Part shown: one piece after another, positions 1-64,000 of the stretch
Numbering within the stretch: the stretch's first letter is position 1
How the letters are laid out: the number at the start of each line of letters is the position of its first letter
Assembly (NCBI GenBank): GCA_040755755.1
Contig: JBFLZW010000012.1
Span: 24,015 to 88,014 of the forward strand
Direction: 5' to 3'
DNA length: 64,000 nucleotides
From: a bacterium
GTDB taxonomy: Bacteria > SZUA-182 > DTGQ01
Program-made: the position numbers and the translations under genes
The notes under the pieces: model-generated
Databases searched by the model: none
The model's input: only the letters and a program-made list of their open reading frames with translations
What the model was told of the DNA's origin: nothing

Positions 1-1199
1 TGACTGACCCTGACCCGTTCGGGAATATTCTTGAATTGAGGATCGTCCTTATGTTCATTATAGTAAGCGCGGTATTCATCATCTGAGGCCTTAATGTCTT
101 TGCAGAGCACATCCATGGCAAACTTATTGGCCAGAATACCATCAGCAAAGATTTGTGTCCGTCTCACGAATTCAGGATCCTTATCCATGCCGATACGTTT
201 GGCTTCCATGACGAAAAGCATGTTTTTAATCTTGTCTTCAACCATGTTCTTCAGGAAGGAAGGGTTCTTCAGGAGCGGGCTGTCAAGAGGATTACCGTAG
301 TTGGCCTGCCCGCCGACAAGGTCATTCAGAATTATCGGGGTGCCGTTTACTTCTGCAACCTGGATTTTCAGCAGGCTTTCATCCCTGGTCTTTGCTTCTT
401 CAATTTTCGTCAGATTTTTATCAAGTATCTTGACATTAGCCTTGGAGCGCAAACTCTCGAGCAATGAACTGGTAATTTGATCGGTTTTCTCTTTAGCCAT
501 TTTAAACTGGAGATAGTTCTTCTTGCTTTCCAGTTCCTTGCTGGTCAGCTCTTTCCTCTCAATAGCTTTAAAGAGAGCGTATCCTTCCCGTGTTTTAATG
601 GGCTCACTGACCTGGCCGTCTTTCAATTTGAAAATGACCGCTTCAACCTCTTCCGGAAAAACATTGGTATTGATGATGACAAAGTCGATATCTCCGCCCT
701 TGTCGGCATTTCTGCCTATGGACTTTTCCTTGGCCATTTTTTCAAAACTGGCTCCCTGCTTTATCTGCTTGAGAATGTTTGCAGCTTCTTCCTTGGTTTG
801 GGTAACGATCTGCTGGAACCTGACCTTTTGCCGTTCATTGGGAGGTATCAGATTATTCAGTTCCTTGTCAGACAGTTTCGTCTTATCAGTAACCTTTTTC
901 TGATAAAAAAACAGAGCCAGTTGCTGTTCATTGATCAGCTTGAGCTGTTGCTGGACCATGGGGTCTTTATCCAGATTCTGCTTTCTCGCTTCCTGAGCGA
1001 GCAGCATGCTGGCGATTATCTGTTGAAGTAAAGTTTCACGGTCTGTCCGGCCCTGTGCAATCTCGTTGAATTCGGCAAGTGTGATTTTTGTCCCGTTTAC
1101 TTCAGCAACGGTCTGCTGGGAATCATCAGCCCAGGACTGATGAGTACTCAAAAGGCATAGAGAGCAAAGGACAACAAACATAGCGGTAATTCTTTTCAT
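1..1199 (-). CDS. SurA/PrsA-like parvulin peptidyl-prolyl isomerase (partial, runs off left edge)
   Basis: Translated from the reverse strand from an ATG at 1199, with a strong Shine-Dalgarno (AGGAGG on the minus strand, 1204-1209). The N-terminus is a Sec signal peptide: KR at residues 2-3, a hydrophobic core, and a likely cleavage after Ala24 (SWA/DD). A helical chaperone module beginning near VAEVNGTKIT follows, then a parvulin domain at about residues 130-215 containing GRNADKGGDIDFV. A second module opens near residue 278 with the very similar VAEVNGTPII, so the protein looks like a tandem of SurA-type units. The C-terminus is outside the window. Parvulin proteins of this type act in the periplasm on outer-membrane protein folding; that role is inferred from family. 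It is the only gene seen on the minus strand and is divergent from coaE. Confidence 0.85.
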   Translation of the reverse strand, partial: MKRITAMFVVLCSLCLLSTHQSWADDSQQTVAEVNGTKITLAEFNEIAQGRTDRETLLQQIIASMLLAQEARKQNLDKDPMVQQQLKLINEQQLALFFYQKKVTDKTKLSDKELNNLIPPNERQKVRFQQIVTQTKEEAANILKQIKQGASFEKMAKEKSIGRNADKGGDIDFVIINTNVFPEEVEAVIFKLKDGQVSEPIKTREGYALFKAIERKELTSKELESKKNYLQFKMAKEKTDQITSSLLESLRSKANVKILDKNLTKIEEAKTRDESLLKIQVAEVNGTPIILNDLVGGQANYGNPLDSPLLKNPSFLKNMVEDKIKNMLFVMEAKRIGMDKDPEFVRRTQIFADGILANKFAMDVLCKDIKASDDEYRAYYNEHKDDPQFKNIPERVRVS

Positions 1200-1602
1200 T
1201 TTTTCCTCCTTAGAGAGATTATAAACAAAAAAAACACATAGATTGTAGGGCCACAGCCTCTGTGTTAAGGCGAAGAGAGATTTTTGACAGGTTTGCTGTT
1301 AAATATACAGAATTACTTGCCGGATGTCAACTTTCTCCTCTCCAATTTTTAGAAAAATACAGACATTTTCCTGCTTGCGTCATGAGTTGTTTCCTGGTAT
1401 TTTCCGATTATTGCTCTTTTTGAGCTATTTCATTAATGAGGTTAGTTAACTTTATTTTTCATCGGCAGGTAAAATTGTTGGCATCGTAAGCTTTGCGGCC
1501 TGTGGAATCGATCAGCAGGCAGGGAGAGGGAATTCGATGAGATTTTCGTATACCTGAACACAGGGAACGAAGAGAAGAAAAGAGCATGCGATGAGGGAAA
1601 AT
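1200..1602. other. Divergent intergenic region between the foldase gene and coaE
   Basis: About 400 bp without a credible ORF. On the minus strand a TATAAT hexamer (1218-1223) lies just upstream of the foldase Shine-Dalgarno, but no good -35 is visible. On the plus strand TTGACA occurs at 1284-1289 with only a weak TACAGA 16 bp later (1306-1311), about 300 nt from coaE. No RNA gene, repeat or strong hairpin was recognised. Confidence 0.4.
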
Positions 1603-2223
1603 ATGATTGTCATTGGAATAACCGGAAGTATCGGTTCTGGAAAAAGCACTGTCAGCAGGATGTTTCAGGAACTGGGAGCCAGTGTCATTGATGCAGACAG
1701 AGTCGCCCGGCAGGTTATGGCTCCATTCGAGGCCGGCTGGTGGGCAGTTTACGAATATTTTGGTCAGGGCATAATCTGTCCGGCTACATCTGAAATTAAC
1801 CGGGCCAAGCTTGGCGAGCTCGTTTTTGAAGATGCTTTTTTGTTACGGAAGCTGAACTCTCTGATTCATCCGTCAATTATCACCAGGATACAGGATTGCC
1901 TGCGGCAACTTTCTGGTCAGGGGGTGAAAATAGCCATCGTTGACGCTCCCCTGCTGATTGAGGCCGGGCTGCATCGTGATGTTGACCTGGTTGTGGTTGT
2001 CTCTGTAGAGCAGGATATCCAGATAGCCAGGCTGCAAAGCCGGGATTCGGGATTAACGAGGTCGAAAATTTTACAGCGGATTGCCAGCCAGATGAGCCTG
2101 GAGGACAAAAAGAAATATGCTGACTATGTGATCGATAATAATCAATGCCTTGAAAAAACCCGTCAGCAGGTGTATTTGATCTTTCGGGAGGCGGTTAAAA
2201 AGGAAGGGCGATCGAGAGAATAG
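1603..2223 (+). CDS. coaE: Dephospho-CoA kinase
   Basis: Catalyses the last step of coenzyme A synthesis, ATP-dependent phosphorylation of the 3'-hydroxyl of dephospho-CoA, in the cytosol. The protein opens with MIVIGITGSIGSGKST, a P-loop typical of CoaE. It continues with DADRVAR, the HP of LIHPSI, and VDAPLLIEAG, all family hallmarks. Length is 206 residues, normal for the family. I chose the ATG at 1603 because GAGGG lies five bases upstream and family members start here; an in-frame ATG at 1591 would add four residues. The gene stands alone, divergent from the foldase gene and ahead of the rpsF transcription unit, whose promoter starts one base after this stop codon. Confidence 0.95.
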   Translation: MIVIGITGSIGSGKSTVSRMFQELGASVIDADRVARQVMAPFEAGWWAVYEYFGQGIICPATSEINRAKLGELVFEDAFLLRKLNSLIHPSIITRIQDCLRQLSGQGVKIAIVDAPLLIEAGLHRDVDLVVVVSVEQDIQIARLQSRDSGLTRSKILQRIASQMSLEDKKKYADYVIDNNQCLEKTRQQVYLIFREAVKKEGRSRE

Positions 2224-2252
2224 TTGATTTCAATGATTGATTATGCTATTAT
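2224..2252 (+). promoter_or_regulatory. Sigma70-type promoter for rpsF unit
   Basis: TTGATT (2224-2229), a 17-bp spacer and TATTAT (2247-2252). The -35 hexamer begins immediately after the coaE stop codon (2221-2223). Predicted transcription starts near 2259, giving a leader of about 120 nt before rpsF. Confidence 0.6.
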
Positions 2253-2378
2253 TTTAAAATCTGAACTCTGGTAAGACGAGGATACTTATTGAATTTGCGT
2301 ACTTTTGATCATATTTTGGTAACAGAAGCATTTCAACCATACTATTTACGAAATAAAGCTTTCATGGGAGGAAAACAG

Positions 2379-2747
2379 TTGATTTATTATGAAACATTAC
2401 TGATTATCAACCCAAACCTGTCTGAAGAGGAAGTGGAGACTCTGGCCCAAAAAATAAAAAAAATCATGGAGGACCTGGGGGCGTCGATAATCCAGGCGGA
2501 AAACTGGGGTAAAAGACGTTTGGCCTACGAAGTAAAAAAGTTTAAAAAGGGATATTACCTGGCTTATGATTATAAGGTCGAAGCAAGTGATATGTTAAAA
2601 AAGCTGGATGCCGCTCTCCGATATGACGAGCAGGTTTTGAAATATATGACCGTCAATATGAAGGAATCCAATATTGGCAAAGGAACTCCAATGGCCACAG
2701 CCAAGGAAGGTTTCCGGGAATCGGGGGTGGCGGAGGGTATTGAGTAA
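2379..2747 (+). CDS. rpsF: 30S ribosomal protein bS6
   Basis: Small-subunit protein that pairs with bS18 on the platform of the 30S subunit. The product is 122 residues and begins with the family-typical YYETLLIINPNLSEEE, followed by ENWGKRRLAYEVKKFKKG, the conserved core. A TTG start at 2379 is preferred because GGGAGG lies seven bases upstream (2366-2371) and homologs begin here. The open frame extends to 2289, but those codons look like leader sequence. The stop codon TAA shares one base with the ssb ATG, so the two are translationally coupled. First gene of an rpsF-ssb-rpsR-DUF2232-rplI-dnaB-alr run. Confidence 0.93.
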   Translation: MIYYETLLIINPNLSEEEVETLAQKIKKIMEDLGASIIQAENWGKRRLAYEVKKFKKGYYLAYDYKVEASDMLKKLDAALRYDEQVLKYMTVNMKESNIGKGTPMATAKEGFRESGVAEGIE

Positions 2748-3166
2748 TGGCTTCTTATAATAAAGTTATTTTAATGGGAAATCTGACAAAAGATCCTGAG
2801 CTGCGCTACACCTCAAACGGCCTGGCCGTAGCCCATCTGAGCCTGGCGGTAAACCGCAGATTTACCGCCAAGGAGGGAGAAAAAAAAGAAGAGGTGGACT
2901 TTTTCGATATCGAAACCTGGGATAAACAGGCAGAGCTGTGCAGTGAATATCTCAATAAGGGAAGCGGCGTCCTGATCGAGGGGCGGCTGAAACAGGACCG
3001 GTGGGAAGACGAGACCGGCAGCAAGCGGTCCAAAATCAAGATTGTGGCGACAGCAATCCAGTTCCTGCCCAAGCGGTCTGGTGAGGAAATCGGAGGAGTG
3101 AGTGATGGAGGTGATTTCCCGGACAGTGGAAGCGGATTTGAGGGGAAGAACAACGCTCCATTCTAG
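2747..3166 (+). CDS. ssb: Single-stranded DNA-binding protein
   Basis: Binds ssDNA during replication, repair and recombination and recruits partners through its C-terminal tip. An OB-fold occupies about residues 1-110, with NKVILMGNLTKDPELRYT and a FFDIETWDKQAE block typical of bacterial SSB. A short Gly/Asp/Ser-rich tail follows. The length of 139 residues is slightly short for the family. The tip reads GKNNAPF: the terminal Pro-Phe is kept, but the acidic pair that normally precedes it (DDIPF in E. coli) is Asn-Asn. It sits between rpsF and rpsR, a widely conserved arrangement. Confidence 0.95.
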   Translation: MASYNKVILMGNLTKDPELRYTSNGLAVAHLSLAVNRRFTAKEGEKKEEVDFFDIETWDKQAELCSEYLNKGSGVLIEGRLKQDRWEDETGSKRSKIKIVATAIQFLPKRSGEEIGGVSDGGDFPDSGSGFEGKNNAPF

Positions 3167-3266
3167 GATTCAAACAGAGGGGGTTTGCCGGCAAGTGGGC
3201 GGGCACAGTGCTCAATAGTTTATTGAACCATTCTTGTTGAATGGGTATTTTTTCCATGGAGAGTTT

Positions 3267-3500
3267 ATGAAAGCAAAAATGCTGACTCGATTTAGAAGAA
3301 GAAAAATTTGCAAGTTCTGTGAAGGGAAAATGGATTTTATCGATTTCAAAGACACGAGAAGGCTTCGCAGCTTTATGACGGAAAGAGGCAAGATCATTCC
3401 CCGCCGGATCTCGGGAAATTGCGCCAAGCATCAAAGAGAATTGACCCAGGCGATCAAGAGAGCCAGGAACATCGCACTTTTGCCATTTCTGGCTGAATAG
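3267..3500 (+). CDS. rpsR: 30S ribosomal protein bS18
   Basis: Platform protein of the 30S subunit and partner of bS6. 77 residues from an ATG at 3267 with GGAGAG just upstream; an upstream in-frame start at 3234 is rejected because homologs do not extend there. Contains [20 protein letters not shown], with the two Cys spaced as in zinc-type S18, and the conserved [14 protein letters not shown] block. Separated from ssb by about 100 bp in which no clear promoter was seen. Confidence 0.93.
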
Positions 3501-3598
3501 TTTTCCCAATTCCCTCACAGTCATCATCCGTAAAGATGCTTTGAGGGCTGCCTGATACCAGATGTGCTCAATGTGCAGACCAGGGAGTTGAAGATTCC

Positions 3599-4588
3599 TT
3601 GAGCAGTAACCAAGAAAGACATGACGATGGCAGTAATTCGAAAGATTATCATGCTCTCAAGAAGACCCCTGCTATTTTGGGATCTATCCTCTTGATTATA
3701 GGCCTGTTCCTCATATCTCAGCTTTTTCTGATCGCTTTAGTGCCCATTCCCTTGACCTTCATTATCCTGCGGCGGGGAAAGATTCAATGGGTAATTGGCG
3801 CTTTCCTCCTGGCAGGAACGGTCGCAGTTTTTGCCAAGCCGGATGTGAATCCGTTGTATCATGCTCTGATTATCCTGGGCTGGCTGAGTTTTGTCTTTGC
3901 GGAGCTTTTTGAACGGGGATTGTCGAGCGAGCGGATCATTCTGACAGGTTCAGCGGTCTCGATCATTCTGCTCTTTTTTTTCCTGGGATTGTATTCCTTC
4001 AGAGCTTCCACGGCCCCCGATGCGTTCTTACGCCATGAAATAGACCAATCGATGAGTAAAATCATCGACATCTACGAACAAGGGGGGATGGAACCTGACC
4101 AGGTAGCGATGCTGAAAAAAACATCGCCGCAGATAGAAGAAAGCCTGATCAGTGTATTCCCGGCTATTCTTATTGTCATCCTCATTTCGGTTGTGCTGAT
4201 CAATTATTTCCTGCTCCGGCGATGGCTGCAATTTATGGAATTTCCGGTTGAAGACCGAAGGCCGTTTTGGCAATGGATCGTGCCGGACTGGTGGGTCTGG
4301 CTATTTATTGTATCGGGAATACTCTGGTATTTCCTCAAAGTGCCGCTTCCATCCAGGATTGGTTTGAACTTTCTGGTTGTGGCCAGTTATTTATACCTGA
4401 TTCAAGGAGTGGCGATTATCATCTATTTTTTTCAAAAGGGTCGGATACCTTCATTTTTCAGGTATTTGGGATTAGTGGTGGTCCTTTTCATTCCAGGCAG
4501 TTACATCTTCCTGACTCTTGGGGGACTGTTTGACAACTGGATTGATTTCCGAAAGCTCCGGGTCAGGTCTCAGGAAACCGGTGCCTGA
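3599..4588 (+). CDS. DUF2232 (YybS-like) integral membrane protein
   Basis: A 329-residue multispanning membrane protein with a short polar N-terminus, about eight hydrophobic segments, and a soluble loop near residues 140-180 between them. The position between rpsR and rplI is the hallmark location of the YybS/DUF2232 family, whose function is not established. I chose a TTG start at 3599 with AGGGAG about a dozen bases upstream; no ATG lies near the start of the hydrophobic region. Transport or envelope roles can only be guessed from the topology. Confidence 0.75.
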   Translation: MSSNQERHDDGSNSKDYHALKKTPAILGSILLIIGLFLISQLFLIALVPIPLTFIILRRGKIQWVIGAFLLAGTVAVFAKPDVNPLYHALIILGWLSFVFAELFERGLSSERIILTGSAVSIILLFFFLGLYSFRASTAPDAFLRHEIDQSMSKIIDIYEQGGMEPDQVAMLKKTSPQIEESLISVFPAILIVILISVVLINYFLLRRWLQFMEFPVEDRRPFWQWIVPDWWVWLFIVSGILWYFLKVPLPSRIGLNFLVVASYLYLIQGVAIIIYFFQKGRIPSFFRYLGLVVVLFIPGSYIFLTLGGLFDNWIDFRKLRVRSQETGA

Positions 4589-4644
4589 AGTACGAGCGCT
4601 CTGATTTGCCAGGATTTGAGTGAAAAATTACAAGGAGAAAACGT

Positions 4645-5148
4645 ATGGAAATAATTCTTCAAAAAGATGTGCATAACTTGGGACTAATCGGTCAGGTAGT
4701 TAATGTATCTCCCGGTTATGCCCGCAACTACCTGATTCCGAATAAATTGGCTATCAAGGCAACACCCAAAAACCTTGCTCTGATGAAGAAGCAGGAGTCC
4801 CTCATCAAGGCTGCTCAGGAAAAGGCCAGAAAGGAATATGCTGACCTGGCGGTGCAGTTGGAAAAACTCTCTTTCACCTTTGCCAGAAAATCGGGAGAAA
4901 ACGACAGGCTTTTTGGCTCGGTCACCAATGCTGACATTGCTGAAGCTTTAAAAGGCGAGGGGTTTGAGATTGACAAGAAAAGAATCATCCTTGAGGAACC
5001 TATTAAAGCCCTGGGAATCTTCAAGGTCCCGGTGAAGCTCCACCCGGAAATCATTGCCCAGCTCAAAGTATGGGTAGTAAAAGATGAGCCGGTGATTAAG
5101 AAGGAGACCCCTGCTGAACAGGAGGAAGATACTTCTTCGCAGGAGTAA
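4645..5148 (+). CDS. rplI: 50S ribosomal protein bL9
   Basis: Large-subunit protein at the base of the L1 stalk. The first 50 residues carry the canonical N-domain: MEIILQKDVHNLGLIGQVV, then NVSPGYARNYLIPNKLA. A long connecting helix and a C-terminal rRNA-binding domain with GENDRLFGSVTNADIAEAL follow. At 167 residues it is longer than E. coli bL9 (149) because of an acidic tail, VKDEPVIKKETPAEQEED. AGGAG (4632-4636) precedes the ATG at a good distance. Confidence 0.95.
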   Translation: MEIILQKDVHNLGLIGQVVNVSPGYARNYLIPNKLAIKATPKNLALMKKQESLIKAAQEKARKEYADLAVQLEKLSFTFARKSGENDRLFGSVTNADIAEALKGEGFEIDKKRIILEEPIKALGIFKVPVKLHPEIIAQLKVWVVKDEPVIKKETPAEQEEDTSSQE

Positions 5149-5183
5149 TCCGGGGGGATGGTAGGATACTATCATTTTAGAGT

Positions 5184-6578
5184 ATGGGGGCTGGAAAAAA
5201 AGCAGGTTGCAGTATGAAACCGGAAAGCCATTCGGGAGAGGGGATAGCATTACGGCAGCCGCCGCAGGATCGCGATGCGGAGCGGGCTGTTCTGGGGGCA
5301 ATCTGTCTTGAACCGGAATCTATTACTAAAATTATTGATATCATTCAACCGGACAGATTTTACGATCCGGCGCATCGCAAGATTTTCACCTCGATGCTCG
5401 ACCTGCACAATCGCGGAATACTCCCTGATTCGGTGACACTCAAGGATGAGTTGATCAGCCGCAACGAGCTGGATGAAGTCGGCGGAGTAAGCTATCTGAT
5501 GACTCTGATGGATTCAACGCCGACAGCAGCCAACATCAAATCCTATGCCCAGATCCTGCATAAAAAATTTCTGGCCCGGCAGTTGATCGCCGCAGCCACG
5601 CAAATAGCTCAGCGGGGATATGAGGAGCAGAAGGAAATCGAAAACCTTTTGGATGATGCCGAGAGATTGATTTTCAATATCTCGGAGACCAGGGCACATC
5701 AGGGCGTCCAGTCCATCCGGTCCATCATCTCCAACAGTTTTCAGTTGATCGAAAAGCTCTATGAGTCCAAAACACGGGTAACCGGCCTGCCGACCGGCTT
5801 TGTCGATTTCGATAGCATGACCTCCGGGCTGCAAAATACGGATCTGGTTATTATTGCAGCCCGGCCATCGATGGGAAAGACCAGCCTGTGTCTGAATATT
5901 GCTCAGCATGTGGCCATAGAAGCGGGAGTTACGGTGCTGATATTCAGTCTGGAGACAGCGAAAGAGCAGATGGTGCTGCGGATGCTGTGCTCTGAGGCTG
6001 AAGTCAGTGGACACAAGCTGCGGACAGGCTACATGGGAGAGCGGGACTGGGAGCGGATGGTGGCGGCTGCGGCTAAATTATCTGAAGCCAATATCTACAT
6101 CGATGACTCTGCCTCCATAACCGTCATGGAAATGAGGGCCAGAGCCCGTCGGCTCAGGAAAGAGGCGGGGCTTGGCCTGATCATTGTGGACTACCTGCAA
6201 CTGGTCCAGGGACATGGCAGGCAGGAAAGCCGGCAGCAGGAAATTTCCGGGATCTCCCGCAGCCTGAAAGGCCTGGCCAAAGAGATGAATATTCCGGTGA
6301 TTGCCCTGTCGCAATTGAGCCGGGCAGTTGAGACCCGCGATAAAAAAGATAAACGCCCCATACTTTCGGACTTGCGGGAATCAGGGGCCATTGAGCAGGA
6401 TGGCGATGTGATCGCCTTTCTCTACCGGCCTGAGCTTTACAATCCGGAAGATGATCCCGGCGTGGCCGAGCTGATCATCAGAAAGCAGCGTAATGGCCCT
6501 ATCGGGACAGTGAAATTGGCCTTTCTCAAAGATTATACGAAATTCAAAAACCTGGCCAGGGAAGATGGTTTCTTTTAG
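5184..6578 (+). CDS. dnaB: Replicative DNA helicase DnaB
   Basis: Hexameric 5'-3' helicase that unwinds the replication fork. An N-terminal DnaG-interacting domain (PPQDRDAERAVLGAICLEP) is followed by a RecA-type motor with Walker A AARPSMGKTS, the FSLETAKEQM block, Walker B LIIVDYLQLV, and the terminal motif FLYRPELYNPE. Length 464 matches family norms, and no intein or other insertion is present. The start is uncertain: ATG 5184 or ATG 5214, neither with a strong Shine-Dalgarno. The stop codon abuts the alr ATG directly. Confidence 0.95.
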   Translation: MGAGKKAGCSMKPESHSGEGIALRQPPQDRDAERAVLGAICLEPESITKIIDIIQPDRFYDPAHRKIFTSMLDLHNRGILPDSVTLKDELISRNELDEVGGVSYLMTLMDSTPTAANIKSYAQILHKKFLARQLIAAATQIAQRGYEEQKEIENLLDDAERLIFNISETRAHQGVQSIRSIISNSFQLIEKLYESKTRVTGLPTGFVDFDSMTSGLQNTDLVIIAARPSMGKTSLCLNIAQHVAIEAGVTVLIFSLETAKEQMVLRMLCSEAEVSGHKLRTGYMGERDWERMVAAAAKLSEANIYIDDSASITVMEMRARARRLRKEAGLGLIIVDYLQLVQGHGRQESRQQEISGISRSLKGLAKEMNIPVIALSQLSRAVETRDKKDKRPILSDLRESGAIEQDGDVIAFLYRPELYNPEDDPGVAELIIRKQRNGPIGTVKLAFLKDYTKFKNLAREDGFF

Positions 6579-7748
6579 ATGACCTCTGATTACCGGCCTA
6601 CCATTGCAGAAATACATCTCGATGCCATTCGAGCAAATATCCGTCAGATCCGGAAAATGGTCGGCCCGACAAGAAAAATAATGCCTATCGTCAAATCAAA
6701 CGCTTATGGGCATGGAGCGCTTCCGGTGGCCAGGGCCCTTGAGCCGGAGATCGACGCTTTGGGGGTGGCCTTTGTCTATGAGGGGATTGAGCTGCGAAGA
6801 GGGGGAATCCGCTGTCCTATCCTGGTTCTGGGCGGGGGGCAGGATGAGTGCCTGAAACCCGCTCTGGAGGAAAATCTGACCCTGGCTGTAGGGAGCATGG
6901 ACATGGCCCAGACCCTTTCGCAGGCAGCCCGGCAGGAAGGGCGGGAAGAAAGGGTGGCCAGGATTCATATTGAAGTCGATACCGGCATGGGAAGGCTGGG
7001 AATATCCTGGCGTGATGCAGCCGGGGAAATCGCCCGGATAAAGGAATTGCCGAATGTTGAGGTTGAAGGGATATTCAGCCATCTGGCTACTTCCGATCTC
7101 CGGCAGGATGCCTTCACCTTTGTGCAACTGGAGCGGTTTGAACATGTCCTGACGGAGCTGGACCGGCACAACATTCACATTCCCATCAGGCATTTGGCCA
7201 ACAGCGGCGCCATCCTGCAATATCCGCAGACCTGGTTCGACATGGTGCGGCCAGGGCTTATGACCTATGGCCTGTATCCGGCAAAACACCTGATGGATGT
7301 TATCCCCTTGCAGTTCCCGCTGGCCGTGAAAACCCGCATCCTGCAAATTCACGAGCTGATGGAAGGAGACAGCATCAGCTACGGGAGGACCTACATCTGC
7401 CGGGAACCCAGGCGAATTGCCGCCATTCCGGTCGGATATGCGGACGGTCTTGGCCGGGTTTGTTCCAATAAAGCGGATTTCCTGGTCAGGGGACACAAGG
7501 TGCGGGTTGTGGGCACGATCTGCATGGACCTGTGCATGATCGATATCACCCAGGTTCCGGGGGCTGAAGTCGGAGACGAGGTGATTTTACTGGGAGGCGA
7601 GGAAGGCCAGGCATCGGTGGAACAACTGGCCGGGCTGATGGGCACTATTTCCTATGAGGTTTTATGCTCCTTTGGCCGAAGGGCCAGGCGGGAATATATC
7701 GACCGGGAGGCAGGGGAGAACCCTGGAGATGAGAAAAATTCTCGATAA
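6579..7748 (+). CDS. alr: Alanine racemase (PLP-dependent)
   Basis: Interconverts L- and D-alanine to supply D-Ala for peptidoglycan. The Schiff-base lysine sits in VKSNAYGHGA. The second catalytic tyrosine is in ISYGRTYICREPR, and the C-terminal beta domain has VGTICMDLCMID. Length 389 is normal. The ATG follows the dnaB stop without a gap, so coupled translation is likely. Its 3' end overlaps the start of mlaE by 20 bp. Confidence 0.94.
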   Translation: MTSDYRPTIAEIHLDAIRANIRQIRKMVGPTRKIMPIVKSNAYGHGALPVARALEPEIDALGVAFVYEGIELRRGGIRCPILVLGGGQDECLKPALEENLTLAVGSMDMAQTLSQAARQEGREERVARIHIEVDTGMGRLGISWRDAAGEIARIKELPNVEVEGIFSHLATSDLRQDAFTFVQLERFEHVLTELDRHNIHIPIRHLANSGAILQYPQTWFDMVRPGLMTYGLYPAKHLMDVIPLQFPLAVKTRILQIHELMEGDSISYGRTYICREPRRIAAIPVGYADGLGRVCSNKADFLVRGHKVRVVGTICMDLCMIDITQVPGAEVGDEVILLGGEEGQASVEQLAGLMGTISYEVLCSFGRRARREYIDREAGENPGDEKNSR

Positions 7749-8499
7749 AATAGGGAGAAAAGTTACCGGTATTTTTACAGAGGCGGGGAGGTTGAGCATT
7801 CTCTTTGTCCAGGCATTGATCGGTATCTTTCATCCTCCTTTTCGCCTTGACCAGAGCCTGAGTCAGATGGAAGAGGTGGGGGTCAATTCGGTTTCGGTCA
7901 CCCTGATTACGGCTGCCTTTACCGGAATGGTGCTGGCCTTGCAAAGCCACATAGGATTCAAGCGCTTCAATGCCGAGTCCCTGGTTGGAACAGTCGTTGC
8001 CCTGTCCGTGACGCGGGAGCTTGGTCCGGTTTTGACCGGGCTGGTAGTTGCGGCCCGCGCCGGATCTTCGATAGCTGCCGAACTGGGAACAATGCGGGTC
8101 ACCGAGCAGATTGATGCTCTGACCACTCTGGCGGTCAATCCGATCGAGTATCTCGTTTCTCCCCGCCTTCTGGCCGGATTGCTCATGCTTCCCCTTTTAA
8201 CCGCCCTGGCTGATATTGTGGGCATTCTGGGCGGATATCTGGTCAGCGTTTTTATTTTAGGAGCCAATTCAGTGGTATATATCCGGCGTACTTTTGACTA
8301 TCTGGTGCTTCAGGATATCTACAGCGGCATCTTTAAGGCAGCCGTGTTCGGCGTCATCATCACCGTGGTTGGATGTTACAAGGGGTTTTATGCCGAAGGA
8401 GGCGCTCATGGAGTCGGGAATGCGACCACCGGTGCCGTGGTCATGGCGTACATGCTTATTATCGTTTCCAACTATATCATGACAGCCCTGTTCTTTTGA
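7729..8499 (+). CDS. mlaE: MlaE-family ABC transporter permease
   Basis: Inner-membrane permease of an MCE-type phospholipid transport system. 256 residues with five or six hydrophobic segments. Family signatures are MEEVGVNSVSVTLITAAFTG, VTRELGPVLTGLVVAARAG and ELGTMRVTEQIDALTTLAVNP. The ATG at 7729 (GGGGAG upstream) is preferred over an in-frame ATG at 7654 that lies deep inside alr. Followed two bases later by its ATPase and then by an MCE protein; MlaB and MlaC genes are not in this cluster. Confidence 0.93.
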   Translation: MRKILDKIGRKVTGIFTEAGRLSILFVQALIGIFHPPFRLDQSLSQMEEVGVNSVSVTLITAAFTGMVLALQSHIGFKRFNAESLVGTVVALSVTRELGPVLTGLVVAARAGSSIAAELGTMRVTEQIDALTTLAVNPIEYLVSPRLLAGLLMLPLLTALADIVGILGGYLVSVFILGANSVVYIRRTFDYLVLQDIYSGIFKAAVFGVIITVVGCYKGFYAEGGAHGVGNATTGAVVMAYMLIIVSNYIMTALFF

Positions 8500-8501
8500 C
8501 T

Positions 8502-9257
8502 ATGATTCAGCTCGTTGATATCCATAAATCATTTCGAAACAAACAGGTTCTGAAAGGTGTCAACCTTCAGATCCGGCAAGGGGAATCGATGGTGGTCATC
8601 GGCGGGAGCGGGTGTGGAAAAAGTGTGCTGATGAAGCATGTCATGGGCCTGATATGGCCTGACCGGGGCCGGGTTTTGGTCCAGGACCGGGATCTGGCCT
8701 CATGTTCCCGCAGAGAGCTGAACGATATCCGGAAAAAGTTTGGCATGCTGTTTCAGGGAGCGGCACTGTTCGATTCCATGACTGTCGGACAGAATGTCGG
8801 CTTTGGCTTGAAGGAGCATACCTCGTTGTCGAAAGAAAAGATCAGGGAAAAAGTGCGGGAAAAACTTCAGATGGTGGGGCTGCCCGGTATTGAAGACCTC
8901 AGACCGGATGAGCTCAGCGGCGGAATGAAAAAGAGGGTGGGTCTGGCCAGAGCCATAGCCATGGAGCCTGAGATATTGCTCTATGATGAGCCGACAACGG
9001 GCCTTGATCCGATTATGGCCGATGTTATCAATGATCTGATCATCAGGATGAAAGAAGTCTACAAGGTTACTTCACTGGCCATTACCCATGATATGAAAAG
9101 CGCTTATAAAATTGCCGACCGGATCGGCATGCTGTATGATGGCCGGATTATCGAGGTAGGCACTCCCGAAGAGATCCAGAATACCCAAAATCCCGTGGTT
9201 CGCCAGTTCATTACCGGCAGTGCCAGGGGGCCGATTATGGAAGGGGCGTGTGTGTGA
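8502..9257 (+). CDS. mlaF: MlaF-family ABC transporter ATPase
   Basis: Energises lipid transport by the MlaE permease. The 251-residue protein has Walker A GGSGCGKSV, a Q-loop at MLFQGAALFDSMTV, signature LSGGMKKRVGLARA, Walker B LLYDEPTTGLDP and the switch histidine in AITHDM. FQGAALFDS and SGGMKKR are typical of the MlaF branch rather than of amino-acid importers. The ATG at 8502 is two bases after the mlaE stop. Confidence 0.94.
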   Translation: MIQLVDIHKSFRNKQVLKGVNLQIRQGESMVVIGGSGCGKSVLMKHVMGLIWPDRGRVLVQDRDLASCSRRELNDIRKKFGMLFQGAALFDSMTVGQNVGFGLKEHTSLSKEKIREKVREKLQMVGLPGIEDLRPDELSGGMKKRVGLARAIAMEPEILLYDEPTTGLDPIMADVINDLIIRMKEVYKVTSLAITHDMKSAYKIADRIGMLYDGRIIEVGTPEEIQNTQNPVVRQFITGSARGPIMEGACV

Positions 9258-9258
9258 C

Positions 9259-10776
9259 ATGAAGCTCTTTGCACGGGAAGAAAAAGTCGGGCTGTTTGTG
9301 ATTTTAGCCCTGGCATCATTGGCTTACCTGACTGTTAAGGCCGGGAATCTCTCGCTGGGGAAGAAAAAGGGGATGCTGCTCTATGTGAGCTTCAGTAATA
9401 CCAGGGGACTGGATGAAGGGGCTCAGGTCAGGGTTTCCGGCGTTGAAGCAGGAAGGGTCGAGGATGTGTCCCTGATCGAGGGAATTCCCCGGATGACGCT
9501 CCTGATTTTTCCCGGAATCAAGATCCATCAGGATGCTGTGGCCAGCATCGAGTCGCAGGGGTTTATGGGGGAAAAGTATGTCGAAATTTCGCCCGGAACA
9601 CCGAATACCCCATATCTTGAAAGCGGCGGCACTATCCGGACCGGTGAGGTAAGCAAGGACTTCGAGCAGGTAGCTCAGCAGATATCCCTCGTGGCCCAGG
9701 ATTTAAAGAAGATAACCGAAGCTATCAGAGAAACCATTGCCACGCCTGAAGGAAAGCTGGCCATGAAGCAGAGCCTGGCAAATCTCCAGGCAATAACCGA
9801 CCAATTCAAGAATCTTCTGGAGCAAAACGCGGAGCAGATTCATGCCACCGTGAGTAATTTTCAGCAGCTTTCCAGCAACCTCAACAGGGTGATAGTCAGG
9901 AATGAGGCTGAAATCTCCCAAATTATTCATGAATTTCGGTTATTCGCTGAGGTTTTGCGCAAGGAAAGCCCGCAACTGGCCGAGCGGTTTCAATCAGTGG
10001 CTCGAAACCTCGATGAGATTATTGCCGAAAACCGTGACAGCCTCCATCAGGGAGTGGTGAATGCCAATCAGCTCGTTGTGAAACTCCAGGGCGCCACGGA
10101 TAAGGTCGACAGCCTGCTGACTACCGTGAATGAGGGAAAGGGAACGATCGGCAAGTTAGTCAAGGATGATACCCTGTACCGTGATGCACAGGAAACCCTG
10201 TCCGGCCTCAAAACCACCCTGGCCAAGGCGGATGCCTTTCATCTGTACCTGGGCTACCGGGGCGAATATCATACCCGCTTTGATAGGTCGAAGAGCTATA
10301 TATCCCTGAAGCTCCAGCCGCGGCAGGATAAGTATTATCTGGTCGAGCTGATAGATGATTTTCAGGGTATCACCACCACCAAGGAAACCAGCACCTATAC
10401 TGATGGCAGCGGGCCGGTTAACGAACGGGAGGAAACTACTGAAGAGCAGTTTAAATTCAGTGTCCAGATTGCCAAACGGTTTCAGGATGTTGTCTTGCGG
10501 GGAGGGCTGCTCGAATCGCAGGGAGGAGTGGGGGTTGATTACCTGTCCTTGAATGACAAACTTCAACTGCATTTTGATGCCTGGGATTTTGCGGCCGATA
10601 AGCCGCATCTTAAGCTTAATGCGGATTATCATTTTGGCAAATATTTTTTAGTTAATACCGGCGTTGATCATCTGGCGGATGATGATCGCCTGAGCTATTT
10701 CCTGGGGGCAGGATTCTCCTTTGAGGACGAGGACCTTAAATACCTTCTGGGGAAGATCCCGATCCCGGGGTTATAA
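9259..10776 (+). CDS. mlaD: MCE-domain protein (MlaD family) with long C-terminal beta-rich region
   Basis: Periplasmic substrate-handling component of the MlaE/F transporter. Residues 10-26 form one membrane anchor. Residues of about 37-115 form the MCE domain (SNTRGLDEGAQVRVSGVEAG, and ESQGFMGEKYVEISPG). A long helical stretch to about residue 320 looks coiled-coil-like. The final 180 residues alternate polar and aromatic/hydrophobic residues in beta fashion, with YLGYRGEYHTRF and a closing FLGAGFSFEDEDLKYLLG. At 505 residues it is far longer than E. coli MlaD (183). The C-terminal region could be an outer-membrane or periplasm-spanning module; this is inference from sequence pattern only. 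The ATG follows the mlaF stop by one base. Confidence 0.9.
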   Translation: MKLFAREEKVGLFVILALASLAYLTVKAGNLSLGKKKGMLLYVSFSNTRGLDEGAQVRVSGVEAGRVEDVSLIEGIPRMTLLIFPGIKIHQDAVASIESQGFMGEKYVEISPGTPNTPYLESGGTIRTGEVSKDFEQVAQQISLVAQDLKKITEAIRETIATPEGKLAMKQSLANLQAITDQFKNLLEQNAEQIHATVSNFQQLSSNLNRVIVRNEAEISQIIHEFRLFAEVLRKESPQLAERFQSVARNLDEIIAENRDSLHQGVVNANQLVVKLQGATDKVDSLLTTVNEGKGTIGKLVKDDTLYRDAQETLSGLKTTLAKADAFHLYLGYRGEYHTRFDRSKSYISLKLQPRQDKYYLVELIDDFQGITTTKETSTYTDGSGPVNEREETTEEQFKFSVQIAKRFQDVVLRGGLLESQGGVGVDYLSLNDKLQLHFDAWDFAADKPHLKLNADYHFGKYFLVNTGVDHLADDDRLSYFLGAGFSFEDEDLKYLLGKIPIPGL

Positions 10777-10784
10777 TAAAAATT

Positions 10785-12137
10785 ATGAAAACAGCATTTT
10801 ATTGTGAATCATGTGGCTTTTATTCACCCAAGTGGCTGGGAAGATGTCCGGAATGCCAGGAATGGAATTCCCTGGTCGAAGTCAAAGAGGAAGATACCAA
10901 AAAAAATTCCGGACGCTCGATCGGGACAAGCACAGCGCCCATTCCCCTGAGCCGTATTGAGACTGCCCAGACGACGAGGATCCGGGCTGGCATCGAGGAA
11001 TTTGACCGTGTGCTCGGAGGAGGGATTGTCCCTGGATCAGTGGTTTTGATCTGCGGTGATCCGGGCATCGGAAAATCCACACTGCTTTTGCAGATCTGCC
11101 AGCAACTGGCCCAGACCAGCAAGGGGATTCTCTATGTATCCGGTGAGGAATCCATTCATCAGATCAAGGACCGGGGAATGCGGATTGGTTCGAATTCCGA
11201 AAATATCTATCTGGTATCAGAATCTCATCTTGAGAATATCGAGCAGCACATTCAGGAGGTCCAGCCGCAGATTTTCATTCTGGATTCCATTCAGACTACC
11301 TATACCTCACTGATGCAGGGGCTGCCGGGAAGTGTGGGGCAGATCCGTGAAGTGGCTTCACGGCTCATGGTCAGGGCCAAAAGCCAGAACATTTCCACGT
11401 TTCTCGTTGGTCATGTTACCAAAGATGGCTCGATCGCCGGGCCGCGGGTGCTTGAGCATATTGTAGACACCGTTCTCTATCTGGAAGGAGAGCGGTATCA
11501 TACCTATCGAATCCTGCGGACGATCAAGAACCGGTTCGGTCCGACCAACGAGATCGGTGTTTTTGAAATCAAGGAAGGCGGGCTGCAGGAGGTTGCCAAC
11601 CCATCGGCCCTTTTTTTGACCGAGCAGACGCTGGGAGTGTCAGGATCGATAGTCGTCTCCAGCCTTGAAGGGACCAGGCCGATTCTTTCCGAGCTCCAGG
11701 CACTGGTTACCCCTGGCAGCATCGGTTTTGCCCGCAGGACAGCGATCGGCGTCGATCCCCAGCGGGTGTCTTTGCTGTTGGCTGTTCTGGAGAAGCGGAT
11801 CGGGCTCCGGTTTCAGGATCAGGATGTCTATGTCAATGTAGCAGGCGGATTGAAGCTGAACGAGCCGGCCATAGACCTTGGCATTACCATGGCTATTGTT
11901 TCCAGTCTGTGGGAGAAGGTCATTAACAAGAACATGGTCATTTTCGGGGAAGTCGGTCTTTCCGGAGAGGTCCGGGGAGTAAATCAGCCGGAATTGCGGA
12001 TCCGCGAGGCCCTGAAATTGGGTTTTGACCACTGTGTTCTTCCAGCCAGTAATATCAAATTACTCGATTCCAGGCTGCAAAAGAATTGCTGTGGGGTTCG
12101 GCGTGTTCAGGAGGCGATCGATCTTTTGTTTGCGTAG
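10785..12137 (+). CDS. radA: DNA repair protein RadA
   Basis: RecA-like branch-migration helicase acting in recombinational repair. The order is a Cys4 zinc finger (CESCGFYSPKWLGRCPEC) at the N-terminus, Walker A GDPGIGKST, the RadA-specific KNRFG motif (TIKNRFGPTNEIGVF), and a C-terminal Lon-like domain (VNVAGGLKLNEPAIDLGI and IFGEVGLSGEVRGV). Length 450 is typical. Starts eight bases after the mlaD stop, so probably the last gene of that transcription unit. Confidence 0.95.
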   Translation: MKTAFYCESCGFYSPKWLGRCPECQEWNSLVEVKEEDTKKNSGRSIGTSTAPIPLSRIETAQTTRIRAGIEEFDRVLGGGIVPGSVVLICGDPGIGKSTLLLQICQQLAQTSKGILYVSGEESIHQIKDRGMRIGSNSENIYLVSESHLENIEQHIQEVQPQIFILDSIQTTYTSLMQGLPGSVGQIREVASRLMVRAKSQNISTFLVGHVTKDGSIAGPRVLEHIVDTVLYLEGERYHTYRILRTIKNRFGPTNEIGVFEIKEGGLQEVANPSALFLTEQTLGVSGSIVVSSLEGTRPILSELQALVTPGSIGFARRTAIGVDPQRVSLLLAVLEKRIGLRFQDQDVYVNVAGGLKLNEPAIDLGITMAIVSSLWEKVINKNMVIFGEVGLSGEVRGVNQPELRIREALKLGFDHCVLPASNIKLLDSRLQKNCCGVRRVQEAIDLLFA

Positions 12138-12175
12138 GGAGAGCAGAGAGGGCGAGGGAGATGGAGGGAGAAAAT

Positions 12176-12204
12176 TTGACTTGAAGTTCAAAGTATAGTA
12201 TAAT
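12176..12204 (+). promoter_or_regulatory. Strong sigma70-type promoter for carD
   Basis: TTGACT (12176-12181), a 17-bp spacer and a perfect TATAAT (12199-12204). The predicted start near 12211 leaves about 20 nt before the carD ATG, with GGAGG (12219-12223) as the ribosome-binding site. Confidence 0.75.
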
Positions 12205-12230
12205 GGATTCTATTTCTTGGAGGATCAGAT

Positions 12231-12719
12231 ATGTTTGAGGTGGGAGATAAAGTTGTTTATCCACTTCAAGGGGTTGGTGAGGTTTTGGCCATCGAGGCTA
12301 AAATTATCCTCGGAGTAGAGCAACGATATTATATCTTAAGGATCCTCAGCAACGGCACAACCATCATGGTTCCTATCGATAATGCCGATGATGTCGGCCT
12401 GCGGGAATTGATCGGCCTGGATGAGGTAGAAAAGGTGGTTGATGTTCTCCGGGGGAAAGGAGATCCGATGTCCCCCAAATGGAGCAAACGATACAAAGAT
12501 AACATGGATCGTTTGAAAACCGGATCGATTTTTCAATTGGCCTCCGTGCTGCGAAATCTGGTTTTGATGAATCGGAAAAAAGAGCTCAGCTTCGGTGAGA
12601 AGAAAATGCTGGACAGTGTCAAGTCGCTGATTGTGGATGAAATTTCTTATGTCCTGAATGTTCCCAATTCCAGTGTCGAAGCAGAGCTGGTCCAGATTTT
12701 CAGTGAAGCAAGACAATAG
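12231..12719 (+). CDS. carD: CarD/CdnL-family transcription regulator
   Basis: Binds the RNA polymerase beta subunit through an N-terminal Tudor-like domain and stabilises open promoter complexes, often at rRNA promoters. The domain is visible as MFEVGDKVVYPLQGVGEVLA and YYILRILSNGTTIMVPIDNA. The C-terminal helical DNA-binding part includes PKWSKRYKDNMDRLKTG. Length 162 is usual. It has its own strong promoter and precedes ispD, as in many Desulfobacterota-like genomes. Confidence 0.93.
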   Translation: MFEVGDKVVYPLQGVGEVLAIEAKIILGVEQRYYILRILSNGTTIMVPIDNADDVGLRELIGLDEVEKVVDVLRGKGDPMSPKWSKRYKDNMDRLKTGSIFQLASVLRNLVLMNRKKELSFGEKKMLDSVKSLIVDEISYVLNVPNSSVEAELVQIFSEARQ

Positions 12720-12740
12720 AGCATAATAGGGTAGGGCAGC

Positions 12741-13427
12741 ATGAAGACCATAGCCTTGGTGGCAGCCGCAGGTGTTGGAATCCGGTTGGGGGATGGATGC
12801 CCCAAGCCATACCGCTGCATTGGACAGCATCCGATGATTTCTTACACTTTACGGGCGATGGACAATTGCCCCGAGATTGACCGGGTGGTCGTCATCGCGT
12901 CTTGCGAAGAGCGGCAATTGTGTGAGCGGGAGATCGTGCCAGCCTGCTGCCTCCACAAGCCATATCAGGTGATAGTTGGCGGAGAGGAGCGCCAGCAGTC
13001 GGTATTTCAGGGGCTTTTGGCCGTCAGGGGGGAAGCGCAGATTGTCGTCATCCATGATGCAGCCCGTCCGTTTGTATCCTGGCAATTAGTGCAGCAGTCC
13101 ATCCACGAGGCGAAAAAGTACGGTTCAGCCATTGCCGGTATTCCGGTGCGGGATACCCTGAAGAGGGTCAATGCCGAGGGACTGGTAGCGGAAACGGTTC
13201 CCCGGACGGGGCTCTTTCTGGCTCAAACTCCGCAGGCTTTTCAATTCGATCTTCTCTGGGCAGCCCATCAACAGGCCCTGGAGGATGGATTTCAGGGGAC
13301 GGATGATTCCGTTCTGGTCGAGCGTATCGGAATAGCCGTGAGAATGATCCAAGGCTCCCTCATGAATATCAAAATCACCTATCCTGAAGATCTGGAACTG
13401 GCTGAAAAGTGGCTGGCTGGCGGTTGA
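12741..13427 (+). CDS. ispD: 2-C-methyl-D-erythritol 4-phosphate cytidylyltransferase
   Basis: Third step of the MEP isoprenoid pathway: CTP + MEP to CDP-ME. Motifs are ALVAAAGVGIRLG and PKPY (CTP binding), HDAARPFV, AQTPQAF, GTDDS and KITYPEDL. In the first motif the residue before the invariant Arg is Ile rather than the more common Thr. 228 residues, standard size. One base separates its stop from the ispF ATG. Confidence 0.94.
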   Translation: MKTIALVAAAGVGIRLGDGCPKPYRCIGQHPMISYTLRAMDNCPEIDRVVVIASCEERQLCEREIVPACCLHKPYQVIVGGEERQQSVFQGLLAVRGEAQIVVIHDAARPFVSWQLVQQSIHEAKKYGSAIAGIPVRDTLKRVNAEGLVAETVPRTGLFLAQTPQAFQFDLLWAAHQQALEDGFQGTDDSVLVERIGIAVRMIQGSLMNIKITYPEDLELAEKWLAGG

Positions 13428-13428
13428 G

Positions 13429-13917
13429 ATGAGGGTTGGTCTGGGATTTGATGTACATCCTCTGGTGTCGGGAAGAAAGCTGATTCTTGGCGGAGTCGAG
13501 ATTCCTCATGCACTCGGACTGCTGGGGCATTCAGATGCGGATGTTCTTATTCATGCCCTGTGTGATGCGCTTTTGGGTGCCCTGGGTGAGGGAGATATCG
13601 GCGAGCATTTTCCCGATACGGATGCCCGCTATAAGGATATTCCCAGTACCCGGCTGCTGCAATCGGTTCTGGCCTTAATGCGGTCACGGAAGTACCGCAT
13701 CATGAATTGTGATCTGGTTATTATCGCTAATCATCCCAGATTGTCTCCCTATAAAGAAGATATAAAAAAGTCGCTGGCCCGGGAGTTGGGGGTTACGGAA
13801 TTCCAGGTAAATATCAAGGCCTCGACAACCAATGGATTACCCTTGTGGGGCAGCCAGGAGGGAATAGCGGCCTATAGTGTGGTTTTATTGGAAGAGTATT
13901 TGGAAAAGGAACCCTAG
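13429..13917 (+). CDS. ispF: 2-C-methyl-D-erythritol 2,4-cyclodiphosphate synthase
   Basis: Cyclises CDP-ME 2-phosphate to MEcPP in the MEP pathway; a metal-dependent homotrimer. Asp8 and His10 (GFDVHPL) and the later His in GLLGHSDADVLIHALCDALLGA provide the metal ligands. GEGDIGEHFPDTD and the KASTTNGL segment are conserved. 162 residues, typical. The TAG stop overlaps the gltX GTG by one base. Confidence 0.95.
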   Translation: MRVGLGFDVHPLVSGRKLILGGVEIPHALGLLGHSDADVLIHALCDALLGALGEGDIGEHFPDTDARYKDIPSTRLLQSVLALMRSRKYRIMNCDLVIIANHPRLSPYKEDIKKSLARELGVTEFQVNIKASTTNGLPLWGSQEGIAAYSVVLLEEYLEKEP

Positions 13918-15389
13918 TGGAAAAGATACGAGTAAGATTTGCACCCAGTCCAACCGGGTATCTGCATATCGGCAATGCCAGAACCGCTCTGTTCAATTGG
14001 CTGTTTGCCCGGCATTCCGGAGGGACATTCATTCTGAGGATTGAAGATACCGATACTGACCGGCACGTGGCCGAAGCCGAAGGACTGATCCTCCAGGACC
14101 TGGCATGGCTGGGGCTGGACTGGGATGAAGGCCCGGACAAGGGAGGAGAGTACGGCCCTTACCGGCAATCGGACCGGCTGAAAATTTATCAGGATTATGC
14201 ACGAAAGCTCGTGGACTCAGGACGGGCGTACCATTGCTACTGCACACCGCAGGAGCTTGAAGATTCACGGCAGGCGATGCTCAGCCAGGGCCAGACGCCG
14301 CGATATGACGGCAGGTGCCTGCACCTTTCCGAGGAGCAGAAAAGATCTTTTGAGCAGGAGGGCAGGCGGCCTTCGGTGCGGTTTCGGGTGCTTGAGGATA
14401 CGGTGGTGGTCAAAGACCTGATTCGCGGTGAGGTGTCGTTCGACGGCCAGACGATCGGGGATTTTATTATCCTGCGCTCGGATGGCCGGGCAGCGTACAA
14501 CTTTGCGGTGGTCATCGATGATATCCTGATGAAGATTACCCATGTTTTGCGCGGTGAGGATCATCTGTCCAATACCCCCCGGCAGGTATTGATTTATCAG
14601 GCCCTTGGAGCGGTCCCACCGCAATTCGGGCATATGCCGATGATTCTTGGGCCTGACCGTACGCGCCTGAGCAAGCGGCATGGGGCAACGTCGGTCATCA
14701 GCTACCGGGAAAAAGGGTACCTTCCGGAAGCAATCAGTAACTACCTGACTCTTCTGGGATGGTCCTCCCCTGACGAAAAGGAAATCCTTCCGAAAGAGGA
14801 ATTGATCCGTAAATTTACGGCTGACCGGATTAACAAAAGTGCAGCTATCTTTGACCTGACCAAGCTCAACTGGATGAACGGATGCTATATCCGGGAAGCT
14901 GAACCGGGTCGGATTACCCGGCTGAGCATCCCCTTCTTGCAGGAGCGGGGCTATGTGGCACAGAATCCATCGCCGGAGGATATGCCCCGCATCAGGGAGA
15001 TTGTGGCTTCGCTCCAGAGCAAGATGTCATATCTTGCGGAAGTGGCTGACCTTGCGGCTGTGTATTTCGAGGATAAGCCTTCCGTTGATAAGGAGAGCCA
15101 AATCTGGCTGAAAACCCCTGAGTCGATCGCAGTTATCCAGGCACTGGCGGAAGTGCTTGAGAACTCCTCGATCGAGGAATCGGCAGATGGCCATGCGGTA
15201 ATCGAAAAAGTCCAGAAGAAAACCGGCCAGAAGGGGAAAAAGCTGTATATGCCCATCCGGGTTGCATTGACAGGGAAAACCGGAGGGCCGGAGATGGTGG
15301 CAATTTTTTCTCTTGTAGGGCGAGACCGCTGCCTGCGCAGGGTCAGGCACGTTCTATCGCTGGTGGAGCAAGTGACAAGTCATGAGTGA
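13917..15389 (+). CDS. gltX: Glutamate-tRNA ligase
   Basis: Class I aminoacyl-tRNA synthetase charging tRNA-Glu (possibly also tRNA-Gln, which cannot be decided here). HIGH-type motif in PSPTGYLHIGNARTALFNW; KMSKS-type motif is LSKRHGATSV. Length 490 is normal. The GTG start overlaps the ispF stop by one base, and the 3' end overlaps cysS by eight bases, indicating tight coupling. Confidence 0.95.
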   Translation: MEKIRVRFAPSPTGYLHIGNARTALFNWLFARHSGGTFILRIEDTDTDRHVAEAEGLILQDLAWLGLDWDEGPDKGGEYGPYRQSDRLKIYQDYARKLVDSGRAYHCYCTPQELEDSRQAMLSQGQTPRYDGRCLHLSEEQKRSFEQEGRRPSVRFRVLEDTVVVKDLIRGEVSFDGQTIGDFIILRSDGRAAYNFAVVIDDILMKITHVLRGEDHLSNTPRQVLIYQALGAVPPQFGHMPMILGPDRTRLSKRHGATSVISYREKGYLPEAISNYLTLLGWSSPDEKEILPKEELIRKFTADRINKSAAIFDLTKLNWMNGCYIREAEPGRITRLSIPFLQERGYVAQNPSPEDMPRIREIVASLQSKMSYLAEVADLAAVYFEDKPSVDKESQIWLKTPESIAVIQALAEVLENSSIEESADGHAVIEKVQKKTGQKGKKLYMPIRVALTGKTGGPEMVAIFSLVGRDRCLRRVRHVLSLVEQVTSHE

Positions 15390-16821
15390 AATTCGGATCT
15401 ATAATACCTTAACCGGCCAGAAAGAAAAATTCCATCCCCTGGTTCCGGGAAAGATCGGGATGTATGTCTGCGGAGTAACGGTCTACGATCATTGCCACAT
15501 CGGCCATGCACGTGGAGCAATGATCTTTGACGTTATCCGGCGTTATCTGGAGTACCGGGGATTTGCCGTAAACTACATCCGCAACATTACCGATATCGAC
15601 GACAAGATCATCAAGCGGGCTCAGGAAGAGGGATGCACGGCCCAGGAGATAGCCCAGAAGTACACTGCCGATTACTGCCAGGATATGGAGTATTTGGGAG
15701 TCAGGCCAGCGAGCAGGGAGCCGAAGGCTACTGAGCACATCACGGACATCGTCGATTTGATCAGGCGTCTTGAGGAGCGGGGATATGCTTATCGGGTCGA
15801 GGGTGATGTGTACTTTGACATCAGAAAGTTTTCCGATTATGGCAGGCTCTCCAAGAGAAGCCTGGACAGTATGCAGGCCGGGGCCAGGGTAGAGGTCGAT
15901 ACCCGGAAGAAAGACCCGCTCGATTTTGCCCTCTGGAAGAGTGCCAAAGAGGGTGAGCCTGCCTGGGAAAGCCCCTGGGGACCGGGGCGTCCGGGGTGGC
16001 ACATCGAGTGCTCGGCCATGTCGATGAAGCATCTTGGTGAAACCTTCGACCTTCACGGCGGAGGGGAGGATCTGATCTTTCCCCACCACGAGAATGAAAT
16101 CGCCCAGTCTGAGGCTGCTACGGGAAAGCCCTTTGTCCGCTATTGGCTGCATAATGGCTTTGTGAACATTAACCAGGAGAAGATGTCAAAATCCCTGAAG
16201 AATTTTTTCACCATCAAGGAAGTCCTGGCCCGGTACAGCAGTGAAGCCCTGCGCTTGTTTCTGCTGTCCACCCACTACCGCAGCCCGATCAATTTCACCG
16301 ATGCAGGGCTGACCGATGCGGCCAGAGCGCTTGAGCGGGTTTATAATACCTTTGACACGGTGGAGCAGCTTTTGAAGGGCAGGAGTCAGGAGTCAGGAGT
16401 CAGGAGCCAGGAGCCGGGAGTGATGAACAACCTGAGATCCTCCTTTGAAAGCGCGATGGACGACGATTTTAATACGGCTGAAGCCATTGGCAGACTATTT
16501 GAGGGAGTGAAGGAAGTGAATATCTTTATCCAGGATCACCCCTCGATGGATGATGACCAAAGGCGCTGTTTGCGGGAGATGGTGGATATTATCAAAGAAC
16601 TGGGTGGTGTCCTGGGACTTTTCCAGCAATCCGAAGCTCTAACCAAATCAGCCGATGATGATAACATGGTTAATGATTTAATGAAAATTATCCTGGAGAT
16701 TCGCAATACCTGCCGGGCTAAAAAAGAATGGGCTTTGGCTGATCAGATCCGCTCGCTGTTGCAGGAAAAAGGAATTACGATTGAGGACCGCAAGGAAGGA
16801 ACGGTTTGGAAGAGGAAATAA
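15382..16821 (+). CDS. cysS: Cysteine-tRNA ligase
   Basis: Class I synthetase charging tRNA-Cys. Zinc ligand Cys in YVCGVTVYDHCHIGHARG (also the HIGH motif), further ligands in HIECSAMSMKH and FPHHENEIAQ, and KMSKSLKNF. 479 residues. Between the catalytic domain and the AMDDDFNTAEAI helix the protein carries RSQESGVRSQEPGV, encoded by six tandem 7-bp units (16381-16422). Those 42 bp make exactly 14 in-frame codons and have no counterpart that I recognise in other CysRS. The rest of the enzyme is intact. Confidence 0.95.
   Translation: MSEIRIYNTLTGQKEKFHPLVPGKIGMYVCGVTVYDHCHIGHARGAMIFDVIRRYLEYRGFAVNYIRNITDIDDKIIKRAQEEGCTAQEIAQKYTADYCQDMEYLGVRPASREPKATEHITDIVDLIRRLEERGYAYRVEGDVYFDIRKFSDYGRLSKRSLDSMQAGARVEVDTRKKDPLDFALWKSAKEGEPAWESPWGPGRPGWHIECSAMSMKHLGETFDLHGGGEDLIFPHHENEIAQSEAATGKPFVRYWLHNGFVNINQEKMSKSLKNFFTIKEVLARYSSEALRLFLLSTHYRSPINFTDAGLTDAARALERVYNTFDTVEQLLKGRSQESGVRSQEPGVMNNLRSSFESAMDDDFNTAEAIGRLFEGVKEVNIFIQDHPSMDDDQRRCLREMVDIIKELGGVLGLFQQSEALTKSADDDNMVNDLMKIILEIRNTCRAKKEWALADQIRSLLQEKGITIEDRKEGTVWKRK
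16381..16422 (+). repeat. Heptanucleotide tandem repeat inside cysS
   Basis: Six consecutive 7-bp units: AGGAGTC three times, AGGAGCC twice, GGGAGTG once. The block begins exactly on a codon boundary and six units restore the frame; gain or loss of one unit would shift it. Confidence 0.85.
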
Positions 16822-16867
16822 AGAAGCATACAAAAAGATGGCCTGATCAAGTACTCATAGGAATTGC

Positions 16868-17623
16868 ATGGCCGATACCCTGATCTACGGAAGAAATAGT
16901 GTTCTGGAAGCTCTGCTGGCAGGAAATCGGAAAATCACCGGCCTGGTAGTATCCGAAACCGCTGGCAGCCGGAAAATAGAAGAAATAAAAAAGCTCGCCT
17001 CCCGGCAGGGAATCGCGGTTCAGTACCGAACGCGCAGGGAGATGGATGAGCTGTGCGGCAGCGGGCAGCATCAGGGAGTGGCAGTATTTATCGAGCAGAT
17101 GCGAGAGTCCGACCTTGACGACATCCTCGATCATGCCGCCCGCAAAAGGGAAGCACCCTTCCTGCTGGTGCTCGACCGGGTGGAGGATCCGCGAAATCTG
17201 GGGTCGCTGATCCGCACGGGTGAGGCTGCGGGGCTGCACGGGGTGATTATTTCAAAGCACGAGAGCTGCGGGCTGACACCTGCCGTAGCCAAGGCGGCCA
17301 GTGGTGCGCTTGAGTATGTGCCGGTTGTTCAGGTATCGAACCTGGCCATGACCTGTGAAAAATTAAAGAAAATGGGTGTCTGGCTTTTTGGGGCCAAAGC
17401 ACAGGAAGGGCGCTCCTGGAGTCAGGCTGATTTTACCCTGCCTCTTGCCCTCCTTTTGGGGAGTGAAGGAAAAGGTTTAAAAAACATACTGGAAAAAAAA
17501 TGTGATTTTTTTGTCTCTTTGCCCATGAGAGGGCACATTTCTTCACTGAATGTTTCGGTAGCTGGTGCGATTCTCATGTATGAAGTTGTAAGGCAAAGAA
17601 ATTGGCAGAAATTGGTAGGTTGA
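16868..17623 (+). CDS. rlmB: 23S rRNA (guanosine-2'-O)-methyltransferase, TrmH/SpoU family
   Basis: SpoU-class methyltransferase with an N-terminal L30e-like substrate domain (YGRNSVLEALLAGNRKI) and a trefoil-knot catalytic domain. Its motifs are DRVEDPRNLGSLIRTGEAAG (motif 1), LLLGSEGKGL (motif 2) and LPMRGHISSLNVSVAGAILM (motif 3). 251 residues, as expected for RlmB; the exact target (Gm2251) is inferred from family. Its stop codon is embedded in the -35 box of the following tRNA-tuf promoter. Confidence 0.9.
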   Translation: MADTLIYGRNSVLEALLAGNRKITGLVVSETAGSRKIEEIKKLASRQGIAVQYRTRREMDELCGSGQHQGVAVFIEQMRESDLDDILDHAARKREAPFLLVLDRVEDPRNLGSLIRTGEAAGLHGVIISKHESCGLTPAVAKAASGALEYVPVVQVSNLAMTCEKLKKMGVWLFGAKAQEGRSWSQADFTLPLALLLGSEGKGLKNILEKKCDFFVSLPMRGHISSLNVSVAGAILMYEVVRQRNWQKLVG

Positions 17624-17648
17624 CAAAGATTATCATTTATAGTACAAT
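17620..17648 (+). promoter_or_regulatory. Sigma70-type promoter for tRNA-tuf cluster
   Basis: Consensus TTGACA (17620-17625), 17-bp spacer, TACAAT (17643-17648). The rlmB stop TGA (17621-17623) lies within the -35 hexamer. The start near 17655 is about 78 nt before the first tRNA. Confidence 0.75.
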
Positions 17649-17732
17649 CAAATCTACGCTCAATAGCGCTTATTTGTCTTAATTCAGCATTGACTTATAA
17701 GTGTTTAATGAATAGTATGTTCGTTCATTGTC

Positions 17733-17805
17733 GCTGGCGTAGCTCAGTCGGTAGAGCGGCTGATTTGTAATCAGCAAGTCGGGGGTTCAAGTCCCTTCGC
17801 CAGCT
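17733..17805 (+). tRNA. tRNA-Thr (anticodon TGT)
   Basis: Full cloverleaf: acceptor GCTGGCG pairs with CGCCAGC, anticodon stem GCTGA/TCAGC with loop TTTGTAA, T-loop GTTCAAG. No encoded CCA. First of four tRNAs in the order Thr-Tyr-Gly-Thr ahead of tuf, the same order as in the E. coli tufB operon. Confidence 0.95.
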
Positions 17806-17827
17806 TCTCTTGACAAGAATCAAAAAT

Positions 17828-17909
17828 GGTGGGGTTCCCGAGCGGCCAAAGGGATCAGACTGTAAATCTGACGGCGATGCCTTCGGAGGTTCGAATCCTC
17901 CCCCCACCA
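17828..17909 (+). tRNA. tRNA-Tyr (anticodon GTA)
   Basis: Acceptor GGTGGGG pairs with CCCCACC; anticodon stem TCAGA/TCTGA with loop CTGTAAA. A long variable arm marks a class II tRNA. T-loop GTTCGAA. Confidence 0.95.
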
Positions 17910-17925
17910 CTTTTGTTAAATATGA

Positions 17926-17999
17926 GCGGGAATAGCTCAGTTGGCTAGAGCATCAGCCTTCCAAGTTGAGGGTCGCGGGTTCGAATCCCGTTTCCCGCT
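17926..17999 (+). tRNA. tRNA-Gly (anticodon TCC)
   Basis: Acceptor GCGGGAA pairs with TTCCCGC; anticodon loop CTTCCAA gives TCC, reading GGA/GGG. T-arm GCGGGTTCGAATCCCGT is standard. Confidence 0.94.
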
Positions 18000-18021
18000 C
18001 CAGATTTTCAGTTACTGCCTG

Positions 18022-18094
18022 GCCCACGTAGCTCAGTCGGCGGAGCACTTCCTTGGTAAGGAAGAGGTCACCGGTTCAAATCCGGTCGTGGGCT
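18022..18094 (+). tRNA. tRNA-Thr (anticodon GGT)
   Basis: Acceptor GCCCACG pairs with CGTGGGC; anticodon stem CTTCC/GGAAG with loop TTGGTAA. Immediately precedes the tuf Shine-Dalgarno, so it is probably processed from a tRNA-tuf mRNA. Confidence 0.95.
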
Positions 18095-18112
18095 CTAAAG
18101 AAAGGAGCGATT

Positions 18113-19326
18113 GGAGGAAATAAGGAATGGCAAAAGAGAAGTATGAAAGGACGAAGCCGCACGTAAATATAGGGACAATCGGGCACGTAGATCATGGGAA
18201 GACCACCCTGACCTCTGCCATAACCAAGGTATTGGCCAATAAGGGTCTGGCAGAGTATCGGGCCTTTGATCAGATTGACAATGCCCCCGAGGAAAGAGAG
18301 CGGGGGATCACCATTGCCACGGCCCATGTGGAGTATCAGACCGAGAGCCGCCACTATGCTCATGTTGACTGTCCCGGTCATGCAGACTATGTGAAGAACA
18401 TGATCACTGGAGCAGCCCAGATGGATGGGGCCATTCTGGTGGTTTCAGCCGCGGACGGGCCCATGCCTCAGACCAGAGAGCATATTTTGCTGGCCAGACA
18501 GGTTGGTGTGCCCTATATCGTTGTTTTCCTCAACAAAGTGGACATGGTCGATGATGAAGAGCTGCTTGAGCTGGTAGAGCTTGAGGTCAGAGAGCTGCTG
18601 AGCCAGTATGAGTTTCCCGGAGACGAGATTCCGGTAGTCAGAGGCTCTGCTCTGAAGGCGGGAGAGTGTGGCTGCGGCAAAGATGGCTGCCCCAATTGCA
18701 AGGTGGTCTATGACCTGATGAAGGCAGTGGATGAGTATATCCCCCTTCCCAAGCGGGATATCGATAAACCCTTCCTGATGCCGGTAGAGGATGTGTTCAG
18801 CATTTCGGGGCGTGGAACTGTGGCTACCGGCAGAGTAGAGCGGGGCGTTATCAGAGTGGGCGAGGAAGTGGAAATCGTCGGCATCAAGGAAACGCAAAAG
18901 ACGGTGGCCACCGGGGTTGAGATGTTCAGAAAGCTGCTGGACGAGGGGCAGGCTGGAGACAACATCGGGGTTCTGCTGCGGGGCAAGAAGCGGGAAGAAA
19001 TCGAGCGGGGAATGGTTTTGGCCAAACCGGGCAGCATCACTCCGCATACCAAATTCAAAGCCCAGGTGTACGTACTGTCCAAAGAAGAAGGCGGAAGGCA
19101 TACCCCGTTTTTTAATGGTTATCGGCCTCAGTTTTTTGTGCGGACAACGGATGTGACCGGAACCGTTCAATTGCCGGAAGGTGTGGAAATGGTTATGCCG
19201 GGCGATAATGTTGTGATCGTCGGCGAGCTGATTACTCCGATCGCCCTGGAAAAAGAGATGCGCTTTGCCATCCGGGAAGGCGGCAGGACCGTGGGTGCCG
19301 GCGTTGTCAGTGAGATCATCGAATAA
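18113..19326 (+). repeat. Identical tuf duplication block, copy 1
   Basis: Sequence from GGAGGAAATAAGGA through the tuf stop codon is the same as 33935-35148, to my reading without a mismatch over 1,214 bp. Flanks diverge at the first base beyond each end. Confidence 0.9.
18127..19326 (+). CDS. tuf: Elongation factor Tu (copy 1)
   Basis: GTPase that delivers aminoacyl-tRNA to the ribosome. G1 [11 protein letters not shown]2 with the invariant Thr in [15 protein letters not shown]3 DCPGHADY, G4 NKVD, then beta-barrel domains 2 and 3. 399 residues. An insertion with Cys-rich [14 protein letters not shown] lies in the G domain after SALKAG. Strong Shine-Dalgarno GGAGG at 18113-18117. Lies after the Thr-Tyr-Gly-Thr tRNAs and before rpmG-tRNA-Trp-secE-nusG. 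The second copy, at 33949-35148, encodes the same protein. Confidence 0.97.
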
Positions 19327-19394
19327 ATTTTAAGCAGGTGAAATCGTGGAATCGCAACGAAGCTGATTCTCAACCACAAGGGACAGGATAAGGA

Positions 19395-19544
19395 ATGAGA
19401 GATATCGTAATTTTGGCTTGTTCGGAGTGCAAACACAGAAATTATAACACCACCAGGAATAAGAAAAAGACTCCGAATAAACTTGAGATAAAGAAGTATT
19501 GTCGATTCTGTCGATCCCATACTGTTCATCGAGAAACGAAGTAG
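19395..19544 (+). CDS. rpmG: 50S ribosomal protein bL33
   Basis: A 49-residue ORF beginning [17 protein letters not shown] and ending [10 protein letters not shown]. Two CxxC pairs (CSEC and CRFC) show the zinc-binding form of L33. Located between tuf and tRNA-Trp/secE, its usual place. The AGGA before the ATG serves as ribosome-binding site. The TAG stop shares its last two bases with the first two bases of the tRNA-Trp gene. Confidence 0.93.
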
Positions 19545-19616
19545 GCCAGTAGCTCTAACGGCTAGAGCACCGGACTCCAAATCCGGGGGTTGGGGGTTCG
19601 AATCCCTCCTGGCCTG
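19543..19616 (+). tRNA. tRNA-Trp (anticodon CCA)
   Basis: Acceptor AGGCCAG pairs with CTGGCCT (19609-19615), discriminator G. Anticodon loop CTCCAAA within stem CCGGA/TCCGG; T-loop GTTCGAA. The 5' end overlaps the rpmG stop codon by two bases. Position before secE is conserved in many bacteria. Confidence 0.95.
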
Positions 19617-19695
19617 CTGAGTCATTTCTCAGATGACGTCAAGAGAGATAACCATTGCCGTATGAATGAGAACTGATAAGAGCAGGTAGCGCACG

Positions 19696-19881
19696 ATGAT
19701 TGGAAAAGCGATTCAGTTTATCAGAGAAGTAAGATTAGAGATGAAGAAAGTCACCTGGCCGAGTAAAGCCGAGGTAACAAGCTCAACGACTGTGGTTCTG
19801 GTGACGACAACAATTATTACTGTTTTTTTATACCTTTGTGACGTAGGGCTGGCACGGGTTATCAGTACGCTGATTAAATAG
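19696..19881 (+). CDS. secE: Preprotein translocase subunit SecE
   Basis: Single-span clamp of the SecYEG channel. 61 residues: an amphipathic helix with the signature REVRLEMKKVTWPSKAEV, then one transmembrane segment (about residues 33-50). This is the short single-TM form. Precedes nusG, as is usual. Confidence 0.93.
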   Translation: MIGKAIQFIREVRLEMKKVTWPSKAEVTSSTTVVLVTTTIITVFLYLCDVGLARVISTLIK

Positions 19882-19998
19882 AACCTGAGCAGCTCCGTTT
19901 TCTAGGATACCTGGCTTAAGGCAGATTGAAAGTCATGGGATCGAAGAGTTCACGGAAAAGAATCCATGATAGGTTGAAAGGTTGAGCAAGGGCTAAAC

Positions 19999-20529
19999 AT
20001 GGCAAAGGCTTGGTATGTAATACATACCTATTCGGGCTACGAAAATAAAGTCAAGACAAGCATCGAACAGCGGTTGCACCATCTTGGGATGGGTGAAGTG
20101 GTATCTCAGATTCTCATACCAACCGAAGATGTTTTTGAGCTGAAAAAGGGTCAAAAACACGTCACCAGTAAAAAGTTCTTTCCGGGGTATATTCTGGCAG
20201 AGATGGAGATGAACGATGATATCTGGTACATCATCAAGAATACCCCAAAGGTGACTGGCTTTGTCGGAGCAGGATCAAGGCCGACCCCGATGAGTGAGAG
20301 AGAGGTTGAGACCATCCTGGAGCAGATGCGGACCGGGGCTACACGACCCAAGGCTGAGGTCCTGTTCGGGAAAGGGGAACGGGTCAAAATCATTGACGGA
20401 CCGTTTACCAGTTTCACCGGGCAGGTTGATGAGATTAACGAAGACCGGGAAAAGGTACGGGTTCTGGTAAGCATTTTTGGTCGGTCTACCCCGGTAGAGC
20501 TCGATTTTGCACAGGTTGAGAAGATATAA
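19999..20529 (+). CDS. nusG: Transcription termination/antitermination factor NusG
   Basis: Binds RNA polymerase and couples it to the ribosome or Rho. NGN domain with [15 protein letters not shown] and [13 protein letters not shown] domain at about 120-176 with [18 protein letters not shown]. 176 residues, standard. Lies between secE and rplK. Confidence 0.96.
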
Positions 20530-20556
20530 GATTGCACAGATAGGGAGCATGCATTT

Positions 20557-20982
20557 ATGGCAAAGAAAATAGTTGGCTATGTAAAGCTTCAGGTTCCGGC
20601 AGGGAAAGCGACTCCATCTCCTCCGGTAGGGCCGGCTTTGGGTCAGCATGGTGTGAACATTATGGAGTTTTGCAAAAATTTCAATGAGCAGACGAGGGGG
20701 CGGGAAGGTCTGATTATTCCGGTAGTGGTAACAGTGTATGCGGATCATTCCTTCACTTTTGTCACGAAAACACCTCCGGCCGCTGTACTGTTAAAACGGG
20801 CTGCTGGAATTGCCAAAGGTTCAGGGACGCCGAATAAAGAGAAAATTGGCAAGGTTACTAAAGAACAGATTAAAGAGATTGCCACGACCAAAATGCCTGA
20901 CTTGAACGCGATTGATATCGATAGTGCCATCAGGATTGTAGAGGGAACGGCCAGAAGCATGGGTATCGAGGTCGTAGGATGA
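20557..20982 (+). CDS. rplK: 50S ribosomal protein uL11
   Basis: Binds the GTPase-associated region of 23S rRNA. Signatures are [20 protein letters not shown] and [15 protein letters not shown] at the N-domain and a C-domain with [14 protein letters not shown]. 141 residues, as in E. coli. Followed by rplA after 10 bp. Confidence 0.96.
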
Positions 20983-20992
20983 TGGAGGGGCA

Positions 20993-21697
20993 ATGAACGC
21001 GGGAAAGAACTATACCAATGCGGCAAAAAAGATTGATCCATCTAAACGGTACGATCTGGACGAGGCAATGGTAGCTGTTAAGGAAGCTGCTTTTGCCAAG
21101 TTTGACGAGACCGTAGATATGGCTGTCAGACTTGGGGTAAACCCGAAAAAGTCTGATCAGATGGTAAGAGGATCGGTCGTATTGCCCTACGGCACAGGCA
21201 AGAAGGTAAAGATACTGGTTTTCGCTAAGGGAGAGAAGGAAAAGGAGGCACAAGAGGCAGGGGCAGACTATGTAGGAGGAGATGAGCTGGTTGAGAAGAT
21301 CAAAGGGGGATGGATGGATTTCGAGCGTGTGGTTGCCACGCCGGATATGATGGGGAGTGTTGGAAAGGTAGGCAAGATTCTCGGTCCCCGGGGATTGATG
21401 CCCAATCCAAAAACCGGGACTGTTACCTTTGACGTTGCCCAGGTAGTAGGTGATATCAAAAAAGGTAAAGTTGATTTTCGGGTTGAAAAGGCCGGTATTG
21501 TCCATGTACCGATCGGCAAGGTTTCGTTCAGCCCGCAGCAGCTTAAGGATAATGCTTCCGCCTTCCTCGAGACTTTAGTCCGTCTCAAACCTCCTGCTAG
21601 CAAAGGCCAGTATCTCAAGGGCATTGCCATTTCCTCAACTATGGGGCCGGGAATACGTTTGGATGCAGCCAAAATCCGAAATGCATTCAGAAGGTAA
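20993..21697 (+). CDS. rplA: 50S ribosomal protein uL1
   Basis: Forms the L1 stalk that moves deacylated tRNA to the E site. 234 residues with the signatures [35 protein letters not shown] and a C-terminal [17 protein letters not shown] upstream of the ATG at 20993. Confidence 0.96.
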
Positions 21698-21805
21698 TTG
21701 AATAAATCCATCAGCCCCTGTAAAGTCAGCAGTCGGGTCGTACACATTTTCACAAAATAATCGCTTTATGTATCTTTACTATTATAAAGAGGGGTGTGTC
21801 AGTCA

Positions 21806-22321
21806 TTGATCAGGACGGAAAAAGAAAAGCAGGTAGATGAAATAGGAGAAAAACTTCAAAGGGCAAAGGCCGCCGTATTCAGTGACTTTTGTGGTCTGAA
21901 GGTCAAGAATATGGAGGAGCTGAGGCATCGGCTTCGGGAGCAGAAGGTTGAATTTAAAGTATTTAAGAATACTTTAATTCGAAAAGCTTTCAAAGGACAG
22001 GAGGGGATAGATGACTTCCTGCGGAATCCTACAGCTTTGGCCTTTGGTTACGTTGACCCGGCGGCAGTGGCTAAAATTTTAATCACCTATGCCAAGGATA
22101 ATCCTGCCTTAAAGATCAAGGGTGGAGTTGTTGAAGGCAAGGTTATGAATGTTGCCCAGATCACTTCATTGGCTGAGCTTCCGCCGAGAGAGGTTCTTCT
22201 GGCGAAGGTGGTCATGGGCATCCAGTCGCCATTGCGCGGTTTTATGAACGTGCTGAATGGTCCGCTAACTCAATTGGTGATGGTATTAAAAGCGATTGAA
22301 GAGAAGAAAAAGAGTCAATAG
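21806..22321 (+). CDS. rplJ: 50S ribosomal protein uL10
   Basis: Base of the L7/L12 stalk. 171 residues including VFSDFCGLKVKNMEELR, VFKNTLIRKAFKGQEG and a C-terminal helix that binds L7/L12. I chose a TTG at 21806 because AAAGAGGGG (21786-21794) lies about 11 bases upstream; a GTG at 21794 would sit within that Shine-Dalgarno. The 108-bp gap after rplA holds a possible but weak promoter (TTCACA 21749-21754, 16 bp, TATCTT 21771-21776). In other bacteria this gap contains the L10 autoregulatory leader. Confidence 0.92.
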   Translation: MIRTEKEKQVDEIGEKLQRAKAAVFSDFCGLKVKNMEELRHRLREQKVEFKVFKNTLIRKAFKGQEGIDDFLRNPTALAFGYVDPAAVAKILITYAKDNPALKIKGGVVEGKVMNVAQITSLAELPPREVLLAKVVMGIQSPLRGFMNVLNGPLTQLVMVLKAIEEKKKSQ

Positions 22322-22356
22322 CTTACTAAAATAATAGATGAAGGGAGATTTTTAAC

Positions 22357-22746
22357 ATGCCAGAGATTACCAGAGAAGCAGTAATTGATTACATAGCCAA
22401 TATGACGGTTTTGGAGCTTTCGGAGTTGGTAAAAGAGTTAGAGGGGAAATTCGGTGTTTCCGCGGCTATGGCCCCGATGGGTGTGATGGCTGGCGCGGCT
22501 GCTCCGGCAGCGGCAGAAGCAAAACAGGAAGAGCAGACTGAATTCACTGTTACTCTGCTCAACGCGGGTGACAAGAAAATTCAGGTCATCAAAGTAGTCC
22601 GGGCTTTGACCGGCCTTGGATTGAAAGAGGCTAAAGACCTCGTTGACGGCGCTCCCAAACCGGTTAAAGAGCATATTCCAAAGGAAGAAGCTGAAAAAAT
22701 CAAGGCCGAACTGGAAAAAGAGGGTGCCAAAGTCGAGATTAAATAA
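22357..22746 (+). CDS. rplL: 50S ribosomal protein bL12 (L7/L12)
   Basis: Stalk protein that recruits translational GTPases. N-terminal dimerisation region with [20 protein letters not shown], an Ala-rich hinge ([12 protein letters not shown]), and the C-terminal domain [20 protein letters not shown]. 129 residues. AAGGGAG precedes the ATG. Confidence 0.96.
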
Positions 22747-22802
22747 TTAGTTGAAACATTATTCACGATTTATAGTTAGTACCATTGTTTATAGGAAATT
22801 TT

Positions 22803-25800
22803 ATGGATAACCATAAGAATAGACCCTTAAGAAGGATACGAAAGGATTTTGCTCGAATCCCTCAAATCATGGAGGTTCCGAATCTCATTGAGATTCAGAG
22901 GAAATCCTACGAACAGTTCCTGCAGGCTGATGTTCCTCCTGAAGCGCGAAAGGATGAAGGCCTCCAAGGTGTATTTACCAGCATCTTTCCAATCACTGAC
23001 TTTGGAGATAACTGCTCGCTGGAGTTTGTCTCCTACAGCCTGGGGGAGGCGAAATATACCGTAAATGAGTGCCGGCAGCGAGGGATGACCCATGCAGCCG
23101 CTCTGAAGGTTGTGGTCAGGCTGATTGTCTGGCAGAAGAACAAGGAACGGCAGACAAAGACCATCAGGGACATTAAAGAGCAGGAAATTTATTTGGGAGA
23201 GATACCCCTGATGACCGAGCATGGAACATTTATTATCAATGGTACGGAAAGAACCATTGTCAGCCAGATGCACCGGTCGCCTGGTGTCTTTTTCAGCCAT
23301 GATAAAGGCAAAACCTATTCGAGCCAAAAGATATTATACATTGCCAGAATCATACCGTATCGCGGATCATGGATTGAATTTGAAGTCTGTACCAAGGATG
23401 CATTGTATCTGCGGATTGATCGGCGAAGGAAGATTCTGGCTACGGTTCTTCTTCGTGCCCTGGGTTTTAAAGAAGATGAGGAAATCCTGAAGGCATTCTA
23501 TGCTACCGAGAAAATTATCCTGGAAGGGGAGGGATATAAGCTCCTTAATCCTGACGTTCACGGAGGCGAAAGAGTACCGAAGGATATTATAGACCCCGCG
23601 AGCGGCCAGATTCTGGTCAAAGCTGGAAGCAAGCTTAACCGTGGTATTCTGAAGCGGATGGAAGAAAGTGGAATCAATCGGCTTCCGATCGTGATGGAAC
23701 AGATCGTGGGCAGATATGTTGCCAGGGATGTTATTGATGTCGAGAGCGGCGAAGTTCTCCTGGAATGCAATCAAATAATCACCGAGGAGAAACTGACGAT
23801 TCTCCGGGAGAAAAAAATCCCTTCCATTGAGCTTTTGATTATCGAGGAAAGCAATATTGGTTCGTCCCTGCGTGACACGCTGGAAAAGGATCCTATCAAG
23901 ACTCAGGAGGATGCCTTAGTTGAGATATATAAAAGGATGCGCCCTGGGGATCCGCCAACCCTGGAGAGCGCCAAGGCTCTTTTTCACAGCCTGTTTTATG
24001 ACTCCAAGCGGTATGACTTGACCAAGGTCGGACGGTTGATTATCAACCGCAGGCTGGGGCTCGATATCGATATAGAAAACCGGCTCTTGCAGAAAGAAGA
24101 TTTTGTTGCTGTTATCCGGTATCTCCTCCAGTTGACAAACGGGGTCGGATACGTGGATGACATCGACCACCTGGGAAATCGCAGGGTCCGGGCGGTAGGA
24201 GAGCTTCTGGAGAATCAGTTCCGGGTAGGCCTTGTCAGGATGGAACGGGCCATTAAAGAACGGATGAGCATCCAGGATATGGAAACCGTGATGCCGCATG
24301 ATATTGTGAATTCCAAACCGGTGTCGGCGGTAATCAAGGAATTCTTCGGCAGCAGTCAGCTCTCTCAGTTTCTGGATCAGACGAATCCTCTGTCCGAATT
24401 AACCCATAAGCGCAGGCTGAGTGCTCTGGGGCCGGGAAGCTTGAGTCGGGAAAGAGCGGGTTTTGAGGTGCGCGACGTGCATCCTACCCATTACGGACGC
24501 ATCTGTCCTATCGAGACACCGGAAGGCCCCAACATCGGTCTTATCGCTTCACTTTCGACCTATGCGCGGGTCAATGATTTCGGTTTTATCGAAACCCCGT
24601 ATCGGAAAGTTGTCGATGGCCAGGTTACCGACGAGATAGAATATCTGACCGCATCTCAGGAAGAGCAGTATTCCGTGGCTCAGGCTAATGCACGGGTTGA
24701 CGAAGAAGGGCGGTTTATTGATTCTCGAATAGCAGCCAGGACCGGCGGTGAGCCCCGTAAGGTTCTTCCTGAACAAATCAACTATATGGATGTTTCTCCC
24801 AAGCAACTGGTCAGTGTCTCCGCCTCGCTGATTCCCTTTCTGGAGCACGATGATGCCAACCGCGCCTTGATGGGGTCCAACATGCAGCGGCAAGCCGTTC
24901 CTCTACTGCGGCCCAATGCGCCGTTGGTCGGTACCGGAATGGAATCCGTTGTGGCTCGAGATTCAGGAGCGGTAATCCTGGCTAAAAGAGATGGCGTGGT
25001 TGAACGGGTTGATGCCACGAAAATCATTGTCCGGGTGGATAATGGAAGCGATCTGAAAGGTGAAGAGCCTATCATCGATGTTTATGAACTGGTAAAATTC
25101 CAGCGAACCAATCAAAACACCTGCCAGAATCAGCGTCCAATTGTCAGACCGGGCATGCAGGTAAAAAAAGGTGATATCATAGCCGATGGCTCCTCGACAG
25201 AGTTAGGCGAACTGGCCCTGGGCCAGAATGTCCTGGTGGCTTTTATGCCCTGGGGCGGATACAACTTTGAGGATGCTATCCTGATGAGTGAGCGCGTGGT
25301 CAAGGAGGACCGGTTTACCTCCATCCATATTGAAGAATTTGAAATCGAGGCCCGGGATACGAAGCTGGGCCGGGAAGAGATCACCCGTGATATACCGAAT
25401 GTCGGCGAAGATACTCTGCGCAACCTCGATGACAGCGGTATTATTCGAATCGGTGCGGAGGTCAAGCCGGGTGATGTTCTGGTCGGCAAGGTGACACCAA
25501 AGGGTGAAACGCAACTGACACCGGAGGAAAAGCTTCTGCGGGCCATTTTTGGAGAAAAAGCCGCTGATGTCCGGGATGCCTCTCTGGTTGCTCCTCCGGG
25601 AGTTGAGGGGATTGTAGTTGATGTCAAGGTCTTCTCCCGCAAGGGAGTCGAAAAAGACAAACGGACCACGGAAATTGAAGAGGACGAAATCGGAAAGCTG
25701 AAGAAGGATTTCGAAGATGAAACCAAGATCGTCGAAGAGTCCAAGCAACGAAAAATCCTGGAACTGATTAAGGACGGGCATGTGGAAGAGATCGAGCCTG

Positions 25801-26705
25801 AAGAGCTGGAAGATAATGCGGTCATGGATAAAATCATTGGCGATCCTCTTCTTGAGCCTCAGATCGATGAAATTACCGATTGGGCTGAGCGGCAGAAAGA
25901 AGAGCTGCAACTGGAATTTGAAGATAAGATCTCCCGTTTGGAAAGGGGAGGGGAGCTTCCGCCGGGAGTTATCAAACTGGTAAAGGTTTACATCGCTATC
26001 AAGCGGAAATTGTCTGTTGGCGATAAGATGGCCGGACGGCATGGAAATAAGGGAGTTGTCTCCAAGATACTTGCCGAAGAGGATATGCCGTATCTCTCTG
26101 ATGGAACACCGGTGGATATCGTTCTCAATCCTCTCGGTGTACCTTCCCGAATGAATGTCGGCCAGATTCTGGAAACTCATCTTGGCTGGGCAGCTAAAGC
26201 GCTGGGACTGCATGTATCAACACCGGTATTCGATGGCGCCACTGAAGCTCAGATCCGGGCAGAGCTCAAGAAGGCAGGGCTTCCTGAAGCGGGGAAAACC
26301 ACGTTACGGGATGGCCGTACCGGTGATCCGTTCCGCCAGGATGTCACTGTCGGCTATATCTACATGCTCAAGCTGGCCCACCTGGTTGATGACAAGATTC
26401 ATGCCCGGTCAATCGGTCCCTATTCGCTGGTAACTCAGCAGCCGCTGGGAGGAAAAGCCCAATTTGGCGGTCAGCGATTCGGAGAAATGGAGGTATGGGC
26501 ACTGGAGGCCTATGGGGCCGCTTATACCTTACAGGAGGTCCTGACAGTAAAATCTGATGATGTAACCGGAAGAACCGATGTCTATGAGGCAATCGTCAAA
26601 GGTGAAAACCTGAACGAACCGGGAATTCCGGAATCGTTCAATGTTCTGGTCAAAGAGCTCCAAAGCCTGTGCCTGGATATTGAACTGGTAAAAAGCAGTA
26701 ACTAA
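22803..26705 (+). CDS. rpoB: RNA polymerase beta subunit
   Basis: Catalytic beta subunit of RNA polymerase. 1,300 residues from ATG 22803 (AGGA upstream); an in-frame TTG at 22785 is a poor alternative. The rifampicin pocket around residues 517-560 reads [20 protein letters not shown] then RRLSALGPG, keeping the contact residues Gln, Asp, His, Arg and Ser that are mutated in resistant strains. [20 protein letters not shown] follows. The acidic/coiled region near 950-1050 ([16 protein letters not shown] and neighbours) is an insertion typical of several diderm phyla. C-terminal [17 protein letters not shown] is conserved. Confidence 0.97.
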
Positions 26706-26750
26706 AAAGTAATATTTTTATAATATCAATACTCTAAAGGAGGGGACTCC

Positions 26751-29700
26751 TTGAGGACCTTTAGAAGCTTTACTGAAAGAAAATCTGAACGGGTTGAATT
26801 TGACTATTTGAAAATCGGCATTGCCTCACCGGATAAAATCAGGTCATGGTCTCATGGTGAGGTCAAGAAGCCGGAGACGATTAATTATCGGACCTTCAAA
26901 CCCGAAAAAGATGGTTTATTCTGCGCCAAGATCTTTGGGCCAACCAAAGATTGGGAGTGTAATTGCGGTAAATATAAACGCATGAAGCACCGGGGGGTGG
27001 TGTGCGATAAATGCGGCGTTGAAGTAATTCAATCCAAGGTGCGACGGGAGCGCCTGGGCCATATAGAGCTTGCCTGTCCGGTATCCCATGTCTGGTTTTT
27101 CAAGGGATTGCCGAGCCGGATCGGTCATCTTCTCGATATGACCCTGCGCGAATTGGAAAAAATACTCTATTTTGAAGCCTATGTAGTCATTGATCCGGGT
27201 GATACGCCGCTGCAAATGCATGAATTGTTGACCGAAGAAAAATACCGTCGGTGTGTTGAGGAATTCGGGGACAGGTTTAATGCCGGTATGGGAGCAGAGG
27301 CCATTAAGGAGCTGCTTAAACGGCTCGATCTTGAAAAGCTTGCCGGGGACCTTCGAGAAGAAATGAAAGCCACCAGCTCAGCCCAGCAGCAGAAGAAGGT
27401 GGCCAAACGGCTCAGAGTTATCGAGGCATTCCTGCATTCTGGAAATAAGCCGGAGTGGATGATCCTGGACGTTATTCCGGTCATTCCTCCGGAGCTTCGC
27501 CCACTGGTGCCTTTGGATGGCGGGCGGTTTGCGACCTCCGACCTGAATGATCTGTACCGCCGGGTGATTAACCGGAATAACCGCCTCAAGCGCTTACAGG
27601 AGCTTCGGGCTCCGGAAGTCATTATCAGGAATGAAAAAAGAATGCTTCAGGAATCGGTGGACGCGCTGTTTGACAATGGACGCAGAGGCCGGGTGCTCAG
27701 GGGACCGAACAATCGCCCCCTGAAATCCTTGAGTGACATGTTGAAAGGCAAGCAGGGGCGGTTCCGCCAGAACCTTCTCGGCAAACGGGTCGATTATTCG
27801 GGCCGTTCAGTTATCGTGGTTGATCCGCAGCTGAAGCTTCATCAGTGCGGATTACCCAAGAAAATGGCTCTTGAGCTGTTCAAGCCGTTCATTTATCACC
27901 GGCTGGAAGAAAAAGGCTATGTAACCACTATCAAGAGTGCCAAGAAGATGGTGGAAAAGGAAAAGGATGAAATCTGGGAAATTCTGGAAGAGGTGGTCTC
28001 GGAGCATCCCGTTCTGTTAAACCGGGCACCGACACTTCACCGATTGGGAATCCAGGCGTTCGAGCCGCTGCTGGTTGAGGGGAAGGCAATCCGGATTCAC
28101 CCGCTGGTTTGTGCAGCCTTCAATGCTGATTTTGATGGAGACCAGATGGCTGTACACATTCCCCTGTCGGTGGAAGCCCAGACCGAAGCCCGGATATTAA
28201 TGATGTCAAGCAATAATATCCTCTCACCGGCCAATGGTGAACCTCTCACGGTCCCTACCCAGGATATTGTCTTGGGTTGTTATTATCTTACCAAGGAGGG
28301 AAGAAGACAGCGGGAGGAAAAGCGGATATTTTCCAATAGTAATGAAGCCATCATGGCTTATGAATGTGGTCAGGTCGATTTACAGGAAAAGATAAAGCTG
28401 CGATTGAATAAAAAAATTATCGAGACGACCGTGGGAAGAGTAATATTCAATGAGATACTTCCCTCCAATATTCCTTATACGAATAAGGTTCTGAGCAAGA
28501 AGGAATTGACAAAACTCATCGGCATCTGCGTACGGCAGTGCGAGCATGATGAAGTCCTTCGCCTGCTGGATGATCTGAAAGAGCTTGGCTTTCGGTATGC
28601 AACCAAAGCCGGCATATCGATCTCGATTGATGATATGAAAATTCCGTCGCGGAAAGATGAGCTGATCCGGAAAGCTGAAAAAGAAGTTATTGAAGTTGAG
28701 CAGCAATACCTTGATGGAATTATCACCGATGGTGAGCGGTACAATAAAGTGGTCGATATCTGGTCCAGGGTCACCGAGCAGGTTTCCGATGAGATGTTCA
28801 TGGAGCTCGAAGCCGAGCATGCCCTGGAACAGGCAGGAAAATCGGCAGGCAATGAATTCAATCCTATCTACATGATGGCTGATTCAGGGGCCAGAGGAAG
28901 CAAGCAGCAGATCCGGCAGCTGGCCGGAATGCGAGGACTGATGGCCAAGCCATCGGGAGAGATTATCGAAACTCCGATTACGGCCAATTTCCGTGAGGGA
29001 TTGACTGTTTTACAATACTTTATCTCTACTCATGGTGCCCGGAAAGGGTTAGCTGATACAGCCCTGAAAACCGCCGATTCGGGTTATCTCACCAGACGGT
29101 TGGTCGATGTTGCCCAGGATGTCATTATTACTGAAGAGGATTGCCGGACCATTGACGGTATCATGGTTACGCCGATCGTTGAAGGTGGAGAGCTTATTGC
29201 TTCGATCAGAGACCGTATCCTTGGCAGGGTAGCACTGGAGGAGATCAGAGATCCAATTACCAACGAGTTACTGGTTGATGCCAATGTGGAGATTACCGAG
29301 GAAATTGCGGCTGAAATTGAAAATTCCGGCATTAAGAAGGTTAAGATTCGATCGGTGTTGACGTGCGAGGCCAAACGCGGAGTGTGTGCCAAGTGCTATG
29401 GCCGTAATCTGTCTACCGGACAATTGGTTGAACTGGGAGAGGCAGTTGGAGTCATAGCCGCTCAATCCATCGGTGAACCCGGAACGCAGCTCACCATGAG
29501 AACCTTCCATATCGGTGGTACGGCCAGCAGGATTGTCGAGCAAACAACCCTGAAAGCCAAAAATGCAGGTACTATTCAGTTTCACAATATCAATACGGTC
29601 CGGAATAAAGAGGGCTTTCTGGTGGTCATGAACCGCAACGGCAGTATCGGCATTCAGGATGAATCGGGAAGGGAGCGGGAACGGTATCCGGTCGTGTATG

Positions 29701-30860
29701 GAGCCACCCTGAAAATTGTCGAAGGCCAGAAGGTTGAAAGTGATCAGAGCCTGGTCGAATGGGATCCGTATACCATCCCCATCCTGACTGAAGTGGAAGG
29801 AAGGCTTCAATATCGAGATGTGGTTGAGGGAATTACCATGAGTGAGGAGGTCGATGAGGTAACGGGTCTTTCTCAAAAGGTCATTATCGAGCATCAGGAT
29901 GAAAAGCGCCAGCCCCGTGTCCATATTAAGGATGAGGCTTCCAATAAAGTATTGGCCACCTATCTTTTGCCTGCTCAGGCCCACCTGATGGCTGTTGATT
30001 CGGCTAAGGTTTTCCCGGGCGATTTGATTGCCAAGATTCCCCGCGAAACCACCAAAACCAAGGACATCACCGGAGGCTTACCCAGGGTGGCTGAGCTGTT
30101 TGAAGCTCGAAAACCGAAAGAGCATGCCACGATTGCTGAAATTGATGGAGAAGTTCGCCTTGGTGGTGTAGTCAAGGGGATGCGCAAAGTATATGTGAAG
30201 AACGATATGGGGGTTGAAGAGGAATATCTGATTCCCCGCGGAAAGCATATCAATGTGCATGATGGTGACAGGGTCAAGGCCGGGGAGCCGCTCATGGATG
30301 GATCGCCCAATCCGCATGATATTCTGCGGGTTTTGGGAGACAAAGAGCTGCAAAAATACCTCGTCAATGAGGTGCAGGAAGTTTATCGGCTTCAGGGTGT
30401 CAATATCAATGACAAGCATATCGAGGTCATTGTCCGGCAGATGCTTCGATGGGTCAAGATAGAAGATGTCGGGGACACGGACTTCATTATCGGAGAGCAG
30501 GTTGACCGTTTCCGTTTTCTTGAGGAAAATGAGCGGGTCAAGGCTAAAGGCCTGCGGCCCAGTACCGGCAAACCGTTGCTGCTTGGCATCACCAAGGCTT
30601 CCCTGAGTACGGAAAGCTTTATTTCGGCCGCTTCGTTCCAGGAGATGACCAGAGTACTTACTGAAGCCAGTGTTTGTGGCAAAGTTGATGAGCTCCGAGG
30701 GCTCAAAGAGAATGTTATTGTCGGGCGATTAATCCCGGCTGGTACCGGTTTACGGAGTTACCGGCAAATTAATGTTATTCCTGAAAAGCAGGTTCCGGAG
30801 AAAGGGAGCGTGATCGAGGAGCTGGAGCTCGAGGAGAAAAAGGTATTGACAACTGGTTAA
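26751..30860 (+). CDS. rpoC: RNA polymerase beta' subunit
   Basis: 1,369-residue catalytic subunit. N-terminal zinc ribbon [20 protein letters not shown]; active-site Mg triad in NADFDGD at residues 458-464 (same numbering as E. coli); second zinc site [17 protein letters not shown] start at 26751 is strongly supported by AAAGGAGGGG ten bases upstream. The last codons (Leu-Thr-Thr-Gly-stop) contain the -35 box of the rpsL promoter. Confidence 0.97.
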
Positions 30861-30874
30861 CAGTATAGTATATT
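30846..30874 (+). promoter_or_regulatory. Sigma70-type promoter for the str operon
   Basis: TTGACA (30846-30851), 17-bp spacer, TATATT (30869-30874). The -35 box is inside the last rpoC codons, and the stop codon (30858-30860) is in the spacer. Predicted start near 30881, about 40 nt before rpsL. Confidence 0.7.
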
Positions 30875-30919
30875 CGGAACTCTTTTGCATATAACTATGG
30901 TAAGAAAGGGAAAGGAAGA

Positions 30920-31291
30920 ATGCCAACTATTAATCAACTGGTGAGAAAGGGTCGAAAAAAGGTCTTCAAGAAGAAATCGGCTCCTGCATTGGATTCTTGT
31001 CCGCAAAAGCGCGGGGTTTGCTTAAGGGTGTATACGGTTACTCCGAAAAAGCCAAACTCGGCACTCCGGAAAGTGGCGAGGATCAGGTTAACCAGTGGAA
31101 AAGAAGTCACCGGCTACATACCCGGGGTGGGACATAATTTACAGGAACACTCGATTATTCTGCTTCGAGGAGGCAGAGTAAAGGATTTGCCTGGTGTTCG
31201 CTATCACATTGTCCGAGGAGCGCTGGATACGGTCGGGGTTCAGGACAGGAAAAAAAGCCGGTCACGATACGGGGCCAAGACACCGAAATAG
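30920..31291 (+). CDS. rpsL: 30S ribosomal protein uS12
   Basis: Decoding-centre protein. 123 residues with [32 protein letters not shown] (Lys of the streptomycin site unmutated) and [19 protein letters not shown]. Preceded by AAAGGGAAAGGAAG. First gene of rpsL-rpsG-fusA-tuf. Confidence 0.97.
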
Positions 31292-31305
31292 GGAGTTTGA
31301 TTTAT

Positions 31306-31776
31306 ATGCCGAGAAGAGGGATCGTATCCAAAAGAGAATCAATACCAGATATCAGGTATAATGAGGTCATAGTCACCAAGTTTATTAATACTCTGATGAA
31401 GCAGGGTAAAAAAAGCACTGCTGAGAGTATTTTCTATGGGGCGATGGATATTATTCAGCAAAAGACCGGCCAGGAGCCTTTGCAGACTTTCAAGCAGGCC
31501 CTGAGCAATGTCAAGCCAATTATCGAAGTAAAATCCAGGCGGGTCGGAGGATCAACGTATCAGGTGCCGGTGGAAATTCGGTCCGAGCGTCGGATCAGTC
31601 TGGCCATTCGCTGGATTGTGGACTTCGCCAAGAAGCGGAACGAAAAAAATATGCGGGAAGCTCTGGCAGGTGAATTATTGGATGCAGCCGGCGGCAAGGG
31701 CTCTTCGGTAAAGAAGCGGGAAGATACGCATAAGATGGCTGAAGCTAATAAGGCTTTCGCGCATTACAAATGGTAG
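31306..31776 (+). CDS. rpsG: 30S ribosomal protein uS7
   Basis: 16S rRNA 3'-domain assembly protein and regulator of the str operon in other bacteria. 156 residues from the ATG at 31306 ([12 protein letters not shown]), with GGGAG ten bases upstream; an upstream in-frame start at 31297 is less likely. Contains [16 protein letters not shown] and the C-terminal [20 protein letters not shown]. Confidence 0.96.
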
Positions 31777-31785
31777 GTGTGGAGA

Positions 31786-33867
31786 GTGTCTAAAAAGTTT
31801 CCTCTCTCCAAAATACGGAATATCGGAATTATGGCTCACATTGATGCCGGAAAGACAACGACCACTGAACGGATCCTCTATTATACGGGAATTACCTATA
31901 AGATGGGCGATGTGGATGAAGGCTCTACAGAAATGGACTGGATGGAACAGGAAAGGGAGAGGGGAATAACCATTACATCTGCGGCCACTACCTGCTACTG
32001 GCGTGATCATCGGATAAACATTATTGATACGCCAGGTCATGTGGATTTTACTGCCGAAGTTGAACGTTCTCTGCGAGTATTGGATGGAGCGATTACCGTA
32101 GTTTGCGGAGTAAGCGGGGTTCAGCCTCAAACGGAAACTGTCTGGCATCAGGCCGAACGGTATCATGTACCCCGGATTGTGCTGGTTAATAAGATGGATA
32201 GAATCGGAGCGGATTTTTTTGCCAGCACAGAGTCAATCGAAAAAAAACTGCATACCAAAACTGCTCTCTTACAAATACCTCTCGGAAAAGAGAGTGATTT
32301 TCGGGGGGTAATAGATCTGATCACAATGCGAGCCATTATCTACGATACTGATGAGCTTGGCGCAACCTATCGAGATGATGTAATTCCTGATGAATTCATC
32401 AGCCTGGCCCAGGAATACCGGAGCAGGCTGCTTGAAGTGGTAGCTGAAGAAGACGAATACCTTACGGAAAAATATCTTGAATCAGGAGAATTAAGTGAAT
32501 CGGAGCTGCGGGGAGGAATTAGAAAGGGAACCTTAAGCCTGGCTTTTGTGCCGGTTTTGTGCGGTTCAGCTTTTAAAAATAAGGGAATTCAACCCTTGCT
32601 TGATGCTGTTGTCGATTATCTGCCAGCACCGACCGATGTTCCGGCAATAGAAGGAATTAATCGGAAAACAAATCAGAAAGAAAAACGAGAGGCTTCCGAG
32701 AAGGGACCTTTGGCAGCACTTGCCTTTAAAATCTGGAATGATCCCTTTGTCGGGCAACTGACTTTCTTTCGGATATATTCAGGAAGCCTGCACAGCGGGG
32801 CATATGTTTACAACGCCAGTAAGGATTACCGTGAACGGATCAGCCGGCTGCTGCATGTGCATGCTAATAAATGGGAGGATATTCCTCAAGTTTCTGCGGG
32901 AGATATTGCCGCTGCGGTAGGTTTCCGCAAGACAGGAACGGGAGATACCCTCTGTGATGAGCAAAAGCCCATTATTCTGGAAAGAATGGAATTTCCCGAT
33001 CCGGTCATCTATGTCGCCATCGAGCCGAAGACCAAAGCCGATCAGGAGAAACTGTCTTCGACGCTGTATAAGCTGGCGCAGGAGGATCCGACATTCAAAA
33101 TACATATTGACAATGACACCGGCCAGACAATCATTTCAGGGATGGGCGAGCTTCATCTTGAAATCATTACCGAACGAATGCTTCGGGAATTCAAGGTGCA
33201 GGCCAATATTGGTAAACCTCAGGTAGCTTACAAGGAAACGATACGGAAAAAGCATGAAGGCGAGGCAAAATTTATCCGGCAGACCGGAGGCCGTGGACAA
33301 TATGGGCATGTTAAATTGATGGTCGAGCCTCGTGAGCGCGGAAGCGGCTTCGAATTCGAGAATGCCCTGGCAGGTGGAATTATTCCCAAAGAGTTTATTC
33401 CGGCAATCAGGGAAGGGATAACCCAGGCAATGGAGACAGGGATTCTGGCTGGATATCCGATGCTGGATATTAAGGCAACCCTCATTGATGGATCTTTCCA
33501 TGAGGTTGATTCTTCGGACATCGCCTTCAAAATCGCGGGTCTCATGGCCTTTCAGGACGCTGTCAAGCAGGCAGAGGCAATATTGCTTGAGCCGGTTATG
33601 GAAGTTGAAATCGTCGTCCCAGATGAATTTATGGGAGAGGTAATTGGAGATGTCAATGCCCGCCGGGGCAGAATAGAAAATCTGAGCTCAAAGAGTGGTG
33701 TTCAGATAATTATGGCCAAGGTCCCTCTGGCTGAGATGTTTGGTTATTCAACCAGCCTCCGGTCAATGAGTCAGGGAAGAGGCACTTTTACCATGGAATT
33801 TCGGGAATACGATGAAGTCCCTAATACCATCTCTGAACAGTTACTGGCCAGGATCTATGGGCACTGA
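31786..33867 (+). CDS. fusA: Elongation factor G
   Basis: Translocation GTPase. GTP-binding motifs are [37 protein letters not shown] and [11 protein letters not shown]. Domain IV contains [15 protein letters not shown] and domain [20 protein letters not shown]. 693 residues from a GTG at 31786 (GGAGA just upstream). Nine bases separate the rpsG stop from this start. Confidence 0.96.
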
Positions 33868-33934
33868 TTTGCAGGGGCCATAGGTTGACTGATTGAGAGC
33901 TCCGTTGGTGACGTAAATTAAAAAGGAAAAATCG

Positions 33935-35148
33935 GGAGGAAATAAGGAATGGCAAAAGAGAAGTATGAAAGGACGAAGCCGCACGTAAATATAGGGACAA
34001 TCGGGCACGTAGATCATGGGAAGACCACCCTGACCTCTGCCATAACCAAGGTATTGGCCAATAAGGGTCTGGCAGAGTATCGGGCCTTTGATCAGATTGA
34101 CAATGCCCCCGAGGAAAGAGAGCGGGGGATCACCATTGCCACGGCCCATGTGGAGTATCAGACCGAGAGCCGCCACTATGCTCATGTTGACTGTCCCGGT
34201 CATGCAGACTATGTGAAGAACATGATCACTGGAGCAGCCCAGATGGATGGGGCCATTCTGGTGGTTTCAGCCGCGGACGGGCCCATGCCTCAGACCAGAG
34301 AGCATATTTTGCTGGCCAGACAGGTTGGTGTGCCCTATATCGTTGTTTTCCTCAACAAAGTGGACATGGTCGATGATGAAGAGCTGCTTGAGCTGGTAGA
34401 GCTTGAGGTCAGAGAGCTGCTGAGCCAGTATGAGTTTCCCGGAGACGAGATTCCGGTAGTCAGAGGCTCTGCTCTGAAGGCGGGAGAGTGTGGCTGCGGC
34501 AAAGATGGCTGCCCCAATTGCAAGGTGGTCTATGACCTGATGAAGGCAGTGGATGAGTATATCCCCCTTCCCAAGCGGGATATCGATAAACCCTTCCTGA
34601 TGCCGGTAGAGGATGTGTTCAGCATTTCGGGGCGTGGAACTGTGGCTACCGGCAGAGTAGAGCGGGGCGTTATCAGAGTGGGCGAGGAAGTGGAAATCGT
34701 CGGCATCAAGGAAACGCAAAAGACGGTGGCCACCGGGGTTGAGATGTTCAGAAAGCTGCTGGACGAGGGGCAGGCTGGAGACAACATCGGGGTTCTGCTG
34801 CGGGGCAAGAAGCGGGAAGAAATCGAGCGGGGAATGGTTTTGGCCAAACCGGGCAGCATCACTCCGCATACCAAATTCAAAGCCCAGGTGTACGTACTGT
34901 CCAAAGAAGAAGGCGGAAGGCATACCCCGTTTTTTAATGGTTATCGGCCTCAGTTTTTTGTGCGGACAACGGATGTGACCGGAACCGTTCAATTGCCGGA
35001 AGGTGTGGAAATGGTTATGCCGGGCGATAATGTTGTGATCGTCGGCGAGCTGATTACTCCGATCGCCCTGGAAAAAGAGATGCGCTTTGCCATCCGGGAA
35101 GGCGGCAGGACCGTGGGTGCCGGCGTTGTCAGTGAGATCATCGAATAA
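33935..35148 (+). repeat. Identical tuf duplication block, copy 2
   Basis: Same 1,214 bp as 18113-19326, starting 14 bases before the ATG (including the Shine-Dalgarno) and ending exactly at the stop codon. Confidence 0.9.
33949..35148 (+). CDS. tuf: Elongation factor Tu (copy 2)
   Basis: Second EF-Tu gene, at the end of the str operon after fusA. The 399-residue product is the same as copy 1, with [22 protein letters not shown] and the Cys-rich [10 protein letters not shown] insertion. Upstream sequence other than the shared Shine-Dalgarno is unrelated to copy 1, so the two are expressed from different operons. Presence in both classic tuf contexts matches an ancient duplication kept uniform by gene conversion. 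Confidence 0.97.
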
Positions 35149-35247
35149 CCAGCAATCTCAGAAAGCGGCTTTTATTCACAATCTCTGAAGCGGTAAAAGC
35201 TATGGAGAGGACAACCCCTATACGGTGGTTGAGCCAGCGAGGAAGTG

Positions 35248-35556
35248 ATGGAAGGTCAAAGGATAAGAATTAAATTATGTGCATATGATCATCAGATTTT
35301 AGACCAGTCAGCCGGTGAGATTGTCGAAACGGTGAAGCGGACGGGGGCAAAGGTATCAGGTCCGATACCTTTTCCAACCCGAAAAAACCGCTATACTGTG
35401 CTCAGATCCCCGCATATTGATAAAAAGTCCAGAGAGCAATTCGAGATCCGGACTCACAAACGGATTTTGGATATTCTGGAACCGACACCGCAGACCGTGG
35501 ACGCTTTAATGCGCTTGGATCTTCCCTCCGGCGTTGATGTAGAGATTAAGCTATAA
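35248..35556 (+). CDS. rpsJ: 30S ribosomal protein uS10
   Basis: 102 residues: [39 protein letters not shown] and [14 protein letters not shown] are all diagnostic. ATG 35248 has AGGA about five bases before it; an overlapping GTG at 35245 is possible. First gene of the S10 operon. The next gene is rplD only 40 bp away; the expected rplC (uL3) is missing. Confidence 0.97.
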
Positions 35557-35596
35557 CCTTGGATGTAAGATACAAGAAAAAGTTGCGTGAAAAGAG

Positions 35597-36226
35597 ATGA
35601 TAAGCTTAGATATCTATAACACTAATAACGAGAAGATCGAACAGATGGAAGTACCGGAATCAGTATTTGATGTACCGGTCAAGGAGCATCTTTTGCATGA
35701 TGTTGTCTGTTATCAGCAGGCTAAGAGAAGGAAAGGGAATGCCAGTACCAAGACCCGCGCCGATGTGTCGGGAAGCGGGACAAAGCCCTGGAGGCAAAAG
35801 GGGACTGGGAGAGCCCGGGCAGGATGCAAAAGATCGCCCTTGTGGATAGGAGGAGGCGTTGTCTTCGGACCTCATCCGAGAAGCTACGAGTTCAAGGTAA
35901 ACAAAAAGGTTTTAAACTATGCTCTTCGGTCAGCATTATCAATGAAACGGAAAGAAGGAGATTTACTGGTCCTGAAGGAGTTTGATCTTGAGCAACCGAA
36001 GACACGACTGGTAAAGGATATTCTTGACCGCCTGGAGATTCGGGAAAAAGTTTTACTCGTAATTGATGGTGAGCAGCATGCAAATTTGAGATTAGCTGCC
36101 AGGAACCTTGCACAAGTAAAGGTCATTGACACCGATGGGTTAAATGTATATGATATCCTCCTATTCAAAAAACTGATCCTGTTACGGTCAGCAGCTCAAA
36201 AGATCGAGGAGAAATTAAGCATATGA
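35597..36226 (+). CDS. rplD: 50S ribosomal protein uL4
   Basis: 209 residues; a loop that enters the exit tunnel is seen as RADVSGSGTKPWRQKGTGRA then RAGCKRSPLWIGGGVVFGPH. C-terminal LLVIDGEQHANLRLAARNL and VIDTDGLNVYDIL are typical. Upstream GAAAAGAG is a weak ribosome-binding site. It directly follows rpsJ, where rplC would normally intervene. Its stop overlaps the rplW start by four bases (ATGA). Confidence 0.96.
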   Translation: MISLDIYNTNNEKIEQMEVPESVFDVPVKEHLLHDVVCYQQAKRRKGNASTKTRADVSGSGTKPWRQKGTGRARAGCKRSPLWIGGGVVFGPHPRSYEFKVNKKVLNYALRSALSMKRKEGDLLVLKEFDLEQPKTRLVKDILDRLEIREKVLLVIDGEQHANLRLAARNLAQVKVIDTDGLNVYDILLFKKLILLRSAAQKIEEKLSI

Positions 36227-36513
36227 AGTCTGCATATGAGATCATTAAAGGGCCCATGATTACGGAGAAGAGCACTGCTCAAAAGAAACTGTTCAATAAA
36301 GTCTCCTTTGAGGTCGACAAGCTGGCCAACAAGATTGAAATCAAGCAGGCTGTTCAGGATATTTTTAACGTTAAGGTAGATAAGATATCGGTCATTCATC
36401 TCATGGGCAAAAAAAGGCGGCTTGGTGTACATCAGGGTAAGAGAGCGGACCGGAAAAAGGCAATTGTAACTCTTGCCGAGGGAGAAACCATCGAGCTTCT
36501 GGAAGGGCCTTAA
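36223..36513 (+). CDS. rplW: 50S ribosomal protein uL23
   Basis: Tunnel-exit protein, docking site for trigger factor and SRP. 96 residues with YEIIKGPMITEKST, FEVDKLANKIEIKQAV and VIHLMGKKRRLGVHQGKR. Four-base overlap with rplD. Confidence 0.96.
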   Translation: MKSAYEIIKGPMITEKSTAQKKLFNKVSFEVDKLANKIEIKQAVQDIFNVKVDKISVIHLMGKKRRLGVHQGKRADRKKAIVTLAEGETIELLEGP

Positions 36514-36550
36514 CGTCACGGGATAATCACGGCAAAGGTAAAGGATTATT

Positions 36551-37381
36551 ATGGGGATAAAGGATTATAAGCCAGTTACACCGAGTTTACGAACCCAGAC
36601 CGTCTCTACTTTTGAAGAGATTACCAAGGAGGAGCCTGAGAAATCGCTTCTGAGGAAGATGACTAAAACCGGCGGCCGGAATAATGTCGGTCGGCTGACT
36701 TCCCGGCATCGGGGTGGTGGTCACAAAAGACGGTACAGGATTATTGATTTCAAGAGGGATAAATTTTCGATTCCGGCCAAGGTTGTCAGCATCGAGTATG
36801 ATCCCAATAGAAGTGCCCGCATTGCGCTTTTACATTATGCAGATGGTGAAAAGCGTTATATTCTGGCTCCGAACTCACTGGAAGTGGGAGCAAAAGTAAT
36901 GTCAGGGCCTGAGGCTGAGATTCAGGCAGGAAATGCTCTTCCCTTGAAAAATATTCCGGTTGGAAGTGTTATTCATAATATCGAGTTAAAAAAAGGCAAG
37001 GGAGGACAACTGGTTCGCAGCGCGGGCACCAGTGCACAACTGTTGGCCAAAGAGGGCAGCTATGGACACGTACGGTTAACCTCCGGTGAAGTCCGGCTCG
37101 TTCATCTGGATTGCCTGGCAACTATCGGCCAGATAGGGAACATGGATCATGAAAATATCTCTCTCGGCAAGGCAGGTCGAACAACCTGGCTTGGCAGGAG
37201 AAGCAAGGTCCGGGGAGTGGCCATGAATCCTATTGATCATCCTATGGGTGGTGGCGAAGGTAAATCTTCCGGCGGGAGACACCCCTGTACTCCGTGGGGA
37301 AAGCCGACCAAGGGATATAAAACCAGAAGTAATAAACAAACCACCAAGTATATTATCAAAGGCAGAAAGAAGGGGAAATAG
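36551..37381 (+). CDS. rplB: 50S ribosomal protein uL2
   Basis: Primary 23S rRNA binder near the peptidyl-transferase centre. 276 residues with [39 protein letters not shown] and [18 protein letters not shown], the last including the functionally important His. Confidence 0.97.
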
Positions 37382-37390
37382 GAGGAAATC

Positions 37391-37675
37391 GTGGCACGGT
37401 CAATAAAAAAAGGGCCATATATTGATCATAATCTTTGGGAAAAGGTTGATAAGATGAATAAGGCCTTGGAAAAAAAAGTAATTAAAACCTGGGCACGGAA
37501 CTCAACTATTTTCCCTGAGATGGTAGGGCACACTATCGTGGTGCATAATGGACGAAAATTTATCCCGGTATACATTACGGAAAATATGGTTGGACATAAG
37601 TTAGGCGAATTCGCACCTACTCGGACATTTCGTGGACATGGGTCCAAGAGCGAAAAATCAACTAGGGTAAAGTAG
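37391..37675 (+). CDS. rpsS: 30S ribosomal protein uS19
   Basis: 94 residues; [39 protein letters not shown] and [15 protein letters not shown] are diagnostic. GTG start with AGGAGG (37380-37385) a few bases upstream. Confidence 0.96.
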
Positions 37676-37678
37676 ACA

Positions 37679-38017
37679 ATGAAAGTAAAAGCTGTTACCA
37701 AACATTTACCGACAACTGCGCGCAAGGCCAAGCTTGTAGTTGACCTTATCCGGGGAAAGGGTCTTGAGGAGGCGATTAACATTCTAAAGTTTACTCCGAG
37801 GGCCGCATCTCCCATGATCGAGAAGGTTCTGCGGTCGGCCATGGCTAATGCCAAACAGAACAATGAGATTAAAGACGTCGATAAGCTTTATGTGTCTGAA
37901 ATCAGCGCTCAACAGGGGCCGACTCTGAAACGATTCCAGCCAAGGGCCCGTGGACGGGCATTTCGGATTAAAAAAAGGACCAGTCATATCTCAATAGTAC
38001 TGGATGAGAGATTGTAG
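37679..38017 (+). CDS. rplV: 50S ribosomal protein uL22
   Basis: Tunnel-constriction protein with a long beta hairpin. 112 residues with RKAKLVVDLIRGKGLEEAI and FQPRARGRAFRIKKRTSHIS. Begins three bases after the rpsS stop. Confidence 0.95.
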   Translation: MKVKAVTKHLPTTARKAKLVVDLIRGKGLEEAINILKFTPRAASPMIEKVLRSAMANAKQNNEIKDVDKLYVSEISAQQGPTLKRFQPRARGRAFRIKKRTSHISIVLDERL

Positions 38018-38029
38018 GAGGAATAGGTA

Positions 38030-38704
38030 TTGGGACAAAAAGTACACCCTCTTGGATTCAGATTAGGATATACCAAAACCTGGGAATCAAAATGGTATTC
38101 AAAGAAGGAATACCGGAAAAACCTGCTTGAAGATTTGCATATTCGGGCATTTGTCAGAGAAAAACTCAAAAACGCCGGGGTTTCCCGCGTTGAAATCGAA
38201 AGAGCCTCTGACAGGGTAAAAATTAATATCCATACCGCACGACCCGGTATCATCATCGGGAAAAAGGGAACGGAAGTTGACAAATTAAAAGATGAAATTC
38301 AGGCCCTTACCCATAAGCAAATCTACATTAATATTCACGAGATACGGAAAGCGGAGATTGATGCCCAGTTAATAGCTGAAAATGTAGCTATGCAATTGGA
38401 ACGAAGAGTCGCTTTCCGAAGAGCGATGAAAAAGAGGGTTACTGCTGCCCTGCGCTTCGGGGCTGAAGGAATTCGAATCTCCTGTTCAGGAAGATTGGGA
38501 GGCGCTGAAATGGCGCGTCGTGAATGGTATCGGGAAGGCAGGGTTCCGCTTCATACCTTACGTGCTGATATCGATTATGGAACGACGATTGCACGAACTA
38601 CCTATGGGGTAATAGGAGTGAAGGTATGGGTTTTTAAAGGTGAGGTCCTGTCAAAAGAGAAACCAGAGGGAGAGCAGTTAGACAGCGTCACCTATAACGT
38701 TTGA
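38030..38704 (+). CDS. rpsC: 30S ribosomal protein uS3
   Basis: mRNA-entry protein with a KH domain. 224 residues with [37 protein letters not shown] (KH GxxG loop) and [23 protein letters not shown] start at 38030, supported by GGAGGAA (38017-38023) and by homology to the MGQKVHP start. Confidence 0.96.
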
Positions 38705-38728
38705 GAAAACAAGCTGGAGTAATAAGTC

Positions 38729-39133
38729 ATGTTAATGCCGAATAAAGTAAGGTACCGGAAAGTCCAAAGGGGCAGAATGACCGGGAAAGCCTATCGTGGT
38801 TCAAGACTGGTTTTTGGTGATTATGGTTTAAAGGCCCTGGAGCCGGGGTGGATCACCAATCGGCAGATAGAGGCGGCTCGAATCGCGATCACCCGCTATG
38901 TGAAGAGAGGTGGAAAAGTCTGGATCAATGTTTTTCCCAGCAAACCGGTCAGCAAGAAACCTGCCGAAACAAGGATGGGAAAAGGAAAGGGTGCTCCGGA
39001 ATTTTGGGTCGCGGTCATAAAGCCTGGTAAAATTCTCTACGAAATGGAAGGGGTGGCACCTGAAGTAGCCCGTGAAGCTATGAGATTAGCTGCCCATAAG
39101 CTGCCAATTAGAACACGGTTTGTAGCCAGATAG
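38729..39133 (+). CDS. rplP: 50S ribosomal protein uL16
   Basis: Organises the A-site region of the 50S. 134 residues starting [17 protein letters not shown], with [19 protein letters not shown] and [17 protein letters not shown]. Confidence 0.96.
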
Positions 39134-39144
39134 GTTTTAGGACT

Positions 39145-39360
39145 ATGAAAGCAAAAGAACTGAGAGATTATAGTGATGAAGAATTAGGACAAAAAGAGGC
39201 TGATTTACGTGAAGAGCTTTTTAAGCTCCGGTTTCAAGCCGCTTCCGGTCAATTAGAAAACTATATGAGAATCCGTCAGGTCAGGAAAGATATTTCCAGA
39301 GTGTTGACTGTATACCGGGAAAGATTGGCCAACAGGGAGAAACAGGGTGCAGGGGAATAG
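39145..39360 (+). CDS. rpmC: 50S ribosomal protein uL29
   Basis: 71-residue helical hairpin at the tunnel exit, [20 protein letters not shown] then [20 protein letters not shown]. Usual position between rplP and rpsQ. Confidence 0.95.
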
Positions 39361-39364
39361 TTCC

Positions 39365-39619
39365 ATGAAGAGCAGGGGACAAAGGAAAAAAAGAACTGGT
39401 ACCGTTGTCAGCGATAAAATGGATAAGACGGTAGTTGTAGAAGTCAAAAGAACTATCATTGATCCTACGTATAAAAAGGTTGTTCAGAAACGAAAACGGT
39501 ATAAAGCGCATGATGAGGAAAACAAGTATAAAGTCGGCGATAAGGTTGTAATTATGGAAACGAGGCCATTGAGCAAAGATAAGCGGTGGCGGGTGGTAGC
39601 ACCGTTATCCTCGAATTGA
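39365..39619 (+). CDS. rpsQ: 30S ribosomal protein uS17
   Basis: OB-fold 16S binder. 84 residues with [20 protein letters not shown] and [23 protein letters not shown] 39365 chosen; an in-frame GTG at 39347 would overlap rpmC and extend beyond the family start. Confidence 0.95.
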
Positions 39620-39647
39620 ATATCAGGGGAATTGAGGGTATAATATT

Positions 39648-40016
39648 ATGGTTCAACTTCAAACAATGCTTGATGTAGCGGACAATACGGGAGCCAAAAG
39701 GGTGATGTGTATCAAGGTGCTGGGTGGATCCCGGAAACGATATGCTACGATCGGTGATGTCATTGTCGTTACCGTGAAAGAGGCTGCACCCACCTCGGCA
39801 GTGAAAAAAGGAACGGTCAATAAGGCTGTTCTGGTACGAACAGCCAAAGAAGTACGCCGTCCCGATGGCTCGTATATAAAATTTGATCAAAATGCTGCAG
39901 TACTCATTAATAACCAGGGAGAGCCGATAGGGACACGAATTTTCGGACCGGTAGGCAGGGAATTGCGTGGCAAGAATTTTTCAAAGATCGTTTCCCTGGC
40001 TCCAGAGGTTCTATAA
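39648..40016 (+). CDS. rplN: 50S ribosomal protein uL14
   Basis: Subunit-interface protein. 122 residues with [20 protein letters not shown] and [20 protein letters not shown], both diagnostic. Length equals E. coli L14 within one residue. Confidence 0.97.
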
Positions 40017-40029
40017 GGAAGCATGACTG

Positions 40030-40383
40030 ATGAATCCGAAGATGAGCAAAGAAAAAAACAAGGGACGGTCAAATAAAATTCGAAAGGATGATCTAGTCAC
40101 CGTAATTGCCGGAAAAGCAAAAGGAAAGACAGGTCGGGTGCTTGGCGTTTTGCCGGAGAAACATCGGGTGATTGTTGAGAAACTGGTGATAGTGAAAAGG
40201 CATACTAAACCGAGTCAACAGCAGCAGCAGGGTGGGATTATTGAGAAAGAGGGCACGATTAACATCAGCAATGTCATGGTGAAATGTGGCAAGTGTAATC
40301 ATCCTACCCGTGTTGGCTTCATTCGTCTTGAGAATGGAGAAAAAGCCAGGATATGCAAAAAGTGCAAAGAGGTAATGGGCTGA
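40030..40383 (+). CDS. rplX: 50S ribosomal protein uL24
   Basis: Assembly initiator with a KOW domain: [20 protein letters not shown] and [14 protein letters not shown]. 117 residues. A run of five Gln (SQQQQQGG) lies in the middle, and the C-terminus carries a zinc-ribbon pattern, [12 protein letters not shown] followed by CKKC. Confidence 0.95.
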
Positions 40384-40420
40384 AAACTGTCTGCCTCTGG
40401 TAATGGATAGGAAAAGGGCT

Positions 40421-40972
40421 ATGGTTCGTTTAAAACAAAAGTACCAAGAAGAAATTTTACCTGCTCTCTGTCAGGAATTTGAATATAAAAATGTGCTCCA
40501 GGCTCCCAAGGTAATCAAGATTGTTATTAATATGGGTGTAGGAGAGGCGATTCAGAATGCCAAGGTTCTCGACTTTGCCTGTGAAGATCTTGCAAAAATC
40601 ACGGGGCAAAAACCCATGGTTACCCGGGCCAAGAAATCTATTGCCGGCTTCAAATTGCGGGAAGGAATGCCCATCGGCTGTCGGGTGACTTTGAGGGGGG
40701 CAAGAATGTATGAGTTTCTGGATAGACTGTTATCTGTAGCTCTGCCACGAATCAGAGACTTTAAAGGAATGCCCGACAAATCTTTTGACGGACAGGGAAA
40801 TTATAATTTTGGGCTTTCCGAGCAGGTAATATTTCCTGAGATCGATTATGATAAGGTTGATAAGGTCAGGGGTATGAATATCACGGTTGTAACGAGTGCC
40901 AAGACTGATAAAGAGGCACAGTCGTTACTCAGAAGGTTTGGGCTCCCGTTTCGGGGGGAGCGGGCAGAATAA
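40421..40972 (+). CDS. rplE: 50S ribosomal protein uL5
   Basis: 5S rRNA binder. 183 residues with [40 protein letters not shown] and [19 protein letters not shown] 40421 is preferred (AGGAAAAGGG upstream); an in-frame ATG at 40403 lacks a ribosome-binding site. Confidence 0.96.
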
Positions 40973-40999
40973 AAAAGACTAGAGAGATGAGGTAGAGTC

Positions 41000-41185
41000 T
41001 TGGCAAGAAAGTCAATGATTATCAAAGCAAATCGAAAACCGAAGTTTTCCGTACGGAAATATCACCGGTGTGGAGTATGTGGGCGGCCGCGAGCTTACAT
41101 GAGACGGTTTGGTATCTGTAGAATCTGTTTTCGTCAGCTCGCCTTGCGGGGAGAAATACCAGGCGTTATAAAGTCAAGCTGGTAA
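41000..41185 (+). CDS. rpsN: 30S ribosomal protein uS14, zinc-binding type
   Basis: 61 residues, the short zinc form, with [20 protein letters not shown] giving two CxxC pairs. TTG start at 41000 (GAGG upstream), decoding (M)[12 protein letters not shown]. Confidence 0.95.
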
Positions 41186-41202
41186 GATTGAAAGGAAGAA
41201 TC

Positions 41203-41601
41203 ATGGCCTTAACGGATCCTATTGCTGATATGCTAACAAGGATTAGAAATGCTAGCATGGCAAAATTCCAGGCAGTAGATATTCCATCCTCACGCTTGAA
41301 GCAGGAAATTATCCGTATCTTCAAAGAGGAGGGGTATATCAGAGCTTACAAGATAATCGAGGACCAAAAGCAGGGAACAATCCGGGTATACTTGAAATAT
41401 AGTGAAGATAATCGACCGGTTATCAGCAACCTTCAGAGGATCAGCAAACCCAGTCGAAGGGTATATGTAAAAAAGGATGAGATTCCCAAAGTTTTGGGTG
41501 GCATGGGGATAGCTGTCCTCTCTACCTCTCAGGGAATCATGACGGATAAAACCACCCGGCGGGCAGGATTGGGTGGCGAGGTTCTGTGCTACGTTTGGTA
41601 A
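41203..41601 (+). CDS. rpsH: 30S ribosomal protein uS8
   Basis: 16S central-domain binder and regulator of the spc operon in E. coli. 132 residues with [20 protein letters not shown] and the C-terminal [23 protein letters not shown] 41203 chosen over in-frame TTG 41188. Confidence 0.96.
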
Positions 41602-41613
41602 AAAGGATGATCC

Positions 41614-42150
41614 ATGTCGAGAATAGGAAAACAGCCAATAGTTATACCCAAAGGGATCAACGTTCAAATTGATAAAAATATTCTGTCAGTAAAAGGCCCC
41701 AAAGGACTGACCGAGCTTAACCTGCATCCCCATGTCAATGTCGAGATGGAGGGAGAGGAGATCAGAGTGAAGCCAAGATTGCAGACCAAGGCGGCACGGT
41801 CAATTTATGGCTTAACCAGAGCTTTGATATTCAACATGGTCCAGGGGGTTAAAAATGGTTTTGAAAAGAAGCTTGAGATTGTAGGTATCGGATATAAAGC
41901 GAATGTTTCGGGGAAAAATTTAGTTCTGAACCTCGGCTATTCACACCCGATTGAATATCCTATCCCGGATGGCATTGAAATACAGGTTGATAAGCAAATC
42001 AATATTGTTGTCAGAGGAATCGACAAGCAGAAGGTTGGACAGGTTTGCGCTGAAATCCGGAATTTCAAGCCGCCAGAACCATATAAGGGTAAAGGTATCC
42101 GTTATGAGGGTGAGGCGGTGAGAAGAAAGGTCGGAAAAACCGGAGCATAG
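41614..42150 (+). CDS. rplF: 50S ribosomal protein uL6
   Basis: 178 residues, two L6 repeats; [20 protein letters not shown] and the C-terminal [20 protein letters not shown] are diagnostic. Confidence 0.96.
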
Positions 42151-42173
42151 GATCAATTGAAGGAGAAAAATCC

Positions 42174-42539
42174 GTGAAAGGAAATGAAAGTCAGATATCG
42201 AGATCAATCCGCCATGCGAGAGTGCGGAAAAAGATTCAGGGGAGATCAGACCGGCCCCGCCTTGTCGTTTTTAAATCTTCCAAGCATACGTATGCTCAAG
42301 TGATCGATGACGTGCAGGGGAATACGTTAGCTTCAATATCGACTCTGTCTTCGAAGTTTCGGGAAAGACAACGGTATGGGGGAAATATCTCTGCTGCCAG
42401 GGTAATTGGTGAATTAATTGCCAAGGAATCTCTTCATAAGGGAATCAAGAAGGTAGTTTTCGATCGTGGCGGGTATCAATACCACGGAAGAGTCAAGGCC
42501 TTGGCAGAAAGTGCCAGAGAAGGGGGATTGGAGTTCTAG
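42174..42539 (+). CDS. rplR: 50S ribosomal protein uL18
   Basis: 5S rRNA binder. 121 residues with [20 protein letters not shown] and [23 protein letters not shown] start at 42174 with AAGGAG about eight bases upstream. Confidence 0.95.
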
Positions 42540-42557
42540 CATGATGGAGGGAAGCGT

Positions 42558-43055
42558 TTGGCCAAGGTAAATCCAGATCAATTTGAATTAGTGGATAAGG
42601 TAGTCCATATTAATCGGGTTGCCAAAGTTGTCAAAGGGGGACGAAGGTTCGGGTTCAGTGCTCTGGTAGTGGTTGGAAATGCTGATGGCTACGTTGGAAT
42701 CGGATTGGGTAAGGCCAATGAGGTCCCGGAAGCCATCCGCAAAGGAGTAGAGAGGGCAAAGAAGAACCTGGTGAAAATTCCGGTTACCAAAGGAACCATC
42801 CCGTATATGGTCATGGGACACTATGGCGCAAGCAAGGTTATGTTGAAACCGGCTTCTGAAGGGACCGGGGTTATTGCCGGAGGAACGGTGAGAGCGGTCA
42901 TGGAGGCGGTCGGTGTAAAAAATATCCTTACCAAGTCGATTGGATCCAGTAATCCCCACAATGTTATCAAGGCAACCATGGCCGGATTGATGAGCCTTCG
43001 AAATCCGGAAGAAATCATCAGAAATCGTGGTTTAATACGAGAAGAGGCAGGGTGA
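42558..43055 (+). CDS. rpsE: 30S ribosomal protein uS5
   Basis: Fidelity protein with a dsRNA-binding-like N-domain: [38 protein letters not shown]. 165 residues. TTG start at 42558, GGAGG upstream. Stop overlaps or nearly touches rpmD. Confidence 0.95.
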
Positions 43056-43057
43056 AA

Positions 43058-43246
43058 ATGGGAAGTCAGATCAAAATCACGCTGATAAAAAGCGGGATCA
43101 GCAGATCCTGGAAGCATCGGGAAATATTAAAGGGGCTGGGTCTGACCAAGTTAAACAAGACAGTTTACCGGCCCAATAACCCTGCAATCATGGGAATGGT
43201 AAAGAAGGTCGAATACCTGCTAGACTATCAGATTACAGAAGGATAG
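43058..43246 (+). CDS. rpmD: 50S ribosomal protein uL30
   Basis: 62 residues: [43 protein letters not shown] 43058, or a GTG at 43052 that would overlap rpsE by four bases (GTGA). Confidence 0.93.
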
Positions 43247-43250
43247 ATGG

Positions 43251-43697
43251 ATGAATTTAAGTCAATTAAAACCCGCGGAAGGTTCAAAAAAATATCGGAA
43301 ACGAGTGGGTAGAGGGTCCGGGTCAGGGCACGGCAAGACGAGCTGCCGGGGGCACAAGGGCCAGAACGCACGAGCTGGCGGTGGTGTACGCCGGGGATTT
43401 GAGGGTGGTCAAATGCCTTTGCAGCGAAGGCTGCCGAAGCGGGGATTTCACAACCTCTTCGGAAAGGAATATGCTCTGGTTAATGTATCAGCTCTCGAAG
43501 GCTTTGAGCAGGGAACAACCATCACGCCGGCAGAGTTAATACAGAAAGGCCTGGTTAAAAAGATCCTGAATGGAGTCAAGATACTGGGAGATGGCGAGTT
43601 ACACAAGTCATTAAAAGTCAAAGCCCATAAATTTTCAAAAACCGCTATTGAAAAGATCCGCACCGCAGGTGGAGAGGTCGAGGTGATTAGCCCTTGA
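43251..43697 (+). CDS. rplO: 50S ribosomal protein uL15
   Basis: 148 residues; Gly/Arg-rich N-terminal extension [20 protein letters not shown], then [20 protein letters not shown]. Stop codon overlaps the secY TTG (TTGA). Confidence 0.96.
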
Positions 43698-45007
43698 TTG
43701 AAAGTTTCCAAAATATCTTTAAAGTACCTGAATTAAAAAAGAGAATTCTATTTACCTTTGGTCTTTTGGCTGTCTTTAGAATCGGGGCTCACATTCCAAC
43801 TCCAGGAATTGATGGCGCAGCTTTGAGCGCTTTTTTTTCTCATGCGAAGGGAACTCTTCTGGGATTTTTTGACATGTTTTCTGGAGGAGCGTTATCCAAA
43901 CTGACGGTTTTTGCCCTTGGAATTATGCCCTACATCGATGCTGCTATTATTCTGGAGCTGTTGACAGTAGTCATTCCCCATCTGGAGCGGCTTTCAAAAG
44001 AAGGTGAACAGGGAAGAAAGAAAATCACCCAGTACACCCGGTATGGAACGATTCTGATTGCAGTCATACAATCTCTGGGGATAGGCTTTGGTCTGGAATC
44101 CATGAGGAGTCCGACCGGGGCACCTATTGTTCCATTTCCCGGCTGGCCATTCCGACTGCTGACCGTAATTACCCTTACGGCAGGAACTGTGTTCCTGATG
44201 TGGCTCGGTGAGCAGATAACCGAACGGGGAATCGGAAACGGGATTTCTCTCCTTATCTTCGCTGGTATTGTCGTTCGAGGGCCAGCGGCGGTAATTAATA
44301 CTGTGCGGCTTTTGCGAACGGGAGAAATGTCGTTTATCCTGATGGCCCTTATCGCTGTATTTATGGTGGCGGTATGCGCCTTTATTGTTTTTGTTGAGAC
44401 TGGAGAACGAAAGATTCCGGTGCAATATGCCAAACGCATGGTTGGAAGAAGGATGTATGGAGGGCAGAGTACCTACATCCCCTTGCGGGTAAATACTGCC
44501 GGAGTTATTCCAATCATTTTCGCTGCATCGATTATCATGTTTCCGGCAACCATAGCCAGGTTTATTAATCATCCATGGATGATTCATATTGCCGATGCTC
44601 TGGCCCCGGGTGCGCCACTGAATACGATTCTCTATATTGTTTTAATTGTGTTTTTCTGTTATTTTTACACAGCTATTATTTTCAATCCGGTTGACGTTGC
44701 TGATAATATGAAGAAGTATGGAGGTTTTATTCCGGGAATTCGGCCTGGTAAAAATACTGCTGAATATATCGATAAAATCCTGTCGAGAATCACCCTGGTC
44801 GGAGCAATCTACCTGTCTCTTATTTCTATTTTACCTACGTATTTGATTAAATTCTTTAATGTTCCTTTTTATTTTGGCGGTATAGCACTCATAATCATCA
44901 TTGAGGTTGGCCTGGATACGGTTCGCCAGATAGAATCTCATTTAATCATGAGAAACTATGAAGGCTTTATTAAGAAATCGAAGGTCAGTAGGCAAAGGAT
45001 CGGATAA
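43694..45007 (+). CDS. secY: Preprotein translocase subunit SecY
   Basis: Ten-span pore of the Sec channel, inner membrane. 437 residues with [49 protein letters not shown] (plug region and TM2) and [21 protein letters not shown] start at 43694 shares four bases with the rplO stop. Partner SecE is encoded at 19696-19881. Confidence 0.96.
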
Positions 45008-45032
45008 ATCGGATAAAAAGGATAGGCAAGGG

Positions 45033-45683
45033 ATGAATCTCATACTTTTAGGGGCACCGGGAGTAGGAAAAGGAACACAGGCTAAGTTACTGATGAAAAG
45101 ATACCAGATTCCTCAGATATCGACAGGCGATATTCTGCGGGAAGCGGTACGTGAGCATACTCCGCTCGGCCTCAGGGCACAGGAGTTCATGAACAAGGGA
45201 CTTTTGGTACCCGATGAAATTGTTATTGGTATCATCGAGGATAGACTGAAAGGTCAGGACTGTAGTCATGGCTTTATTCTCGATGGATTTCCCAGAACCA
45301 TACCGCAGGCTGAAAGTCTCGGTGAAGTCATAAATAAACTGAGCATGAAACTTGATCATGTCATCAATTTTGAGCTGGATGAAGAGACTCTGATCAAAAG
45401 GCTGGCTGGAAGACAGACTTGTCAAGGTTGCGGAAATATGTATAATATATATTTTAATCCTCCGCGAAAGGAGGGGATCTGCGACCAATGCGGTGAAAAA
45501 CTCTTTCAACGGAAAGATGATAACCCCACAACAATACAGGAAAGGTTATCTGTTTATCGGGCTCAAACAATGCCGCTCATTGGATACTATCAGGCTCAGA
45601 GCAAACTGGTTACGATAACGTTAAGTAATAGCGAAGGACCGGATCAGATTTTCGATCGCCTTCGTATGATGTTGGAAAGTTAG
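45033..45683 (+). CDS. adk: Adenylate kinase, zinc-lid type
   Basis: ATP + AMP to 2 ADP. MNLILLGAPGVGKGTQAKLL is the P-loop; ISTGDILREAV binds AMP; GFILDGFPRTIPQAE is the family signature. The lid carries CQGC and CDQC, a Cys4 zinc site. 216 residues. ATG 45033 with AAGGG upstream; the open frame extends into secY but homologs start here. Confidence 0.96.
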   Translation: MNLILLGAPGVGKGTQAKLLMKRYQIPQISTGDILREAVREHTPLGLRAQEFMNKGLLVPDEIVIGIIEDRLKGQDCSHGFILDGFPRTIPQAESLGEVINKLSMKLDHVINFELDEETLIKRLAGRQTCQGCGNMYNIYFNPPRKEGICDQCGEKLFQRKDDNPTTIQERLSVYRAQTMPLIGYYQAQSKLVTITLSNSEGPDQIFDRLRMMLES

Positions 45684-45688
45684 ATATT

Positions 45689-46456
45689 GTGGTTATCCTG
45701 AAATCTCCTGATGAAATAGAGAGGATGAGAATTTCCGGACATATTGTGGCCGAAGTGCTTGAATATCTGAAAGAGTTGGTACAACCGGGTATTACCACTC
45801 TGGAGCTTGATCGGGAGGCGGAAAGGGAAATATACCGCAGAGGCGGAGAACCAACCTTTAAGGGATACAAACGATTTCCTCATGATTCTCCTTTTCCGGG
45901 GTGTATTTGCGTCTCTATCAATGAAGAAGTTATCCACGGGATACCTTCACAGAGAAAATTACTCCGAGGAGACATAATCAGTATTGACATTGGGGTCAGG
46001 GCAGAAGGATTTTGCTCTGATTCAGCCATTACGGTTGGGGTAGAGAGCATCAGTAAGGAAGCTGAGAAATTGCTCAGTACTACCGAAGAATCTTTGTACC
46101 GGGGAATTGGAAAGGCTTATCCGGGAAACAGGCTTCAGGATATCTCGTATGCAGTTCAGCAGCTTGTTGAAGAGCGGGGATATTCTGTAGTGCGTGATTT
46201 TGTCGGACATGGAATCGGACGATCTCCCCACGAAGATCCCCAGGTTCCCAATTTCGGAAAGCCTGGGCGGGGAAGACGATTAGAAGCAGGAATGGTTCTG
46301 GCCATCGAGCCGATGGTTGTCATGGGCAGTTATAATGTTGATGTGCTGGAAAATGGGTGGACAGCAGTGGCTGTCGATCATAGTCTGTCGGCTCATTTCG
46401 AGCATACGGTAGCCATCACTGGCAGCGGGCCGGAAATCCTAAGCAGGATTGAATGA
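45689..46456 (+). CDS. map: Methionine aminopeptidase, type I
   Basis: Removes N-terminal Met from nascent proteins. Metal ligands are visible: Asp in SIDIGV, Asp in CSDSAITVG, His in GHGIGRSPHE, Glu in AIEPMV and Glu in FEHTVAI. 255 residues. GTG start five bases after the adk stop, as in many spc operons. Confidence 0.95.
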   Translation: MVILKSPDEIERMRISGHIVAEVLEYLKELVQPGITTLELDREAEREIYRRGGEPTFKGYKRFPHDSPFPGCICVSINEEVIHGIPSQRKLLRGDIISIDIGVRAEGFCSDSAITVGVESISKEAEKLLSTTEESLYRGIGKAYPGNRLQDISYAVQQLVEERGYSVVRDFVGHGIGRSPHEDPQVPNFGKPGRGRRLEAGMVLAIEPMVVMGSYNVDVLENGWTAVAVDHSLSAHFEHTVAITGSGPEILSRIE

Positions 46457-46470
46457 GGAGATAATAACTT

Positions 46471-46689
46471 ATGTCAAAGGAAGGGGCGATCGAGGTAGAG
46501 GGGGTAGTCGTAGAGCCCCTCCCCAACGCTATGTTCCGGGTTGAGCTGGAAAATGGCCACAGAGTTCTCGCCCATATTTCTGGAAAAATGAGAAAAAATT
46601 TTATAAGGATCCTTCGTGGTGACAGGGTGCTGGTAGAGCTTTCTTCTTATGACTTAACCAAGGGTAGAATCATTTATCGATTCAAGTAA
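46471..46689 (+). CDS. infA: Translation initiation factor IF-1
   Basis: 72-residue S1/OB-fold protein: [40 protein letters not shown] and [13 protein letters not shown]. Located between map and rpmJ as expected. Confidence 0.96.
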
Positions 46690-46703
46690 AGGTCAATAAA
46701 TCT

Positions 46704-46817
46704 ATGAAGGTGAGAAGTTCCGTAAAGGCAATTTGTAAAAAATGCAAGATTATTCGGCGAAGGGGTATCATCCGGGTTATTTGTGAAAATCCTCGGCATA
46801 AGCAGAGACAGGGCTAA
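46704..46817 (+). CDS. rpmJ: 50S ribosomal protein bL36
   Basis: 37-residue [23 protein letters not shown] followed by [17 protein letters not shown]. The CxxC, later Cys and His form the zinc site of the standard L36. Between infA and rpsM, its normal place. Confidence 0.95.
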
Positions 46818-46916
46818 AAGGCCGGTATTTTTGCCGAAACGGGATGATCACATGGTAAGTGATATGGGTAGAGAATTTCATGATAAAATTTTAATTTTAT
46901 TCCAGGGAGGAGTGTC

Positions 46917-47297
46917 TTGGCACGTATTGCGGGTGTAGACTTACCAAAAAATAAAAGAGCCGAGATCGGACTCACATACATCTATGGAATCGGAAGGTCA
47001 CGATCCCAACTCATTCTTGAAAAGGCACAGGTATCGAAGGATACAAAGATTGGAAAGCTTACTGAGGAGGAAATCACCCGGATACGGGATCAGATCGCCA
47101 ATTTCAAGGTTGAAGGAGATTTGAGAAGAGAGATTTCCATGAATATCAAAAGACTCATGGACATCGGATCTTATCGCGGCATGCGTCATCGTCGATCAAT
47201 GCCGGTAAGAGGGCAGCGAACCCATACCAATGCGAGAACGAGAAAGGGTCCGAAGCGAGCCACAGTCGGTGGAAAGAAAAAAGCAACCAAGAAATAA
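46917..47297 (+). CDS. rpsM: 30S ribosomal protein uS13
   Basis: 126 residues: [34 protein letters not shown], and a basic tail [23 protein letters not shown] start at 46917 with GGGAGG upstream. The preceding 100-bp gap contains an A/T palindrome (46883-46900) of unknown significance. Begins the alpha operon. Confidence 0.95.
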
Positions 47298-47354
47298 ATC
47301 ATAAGCTGGAAATCGAGCCGATGGTTATTATTCCGGTAAAGGAGGTAGCATAAC

Positions 47355-47744
47355 ATGGCCCAAGTTAAGAAGAGAGGCCAAAAAAAAGAAAAAAAGAATA
47401 TCCCGGTTGGCGTAGCTCATATTCAGTCAACCTTTAACAATACCGTTATCACTATTACTACCGTTGAGGGGGACGTATTGTCTTGGTCCAGCGCAGGAAG
47501 CCTGGGGTTCAAGGGTTCTCGGAAAAGTACACCATTCGCTGCGCAAATGGCTGCTGAAGCTTGTGCCAAGAAAGCTATGGAGCAGGGCATGCGACAATTG
47601 GAAGTCAATGTCAAAGGTCCTGGTGCTGGAAGAGAGGCAGCTATTAGAGCCTTGCAGGCAGTTGGCCTTGAAATAAGCTCGATAAAAGATGTTACCCCGA
47701 TTCCGCATAATGGGTGCAGACCTCCCAAAAGGCGGAGAGTGTAG
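47355..47744 (+). CDS. rpsK: 30S ribosomal protein uS11
   Basis: 129 residues with [40 protein letters not shown] and [16 protein letters not shown], all diagnostic. AAAGGAGG precedes the ATG. Confidence 0.96.
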
Positions 47745-47761
47745 AAAGGAGAAATTGGAAA

Positions 47762-48388
47762 TTGGCTAGATATCGAGGCCCTGTTTGTCGTTTATGCCGT
47801 CGTGAAGGCATGAAACTGTTTCTCAAGGGAGACAGGTGCTATACTGATAAATGTGCGATTGAAAGAAGAAATTATCCACCTGGGCAGCATGGACAGGCAA
47901 GACCCAAAAGCTCCGGGTATGGATTACAATTAAGAGAAAAACAGAAAGCTAAAAGAATATATAGCATACTTGAAAGTCAATTCAGAAGTTATTTTCATAA
48001 GGCAGAAAGGAAGCCGGGTGTCACCGGCAAGTACCTTCTAACCTTATTAGAAACGCGGTTGGATAATGTTATCTATCGGCTTGGATTTGCTTCCTCCAGA
48101 AATGGAGCCCGGCAATTGATCACTCATGGTCATTTTACGGTCAATGGCCGAAAAGTGAATATTACCTCCTATCAACTAAAGCAGGGAGACACCATTGAGC
48201 TCATCGAAAAGAGCAGGAAAATCGAATGGATTAAAGAATCGATGGACTCGGCGGCACATCGCGGCATCCCTCAATGGCTGGAGGTCAACCCTGAAAAATT
48301 TATTGGAATAGTAAAAAGTCTTCCAAGCCGAGATGATATTACACTGCCAATTCAGGAGCAGTTAATCGTAGAATTATATTCAAAATAA
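47762..48388 (+). CDS. rpsD: 30S ribosomal protein uS4, zinc-binding type
   Basis: 208 residues: [20 protein letters not shown] with further Cys in [20 protein letters not shown] (zinc form), and an S4 domain [23 protein letters not shown] 47762 with AAAGGAG upstream; the frame extends back into rpsK, but homologs start at ARYRGP. Confidence 0.95.
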
Positions 48389-48409
48389 AGCTACGGAGGG
48401 CAAGACTTA

Positions 48410-49450
48410 ATGCTGCAGTTTAAAGGTTTACAAAAACCAAAAAGGCTAGAGTGTGATTTAAGCACACTAACAAACACTTATGGTGAATTTTCTGCAGAAC
48501 CCTTCGAGCGGGGATTTGGCGTAACCATTGGGAACTCTTTACGAAGAGTACTATTGTCCAGCATTCAGGGTTCTGCGGTGACAGCGGTCAGAATCGAAGG
48601 AGCCCTGCATGAATTTTCTTCGTTATCGGGGGTTATCGAAGATGTCACCGAAATTATTTTAAACATCAAAGAGCTTCGAATAAAGTGTCATGTCGATCGT
48701 CCAAAAACGATTACTATTCGAAAAATCGGCCCCCACGAAGTGACTGCTGCTGACATCGACCATGATGCAGATGTTGAAATCCTGAATCCTGAGCTTCACA
48801 TCGCTGATCTCGATAAAGATGGCGTTTTGAACATGGAACTATTTGTTAAACAGGGAATCGGTTATTTCCCGGCAGAGAGAAATAAAGAGGAAAATCAGCC
48901 GGTAGGAGTTATTCCCATAGATGCCATCTTTTCACCGGTAAGGAAGGTTAACTTTCAGGTCGTGAATACTCGTTTAGGACAGTCTACTGAATACGAGAAA
49001 CTGAAGCTGCAAGTCTGGACTGACGGAAGTATCGCTCCTGCCGATGCTGTCGCTCATGCCGCAAAAATATTGAAGGATCATTACAGTATCTTTGTTAACT
49101 TCGAAGATAAAGAGGAAGAAATTTCCAAACCCGAGGAAGAAGTCAAAGCCAAGGAAGAGCCCAAGTTCAATGAAAATCTCCTGAAGAGTGTAGATGAGCT
49201 GGAACTTTCAGTAAGGGCTTATAATTGTCTCAAAAATGCTAATATTCGGACAATTGGGGAATTGGTGCAGCGGACTGAAAGTGAAATGCTGAAAACCAAG
49301 AATTTTGGAAGGAAATCACTTAACTCCATCAAGGGAATTCTCGCGGACATGGGATTGCACCTGGGCATGAAACTGGATAATTTCCCGCCTGTCGAGAGCA
49401 AAGAGGAAAAAGTTGATAAAAGTGAAGAGACTGAAGTCGAATCATCCTGA
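48410..49450 (+). CDS. rpoA: RNA polymerase alpha subunit
   Basis: 346 residues. The N-terminal assembly domain contains [20 protein letters not shown] and the CTD has [20 protein letters not shown] then [20 protein letters not shown], the UP-element/activator surface. An acidic linker lies between and a short acidic tail follows. Confidence 0.97.
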
Positions 49451-49479
49451 TAACAGGAAATAGCAGAGGATCTGAAGAT

Positions 49480-49875
49480 ATGCGGCATAAGCTTGATAAA
49501 AGGAAACTGAATCGTGATTCCAGTGCCCGTAAGGCAATGCTCAAGAATCTCGTTACCTCGCTCCTTGATCACAATCGGATCGTGACTACGGAAGCCCGGG
49601 CCAAGGAAACGCGAAGAATTGCAGAAAAAATTATTACTACCGCTAAAAGCGATACCTTGCATGCCCGCAGGATGATCCTGCGGTTTGTTACCAAAAAGGA
49701 AGTCGTGAAGAAACTGTTTAAAGAGATTGCTCCCTATTACCGGGAAAAAGCTGGTGGATATGTCCGTCTGATTAAAATCGGGCCAAGAAAGGGCGATGGC
49801 GCGTTTATGGCTATGGTCGATCTCCTTGGCCTGGGTGGAAAAGAACAGGCGGAAAAGAAGGAAACCGAGGCCTAA
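49480..49875 (+). CDS. rplQ: 50S ribosomal protein bL17
   Basis: 131 residues with [39 protein letters not shown] and [20 protein letters not shown]. Ends the alpha operon; a strong terminator follows 52 bp later. Confidence 0.96.
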
Positions 49876-49926
49876 TAAGACTGGAAAGCCAGCAATCAGC
49901 CCTGCACGTTTGATACAAGGTGAATA

Positions 49927-49961
49927 AACAAAAAAAGCAGGATATTCCTGCTTTTTTTGTT
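49927..49961. terminator. Perfect intrinsic terminator after rplQ
   Basis: A 16-bp perfect inverted repeat (49927-49942 with 49946-49961) around a 3-nt loop. The stem core is GCAGGA/TCCTGC flanked by seven A and seven T, so it could terminate in either direction. It closes the ribosomal-protein transcription unit. Confidence 0.85.
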
Positions 49962-50005
49962 CACCAGATACTGCTTATCATGATTTTTCTCATCACCTTC
50001 CAGCC

Positions 50006-50839
50006 ATGATTTGTCTTCGCCAGGTAAATCACTCTTATGCCGGGCCGATGGGTCAAAAAACCCTGGCTCTCGAAGATATCAATCTGGCTATCCCGACGGG
50101 AAGCTTTACCGCCATTGTCGGGCCGAACAATTCAGGTAAAAGTACCCTGGGGCAGATCATATCCGGGCTGTTAACCCCATCGTCAGGTCAGGTTTTAATC
50201 GAGGGATTGAATCTTGTTCACTGGGACCACAAACTGCTGACCAGGACGATCGGTTTGATCTTTTCCAATCCCGAAGATCAAATAATTTTCCCAACCGTGG
50301 AAGAAGACCTTACGTTCAGTCTGGAAAGTTTACCGATCGATGCTTTTCAGATTGAAAAAGAAGTTGCGGATATTCTGGAATTTTTGGAAATGAAGGACTA
50401 CCGGCAGTTTCCCATCCATCATTTGTCCGGCGGCCAGAAACAAAAAATAGCCCTGGCGGCGATGATAATCCGGGGTCTGCGGTATCTGGTTGTGGATGAG
50501 CCGATCTCTTATCTTGATGCTCAGGGGAAGAGGGAAGTATTAACCCTGATCCATCGCCTCCACCAGGCGGGTACGACTATTATATATCTTGCTCAAGGCT
50601 TCGAAGAGCTTACCATAGCCGAGCGGATTGTAGCCTTATCTGCTGGAAGAGTTATCTGGCAGGGTTCCTTTGTGGAGCTCTTGCAGAGGCCGGATGATGC
50701 AGCTCAATGGGGTATTGAAGTTCCCCCGGTTGTCAGACTGGTAAAGGTGTTGCAGGAGGAAGGTATTGCGATTGCCCATCCGGTTTATACGGTTGACCAG
50801 TTACTTCAGGCTCTGAAAAAGATAAAAAATGAAAGTTGA
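50006..50839 (+). CDS. ecfA1: ECF-type ABC transporter ATPase, first copy
   Basis: Energy-coupling factor (CbiO-like) ATPase of a vitamin/metal importer. 277 residues. Walker A is GPNNSGKST (residues 39-47), signature HLSGGQKQKIALA, Walker B YLVVDEP. NPEDQIIFPTVEEDL is the Q-loop signature of ECF ATPases. The switch histidine is replaced: where ITH is expected the sequence is YLAQGFEE, with Gln197. No good Shine-Dalgarno is seen. Overlaps ecfA2 by 11 bp. No EcfT or substrate (S) component is adjacent. Confidence 0.88.
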   Translation: MICLRQVNHSYAGPMGQKTLALEDINLAIPTGSFTAIVGPNNSGKSTLGQIISGLLTPSSGQVLIEGLNLVHWDHKLLTRTIGLIFSNPEDQIIFPTVEEDLTFSLESLPIDAFQIEKEVADILEFLEMKDYRQFPIHHLSGGQKQKIALAAMIIRGLRYLVVDEPISYLDAQGKREVLTLIHRLHQAGTTIIYLAQGFEELTIAERIVALSAGRVIWQGSFVELLQRPDDAAQWGIEVPPVVRLVKVLQEEGIAIAHPVYTVDQLLQALKKIKNES

Positions 50840-51704
50840 GGCACGTGGCTGTTCCTACCGGTATCAGCATTGCCTGAAAGGGCACGAATACGCACTTTCC
50901 GGTATTTGCTTAGAGGTTTTGCCATCTCAAATTTCGGGTATTGTGGGTGTAAACGGGGCGGGAAAATCTACTCTGGCCAATCTATTGGCCGGATTATCGA
51001 AGCCTTCTGAGGGAACTATCCTGGCTGATGGAAAAAATATATACGCTTCCAAAACGGTCCTGGCAGCCTATCGAAAAGCTGTGGCTCTGGTCCCCCAGTT
51101 TCCTGAAGATCAGTTTTTTACCGGCTCTCTGTACCAGGAATTATCATTCGGCTTGGAAAGATGCGGAATTGACAGGGAAATAATACACCGGAAGATCGGA
51201 GATACAATCAGGGAACTGGGATTGAACCTGGATGAAGAAAGCCTTGTCCATCGATCTCCCTTTGAATTGGGAGGAGGAGAAAAACGACTGATAAGTCTGG
51301 CTGCGGCTTTGATAATGGAGCCGAAAATCCTCATTCTGGATGAGCCGACAGCCGGACTGGATATCATGGCAAGTCAGAGGATCTGGAATCTCATTCATGG
51401 GCTTCGGCAGCGATTCAAGCTCAGCATTATTGTCATCTCGCACGAGGTGGAAAAGTTAGCTCTCCTGGTAGATAGGCTGATTGTTGTGCATCAGGGAAAG
51501 ATCGCTTGTCAGGGCACTCCCTATGAGGTTTTTGCCAAGCCGACGGATCTGTTGTCCTTTGGCCTGGAATTGCCTCAGATAACGGTTTTGGGTTATAACC
51601 TGGAACTGCTGGGAATCAAACCTGATCATCGGCCAATTTTCGAAGTTGACGAAGCTGCGGCCTTGATAAAAAAATGGTTCACAGGAACTATGAAAGCTCA
51701 TTGA
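50829..51704 (+). CDS. ecfA2: ECF-type ABC transporter ATPase, second copy
   Basis: Partner ATPase of the ECF module. 291 residues with Walker A GVNGAGKST, ECF Q-loop FPEDQFFTGSLYQELSFGLE, Walker B LILDEPTAGLD and switch His in VISHEVE. The signature is ELGGGEKRL (LGGGE at residues 147-151), a departure from LSGGQ. Together with ecfA1 it sits directly downstream of rplQ, the position of ecfA-ecfA'-ecfT in Firmicutes, but ecfT is absent. The stop TGA is part of the -35 box of the next promoter. Confidence 0.88.
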   Translation: MKVEARGCSYRYQHCLKGHEYALSGICLEVLPSQISGIVGVNGAGKSTLANLLAGLSKPSEGTILADGKNIYASKTVLAAYRKAVALVPQFPEDQFFTGSLYQELSFGLERCGIDREIIHRKIGDTIRELGLNLDEESLVHRSPFELGGGEKRLISLAAALIMEPKILILDEPTAGLDIMASQRIWNLIHGLRQRFKLSIIVISHEVEKLALLVDRLIVVHQGKIACQGTPYEVFAKPTDLLSFGLELPQITVLGYNLELLGIKPDHRPIFEVDEAAALIKKWFTGTMKAH

Positions 51705-51729
51705 CAAAAAATGAATAGTTCAATACAAT
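51701..51729 (+). promoter_or_regulatory. Sigma70-type promoter for the tol cluster
   Basis: TTGACA (51701-51706), 17-bp spacer, TACAAT (51724-51729). The ecfA2 stop codon (51702-51704) is inside the -35 box. The start near 51736 leaves about 77 nt of leader. Confidence 0.7.
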
Positions 51730-51812
51730 AATCAGATTATTTAAGAGATATCTCTGTAAGATGACTGGAACAAGCTGCGCTTGATGGAAAACCTGGTGCT
51801 TGAGAGTTAGCT

Positions 51813-52619
51813 TTGATTGTAAAACCAATGAGGGTTGCCTTTATTCTTTCCCTGTGCCTCCATGCGGCCTTGGCTGGAATGAGTTCACTTTTAAAACCGA
51901 AAGCGAAGATGCGACGTCCAACCTTCTACGCCGTAGCTCTCATTCAACAGAAAGCGCCGGCAGGAAGCAGGAAGGTGCACCCTGACGAGATAAAAGTGAA
52001 GAAAGTGTCACCGAAGAAAGAGCCCCAAAAGGTAGCTGCCAAGAAGCCTGAAACAATAAAGGTGCCCAAGGAAAAAGTGAAGACTGCTGCTCCGCTCAAG
52101 AAAGAAAAGGTGAAAGCTCAAGACCCTGCCCTCGACTACAAAGAGGTGCAGAAAGCTATTGCTCAGTTGAATCAGGAAGAAGACCAAAAAAAGGCAGCGG
52201 AGTCGGTGCGGGCATCGGTGGACGAGATCAAGAAAAAGCTGCTTCAGCAGAAGGCCACTGAGCTTGAGCAGGAATCTGCGGAAGAAGAACTGATTGATGA
52301 GCGGATCAGCTTCCTGTCCCAGGGATTTGCGAGCAGCCGGGAAAGCGAGTTATATCGGGCGCAAGTTTGGTCATTAATCAAGTCGCACTGGTCTATTTCC
52401 GATATCGCTTTCGACCGTGAGAAAGAAATGGAAGTCCGGATTGTGGTGCACCTTGCAAAAGATGGCTCCATTCTGGAGATGGAATTTGTGAAAAGCTCCG
52501 GAAATTCGGCATTCGACAATTCTGCCTGGCTGGCAATCAAGCGAGTCGGGCACTTTCCTCCCTTCCCTTCAGAAATGGATGTTGAGTCGGAGGAGTTTGA
52601 AGTTTCATTCGTTCCCTGA
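51813..52619 (+). CDS. TolA/TonB-like energy-transducing protein
   Basis: 268 residues: a short N-terminus, one membrane span (about residues 8-25) with the SxxxH motif SLCLH used by TonB/TolA to contact ExbB/TolQ. A Lys/Pro/Ala-rich periplasmic stretch follows (about 40-160, partly helical), then a C-terminal TonB/TolA-type domain (VRIVVHLAKDGSILEMEFVK, SAWLAIKRVGHFPPFP). Position before tolB-pal-cpoB argues for a TolA role. TTG 51813 has GAGAG upstream; ATG 51828 is an alternative start. tolQ and tolR are not next to it. Confidence 0.8.
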   Translation: MIVKPMRVAFILSLCLHAALAGMSSLLKPKAKMRRPTFYAVALIQQKAPAGSRKVHPDEIKVKKVSPKKEPQKVAAKKPETIKVPKEKVKTAAPLKKEKVKAQDPALDYKEVQKAIAQLNQEEDQKKAAESVRASVDEIKKKLLQQKATELEQESAEEELIDERISFLSQGFASSRESELYRAQVWSLIKSHWSISDIAFDREKEMEVRIVVHLAKDGSILEMEFVKSSGNSAFDNSAWLAIKRVGHFPPFPSEMDVESEEFEVSFVP

Positions 52620-52644
52620 GAAACTGATTGACGCAGGAAGAGGA

Positions 52645-53997
52645 ATGTTTTATAGTTTGCAGAATCTCTGGATAAAGAAAGCTTTTGGGCTTCTCATCGT
52701 GGTTTGTGCCTTCCTTTTACTGATGTATCCGGGATATGGCCAGGGGAAGGTTTACCTGGATACTATTACGAATCCGGAACTTGCTCCTTTTCCCATTGCA
52801 GTGGCTGATTTTGCTTCTCCCCAAAAGATAGACGGTGAACGGGAGATTGCCCAGAGTATCCAGCGGGTGGTGATGAATGATCTTACGCTGTCTGGATTTT
52901 TTCGGGTCACCGCGCCAAAAGATTTTCCAGCCCAGGCTCAGGTAACCAGGAGTTTTTTGGAACGCTCCGAGTTTGATGTCTGGGACGGGAGCGGAGTGGA
53001 TGCCCTGGTTACCGGCAGTTTCCGGGTATCAGGAAACTCTTTGATGGGGAGTTTTCGGCTCTATGATCTGGTGGAAAAAAAATTCATCAAGGGTACCCGC
53101 TATGAGGGAAAGATATCTGAATGGCGTCGTATTGCCCATCGAATCGCCAACGAGATTGTCTTTCAGATTACCGGAGAAAAGGGCATATTTGATACCCGAA
53201 TTGCTTTTGTTTCAAAAAAGACGGGAAATAAGAAAATTTATTTGATAGATTTCGATGGGGAAAACCTCCAACAGGTTACCCGCAATAAGTCAATTAATAT
53301 CTTACCCCGGTGGACACCGGATGGCAAGAGATTACTCTATACTTCCTTTATCAAGAGGAATCCTGATCTTTATGCCATTGATCTTGCCTCAGGGAGAGAT
53401 TATCGAATTTCCTATCGGAATGGAATAAACGCCTGCCCAACCTGGTTTTATGACTCCGATGGTGAGAAGATGATACTCATGTTGAAGCAGAATGACCGAT
53501 CACATCTTTTCCTGACCAAGGTTGGAGAGAAAAGTGCCATTCCCCTGACATCGGGGTCAGCTAATCATGCTTCGCCTTCATGGTCACCTGACGGAAGCCA
53601 GGTGGCCTACGTGTCTGACCAGACGGGGGGGCCGCAGGTTTATATCATGACTATCAAGGGAAAAACTACCAGGAGATTGTCTTACCAGGGGAGATATAAT
53701 GTCTCTCCTGCCTGGTCTCCAAAAGGAGACTGGATTGCTTATTGTAGTCGTCACAATGGATCTTTTAAGATCTTTCTGGCTACGCCTGACGGAGAACAGG
53801 TCCGACAATTAACCCAGGGACCGGGTAGTTACGAGGATCCTGCCTGGTCTCCGGACGGGCGGTATCTTGCCTTCAGCTCTACAAAGGAGGGAGGGGCGGC
53901 TATCTATGTCATGAGTATTAATGGTACCTATCAGAGGAAATTGACAGTTTTTCGGGGGGAGTCAACCAACCCCGCATGGTCACCACATTTGGAATAA
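52645..53997 (+). CDS. tolB: Tol-Pal system beta-propeller protein TolB
   Basis: 450-residue periplasmic protein. Signal peptide about residues 1-34 (ends near GYGQ). N-terminal alpha/beta domain (FPIAVADFASP), then a beta propeller with repeated W-S-P-D-G blades: SWSPDGSQVAYVSDQ, AWSPKGDWIAYCSR, AWSPDGRYLAFSST. Interacts with Pal and TolA to constrict the outer membrane at division. ATG 52645 with GAAGAGGA just upstream; an earlier in-frame start at 52579 would overlap the preceding gene and bury the signal peptide. Confidence 0.94.
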   Translation: MFYSLQNLWIKKAFGLLIVVCAFLLLMYPGYGQGKVYLDTITNPELAPFPIAVADFASPQKIDGEREIAQSIQRVVMNDLTLSGFFRVTAPKDFPAQAQVTRSFLERSEFDVWDGSGVDALVTGSFRVSGNSLMGSFRLYDLVEKKFIKGTRYEGKISEWRRIAHRIANEIVFQITGEKGIFDTRIAFVSKKTGNKKIYLIDFDGENLQQVTRNKSINILPRWTPDGKRLLYTSFIKRNPDLYAIDLASGRDYRISYRNGINACPTWFYDSDGEKMILMLKQNDRSHLFLTKVGEKSAIPLTSGSANHASPSWSPDGSQVAYVSDQTGGPQVYIMTIKGKTTRRLSYQGRYNVSPAWSPKGDWIAYCSRHNGSFKIFLATPDGEQVRQLTQGPGSYEDPAWSPDGRYLAFSSTKEGGAAIYVMSINGTYQRKLTVFRGESTNPAWSPHLE

Positions 53998-54090
53998 GTC
54001 AGGCTTAACTGAAGATAAGTAGAGTAGTGCCATATTTATATTTTAATCAGTTATTATAACATTTTTACCTTATGAGAAGGAGGTCTTTTT

Positions 54091-54702
54091 ATGCTAAGAG
54101 AGGATGCTTTTATTATGAAAACGGTGAGAGGGTACTTGAGTCTTTTGGTTGTAGTTTGCCTGTTCAGTCTGTGTGGAGCTTGTGCCAAGAAGATCAAGAC
54201 AGAAGCCCCCGTAGCTCCCGAAGCCGAAGAGGTAGCTAAACCAACTGAAGCTAAACCTGCCGAGGAACAGCCTGCACCAGCTCCGGAAGGAGAAATCAAA
54301 GAGGGTGAGCTCGAGAAGACTCTTACCAGGAGTGAGCAGCCAGGGATTGAAGGTGCAGTTTTGGAAAGCTCCGCACTCAAAGATGTCAACTTCGATTTTG
54401 ACCGCTCTGAGCTTACCGACACTGCCCGTGAGATTTTGAATGCCAATGCCGAGCTGTTGAAAAAATCTCCCGAGGCAAAAATTCAGGTCGAGGGACATTG
54501 TGATGAGCGGGGCTCCACAAGCTACAATCTGGCTCTCGGTGAAAGAAGGGCTGCCAGTGTAAAGGATTATCTGGTTTCCTTGGGAATATCCGCCGATAAA
54601 ATCTCCACGATCAGCTACGGAGAAGAAAGGCCGCTCGATCCAGGGCAAAATGAGGAGGCCTGGGCAAAAAACCGTCGTGCTCATATCGTCATCCTTCCCT
54701 AA
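54091..54702 (+). CDS. pal: Peptidoglycan-associated lipoprotein Pal
   Basis: 203 residues. N-terminal lipoprotein signal with Cys at LCGAC, then a Pro/Glu/Ala-rich linker and an OmpA-like C-terminal domain: VNFDFDRSELTDTAREIL, VEGHCDERGSTSYNLALGER, RAASVKDYL. These residues bind meso-DAP in peptidoglycan. Strong AAGGAGG eight bases before ATG 54091; a second in-frame ATG at 54115 would give a shorter signal. The lipobox is imperfect. Confidence 0.93.
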   Translation: MLREDAFIMKTVRGYLSLLVVVCLFSLCGACAKKIKTEAPVAPEAEEVAKPTEAKPAEEQPAPAPEGEIKEGELEKTLTRSEQPGIEGAVLESSALKDVNFDFDRSELTDTAREILNANAELLKKSPEAKIQVEGHCDERGSTSYNLALGERRAASVKDYLVSLGISADKISTISYGEERPLDPGQNEEAWAKNRRAHIVILP

Positions 54703-54749
54703 GTTAGGGTGAATCCTGCACGATTAGGACCAAAAGGGAAGAATTTATT

Positions 54750-55691
54750 ATGATATCGTGGGACAGAAAAAGTTTCATAGTGTTCTGGTTCGGCTTAGGA
54801 TTGTGGGGCTTATTTTTCGTGAATGGCTGCGCTACCCAGCAGGAGGTTCTGGACTTAAAACCCCATGTTAATAAGGCGATCCTTCAGGTCAGTGAGCTGT
54901 CCAATCAGGTTTATGATCTTGAGAATCGCTTGAAGCAGTTGGAGAACAGGGAAGGTCAGATTCCAGACCATGTCAGACGGTTAGCGGATTTGGAAGCCAG
55001 GCTCAACAATCTGCAAGAGGAGGCTCGCTCCCATATTACGGCTGAACAGGAAGATATGAACCTGTGGAAAAAGTTTGATCAGAGATTTCAATATCTGTCC
55101 CAGGAAATCGAGAGTGAGAGAAGGAAATTTATTCAATTTCAGGAAGAGACCAGGAAAAAATTCGAGGAATTATCTCCTCGATCAGCGTTGACCCCTCCGG
55201 GAGAGGAACTGGAAAAGACGAATACTTCCGAACCAGTTCCTCTCCCGGATTCATCCGGTAACCCTCCTGCTGTCTCTTCTCCGGAACAACCTGAAAAAAC
55301 TGACGAAAAAGGTACCTACGAGGAAGCTCATCAGGCTTTTGTCCAGCAGGATTGGCCGGCAGCCCAAAGCAAGTTCCTGGCATTTTTGGATCATTTTCCC
55401 AAGAGCAAGCTGGCGGATAACGCTCAATTCTGGATTGCGGAATCTTTCTTTAACCAGAAAAACTATGAGAAAGCGATCCTGGAATACGAGAAGGTAATTC
55501 AGAATTACCCCAAGGGAGACAAACTGACAGCAGCATTGTTGAAGCAGGCTCTCTCTTTTCATGCTATCGGCAGGATAAAGGAGGCTAAGATCCTTCTTAA
55601 GCAGGTAATCAAGAAAGCACCTGATTCCGAACAGGCCAGGATAGCTGAAAAGAAATTGAAATCCATAGATAAGGAAGAAGGAAGCCAATGA
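54750..55691 (+). CDS. cpoB: Cell division coordinator CpoB/YbgF-like lipoprotein
   Basis: 313 residues. A signal ending in VNGC suggests a lipoprotein here, whereas E. coli CpoB is soluble. Residues of about 45-135 form a coiled coil (VYDLENRLKQLENREGQ). A Pro/Ser linker follows, then three TPR-like repeats (AFVQQDWPAAQSKFLAFLDH, NYEKAILEYEKVIQNYPKGD, GRIKEAKILLKQVIKKAPDS). In E. coli it links Tol to peptidoglycan synthesis at septation. Confidence 0.88.
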   Translation: MISWDRKSFIVFWFGLGLWGLFFVNGCATQQEVLDLKPHVNKAILQVSELSNQVYDLENRLKQLENREGQIPDHVRRLADLEARLNNLQEEARSHITAEQEDMNLWKKFDQRFQYLSQEIESERRKFIQFQEETRKKFEELSPRSALTPPGEELEKTNTSEPVPLPDSSGNPPAVSSPEQPEKTDEKGTYEEAHQAFVQQDWPAAQSKFLAFLDHFPKSKLADNAQFWIAESFFNQKNYEKAILEYEKVIQNYPKGDKLTAALLKQALSFHAIGRIKEAKILLKQVIKKAPDSEQARIAEKKLKSIDKEEGSQ

Positions 55692-55881
55692 TAAGAGCTT
55701 GATTGAATAGGACTTTCGATGTTTCCCTGAAAATCGTTATTCTTACCCTTTTCCTGGTTTATTCCTTCCCCAAATTTCTCCCCTCAGAAAAATCATAAGG
55801 GAATAGCGAAAATAACGTCTATAAAAACATTTATAATGACTTTATTTTTCATTCCATCATTATAAGGAGGGGGAACTCAAG

Positions 55882-56154
55882 ATGGAAGGTCAGGTCAGTA
55901 CGGAAAACAGCGACTCCACGAGTGGAAAAATCAGTGAGATATTAGAAGCCATCTGTGGATTGAACTGTGGGGATTGTCAATTTTACAAAGATAAATGCCT
56001 TGGTTGTCCAAAGCAAAAGGGAATCATGTTTTGGGGCAGATGTCCGATTTTTCGCTGTTGTGTTTATGAAAAAGGATTAGAATCCTGCGCTGTTTGCAGT
56101 CAGTTTTTATGTCAGAAATTCCTGGATCAAATCACGACCAGTATTGGGTTATAA
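55882..56154 (+). CDS. Small Cys-rich DUF3795-like protein
   Basis: 90 residues with ten or more Cys: AICGLNCGDCQFYKDKCLGC then RCPIFRCCVYEKGLESCAVC. The order CGLxCxxCxFYxxxCxGC matches DUF3795, a family of unknown function that probably binds zinc or an Fe-S cluster. Preceded by AAGGAGGGGGA, one of the best Shine-Dalgarno sequences here, and followed by a terminator, so it is likely a monocistronic and well-translated gene. Confidence 0.75.
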   Translation: MEGQVSTENSDSTSGKISEILEAICGLNCGDCQFYKDKCLGCPKQKGIMFWGRCPIFRCCVYEKGLESCAVCSQFLCQKFLDQITTSIGL

Positions 56155-56197
56155 GTTTTAATCAAGGGCTTTGGAAAACAGCTCATCAGTTAATGGT

Positions 56198-56228
56198 GCG
56201 GGCTTACCTTCACCATCCCGCTTTTTTT
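56198..56228 (+). terminator. Intrinsic terminator after the DUF3795 gene
   Basis: GCGGG (56198-56202) pairs with CCCGC (56217-56221), followed by seven T. A competing stem, ATGGTG (56193-56198) with CACCAT (56211-56216), overlaps it. The upstream 190-bp gap (55692-55881) shows nothing else clear. Confidence 0.55.
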
Positions 56229-56430
56229 CTTTTCACTATTATCACACCTTTTTCACCGAATCGGAAAAGATAAAAACCAATTTTTAGTGGCCTGAATCTT
56301 TTTCGTGATCACCTTGGTAAAAATCTACCGAAATTTTAATATTGAACCTGATTATGCAATAAAACCTGTTTTGGTGATTTCGATTCAAGGTATTTACTAC
56401 AGAAGTATCTGAGGTTGGGGAGGCTTGTCT

Positions 56431-56889
56431 ATGAATGAAATCGAGGTAGAAGGCAAAGGCGGGAAGTTCGAAGTTAGCTGCTCATATATGGAAAGAGTTT
56501 TCTATGATTTATTTTATCCTCAAAAACCTTTGTTCTTTCCCCGGAAGAGAGGATGGTATCCTTTTACCAATGTCTATGAATTGAGCTCTGAGGTCATTAT
56601 CGAAGTGGAATTGGCAGGACTCAGCCAACGTGACATTCAGATCGGGTACAAAGATGATTGCCTTGTGGTCTGGGGGCAGCGGAAGGAGAGAATGAAAGGG
56701 GAAAATGTCCTTTATCATCAGTTGGAAGTTGAATATGGCGTTTTTGAGCGGGTTATTCATATTCCCTTTAAGATTGACAGGGATGGAATACGGGGTTACT
56801 ACGAAGACGGTTTTTTAACCATACGACTGCCAAAAGAATGTAGCAGAAAGCTGCACGAGAGTACGACTACTATAAGGGTTGGGGAGTAG
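56431..56889 (+). CDS. Small heat shock protein, Hsp20/alpha-crystallin family
   Basis: ATP-independent holdase chaperone. 152 residues with an alpha-crystallin domain from about 45-140: FTNVYELSSEVIIEVELAGL, VVWGQRKERMKGENVLYHQL, YGVFERVIHIPFKID, YYEDGFLTIRLPKE. ATG 56431 has GGGGAGG seven bases upstream. The 200 bp before it show no CIRCE and no convincing sigma32 promoter. Next to lon, which suggests a proteostasis pair. Confidence 0.92.
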   Translation: MNEIEVEGKGGKFEVSCSYMERVFYDLFYPQKPLFFPRKRGWYPFTNVYELSSEVIIEVELAGLSQRDIQIGYKDDCLVVWGQRKERMKGENVLYHQLEVEYGVFERVIHIPFKIDRDGIRGYYEDGFLTIRLPKECSRKLHESTTTIRVGE

Positions 56890-56972
56890 CGTTGAGTGAA
56901 AGGAAGGTGTATAATAGTAAAAGCATAAATAATATCAAAGACTAAGATATCAGTATCCGAGGAAATGGACTC

Positions 56973-59327
56973 ATGGAAATAAACGATATAGAAGATTATC
57001 ACTTTGGTAAGATTGGCAGGGTAATCCCGGTTCAGCCATTAAAAAATACTATTGTTTTGCCGTATACGGCTTCACCCCTGGTGATCGGCAAGAAGAAGTC
57101 TGTAGCCGCAGTGCAGTCAGCTATGGAAAGAGACCGGATTATCGGAACGTTTTTAATCAAAGCAGAATCCTCCAAGGGAGAGGAAGTCGGTTTTGATGAT
57201 GTCTATCATATAGGAACTGCCGTCGGCATTCTGAAACTGGTGAAAATGCCTGATTCAAGCCTCCGGCTTTTGGTTCAGGGGTTAAAAAAGATCCGACTGG
57301 GAGAGATTACTCAGACAGAGCCGTATTTGGTCGGCCAGATTGAAATCATCGAAGAAACCTACGTGAAGACCAATCGGACCGAGGCCCTGCTTCGGAACTT
57401 AAATGATAACTTTCAGCGGATCGTTGCCTTGAGCTCATATCTTCCTGATGAGCTGGGATCTGCGGTTTCCAATTTGGAAGACCCTTTCTCGATTGTTTAC
57501 ATGATCGCTTCCATTATCAACATCAAGGCCGAGGAGAGACAGCGGATACTGGAAACTGAGGGTCTGGAGTTGAAGCTCCAGCAACTATTGGCCTTATTGA
57601 ACAAGGAAATACAAATTCTGGAACTGGGAGGAAAAATCCAGTCCGAAGTGGCTGACGAGATTTCCAAAAGCCAACGGGAATACTTCCTGCGGGAGCAGAT
57701 GAAAGCCATTAAGAAAGAGCTTGGGGAAAGCAGTGCTCAGGAAGCGGAAGTCAAGGAATTGCGAGACCGGCTGGATGCTTTGGATCTTCCGGATGAAGTG
57801 CGGAGCGTAGCCGAAAAGGAATTAAGCCGGATGGAGACTATCCCCAGTGCAGCCCCGGAATATGTCGTGATTCGGACCTACCTTGACTGGTTGATGGACC
57901 TTCCCTGGCGGATATCGACCCAGGATAATTTGAATCTGGAAAGAGCCCGGCAAATTCTGGAGCATGACCATTATGATTTGAAGGAAGTCAAGGAACGGAT
58001 GGTTGAATACCTGGCTGTACGCAAGCTCAAGCAGGATATGAAAGGGCCGATCCTGTGCTTTGTCGGTCCGCCGGGAGTAGGAAAGACTTCTCTTGGTCAG
58101 TCAATTGCCAAGGCCATGGGCCGCAAATTCATCCGCATGTCGCTTGGCGGTATACGGGATGAAGCGGAGATCAGGGGACATCGGAGAACCTATATTGGAG
58201 CCATGCCGGGAAAAATCCTGCAGAGCATCAAGCGGGTTGGAACAAATAACCCGGTTTTTATGTTGGATGAAATCGACAAGGTAGGGGTGGATTTTCGGGG
58301 TGATCCCTCCTCAGCCCTGCTGGAGGTCCTCGATCCGGAGCAGAATGTAAGTTTCATGGACCACTATGTCGATCTTCCCTTTGATCTGTCCGGCGTGCTG
58401 TTTATCGCTACTGCCAATGTACTGCAAACTGTTCATCCGGCTTTACTGGACCGGATGGAGGTTCTGCGGCTGCCTGGCTATATCAATGAAGAAAAGATCA
58501 ATATTGCCAAAAATTATCTTATTCCCAAACAAATCGAGGCTCATGGTATCAAGGAGGAAAATATCTCGTTCGAGGATTCAGCCATTCAGGAAATCATTAC
58601 CAGCTATACCCAGGAGGCTGGAGTGAGGAATCTGGAGCGGCAGATTGCCAGGGTTTGCCGCAAGGTAGCCTACAAGATAGCTACACGGGAGAACGGATTT
58701 CAACAGGAATTCATTAACCAGGAAAAGGTCCGGGAATATCTGGGGTCACCGAGAATTTTCCCGGAGGCCGCCCGGCGGACTTCTACGCCGGGAGTAGCCA
58801 CTGGCCTGGCCTGGACCGAAAGCGGTGGAGATATTCTTTTTATCGAAGCCTTACGAATGCCCGGCAAGAAAGGATTGACTATTACCGGACAACTTGGCGA
58901 GGTCATGCAGGAGTCAGTCAAGACCGCATTATCGTATGTCCGATCCATTGCCAGCCGGTATGGAATCAAGGAGAACTTTTACGATCAGAGTGATCTGCAT
59001 ATCCATGTGCCAGCAGGTGCTATCCCGAAAGATGGACCTTCAGCCGGAACCGCCATCGCTACCGCTATTGCTTCTATCTTAAGCGGCCGCCCGGTGAAAA
59101 AAGAGGTGGCCATGACCGGAGAGGTCACTCTTGCCGGTCTGGTTCTGCCGGTTGGCGGCATTAAAGAGAAAGTCCTCGCTGCCAAGCGGGCAGGTATCAG
59201 GATGGTTGTTCTTCCTTTCCGGAACCGGGTCGATGTGGAGGAGATTTCTCCACAACTGATAGAAGGGATCGATTTTAAATACGTTGATCGAGTGGATGAA
59301 GTTCTGGACATCGCCCTGAGCGAGTGA
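56973..59327 (+). CDS. lon: ATP-dependent protease La (Lon)
   Basis: Cytosolic AAA+ serine protease. 784 residues: N-domain (VIPVQPLKNTIVLPYTASPL), coiled region, Walker A GPPGVGKTS, Walker B FMLDEIDKVG, and the LonC domain with catalytic Ser690 in PKDGPSAG and Lys733 in LPVGGIKEKV. Full length compared with E. coli (784). TATAAT at 56910-56915 lies upstream, but the -35 is poor. Confidence 0.97.
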   Translation: MEINDIEDYHFGKIGRVIPVQPLKNTIVLPYTASPLVIGKKKSVAAVQSAMERDRIIGTFLIKAESSKGEEVGFDDVYHIGTAVGILKLVKMPDSSLRLLVQGLKKIRLGEITQTEPYLVGQIEIIEETYVKTNRTEALLRNLNDNFQRIVALSSYLPDELGSAVSNLEDPFSIVYMIASIINIKAEERQRILETEGLELKLQQLLALLNKEIQILELGGKIQSEVADEISKSQREYFLREQMKAIKKELGESSAQEAEVKELRDRLDALDLPDEVRSVAEKELSRMETIPSAAPEYVVIRTYLDWLMDLPWRISTQDNLNLERARQILEHDHYDLKEVKERMVEYLAVRKLKQDMKGPILCFVGPPGVGKTSLGQSIAKAMGRKFIRMSLGGIRDEAEIRGHRRTYIGAMPGKILQSIKRVGTNNPVFMLDEIDKVGVDFRGDPSSALLEVLDPEQNVSFMDHYVDLPFDLSGVLFIATANVLQTVHPALLDRMEVLRLPGYINEEKINIAKNYLIPKQIEAHGIKEENISFEDSAIQEIITSYTQEAGVRNLERQIARVCRKVAYKIATRENGFQQEFINQEKVREYLGSPRIFPEAARRTSTPGVATGLAWTESGGDILFIEALRMPGKKGLTITGQLGEVMQESVKTALSYVRSIASRYGIKENFYDQSDLHIHVPAGAIPKDGPSAGTAIATAIASILSGRPVKKEVAMTGEVTLAGLVLPVGGIKEKVLAAKRAGIRMVVLPFRNRVDVEEISPQLIEGIDFKYVDRVDEVLDIALSE

Positions 59328-59359
59328 CGTAAGAGAACCACTCTCAAGCCGGAGGAGAT

Positions 59360-59950
59360 ATGCTCAAAGCAATCTCTCTTGCATTTGTCCCCATTTTTGT
59401 GGCTATGGACGCTGTGGGTGTATTGTCCGTGTTCATCGCCCTGACCCGAAGGCTGGCGAGAGCGGAGAGGCGTAAGATTATTCTTGAATCGATGATTACC
59501 TCTCTTGGGCTCTGCCTGGGGTTTATCTTTCTGGGAAAGGCGCTTTTCGCCTGGCTCGGCATCACCGGAGGGGATTTCATGGTGGCCGGTGGAATCATCC
59601 TTTTCATTCTGGCTATGGATGGCCTGATAACCCATGACAGGAGACGGGGAGTCCCGGTGGCAAAATATTCGGGCGTGGTTCCCATCGGCACACCTCTTAT
59701 TGCCGGCCCTGCGGTTTTGACTACCCTGCTGATTCTGATGGATACCTATAGATTATCGGTAGTGATCAGTGCCGTAGCCCTCAATATCGCTTTAGTAGGC
59801 GTAGTCCTTGCCCTCTCGGACGTGATTCTATCGGTGATCGGCGAGGCAGGAGCTGAAGTTCTCTCCAGGATTGTCAATCTGTTCCTGGCAGCCATGGCCG
59901 TGATGATGATCAGGAAGGGTGTCAGGGAGCTTATTCTGCTTTCACGGTAG
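59360..59950 (+). CDS. MarC family integral membrane protein
   Basis: 196 residues with six hydrophobic segments. SLAFVPIFVAMDAVGVLSVF, then the second-half IPLIAGPA-type motif seen here as GTPLIAGPAVLTTLLILMD. This matches the MarC/UPF0056 family, whose function is unresolved despite the historical link to multiple antibiotic resistance. Preceded by GGAGGA, 33 bp after lon. Confidence 0.88.
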   Translation: MLKAISLAFVPIFVAMDAVGVLSVFIALTRRLARAERRKIILESMITSLGLCLGFIFLGKALFAWLGITGGDFMVAGGIILFILAMDGLITHDRRRGVPVAKYSGVVPIGTPLIAGPAVLTTLLILMDTYRLSVVISAVALNIALVGVVLALSDVILSVIGEAGAEVLSRIVNLFLAAMAVMMIRKGVRELILLSR

Positions 59951-60316
59951 AAAATATCGACAACCAGGCAAGAGACTCACGTCACCGAAGGCTCGCTCTA
60001 TTTTACCTGCTGGTTTCCAAGCTCTTCTTCAGATATGGTGTATGAGACACATTTACTTTTCTCGTTAGATATGGTTAATTAAGCGCTTACAGAGTAATGT
60101 GTATGTTCAAGTTATTCCCTTGAAATTACTTAAAACATCCAGTACACTATTTAATATTACTCCATTCTTAACAACTATGACGATGTCTGATATTGATATC
60201 CTCATCCTCGACCAGATGATTAAAAGTTTCGCCGGGAGGTATGACCAGCCCGAAAGAATGCTGAAGATAGACTGGCCCAGCTACCTCCAGTTCAACCACC
60301 TTGCGGGAGCCTGATT
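59951..60316 (+). other. Intergenic region with a promoter and a short doubtful ORF
   Basis: 366 bp between marC and mntA. It contains the promoter at 60120-60148 and an open frame at 60099-60314 (71 codons, or about 45 codons if it starts at the ATGs at 60174/60180). The ORF has no ribosome-binding site and no recognised family. The peptide contains MSDIDILILDQ, which resembles the SDIDILV motif of the nucleotidyltransferase just downstream, so it may be a relic. Confidence 0.35.
60120..60148 (+). promoter_or_regulatory. Putative promoter for the mntA-hepT pair
   Basis: TTGAAA (60120-60125), 17-bp spacer, TACACT (60143-60148). The predicted start near 60155 lies about 160 nt before mntA. 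Confidence 0.5.
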
Positions 60317-60625
60317 ATGAGTGAAGAGAGAAGGATGTTGAACAAACTTGAAGTGTTGAACTTCCTTTCAGAACATAAGCAGGAGCTTATGGAGCGCTTT
60401 TCGGTTCGGAAGATCGGGCTGTTTGGGTCCTTCTGTCGTGACCAGGCCACCGAAGCCAGTGATATCGATATTCTGGTGAACCTTGACCAACCCACATTTG
60501 ATCATTACCTGGATTTGAAGTTCTACCTTGAAGATAACCTGGGGCGGTCCGTTGACCTCGTCCTGGCTGATTCAGTCAAACCCCGCCTCAAGCCGGTTAT
60601 CGCCCGTGAGGTAGTTTATGCGTGA
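60317..60625 (+). CDS. mntA: MntA-type minimal nucleotidyltransferase antitoxin
   Basis: 102 residues with the pol-beta nucleotidyltransferase core GLFGSFCRDQATEASDIDIL: GSF at residues 37-39 and the Asp49/Asp51 pair. In characterised MntA-HepT systems this enzyme AMPylates a Tyr in the HEPN toxin and silences it. GGGAG precedes the ATG; an in-frame ATG at 60335 is an alternative. The 3' end overlaps the HEPN gene by eight bases, the standard arrangement. Confidence 0.88.
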   Translation: MSEERRMLNKLEVLNFLSEHKQELMERFSVRKIGLFGSFCRDQATEASDIDILVNLDQPTFDHYLDLKFYLEDNLGRSVDLVLADSVKPRLKPVIAREVVYA

Positions 60626-60971
60626 TTTCCGGCTTTATCTCGACGACATAATAGAAGCTATAAAACAAATTCGTTCCTACGTGCAGGATATGAGCATGGA
60701 GGCTTTTTCGAAGGATAGGAAAACGCAGGACGCCGTGGTTTGAAATCTTGAAATCATTGGTGAAGCAGCAGGCAAGCTGCCCGATGAAGTTTTGAAAAAC
60801 GCCCCCCAAATCGAATGGCGCAAGATCAGATCGCTCCGCAATATCCTCGCCCATGAATACTTCGTGATCAACCTTACCATTGTCTGGGACGTGGTGCAAA
60901 ACAAGCTGGGGCCGCTGGAAGCTGCCAGCCGTGGATTGTCGGCGAAAGCCTCGGAAACGGATGCGCCTTGA
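60618..60971 (+). pseudogene. hepT: HepT-like HEPN (DUF86) toxin gene with in-frame TGA
   Basis: The frame from ATG 60618 reads MRDFRLYLDDIIEAIKQIRS, is broken by TGA at codon 42 (60741-60743), and continues in the same frame as NLEIIGEAAGKLPDEV to a TGA at 60969-60971. The RX4HXY toxin motif is intact downstream (Arg74, His79, Tyr81 in RNILAHEY). Homologs usually have Arg after VV in VVRNLEIIGEAA, so CGA to TGA, a single transition, explains the stop. Without readthrough only a 41-residue N-terminal fragment would be made. There is no frameshift. Confidence 0.85.
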
Positions 60972-61080
60972 GGATTTGTAAAGGATTCATAGACAATGGC
61001 GAATTCAAGCAATCGAAGACAATTACCTATGTTCGGAGATAAAAAGCCGGAGTCACAGGAAGAAATCCTGGTACGTTAAA

Positions 61081-61494
61081 ATGACCAAAAGATTCTACCT
61101 TTACGGAATTGGCGTCTGGTTTATCCTCCTGATACTGACGGTCATGTTCGGAGCATTCAGGGAGGCATTCTTTATTCCATACACCGGCATGAACGGCACC
61201 GTTGCACGGGCGATACTGCTGCCTGTGGCAATTGCATACACTCTCATAGTGACCTATCTGTTCTTGAAAAGAGCAAAAGGCTATACACAGAAAGATACGG
61301 TAATTCTTGGTCTTATGTGGCTGGTTCTGACTATAGGCTTTGAGTTCCTGTTCGGGCATTATATAATGGGCCATCCCTGGGAAGCACTGCTTGCGGACTA
61401 TAATATCCTCGCAGGAAGGACATGGGGGCTGTTTCTTGTGACGATTGCTGTTGCTCCGGTGATTGTGCATAAGCACCTGATTAAGAGAGTATAA
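61081..61494 (+). CDS. Hypothetical four-span membrane protein
   Basis: 137 residues with four hydrophobic segments at about 8-25, 38-62, 73-92 and 113-130. I do not recognise the family. Upstream AGGAAG is about 20 bases away and the start is uncertain. It is separated by about 110 bp from the HEPN relic and 60 bp from the HARE-nuclease gene, on the same strand as both. Function cannot be assigned. Confidence 0.6.
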   Translation: MTKRFYLYGIGVWFILLILTVMFGAFREAFFIPYTGMNGTVARAILLPVAIAYTLIVTYLFLKRAKGYTQKDTVILGLMWLVLTIGFEFLFGHYIMGHPWEALLADYNILAGRTWGLFLVTIAVAPVIVHKHLIKRV

Positions 61495-61553
61495 ACCCTA
61501 CAGGGTATTACCGGGAAAAGGTTTATTAATTCTTTAAAGGAATTGGCTTATTT

Positions 61554-62291
61554 ATGACGTCTTTCAGGCTTGCTGCAATAAAAATTCTCAGGGAAGCAAA
61601 AGAGCCTCTGCATTATGAAGAGATAACAAACAGGGCCTTGGAGCAGAACCTTATTGAGACTTCCGGCGCTACTCCTGAAGCTTCCATGAACGCCCAGATC
61701 AGCACTGATATAAAGAACAAGAATGAAAGGGCTGCCTTTGTAAGGACTGGCAAGGGTTATTTTTCAATCAATCCCAATTATACGGAAGAGGAGCAGAAAG
61801 AGGAAGAGGAAGAGCAGGAAGAAATAGTAAAGGAAGACACAGAGAAGGTGAGTAGCTTGTATATTGGAAGAGCTGGCGAGCACCTTGTCGTCAGTGAACT
61901 TCTTTTCCGGGGCTATAATGCAAGCATAATGAGTGTTGATGAGGGCCTTGATATTGTGGCAACAAAGGAAGAGCGGCTATATAACATCCAGGTCAAGACC
62001 TCTACCGAGAACAAGTTCAATTATTATGTCTTTGACCTGCGCATAAGTTCCTTTGAAAAGCACAATAGAAATAACACATTTTATATCTTCGTCCTGAAAG
62101 GGCAAGCGACACATTTCCTGGTCCTTCCTTATGTTGAGATTCAGAAAAACATTGACCAGAAGAATATCCTGACCGTAAATAAAGGAACCAGGTACAGGGT
62201 TAATATCCGCATCAGGGATGAAAAGCTTTATCTGGGCAATATGGGGAATGAAATGGCTTACTATATGAATAATTGGGGATTGATAAGGTAA
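61554..62291 (+). CDS. HARE-HTH domain fused to a PD-(D/E)XK-like nuclease
   Basis: 245 residues in three parts. Residues 1-75 resemble the HARE-HTH (HB1/Asx-like) winged helix: SFRLAAIKILREAKEPLHYE, then RAAFVRTGKGYFSINP. Residues 77-97 are a nearly pure Glu/Lys/Gln linker. Residues 103-245 resemble a restriction-endonuclease fold with Glu109 (GRAGEHLVV), Asp133 (DEGLDIVA) and Gln146-Val-Lys148 (YNIQVKTST), a Q-variant of the (D/E)xK motif. HARE domains are known to be fused to bacterial restriction nucleases. It lies 33 bp before hsdM, on the same strand, so a restriction-modification role is inferred. Confidence 0.7.
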   Translation: MTSFRLAAIKILREAKEPLHYEEITNRALEQNLIETSGATPEASMNAQISTDIKNKNERAAFVRTGKGYFSINPNYTEEEQKEEEEEQEEIVKEDTEKVSSLYIGRAGEHLVVSELLFRGYNASIMSVDEGLDIVATKEERLYNIQVKTSTENKFNYYVFDLRISSFEKHNRNNTFYIFVLKGQATHFLVLPYVEIQKNIDQKNILTVNKGTRYRVNIRIRDEKLYLGNMGNEMAYYMNNWGLIR

Positions 62292-62324
62292 GGGATCAAT
62301 TAAATTTTTGTGAGGGTGCTTTGA

Positions 62325-63872
62325 ATGGCCAACAATAACAACGGAAAAGTCGAACTGGATTTTGTCCACAAGCTCTGGCAGGCAGCGGATAAGCTGCGGA
62401 ACAACATGGATGCTGCTGAGTATAAGCATGTTGTCCTTGGGCTGATATTTCTGAAATATATCTCGGATGCTTTCGATGAGCTGCACAAAAAACTTACCGC
62501 TGATATGGTGAATGGGGCAGACCCTGAAGACCCCGACGAGTACAAGGCAGAGAATGTCTTTTATGTTCCACAGATAGCACGATGGTGTTATTTACAGAAG
62601 AATGCAAAACAGCCTGAGATTGGAAAGTTCATTGATGATGCAATGGACGAGATTGAAAAGGATAATACTACCCTGAAAGGTGTCCTGCCGAAAAATTACG
62701 CCCGGCCTGCACTTGACAAGCAGAGGCTTGGAGAGCTTATTGATTTAATCGGGACAATCGGCCTTGGGGATTCTGAGAACAGAAGCAAGGATATCCTGGG
62801 CAGGGTTTATGAGTATTTCCTGGGCCAGTTTGCTGATGCGGAAGGTAAAAAAGGCGGCCAGTTCTATACTCCAAGATCCATAGTCAAGGTGCTTGTCGAG
62901 ATGCTTGAGCCTTACAAGGGCAGGGTCTTTGATCCCTGCTGCGGCTCCGGCGGGATGTTCGTCCAGAGCGAGAAATTCATCGAGGCGCACGGCGGCAGGA
63001 TCGGTGATATCTCCATTTTCGGCCAGGAATCAAACCAGACCACATGGCGGCTGGCCAAAATGAACATGGCAATCAGGCGGATTGATGCAAATATCCAATG
63101 GGGGGATTCCTTCCATAATGACCTGCACAAGGATTTGAAGGCAGATTTTATCCTTGCCAATCCCCCCTTCAATGACAGCGACTGGAGAGGGGATTCTTTA
63201 AGGGAAGATATCCGGTGGAAGTATGGTGTGCCGCCTGTCGGGAATGCCAACTTTGCCTGGGTACAGCAGTTCATCTATCATCTTGCTCCGACCGGGATAG
63301 CTGGGTTTGTCCTTGCCAATGGCTCAATGTCCTCGAACACCTCAAACGAGGGCGAGATACGGAAAAACATAATCGAGGCTGATATTGTCGATTGTATGGT
63401 AGCTTTGCCATCGCAGTTGTTTTTCAATACCATGATTCCTGCCTGTCTCTGGTTTATTGCCCGTAACAAACAGAACCATAAGTTCAGGGACAGGAGAGGT
63501 GAGGTCCTTTTCATCGATGCCCGGAACATGGGCCAGATGGTTGACAGAAGGCACAGGGAGCTTACTGATGAGGAAGTGGCAAAGATTGCGGGGACTTATC
63601 ATGCCTGGAGAGGCGAAGGCGGCAAGGAAGGCGTCGAATATGAGGATGTGCCGGGATTCTGCAAGGCTGCCAAACTGGATGAGATAAGGAAGCATGGACA
63701 TATCCTGACTCCCGGCAGGTATGTCGGGGTTGCTGAGGAAGAGGAAGATGATGAAGTCTTTGAGGAAAAGATGAAGCGCCTGACCTCGGAGCTTGCGGAG
63801 CAGATGAAGGAGTCGGTGAGGCTTGATGAGGAGATAAGGAAGAACTTGGAGGGGATTGGGTATGGGGTTTAA
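62325..63872 (+). CDS. hsdM: Type I restriction-modification DNA methyltransferase (M subunit)
   Basis: 515-residue N6-adenine methyltransferase. N-terminal HsdM_N helical domain ([20 protein letters not shown]), SAM motif [17 protein letters not shown] at about residues 201-216, catalytic motif IV NPPF at residues 279-282, and [16 protein letters not shown] before motif I. Acidic C-terminus [16 protein letters not shown]. No hsdS follows directly; the next 128 bp to the window end hold repeat-like sequence. Confidence 0.95.
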
Positions 63873-63908
63873 CATGAATGGCACTTACATAAGAATTAGT
63901 AATTCTCC

Positions 63909-63931
63909 CGCAGAGACGCTGAGACGCAGAG
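63909..63931. repeat. Short GAGACGC-type direct repeat
   Basis: Three near-copies of an 8-base GCAGAGAC/GCTGAGAC/GCAGAG unit just downstream of hsdM. The pattern resembles interspersed intergenic repeats but occurs once in this window. Confidence 0.45.
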
Positions 63932-63940
63932 GATATCATT

Positions 63941-63988
63941 GAAAAGTAAAAGTAAAATAAGTTCCTCCTTGTGCCTTTTTACTTTTTG
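63941..63988. repeat. Imperfect AT-rich inverted repeat
   Basis: GAAAAGTAAAAG on the left is matched by CTTTTTACTTTTTG on the right, with small length differences, separated by about 20 bp. It lies at the window edge, where hsdS would be expected. Confidence 0.4.
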
Positions 63989-64000
63989 CTTGCTTCCAGG

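Follow-up and report, generated by a model that had tools for sequence, protein, structure and literature searches.

Probable displacement of ribosomal protein uL3 by a stand-alone gene outside the S10 operon in a bacterial order

In the window, i.e., the whole stretch of 64,000 nucleotides of bacterial DNA analysed here, the S10 operon lacks rplC, the gene of the core ribosomal protein uL3, and a single stand-alone rplC is found elsewhere in the genome. We explain this by orthologous displacement, in which a foreign stand-alone copy took over from the native one, and give this reading a probability of roughly 0.75. To our knowledge, uL3 is a universal ribosomal protein and its gene lies nearly always within the main ribosomal operon. 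The gap is real and old, many other lineages share a stand-alone uL3 arrangement with the window's order, and the copy of this order is probably foreign.

Table 1. Features discussed in the text (positions refer to the window unless a contig or locus is named).
Feature	Position	Strand	Basis and remarks
rpsJ (uS10)	35245..35556	+	ORF; PF00338; start GTG at 35245 or ATG at 35248; intact
rpsJ-rplD junction, without rplC	35557..35596	+	Sequence; 40 bp; same junction type in G001-G004
rplD (uL4)	35597..36226	+	ORF; PF00573; intact
rplW to rplQ (remaining S10-spc-alpha run)	36223..49875	+	ORFs, assigned from sequence reading; canonical order
rpmJ	46705-46818	+	Below the size of the ORF list; found by reading the sequence
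Displaced rplC (uL3)	C67:19200-19859 = L061:9701-10360		Outside the window; 219 aa

The preliminary description of the window had stated that rplC is missing between two intact genes, that the short interval holds no remnant of it and that the other genes of the S10-spc-alpha run, here including rpmJ, are all present and in order; each of these statements holds (Table 1). The sequence of the rpsJ-rplD junction contains no trace of rplC, Pfam recognizes Ribosomal_S10 in rpsJ and Ribosomal_L4 in rplD, and the str genes 5′ of the S10 run are also present and ordered.

The same description had proposed a genome-wide search for uL3. A PF00297 search of the window's genome (5.26 Mb in 88 contigs, 97.6% complete) gave a single match, on contig C67. 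Complete loss of uL3 is ruled out by this gene. Its product scores 275.5 bits against the NCBIfam model L3_bact (TIGR03625; cut-off 142.9; profile positions 1-202 of 202) and 67.2 against the Pfam family (PF00297; cut-off 22), and it aligns over almost its full length with uL3 of solved ribosomes. Tetranucleotide usage ties C67 to the window (r 0.90-0.96), other genomes reaching at most 0.87. A glycogen synthase gene lies upstream of the displaced rplC, and about 60 bp downstream begins the gene of an ADP-forming acyl-CoA synthetase of 699 aa, with CoA-binding, succinyl-CoA-ligase-like and ATP-grasp domains, followed by a gene whose product has AAA_26 and DRTGG domains. The contig also carries a tmRNA gene (L061:420-786), about 9 kb upstream of rplC.

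A promoter-like sequence of the form TTGACA-N17-(C/A)ATAAT, read by eye, stands upstream of rplC in four genomes of the order (G000, G001, G003 and G004), with TGC preceding the -10 box in all four; the copy in G000 matches 11 of the 12 consensus positions of a sigma-70-like promoter. Judging from this sequence, a sigma-70-like promoter would drive the displaced rplC, and its product presumably goes into the 50S subunit, since the displaced gene is the only copy. No known Rfam leader reached the gathering threshold at the new locus. The automatic alignment of the four upstream regions, made in search of a leader conserved beyond the promoter and the ribosome-binding site, was poor, with misaligned promoters. 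As for the neighbourhood, rplC adjoins the ADP-forming acyl-CoA synthetase gene in the window's order (L061:9701-13629), and at an Omnitrophota locus (L088:2223-6633) it lies a few genes after apparent phosphate acetyltransferase and acetate kinase genes, as read by eye; such a link of rplC with acetate and ATP metabolism may be chance.

A comparison of the junction in related genomes, also suggested at the outset, covered eight relatives in the class: G001 from the same genus, G002 and G003 from the same family, G004 from the same order and G005-G008 from outside the order. All five genomes of the order (the window's and G001-G004) have rpsJ beside rplD without rplC, and G005-G008, from other orders of the class, retain rpsJ-rplC-rplD, so that the native gene is gone from its ancestral site in the window and its closer relatives. 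Because G001-G004 were assembled independently, the junction is not a local assembly error. The order rplC, acyl-CoA synthetase gene, DRTGG protein gene is kept in four genomes (G000, G001, G003 and G004), and the single uL3 gene of the window's genome, the presumed replacement copy, has a conserved location. In G002, the genome search found neither rplC nor the acyl-CoA synthetase gene; since the neighbour is missing too, the whole locus probably falls in an assembly gap. An empty site could not be recognized in the class relatives, where the synthetase gene was not found. As the junction, the new locus and the promoter-like sequence are conserved across the order, the change is old and shared, with its own likely expression signal.

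The arrangement is not confined to this class. The survey ran parallel searches for the L3 and L4 families over the same 243 genomes (at least 90% complete), compared the positions of the matches and then read the rpsJ-rplD junctions. At least 20 of the 243 genomes, from approximately 16 families, have rplC away from rplD together with rpsJ beside rplD; among them are G000, G001, G003, G004, G036, G041, G048, G051, G088, G093, G096, G103, G104, G111, G151, G176, G184, G227, G228 and G235. The same gap is present in G039 and G056 of a first survey. In G235, a complete single-contig genome of another lineage, rplC lies 1.7 Mb from rplD, and in the phylum of G227 and G103 all four genomes examined have rplC away from the S10-operon genes. 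Further stand-alone rplC genes were read, at the rplC loci only, in Omnitrophota and others (L088, L089, L090 and L105). The gene neighbours differ between lineages, and rplC thus recurs outside the operon in distant bacteria and varied contexts, much as the S4 gene does. None of the surveyed genomes was seen to have both an operonic and a stand-alone uL3. A wider spacing occurs in G211 (L192:1115-1922), where rplC is within the S10 operon but about 800 bp before rplD, as against a few tens of bases elsewhere. Carriage of rplC by mobile elements (phage, plasmid or virus) found no support in the respective searches: no relative was confirmed in viral contigs, and the plasmid and phage matches were all below 60% identity and probably represent rplC of hosts, from records that were misfiled or are of chromosome size.

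Stand-alone uL3s are also set apart by sequence. In the alignment, nearly all of them have a loop resembling HGTHEYxRHGGSIG, whereas most operonic uL3s, including those of the class relatives, have one resembling HG-SxxHRxPGSIG. Scored as GxH[EDY] (with G allowed for H), a pattern picked after viewing the alignment, the variant loop occurs in 25 of the 26 stand-alone uL3s and in 4 of the 61 operonic ones (Fisher p 1.3e-16, uncorrected for relatedness, the counts being non-independent observations). Mapped on the operon tree, the gene switches location 11 times and the loop switches type 9 times; for an independent-pairs test relating the two, supported pairs were too few. G088 has a stand-alone rplC, yet both its loop and its tree position are operon-type, and for this reason we conclude that relocation alone does not create the variant loop. 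The variant segment is the extended uL3 loop reaching towards the peptidyl-transferase centre, and substitutions in it around residue 149 (E. coli numbering) change the sensitivity to pleuromutilins (PMC7345174); we claim no effect on resistance. A few uL3s combine the features differently: a genome that is Myxococcota-like but titled Deltaproteobacteria has the complete stand-alone loop type in a uL3 encoded at the normal site between rpsJ and rplD (L095:489-1139), and the uL3s of G040 and G013 partly resemble it. Such genes may be donors or may have been replaced in situ.

Trees and quartets of uL3 contrast strongly with those of the proteins formerly encoded beside it. In trees of five operon proteins (S10, L4, L23, L2 and S19), the order joins its class relatives (support 92/84; 84 in a second tree). 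In the uL3 tree of 75 rows, the order instead falls together with three operonic uL3s and the stand-alone ones of Omnitrophota, G056, G039 and G048 (93/97), apart from a clade of the class relatives (100/97). In the tree of 87 rows, 25 of the 26 stand-alone uL3s share one group of 29 rows (SH-aLRT 81), and for the remaining stand-alone rows the label requires 7 changes, versus 19.6 in shuffles. Ranked by identity to the window's uL3 among 83 sequences from outside the order, the class relatives stand at 57, 66, 77 and 78; the stand-alone uL3s of G103 and G227 come closest, at 60-61%. The contrast is clearest in four-cluster likelihood mapping, whose quartets are non-independent observations. 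For uL3, the order pairs with stand-alone sequences in 84-94% of quartets over four comparisons, against 4-7% for a pairing with the class relatives; with the operon proteins, the order joins the class relatives in 67-89% of quartets in three of four comparisons, the fourth, with G056/G039, being a tie.

It is reasonable to ask whether convergent change of the loop alone could have drawn these sequences together. This explanation is weakened by the clustering that stays when the loop columns are removed: it becomes weaker, with G004 separating from its order-mates, but the other stand-alone rows still require 10 changes versus 19.9 when shuffled, and the order pairs with stand-alone uL3s in 64-88% of quartets. 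A horizontal origin of the displaced uL3, i.e., as a xenolog, is favoured by these sequence comparisons rather than proven. The protein is short (approximately 218 columns), deep nodes of the uL3 trees are weak, and a single uL3 clade uniting the order and its class relatives is not rejected by an AU test (p 0.204 for 75 rows, 0.068 for 80).

From these patterns we infer the direction of transfer and the order of gain and loss. An ancestor of the order would have acquired a foreign rplC, placed ectopically beside the ADP-forming acyl-CoA synthetase gene. The native rplC would then have been excised cleanly from the S10 operon, leaving rpsJ-rplD, and the single stand-alone gene, whose location is observed, would now supply uL3 from its sigma-70-like promoter. 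As donor we propose a member of a stand-alone uL3 lineage that has the variant loop close to the peptidyl-transferase centre, occurs in many bacterial phyla and seems to have displaced operonic uL3 repeatedly. We lean somewhat towards the wider proposal that this distinct lineage spread horizontally over many phyla, displacing the operonic gene again and again.

Alternatively, the native rplC may have moved within the chromosome and evolved fast outside the operon, with nothing foreign involved. G088 is an example of an operon-type uL3 that simply moved, and the AU tests leave the common clade that such a history predicts unrejected. We nevertheless hold relocation to be unlikely: uL3 quartets prefer stand-alone partners over the class relatives, and those of the operon proteins do not; the class relatives' uL3s are among the least similar to the window's; and the order has the loop type of other phyla's stand-alone uL3s, which its class relatives are without. 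Quite improbable, in our judgement, is the converse history, in which both the stand-alone state and the uL3 type go back to the ancestor of a wider group, the class relatives having later regained a foreign operon-type rplC in situ. It draws on a weak group of 15 rows in the operon tree (SH-aLRT 80), made up of the order, the class relatives, G227/G103, G056/G039, G040 and G013, within which stand-alone rplC is common. However, it demands a precise single-gene insertion between rpsJ and rplD, where the flanking proteins of the class relatives are native, and displacement through gain elsewhere followed by deletion is simpler. The draft state of the genome (88 contigs, estimated contamination 2.96%) might suggest an artefact, with rplC dropped from the junction or C67 a contaminant, but the chance of this is negligible given a junction common to five genomes, a new locus common to four, the window-like composition of C67 and the same kind of split in the complete genome G235. 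Of the three fates that the preliminary description had considered for uL3, a location elsewhere is shown by the gene on C67, replacement is favoured by phylogeny, and loss through an assembly or strain deletion is refuted by the shared junction and by the split in G235.

uL3 is used in concatenated species trees under the assumption of vertical descent. If a foreign uL3 has indeed taken the place of the native one in many phyla, such trees hold a hidden conflict. Distant ribosomes would then also prove able to exchange a protein that extends to the peptidyl-transferase centre, an exchange that is unlikely under the complexity hypothesis. The variant loop offers a concrete target for structural and functional tests.

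Text searches, mostly of non-subscription literature, found no paper that interprets an rplC lying outside the S10 operon as displaced. The proposed event is like the orthologous displacement of universal single-copy genes, where a foreign ortholog replaces the native copy (PMC3151239); that analysis of 40 universal genes in 191 species recorded zero displacements for L3 (COG0087). A mechanism in which a cluster gene is deleted once a duplicate has been gained elsewhere or horizontally was proposed before (PMC8046335); that work differs in dealing with Gammaproteobacteria and Bacilli, and rplC is absent from its main text. The loop is the same extended segment approaching the peptidyl-transferase centre as in the pleuromutilin work (PMC7345174), but point mutations of laboratory strains were studied there and the variant here is natural. 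Many genomes have their sole S4 gene outside the alpha operon, and this gene has been called quite mobile (PMC3087516). Like the C- form (IV) of S4, uL3 is a universal ribosomal protein whose sole gene lies outside an otherwise undisturbed operon, in distant bacteria, in variable contexts conserved only at the order or family level, and with a distinct sequence form (PMC3087516). Unlike the S4 forms, which differ in zinc-binding cysteines (PMC3087516), uL3 belongs to the large subunit and is marked by a loop close to the peptidyl-transferase centre.
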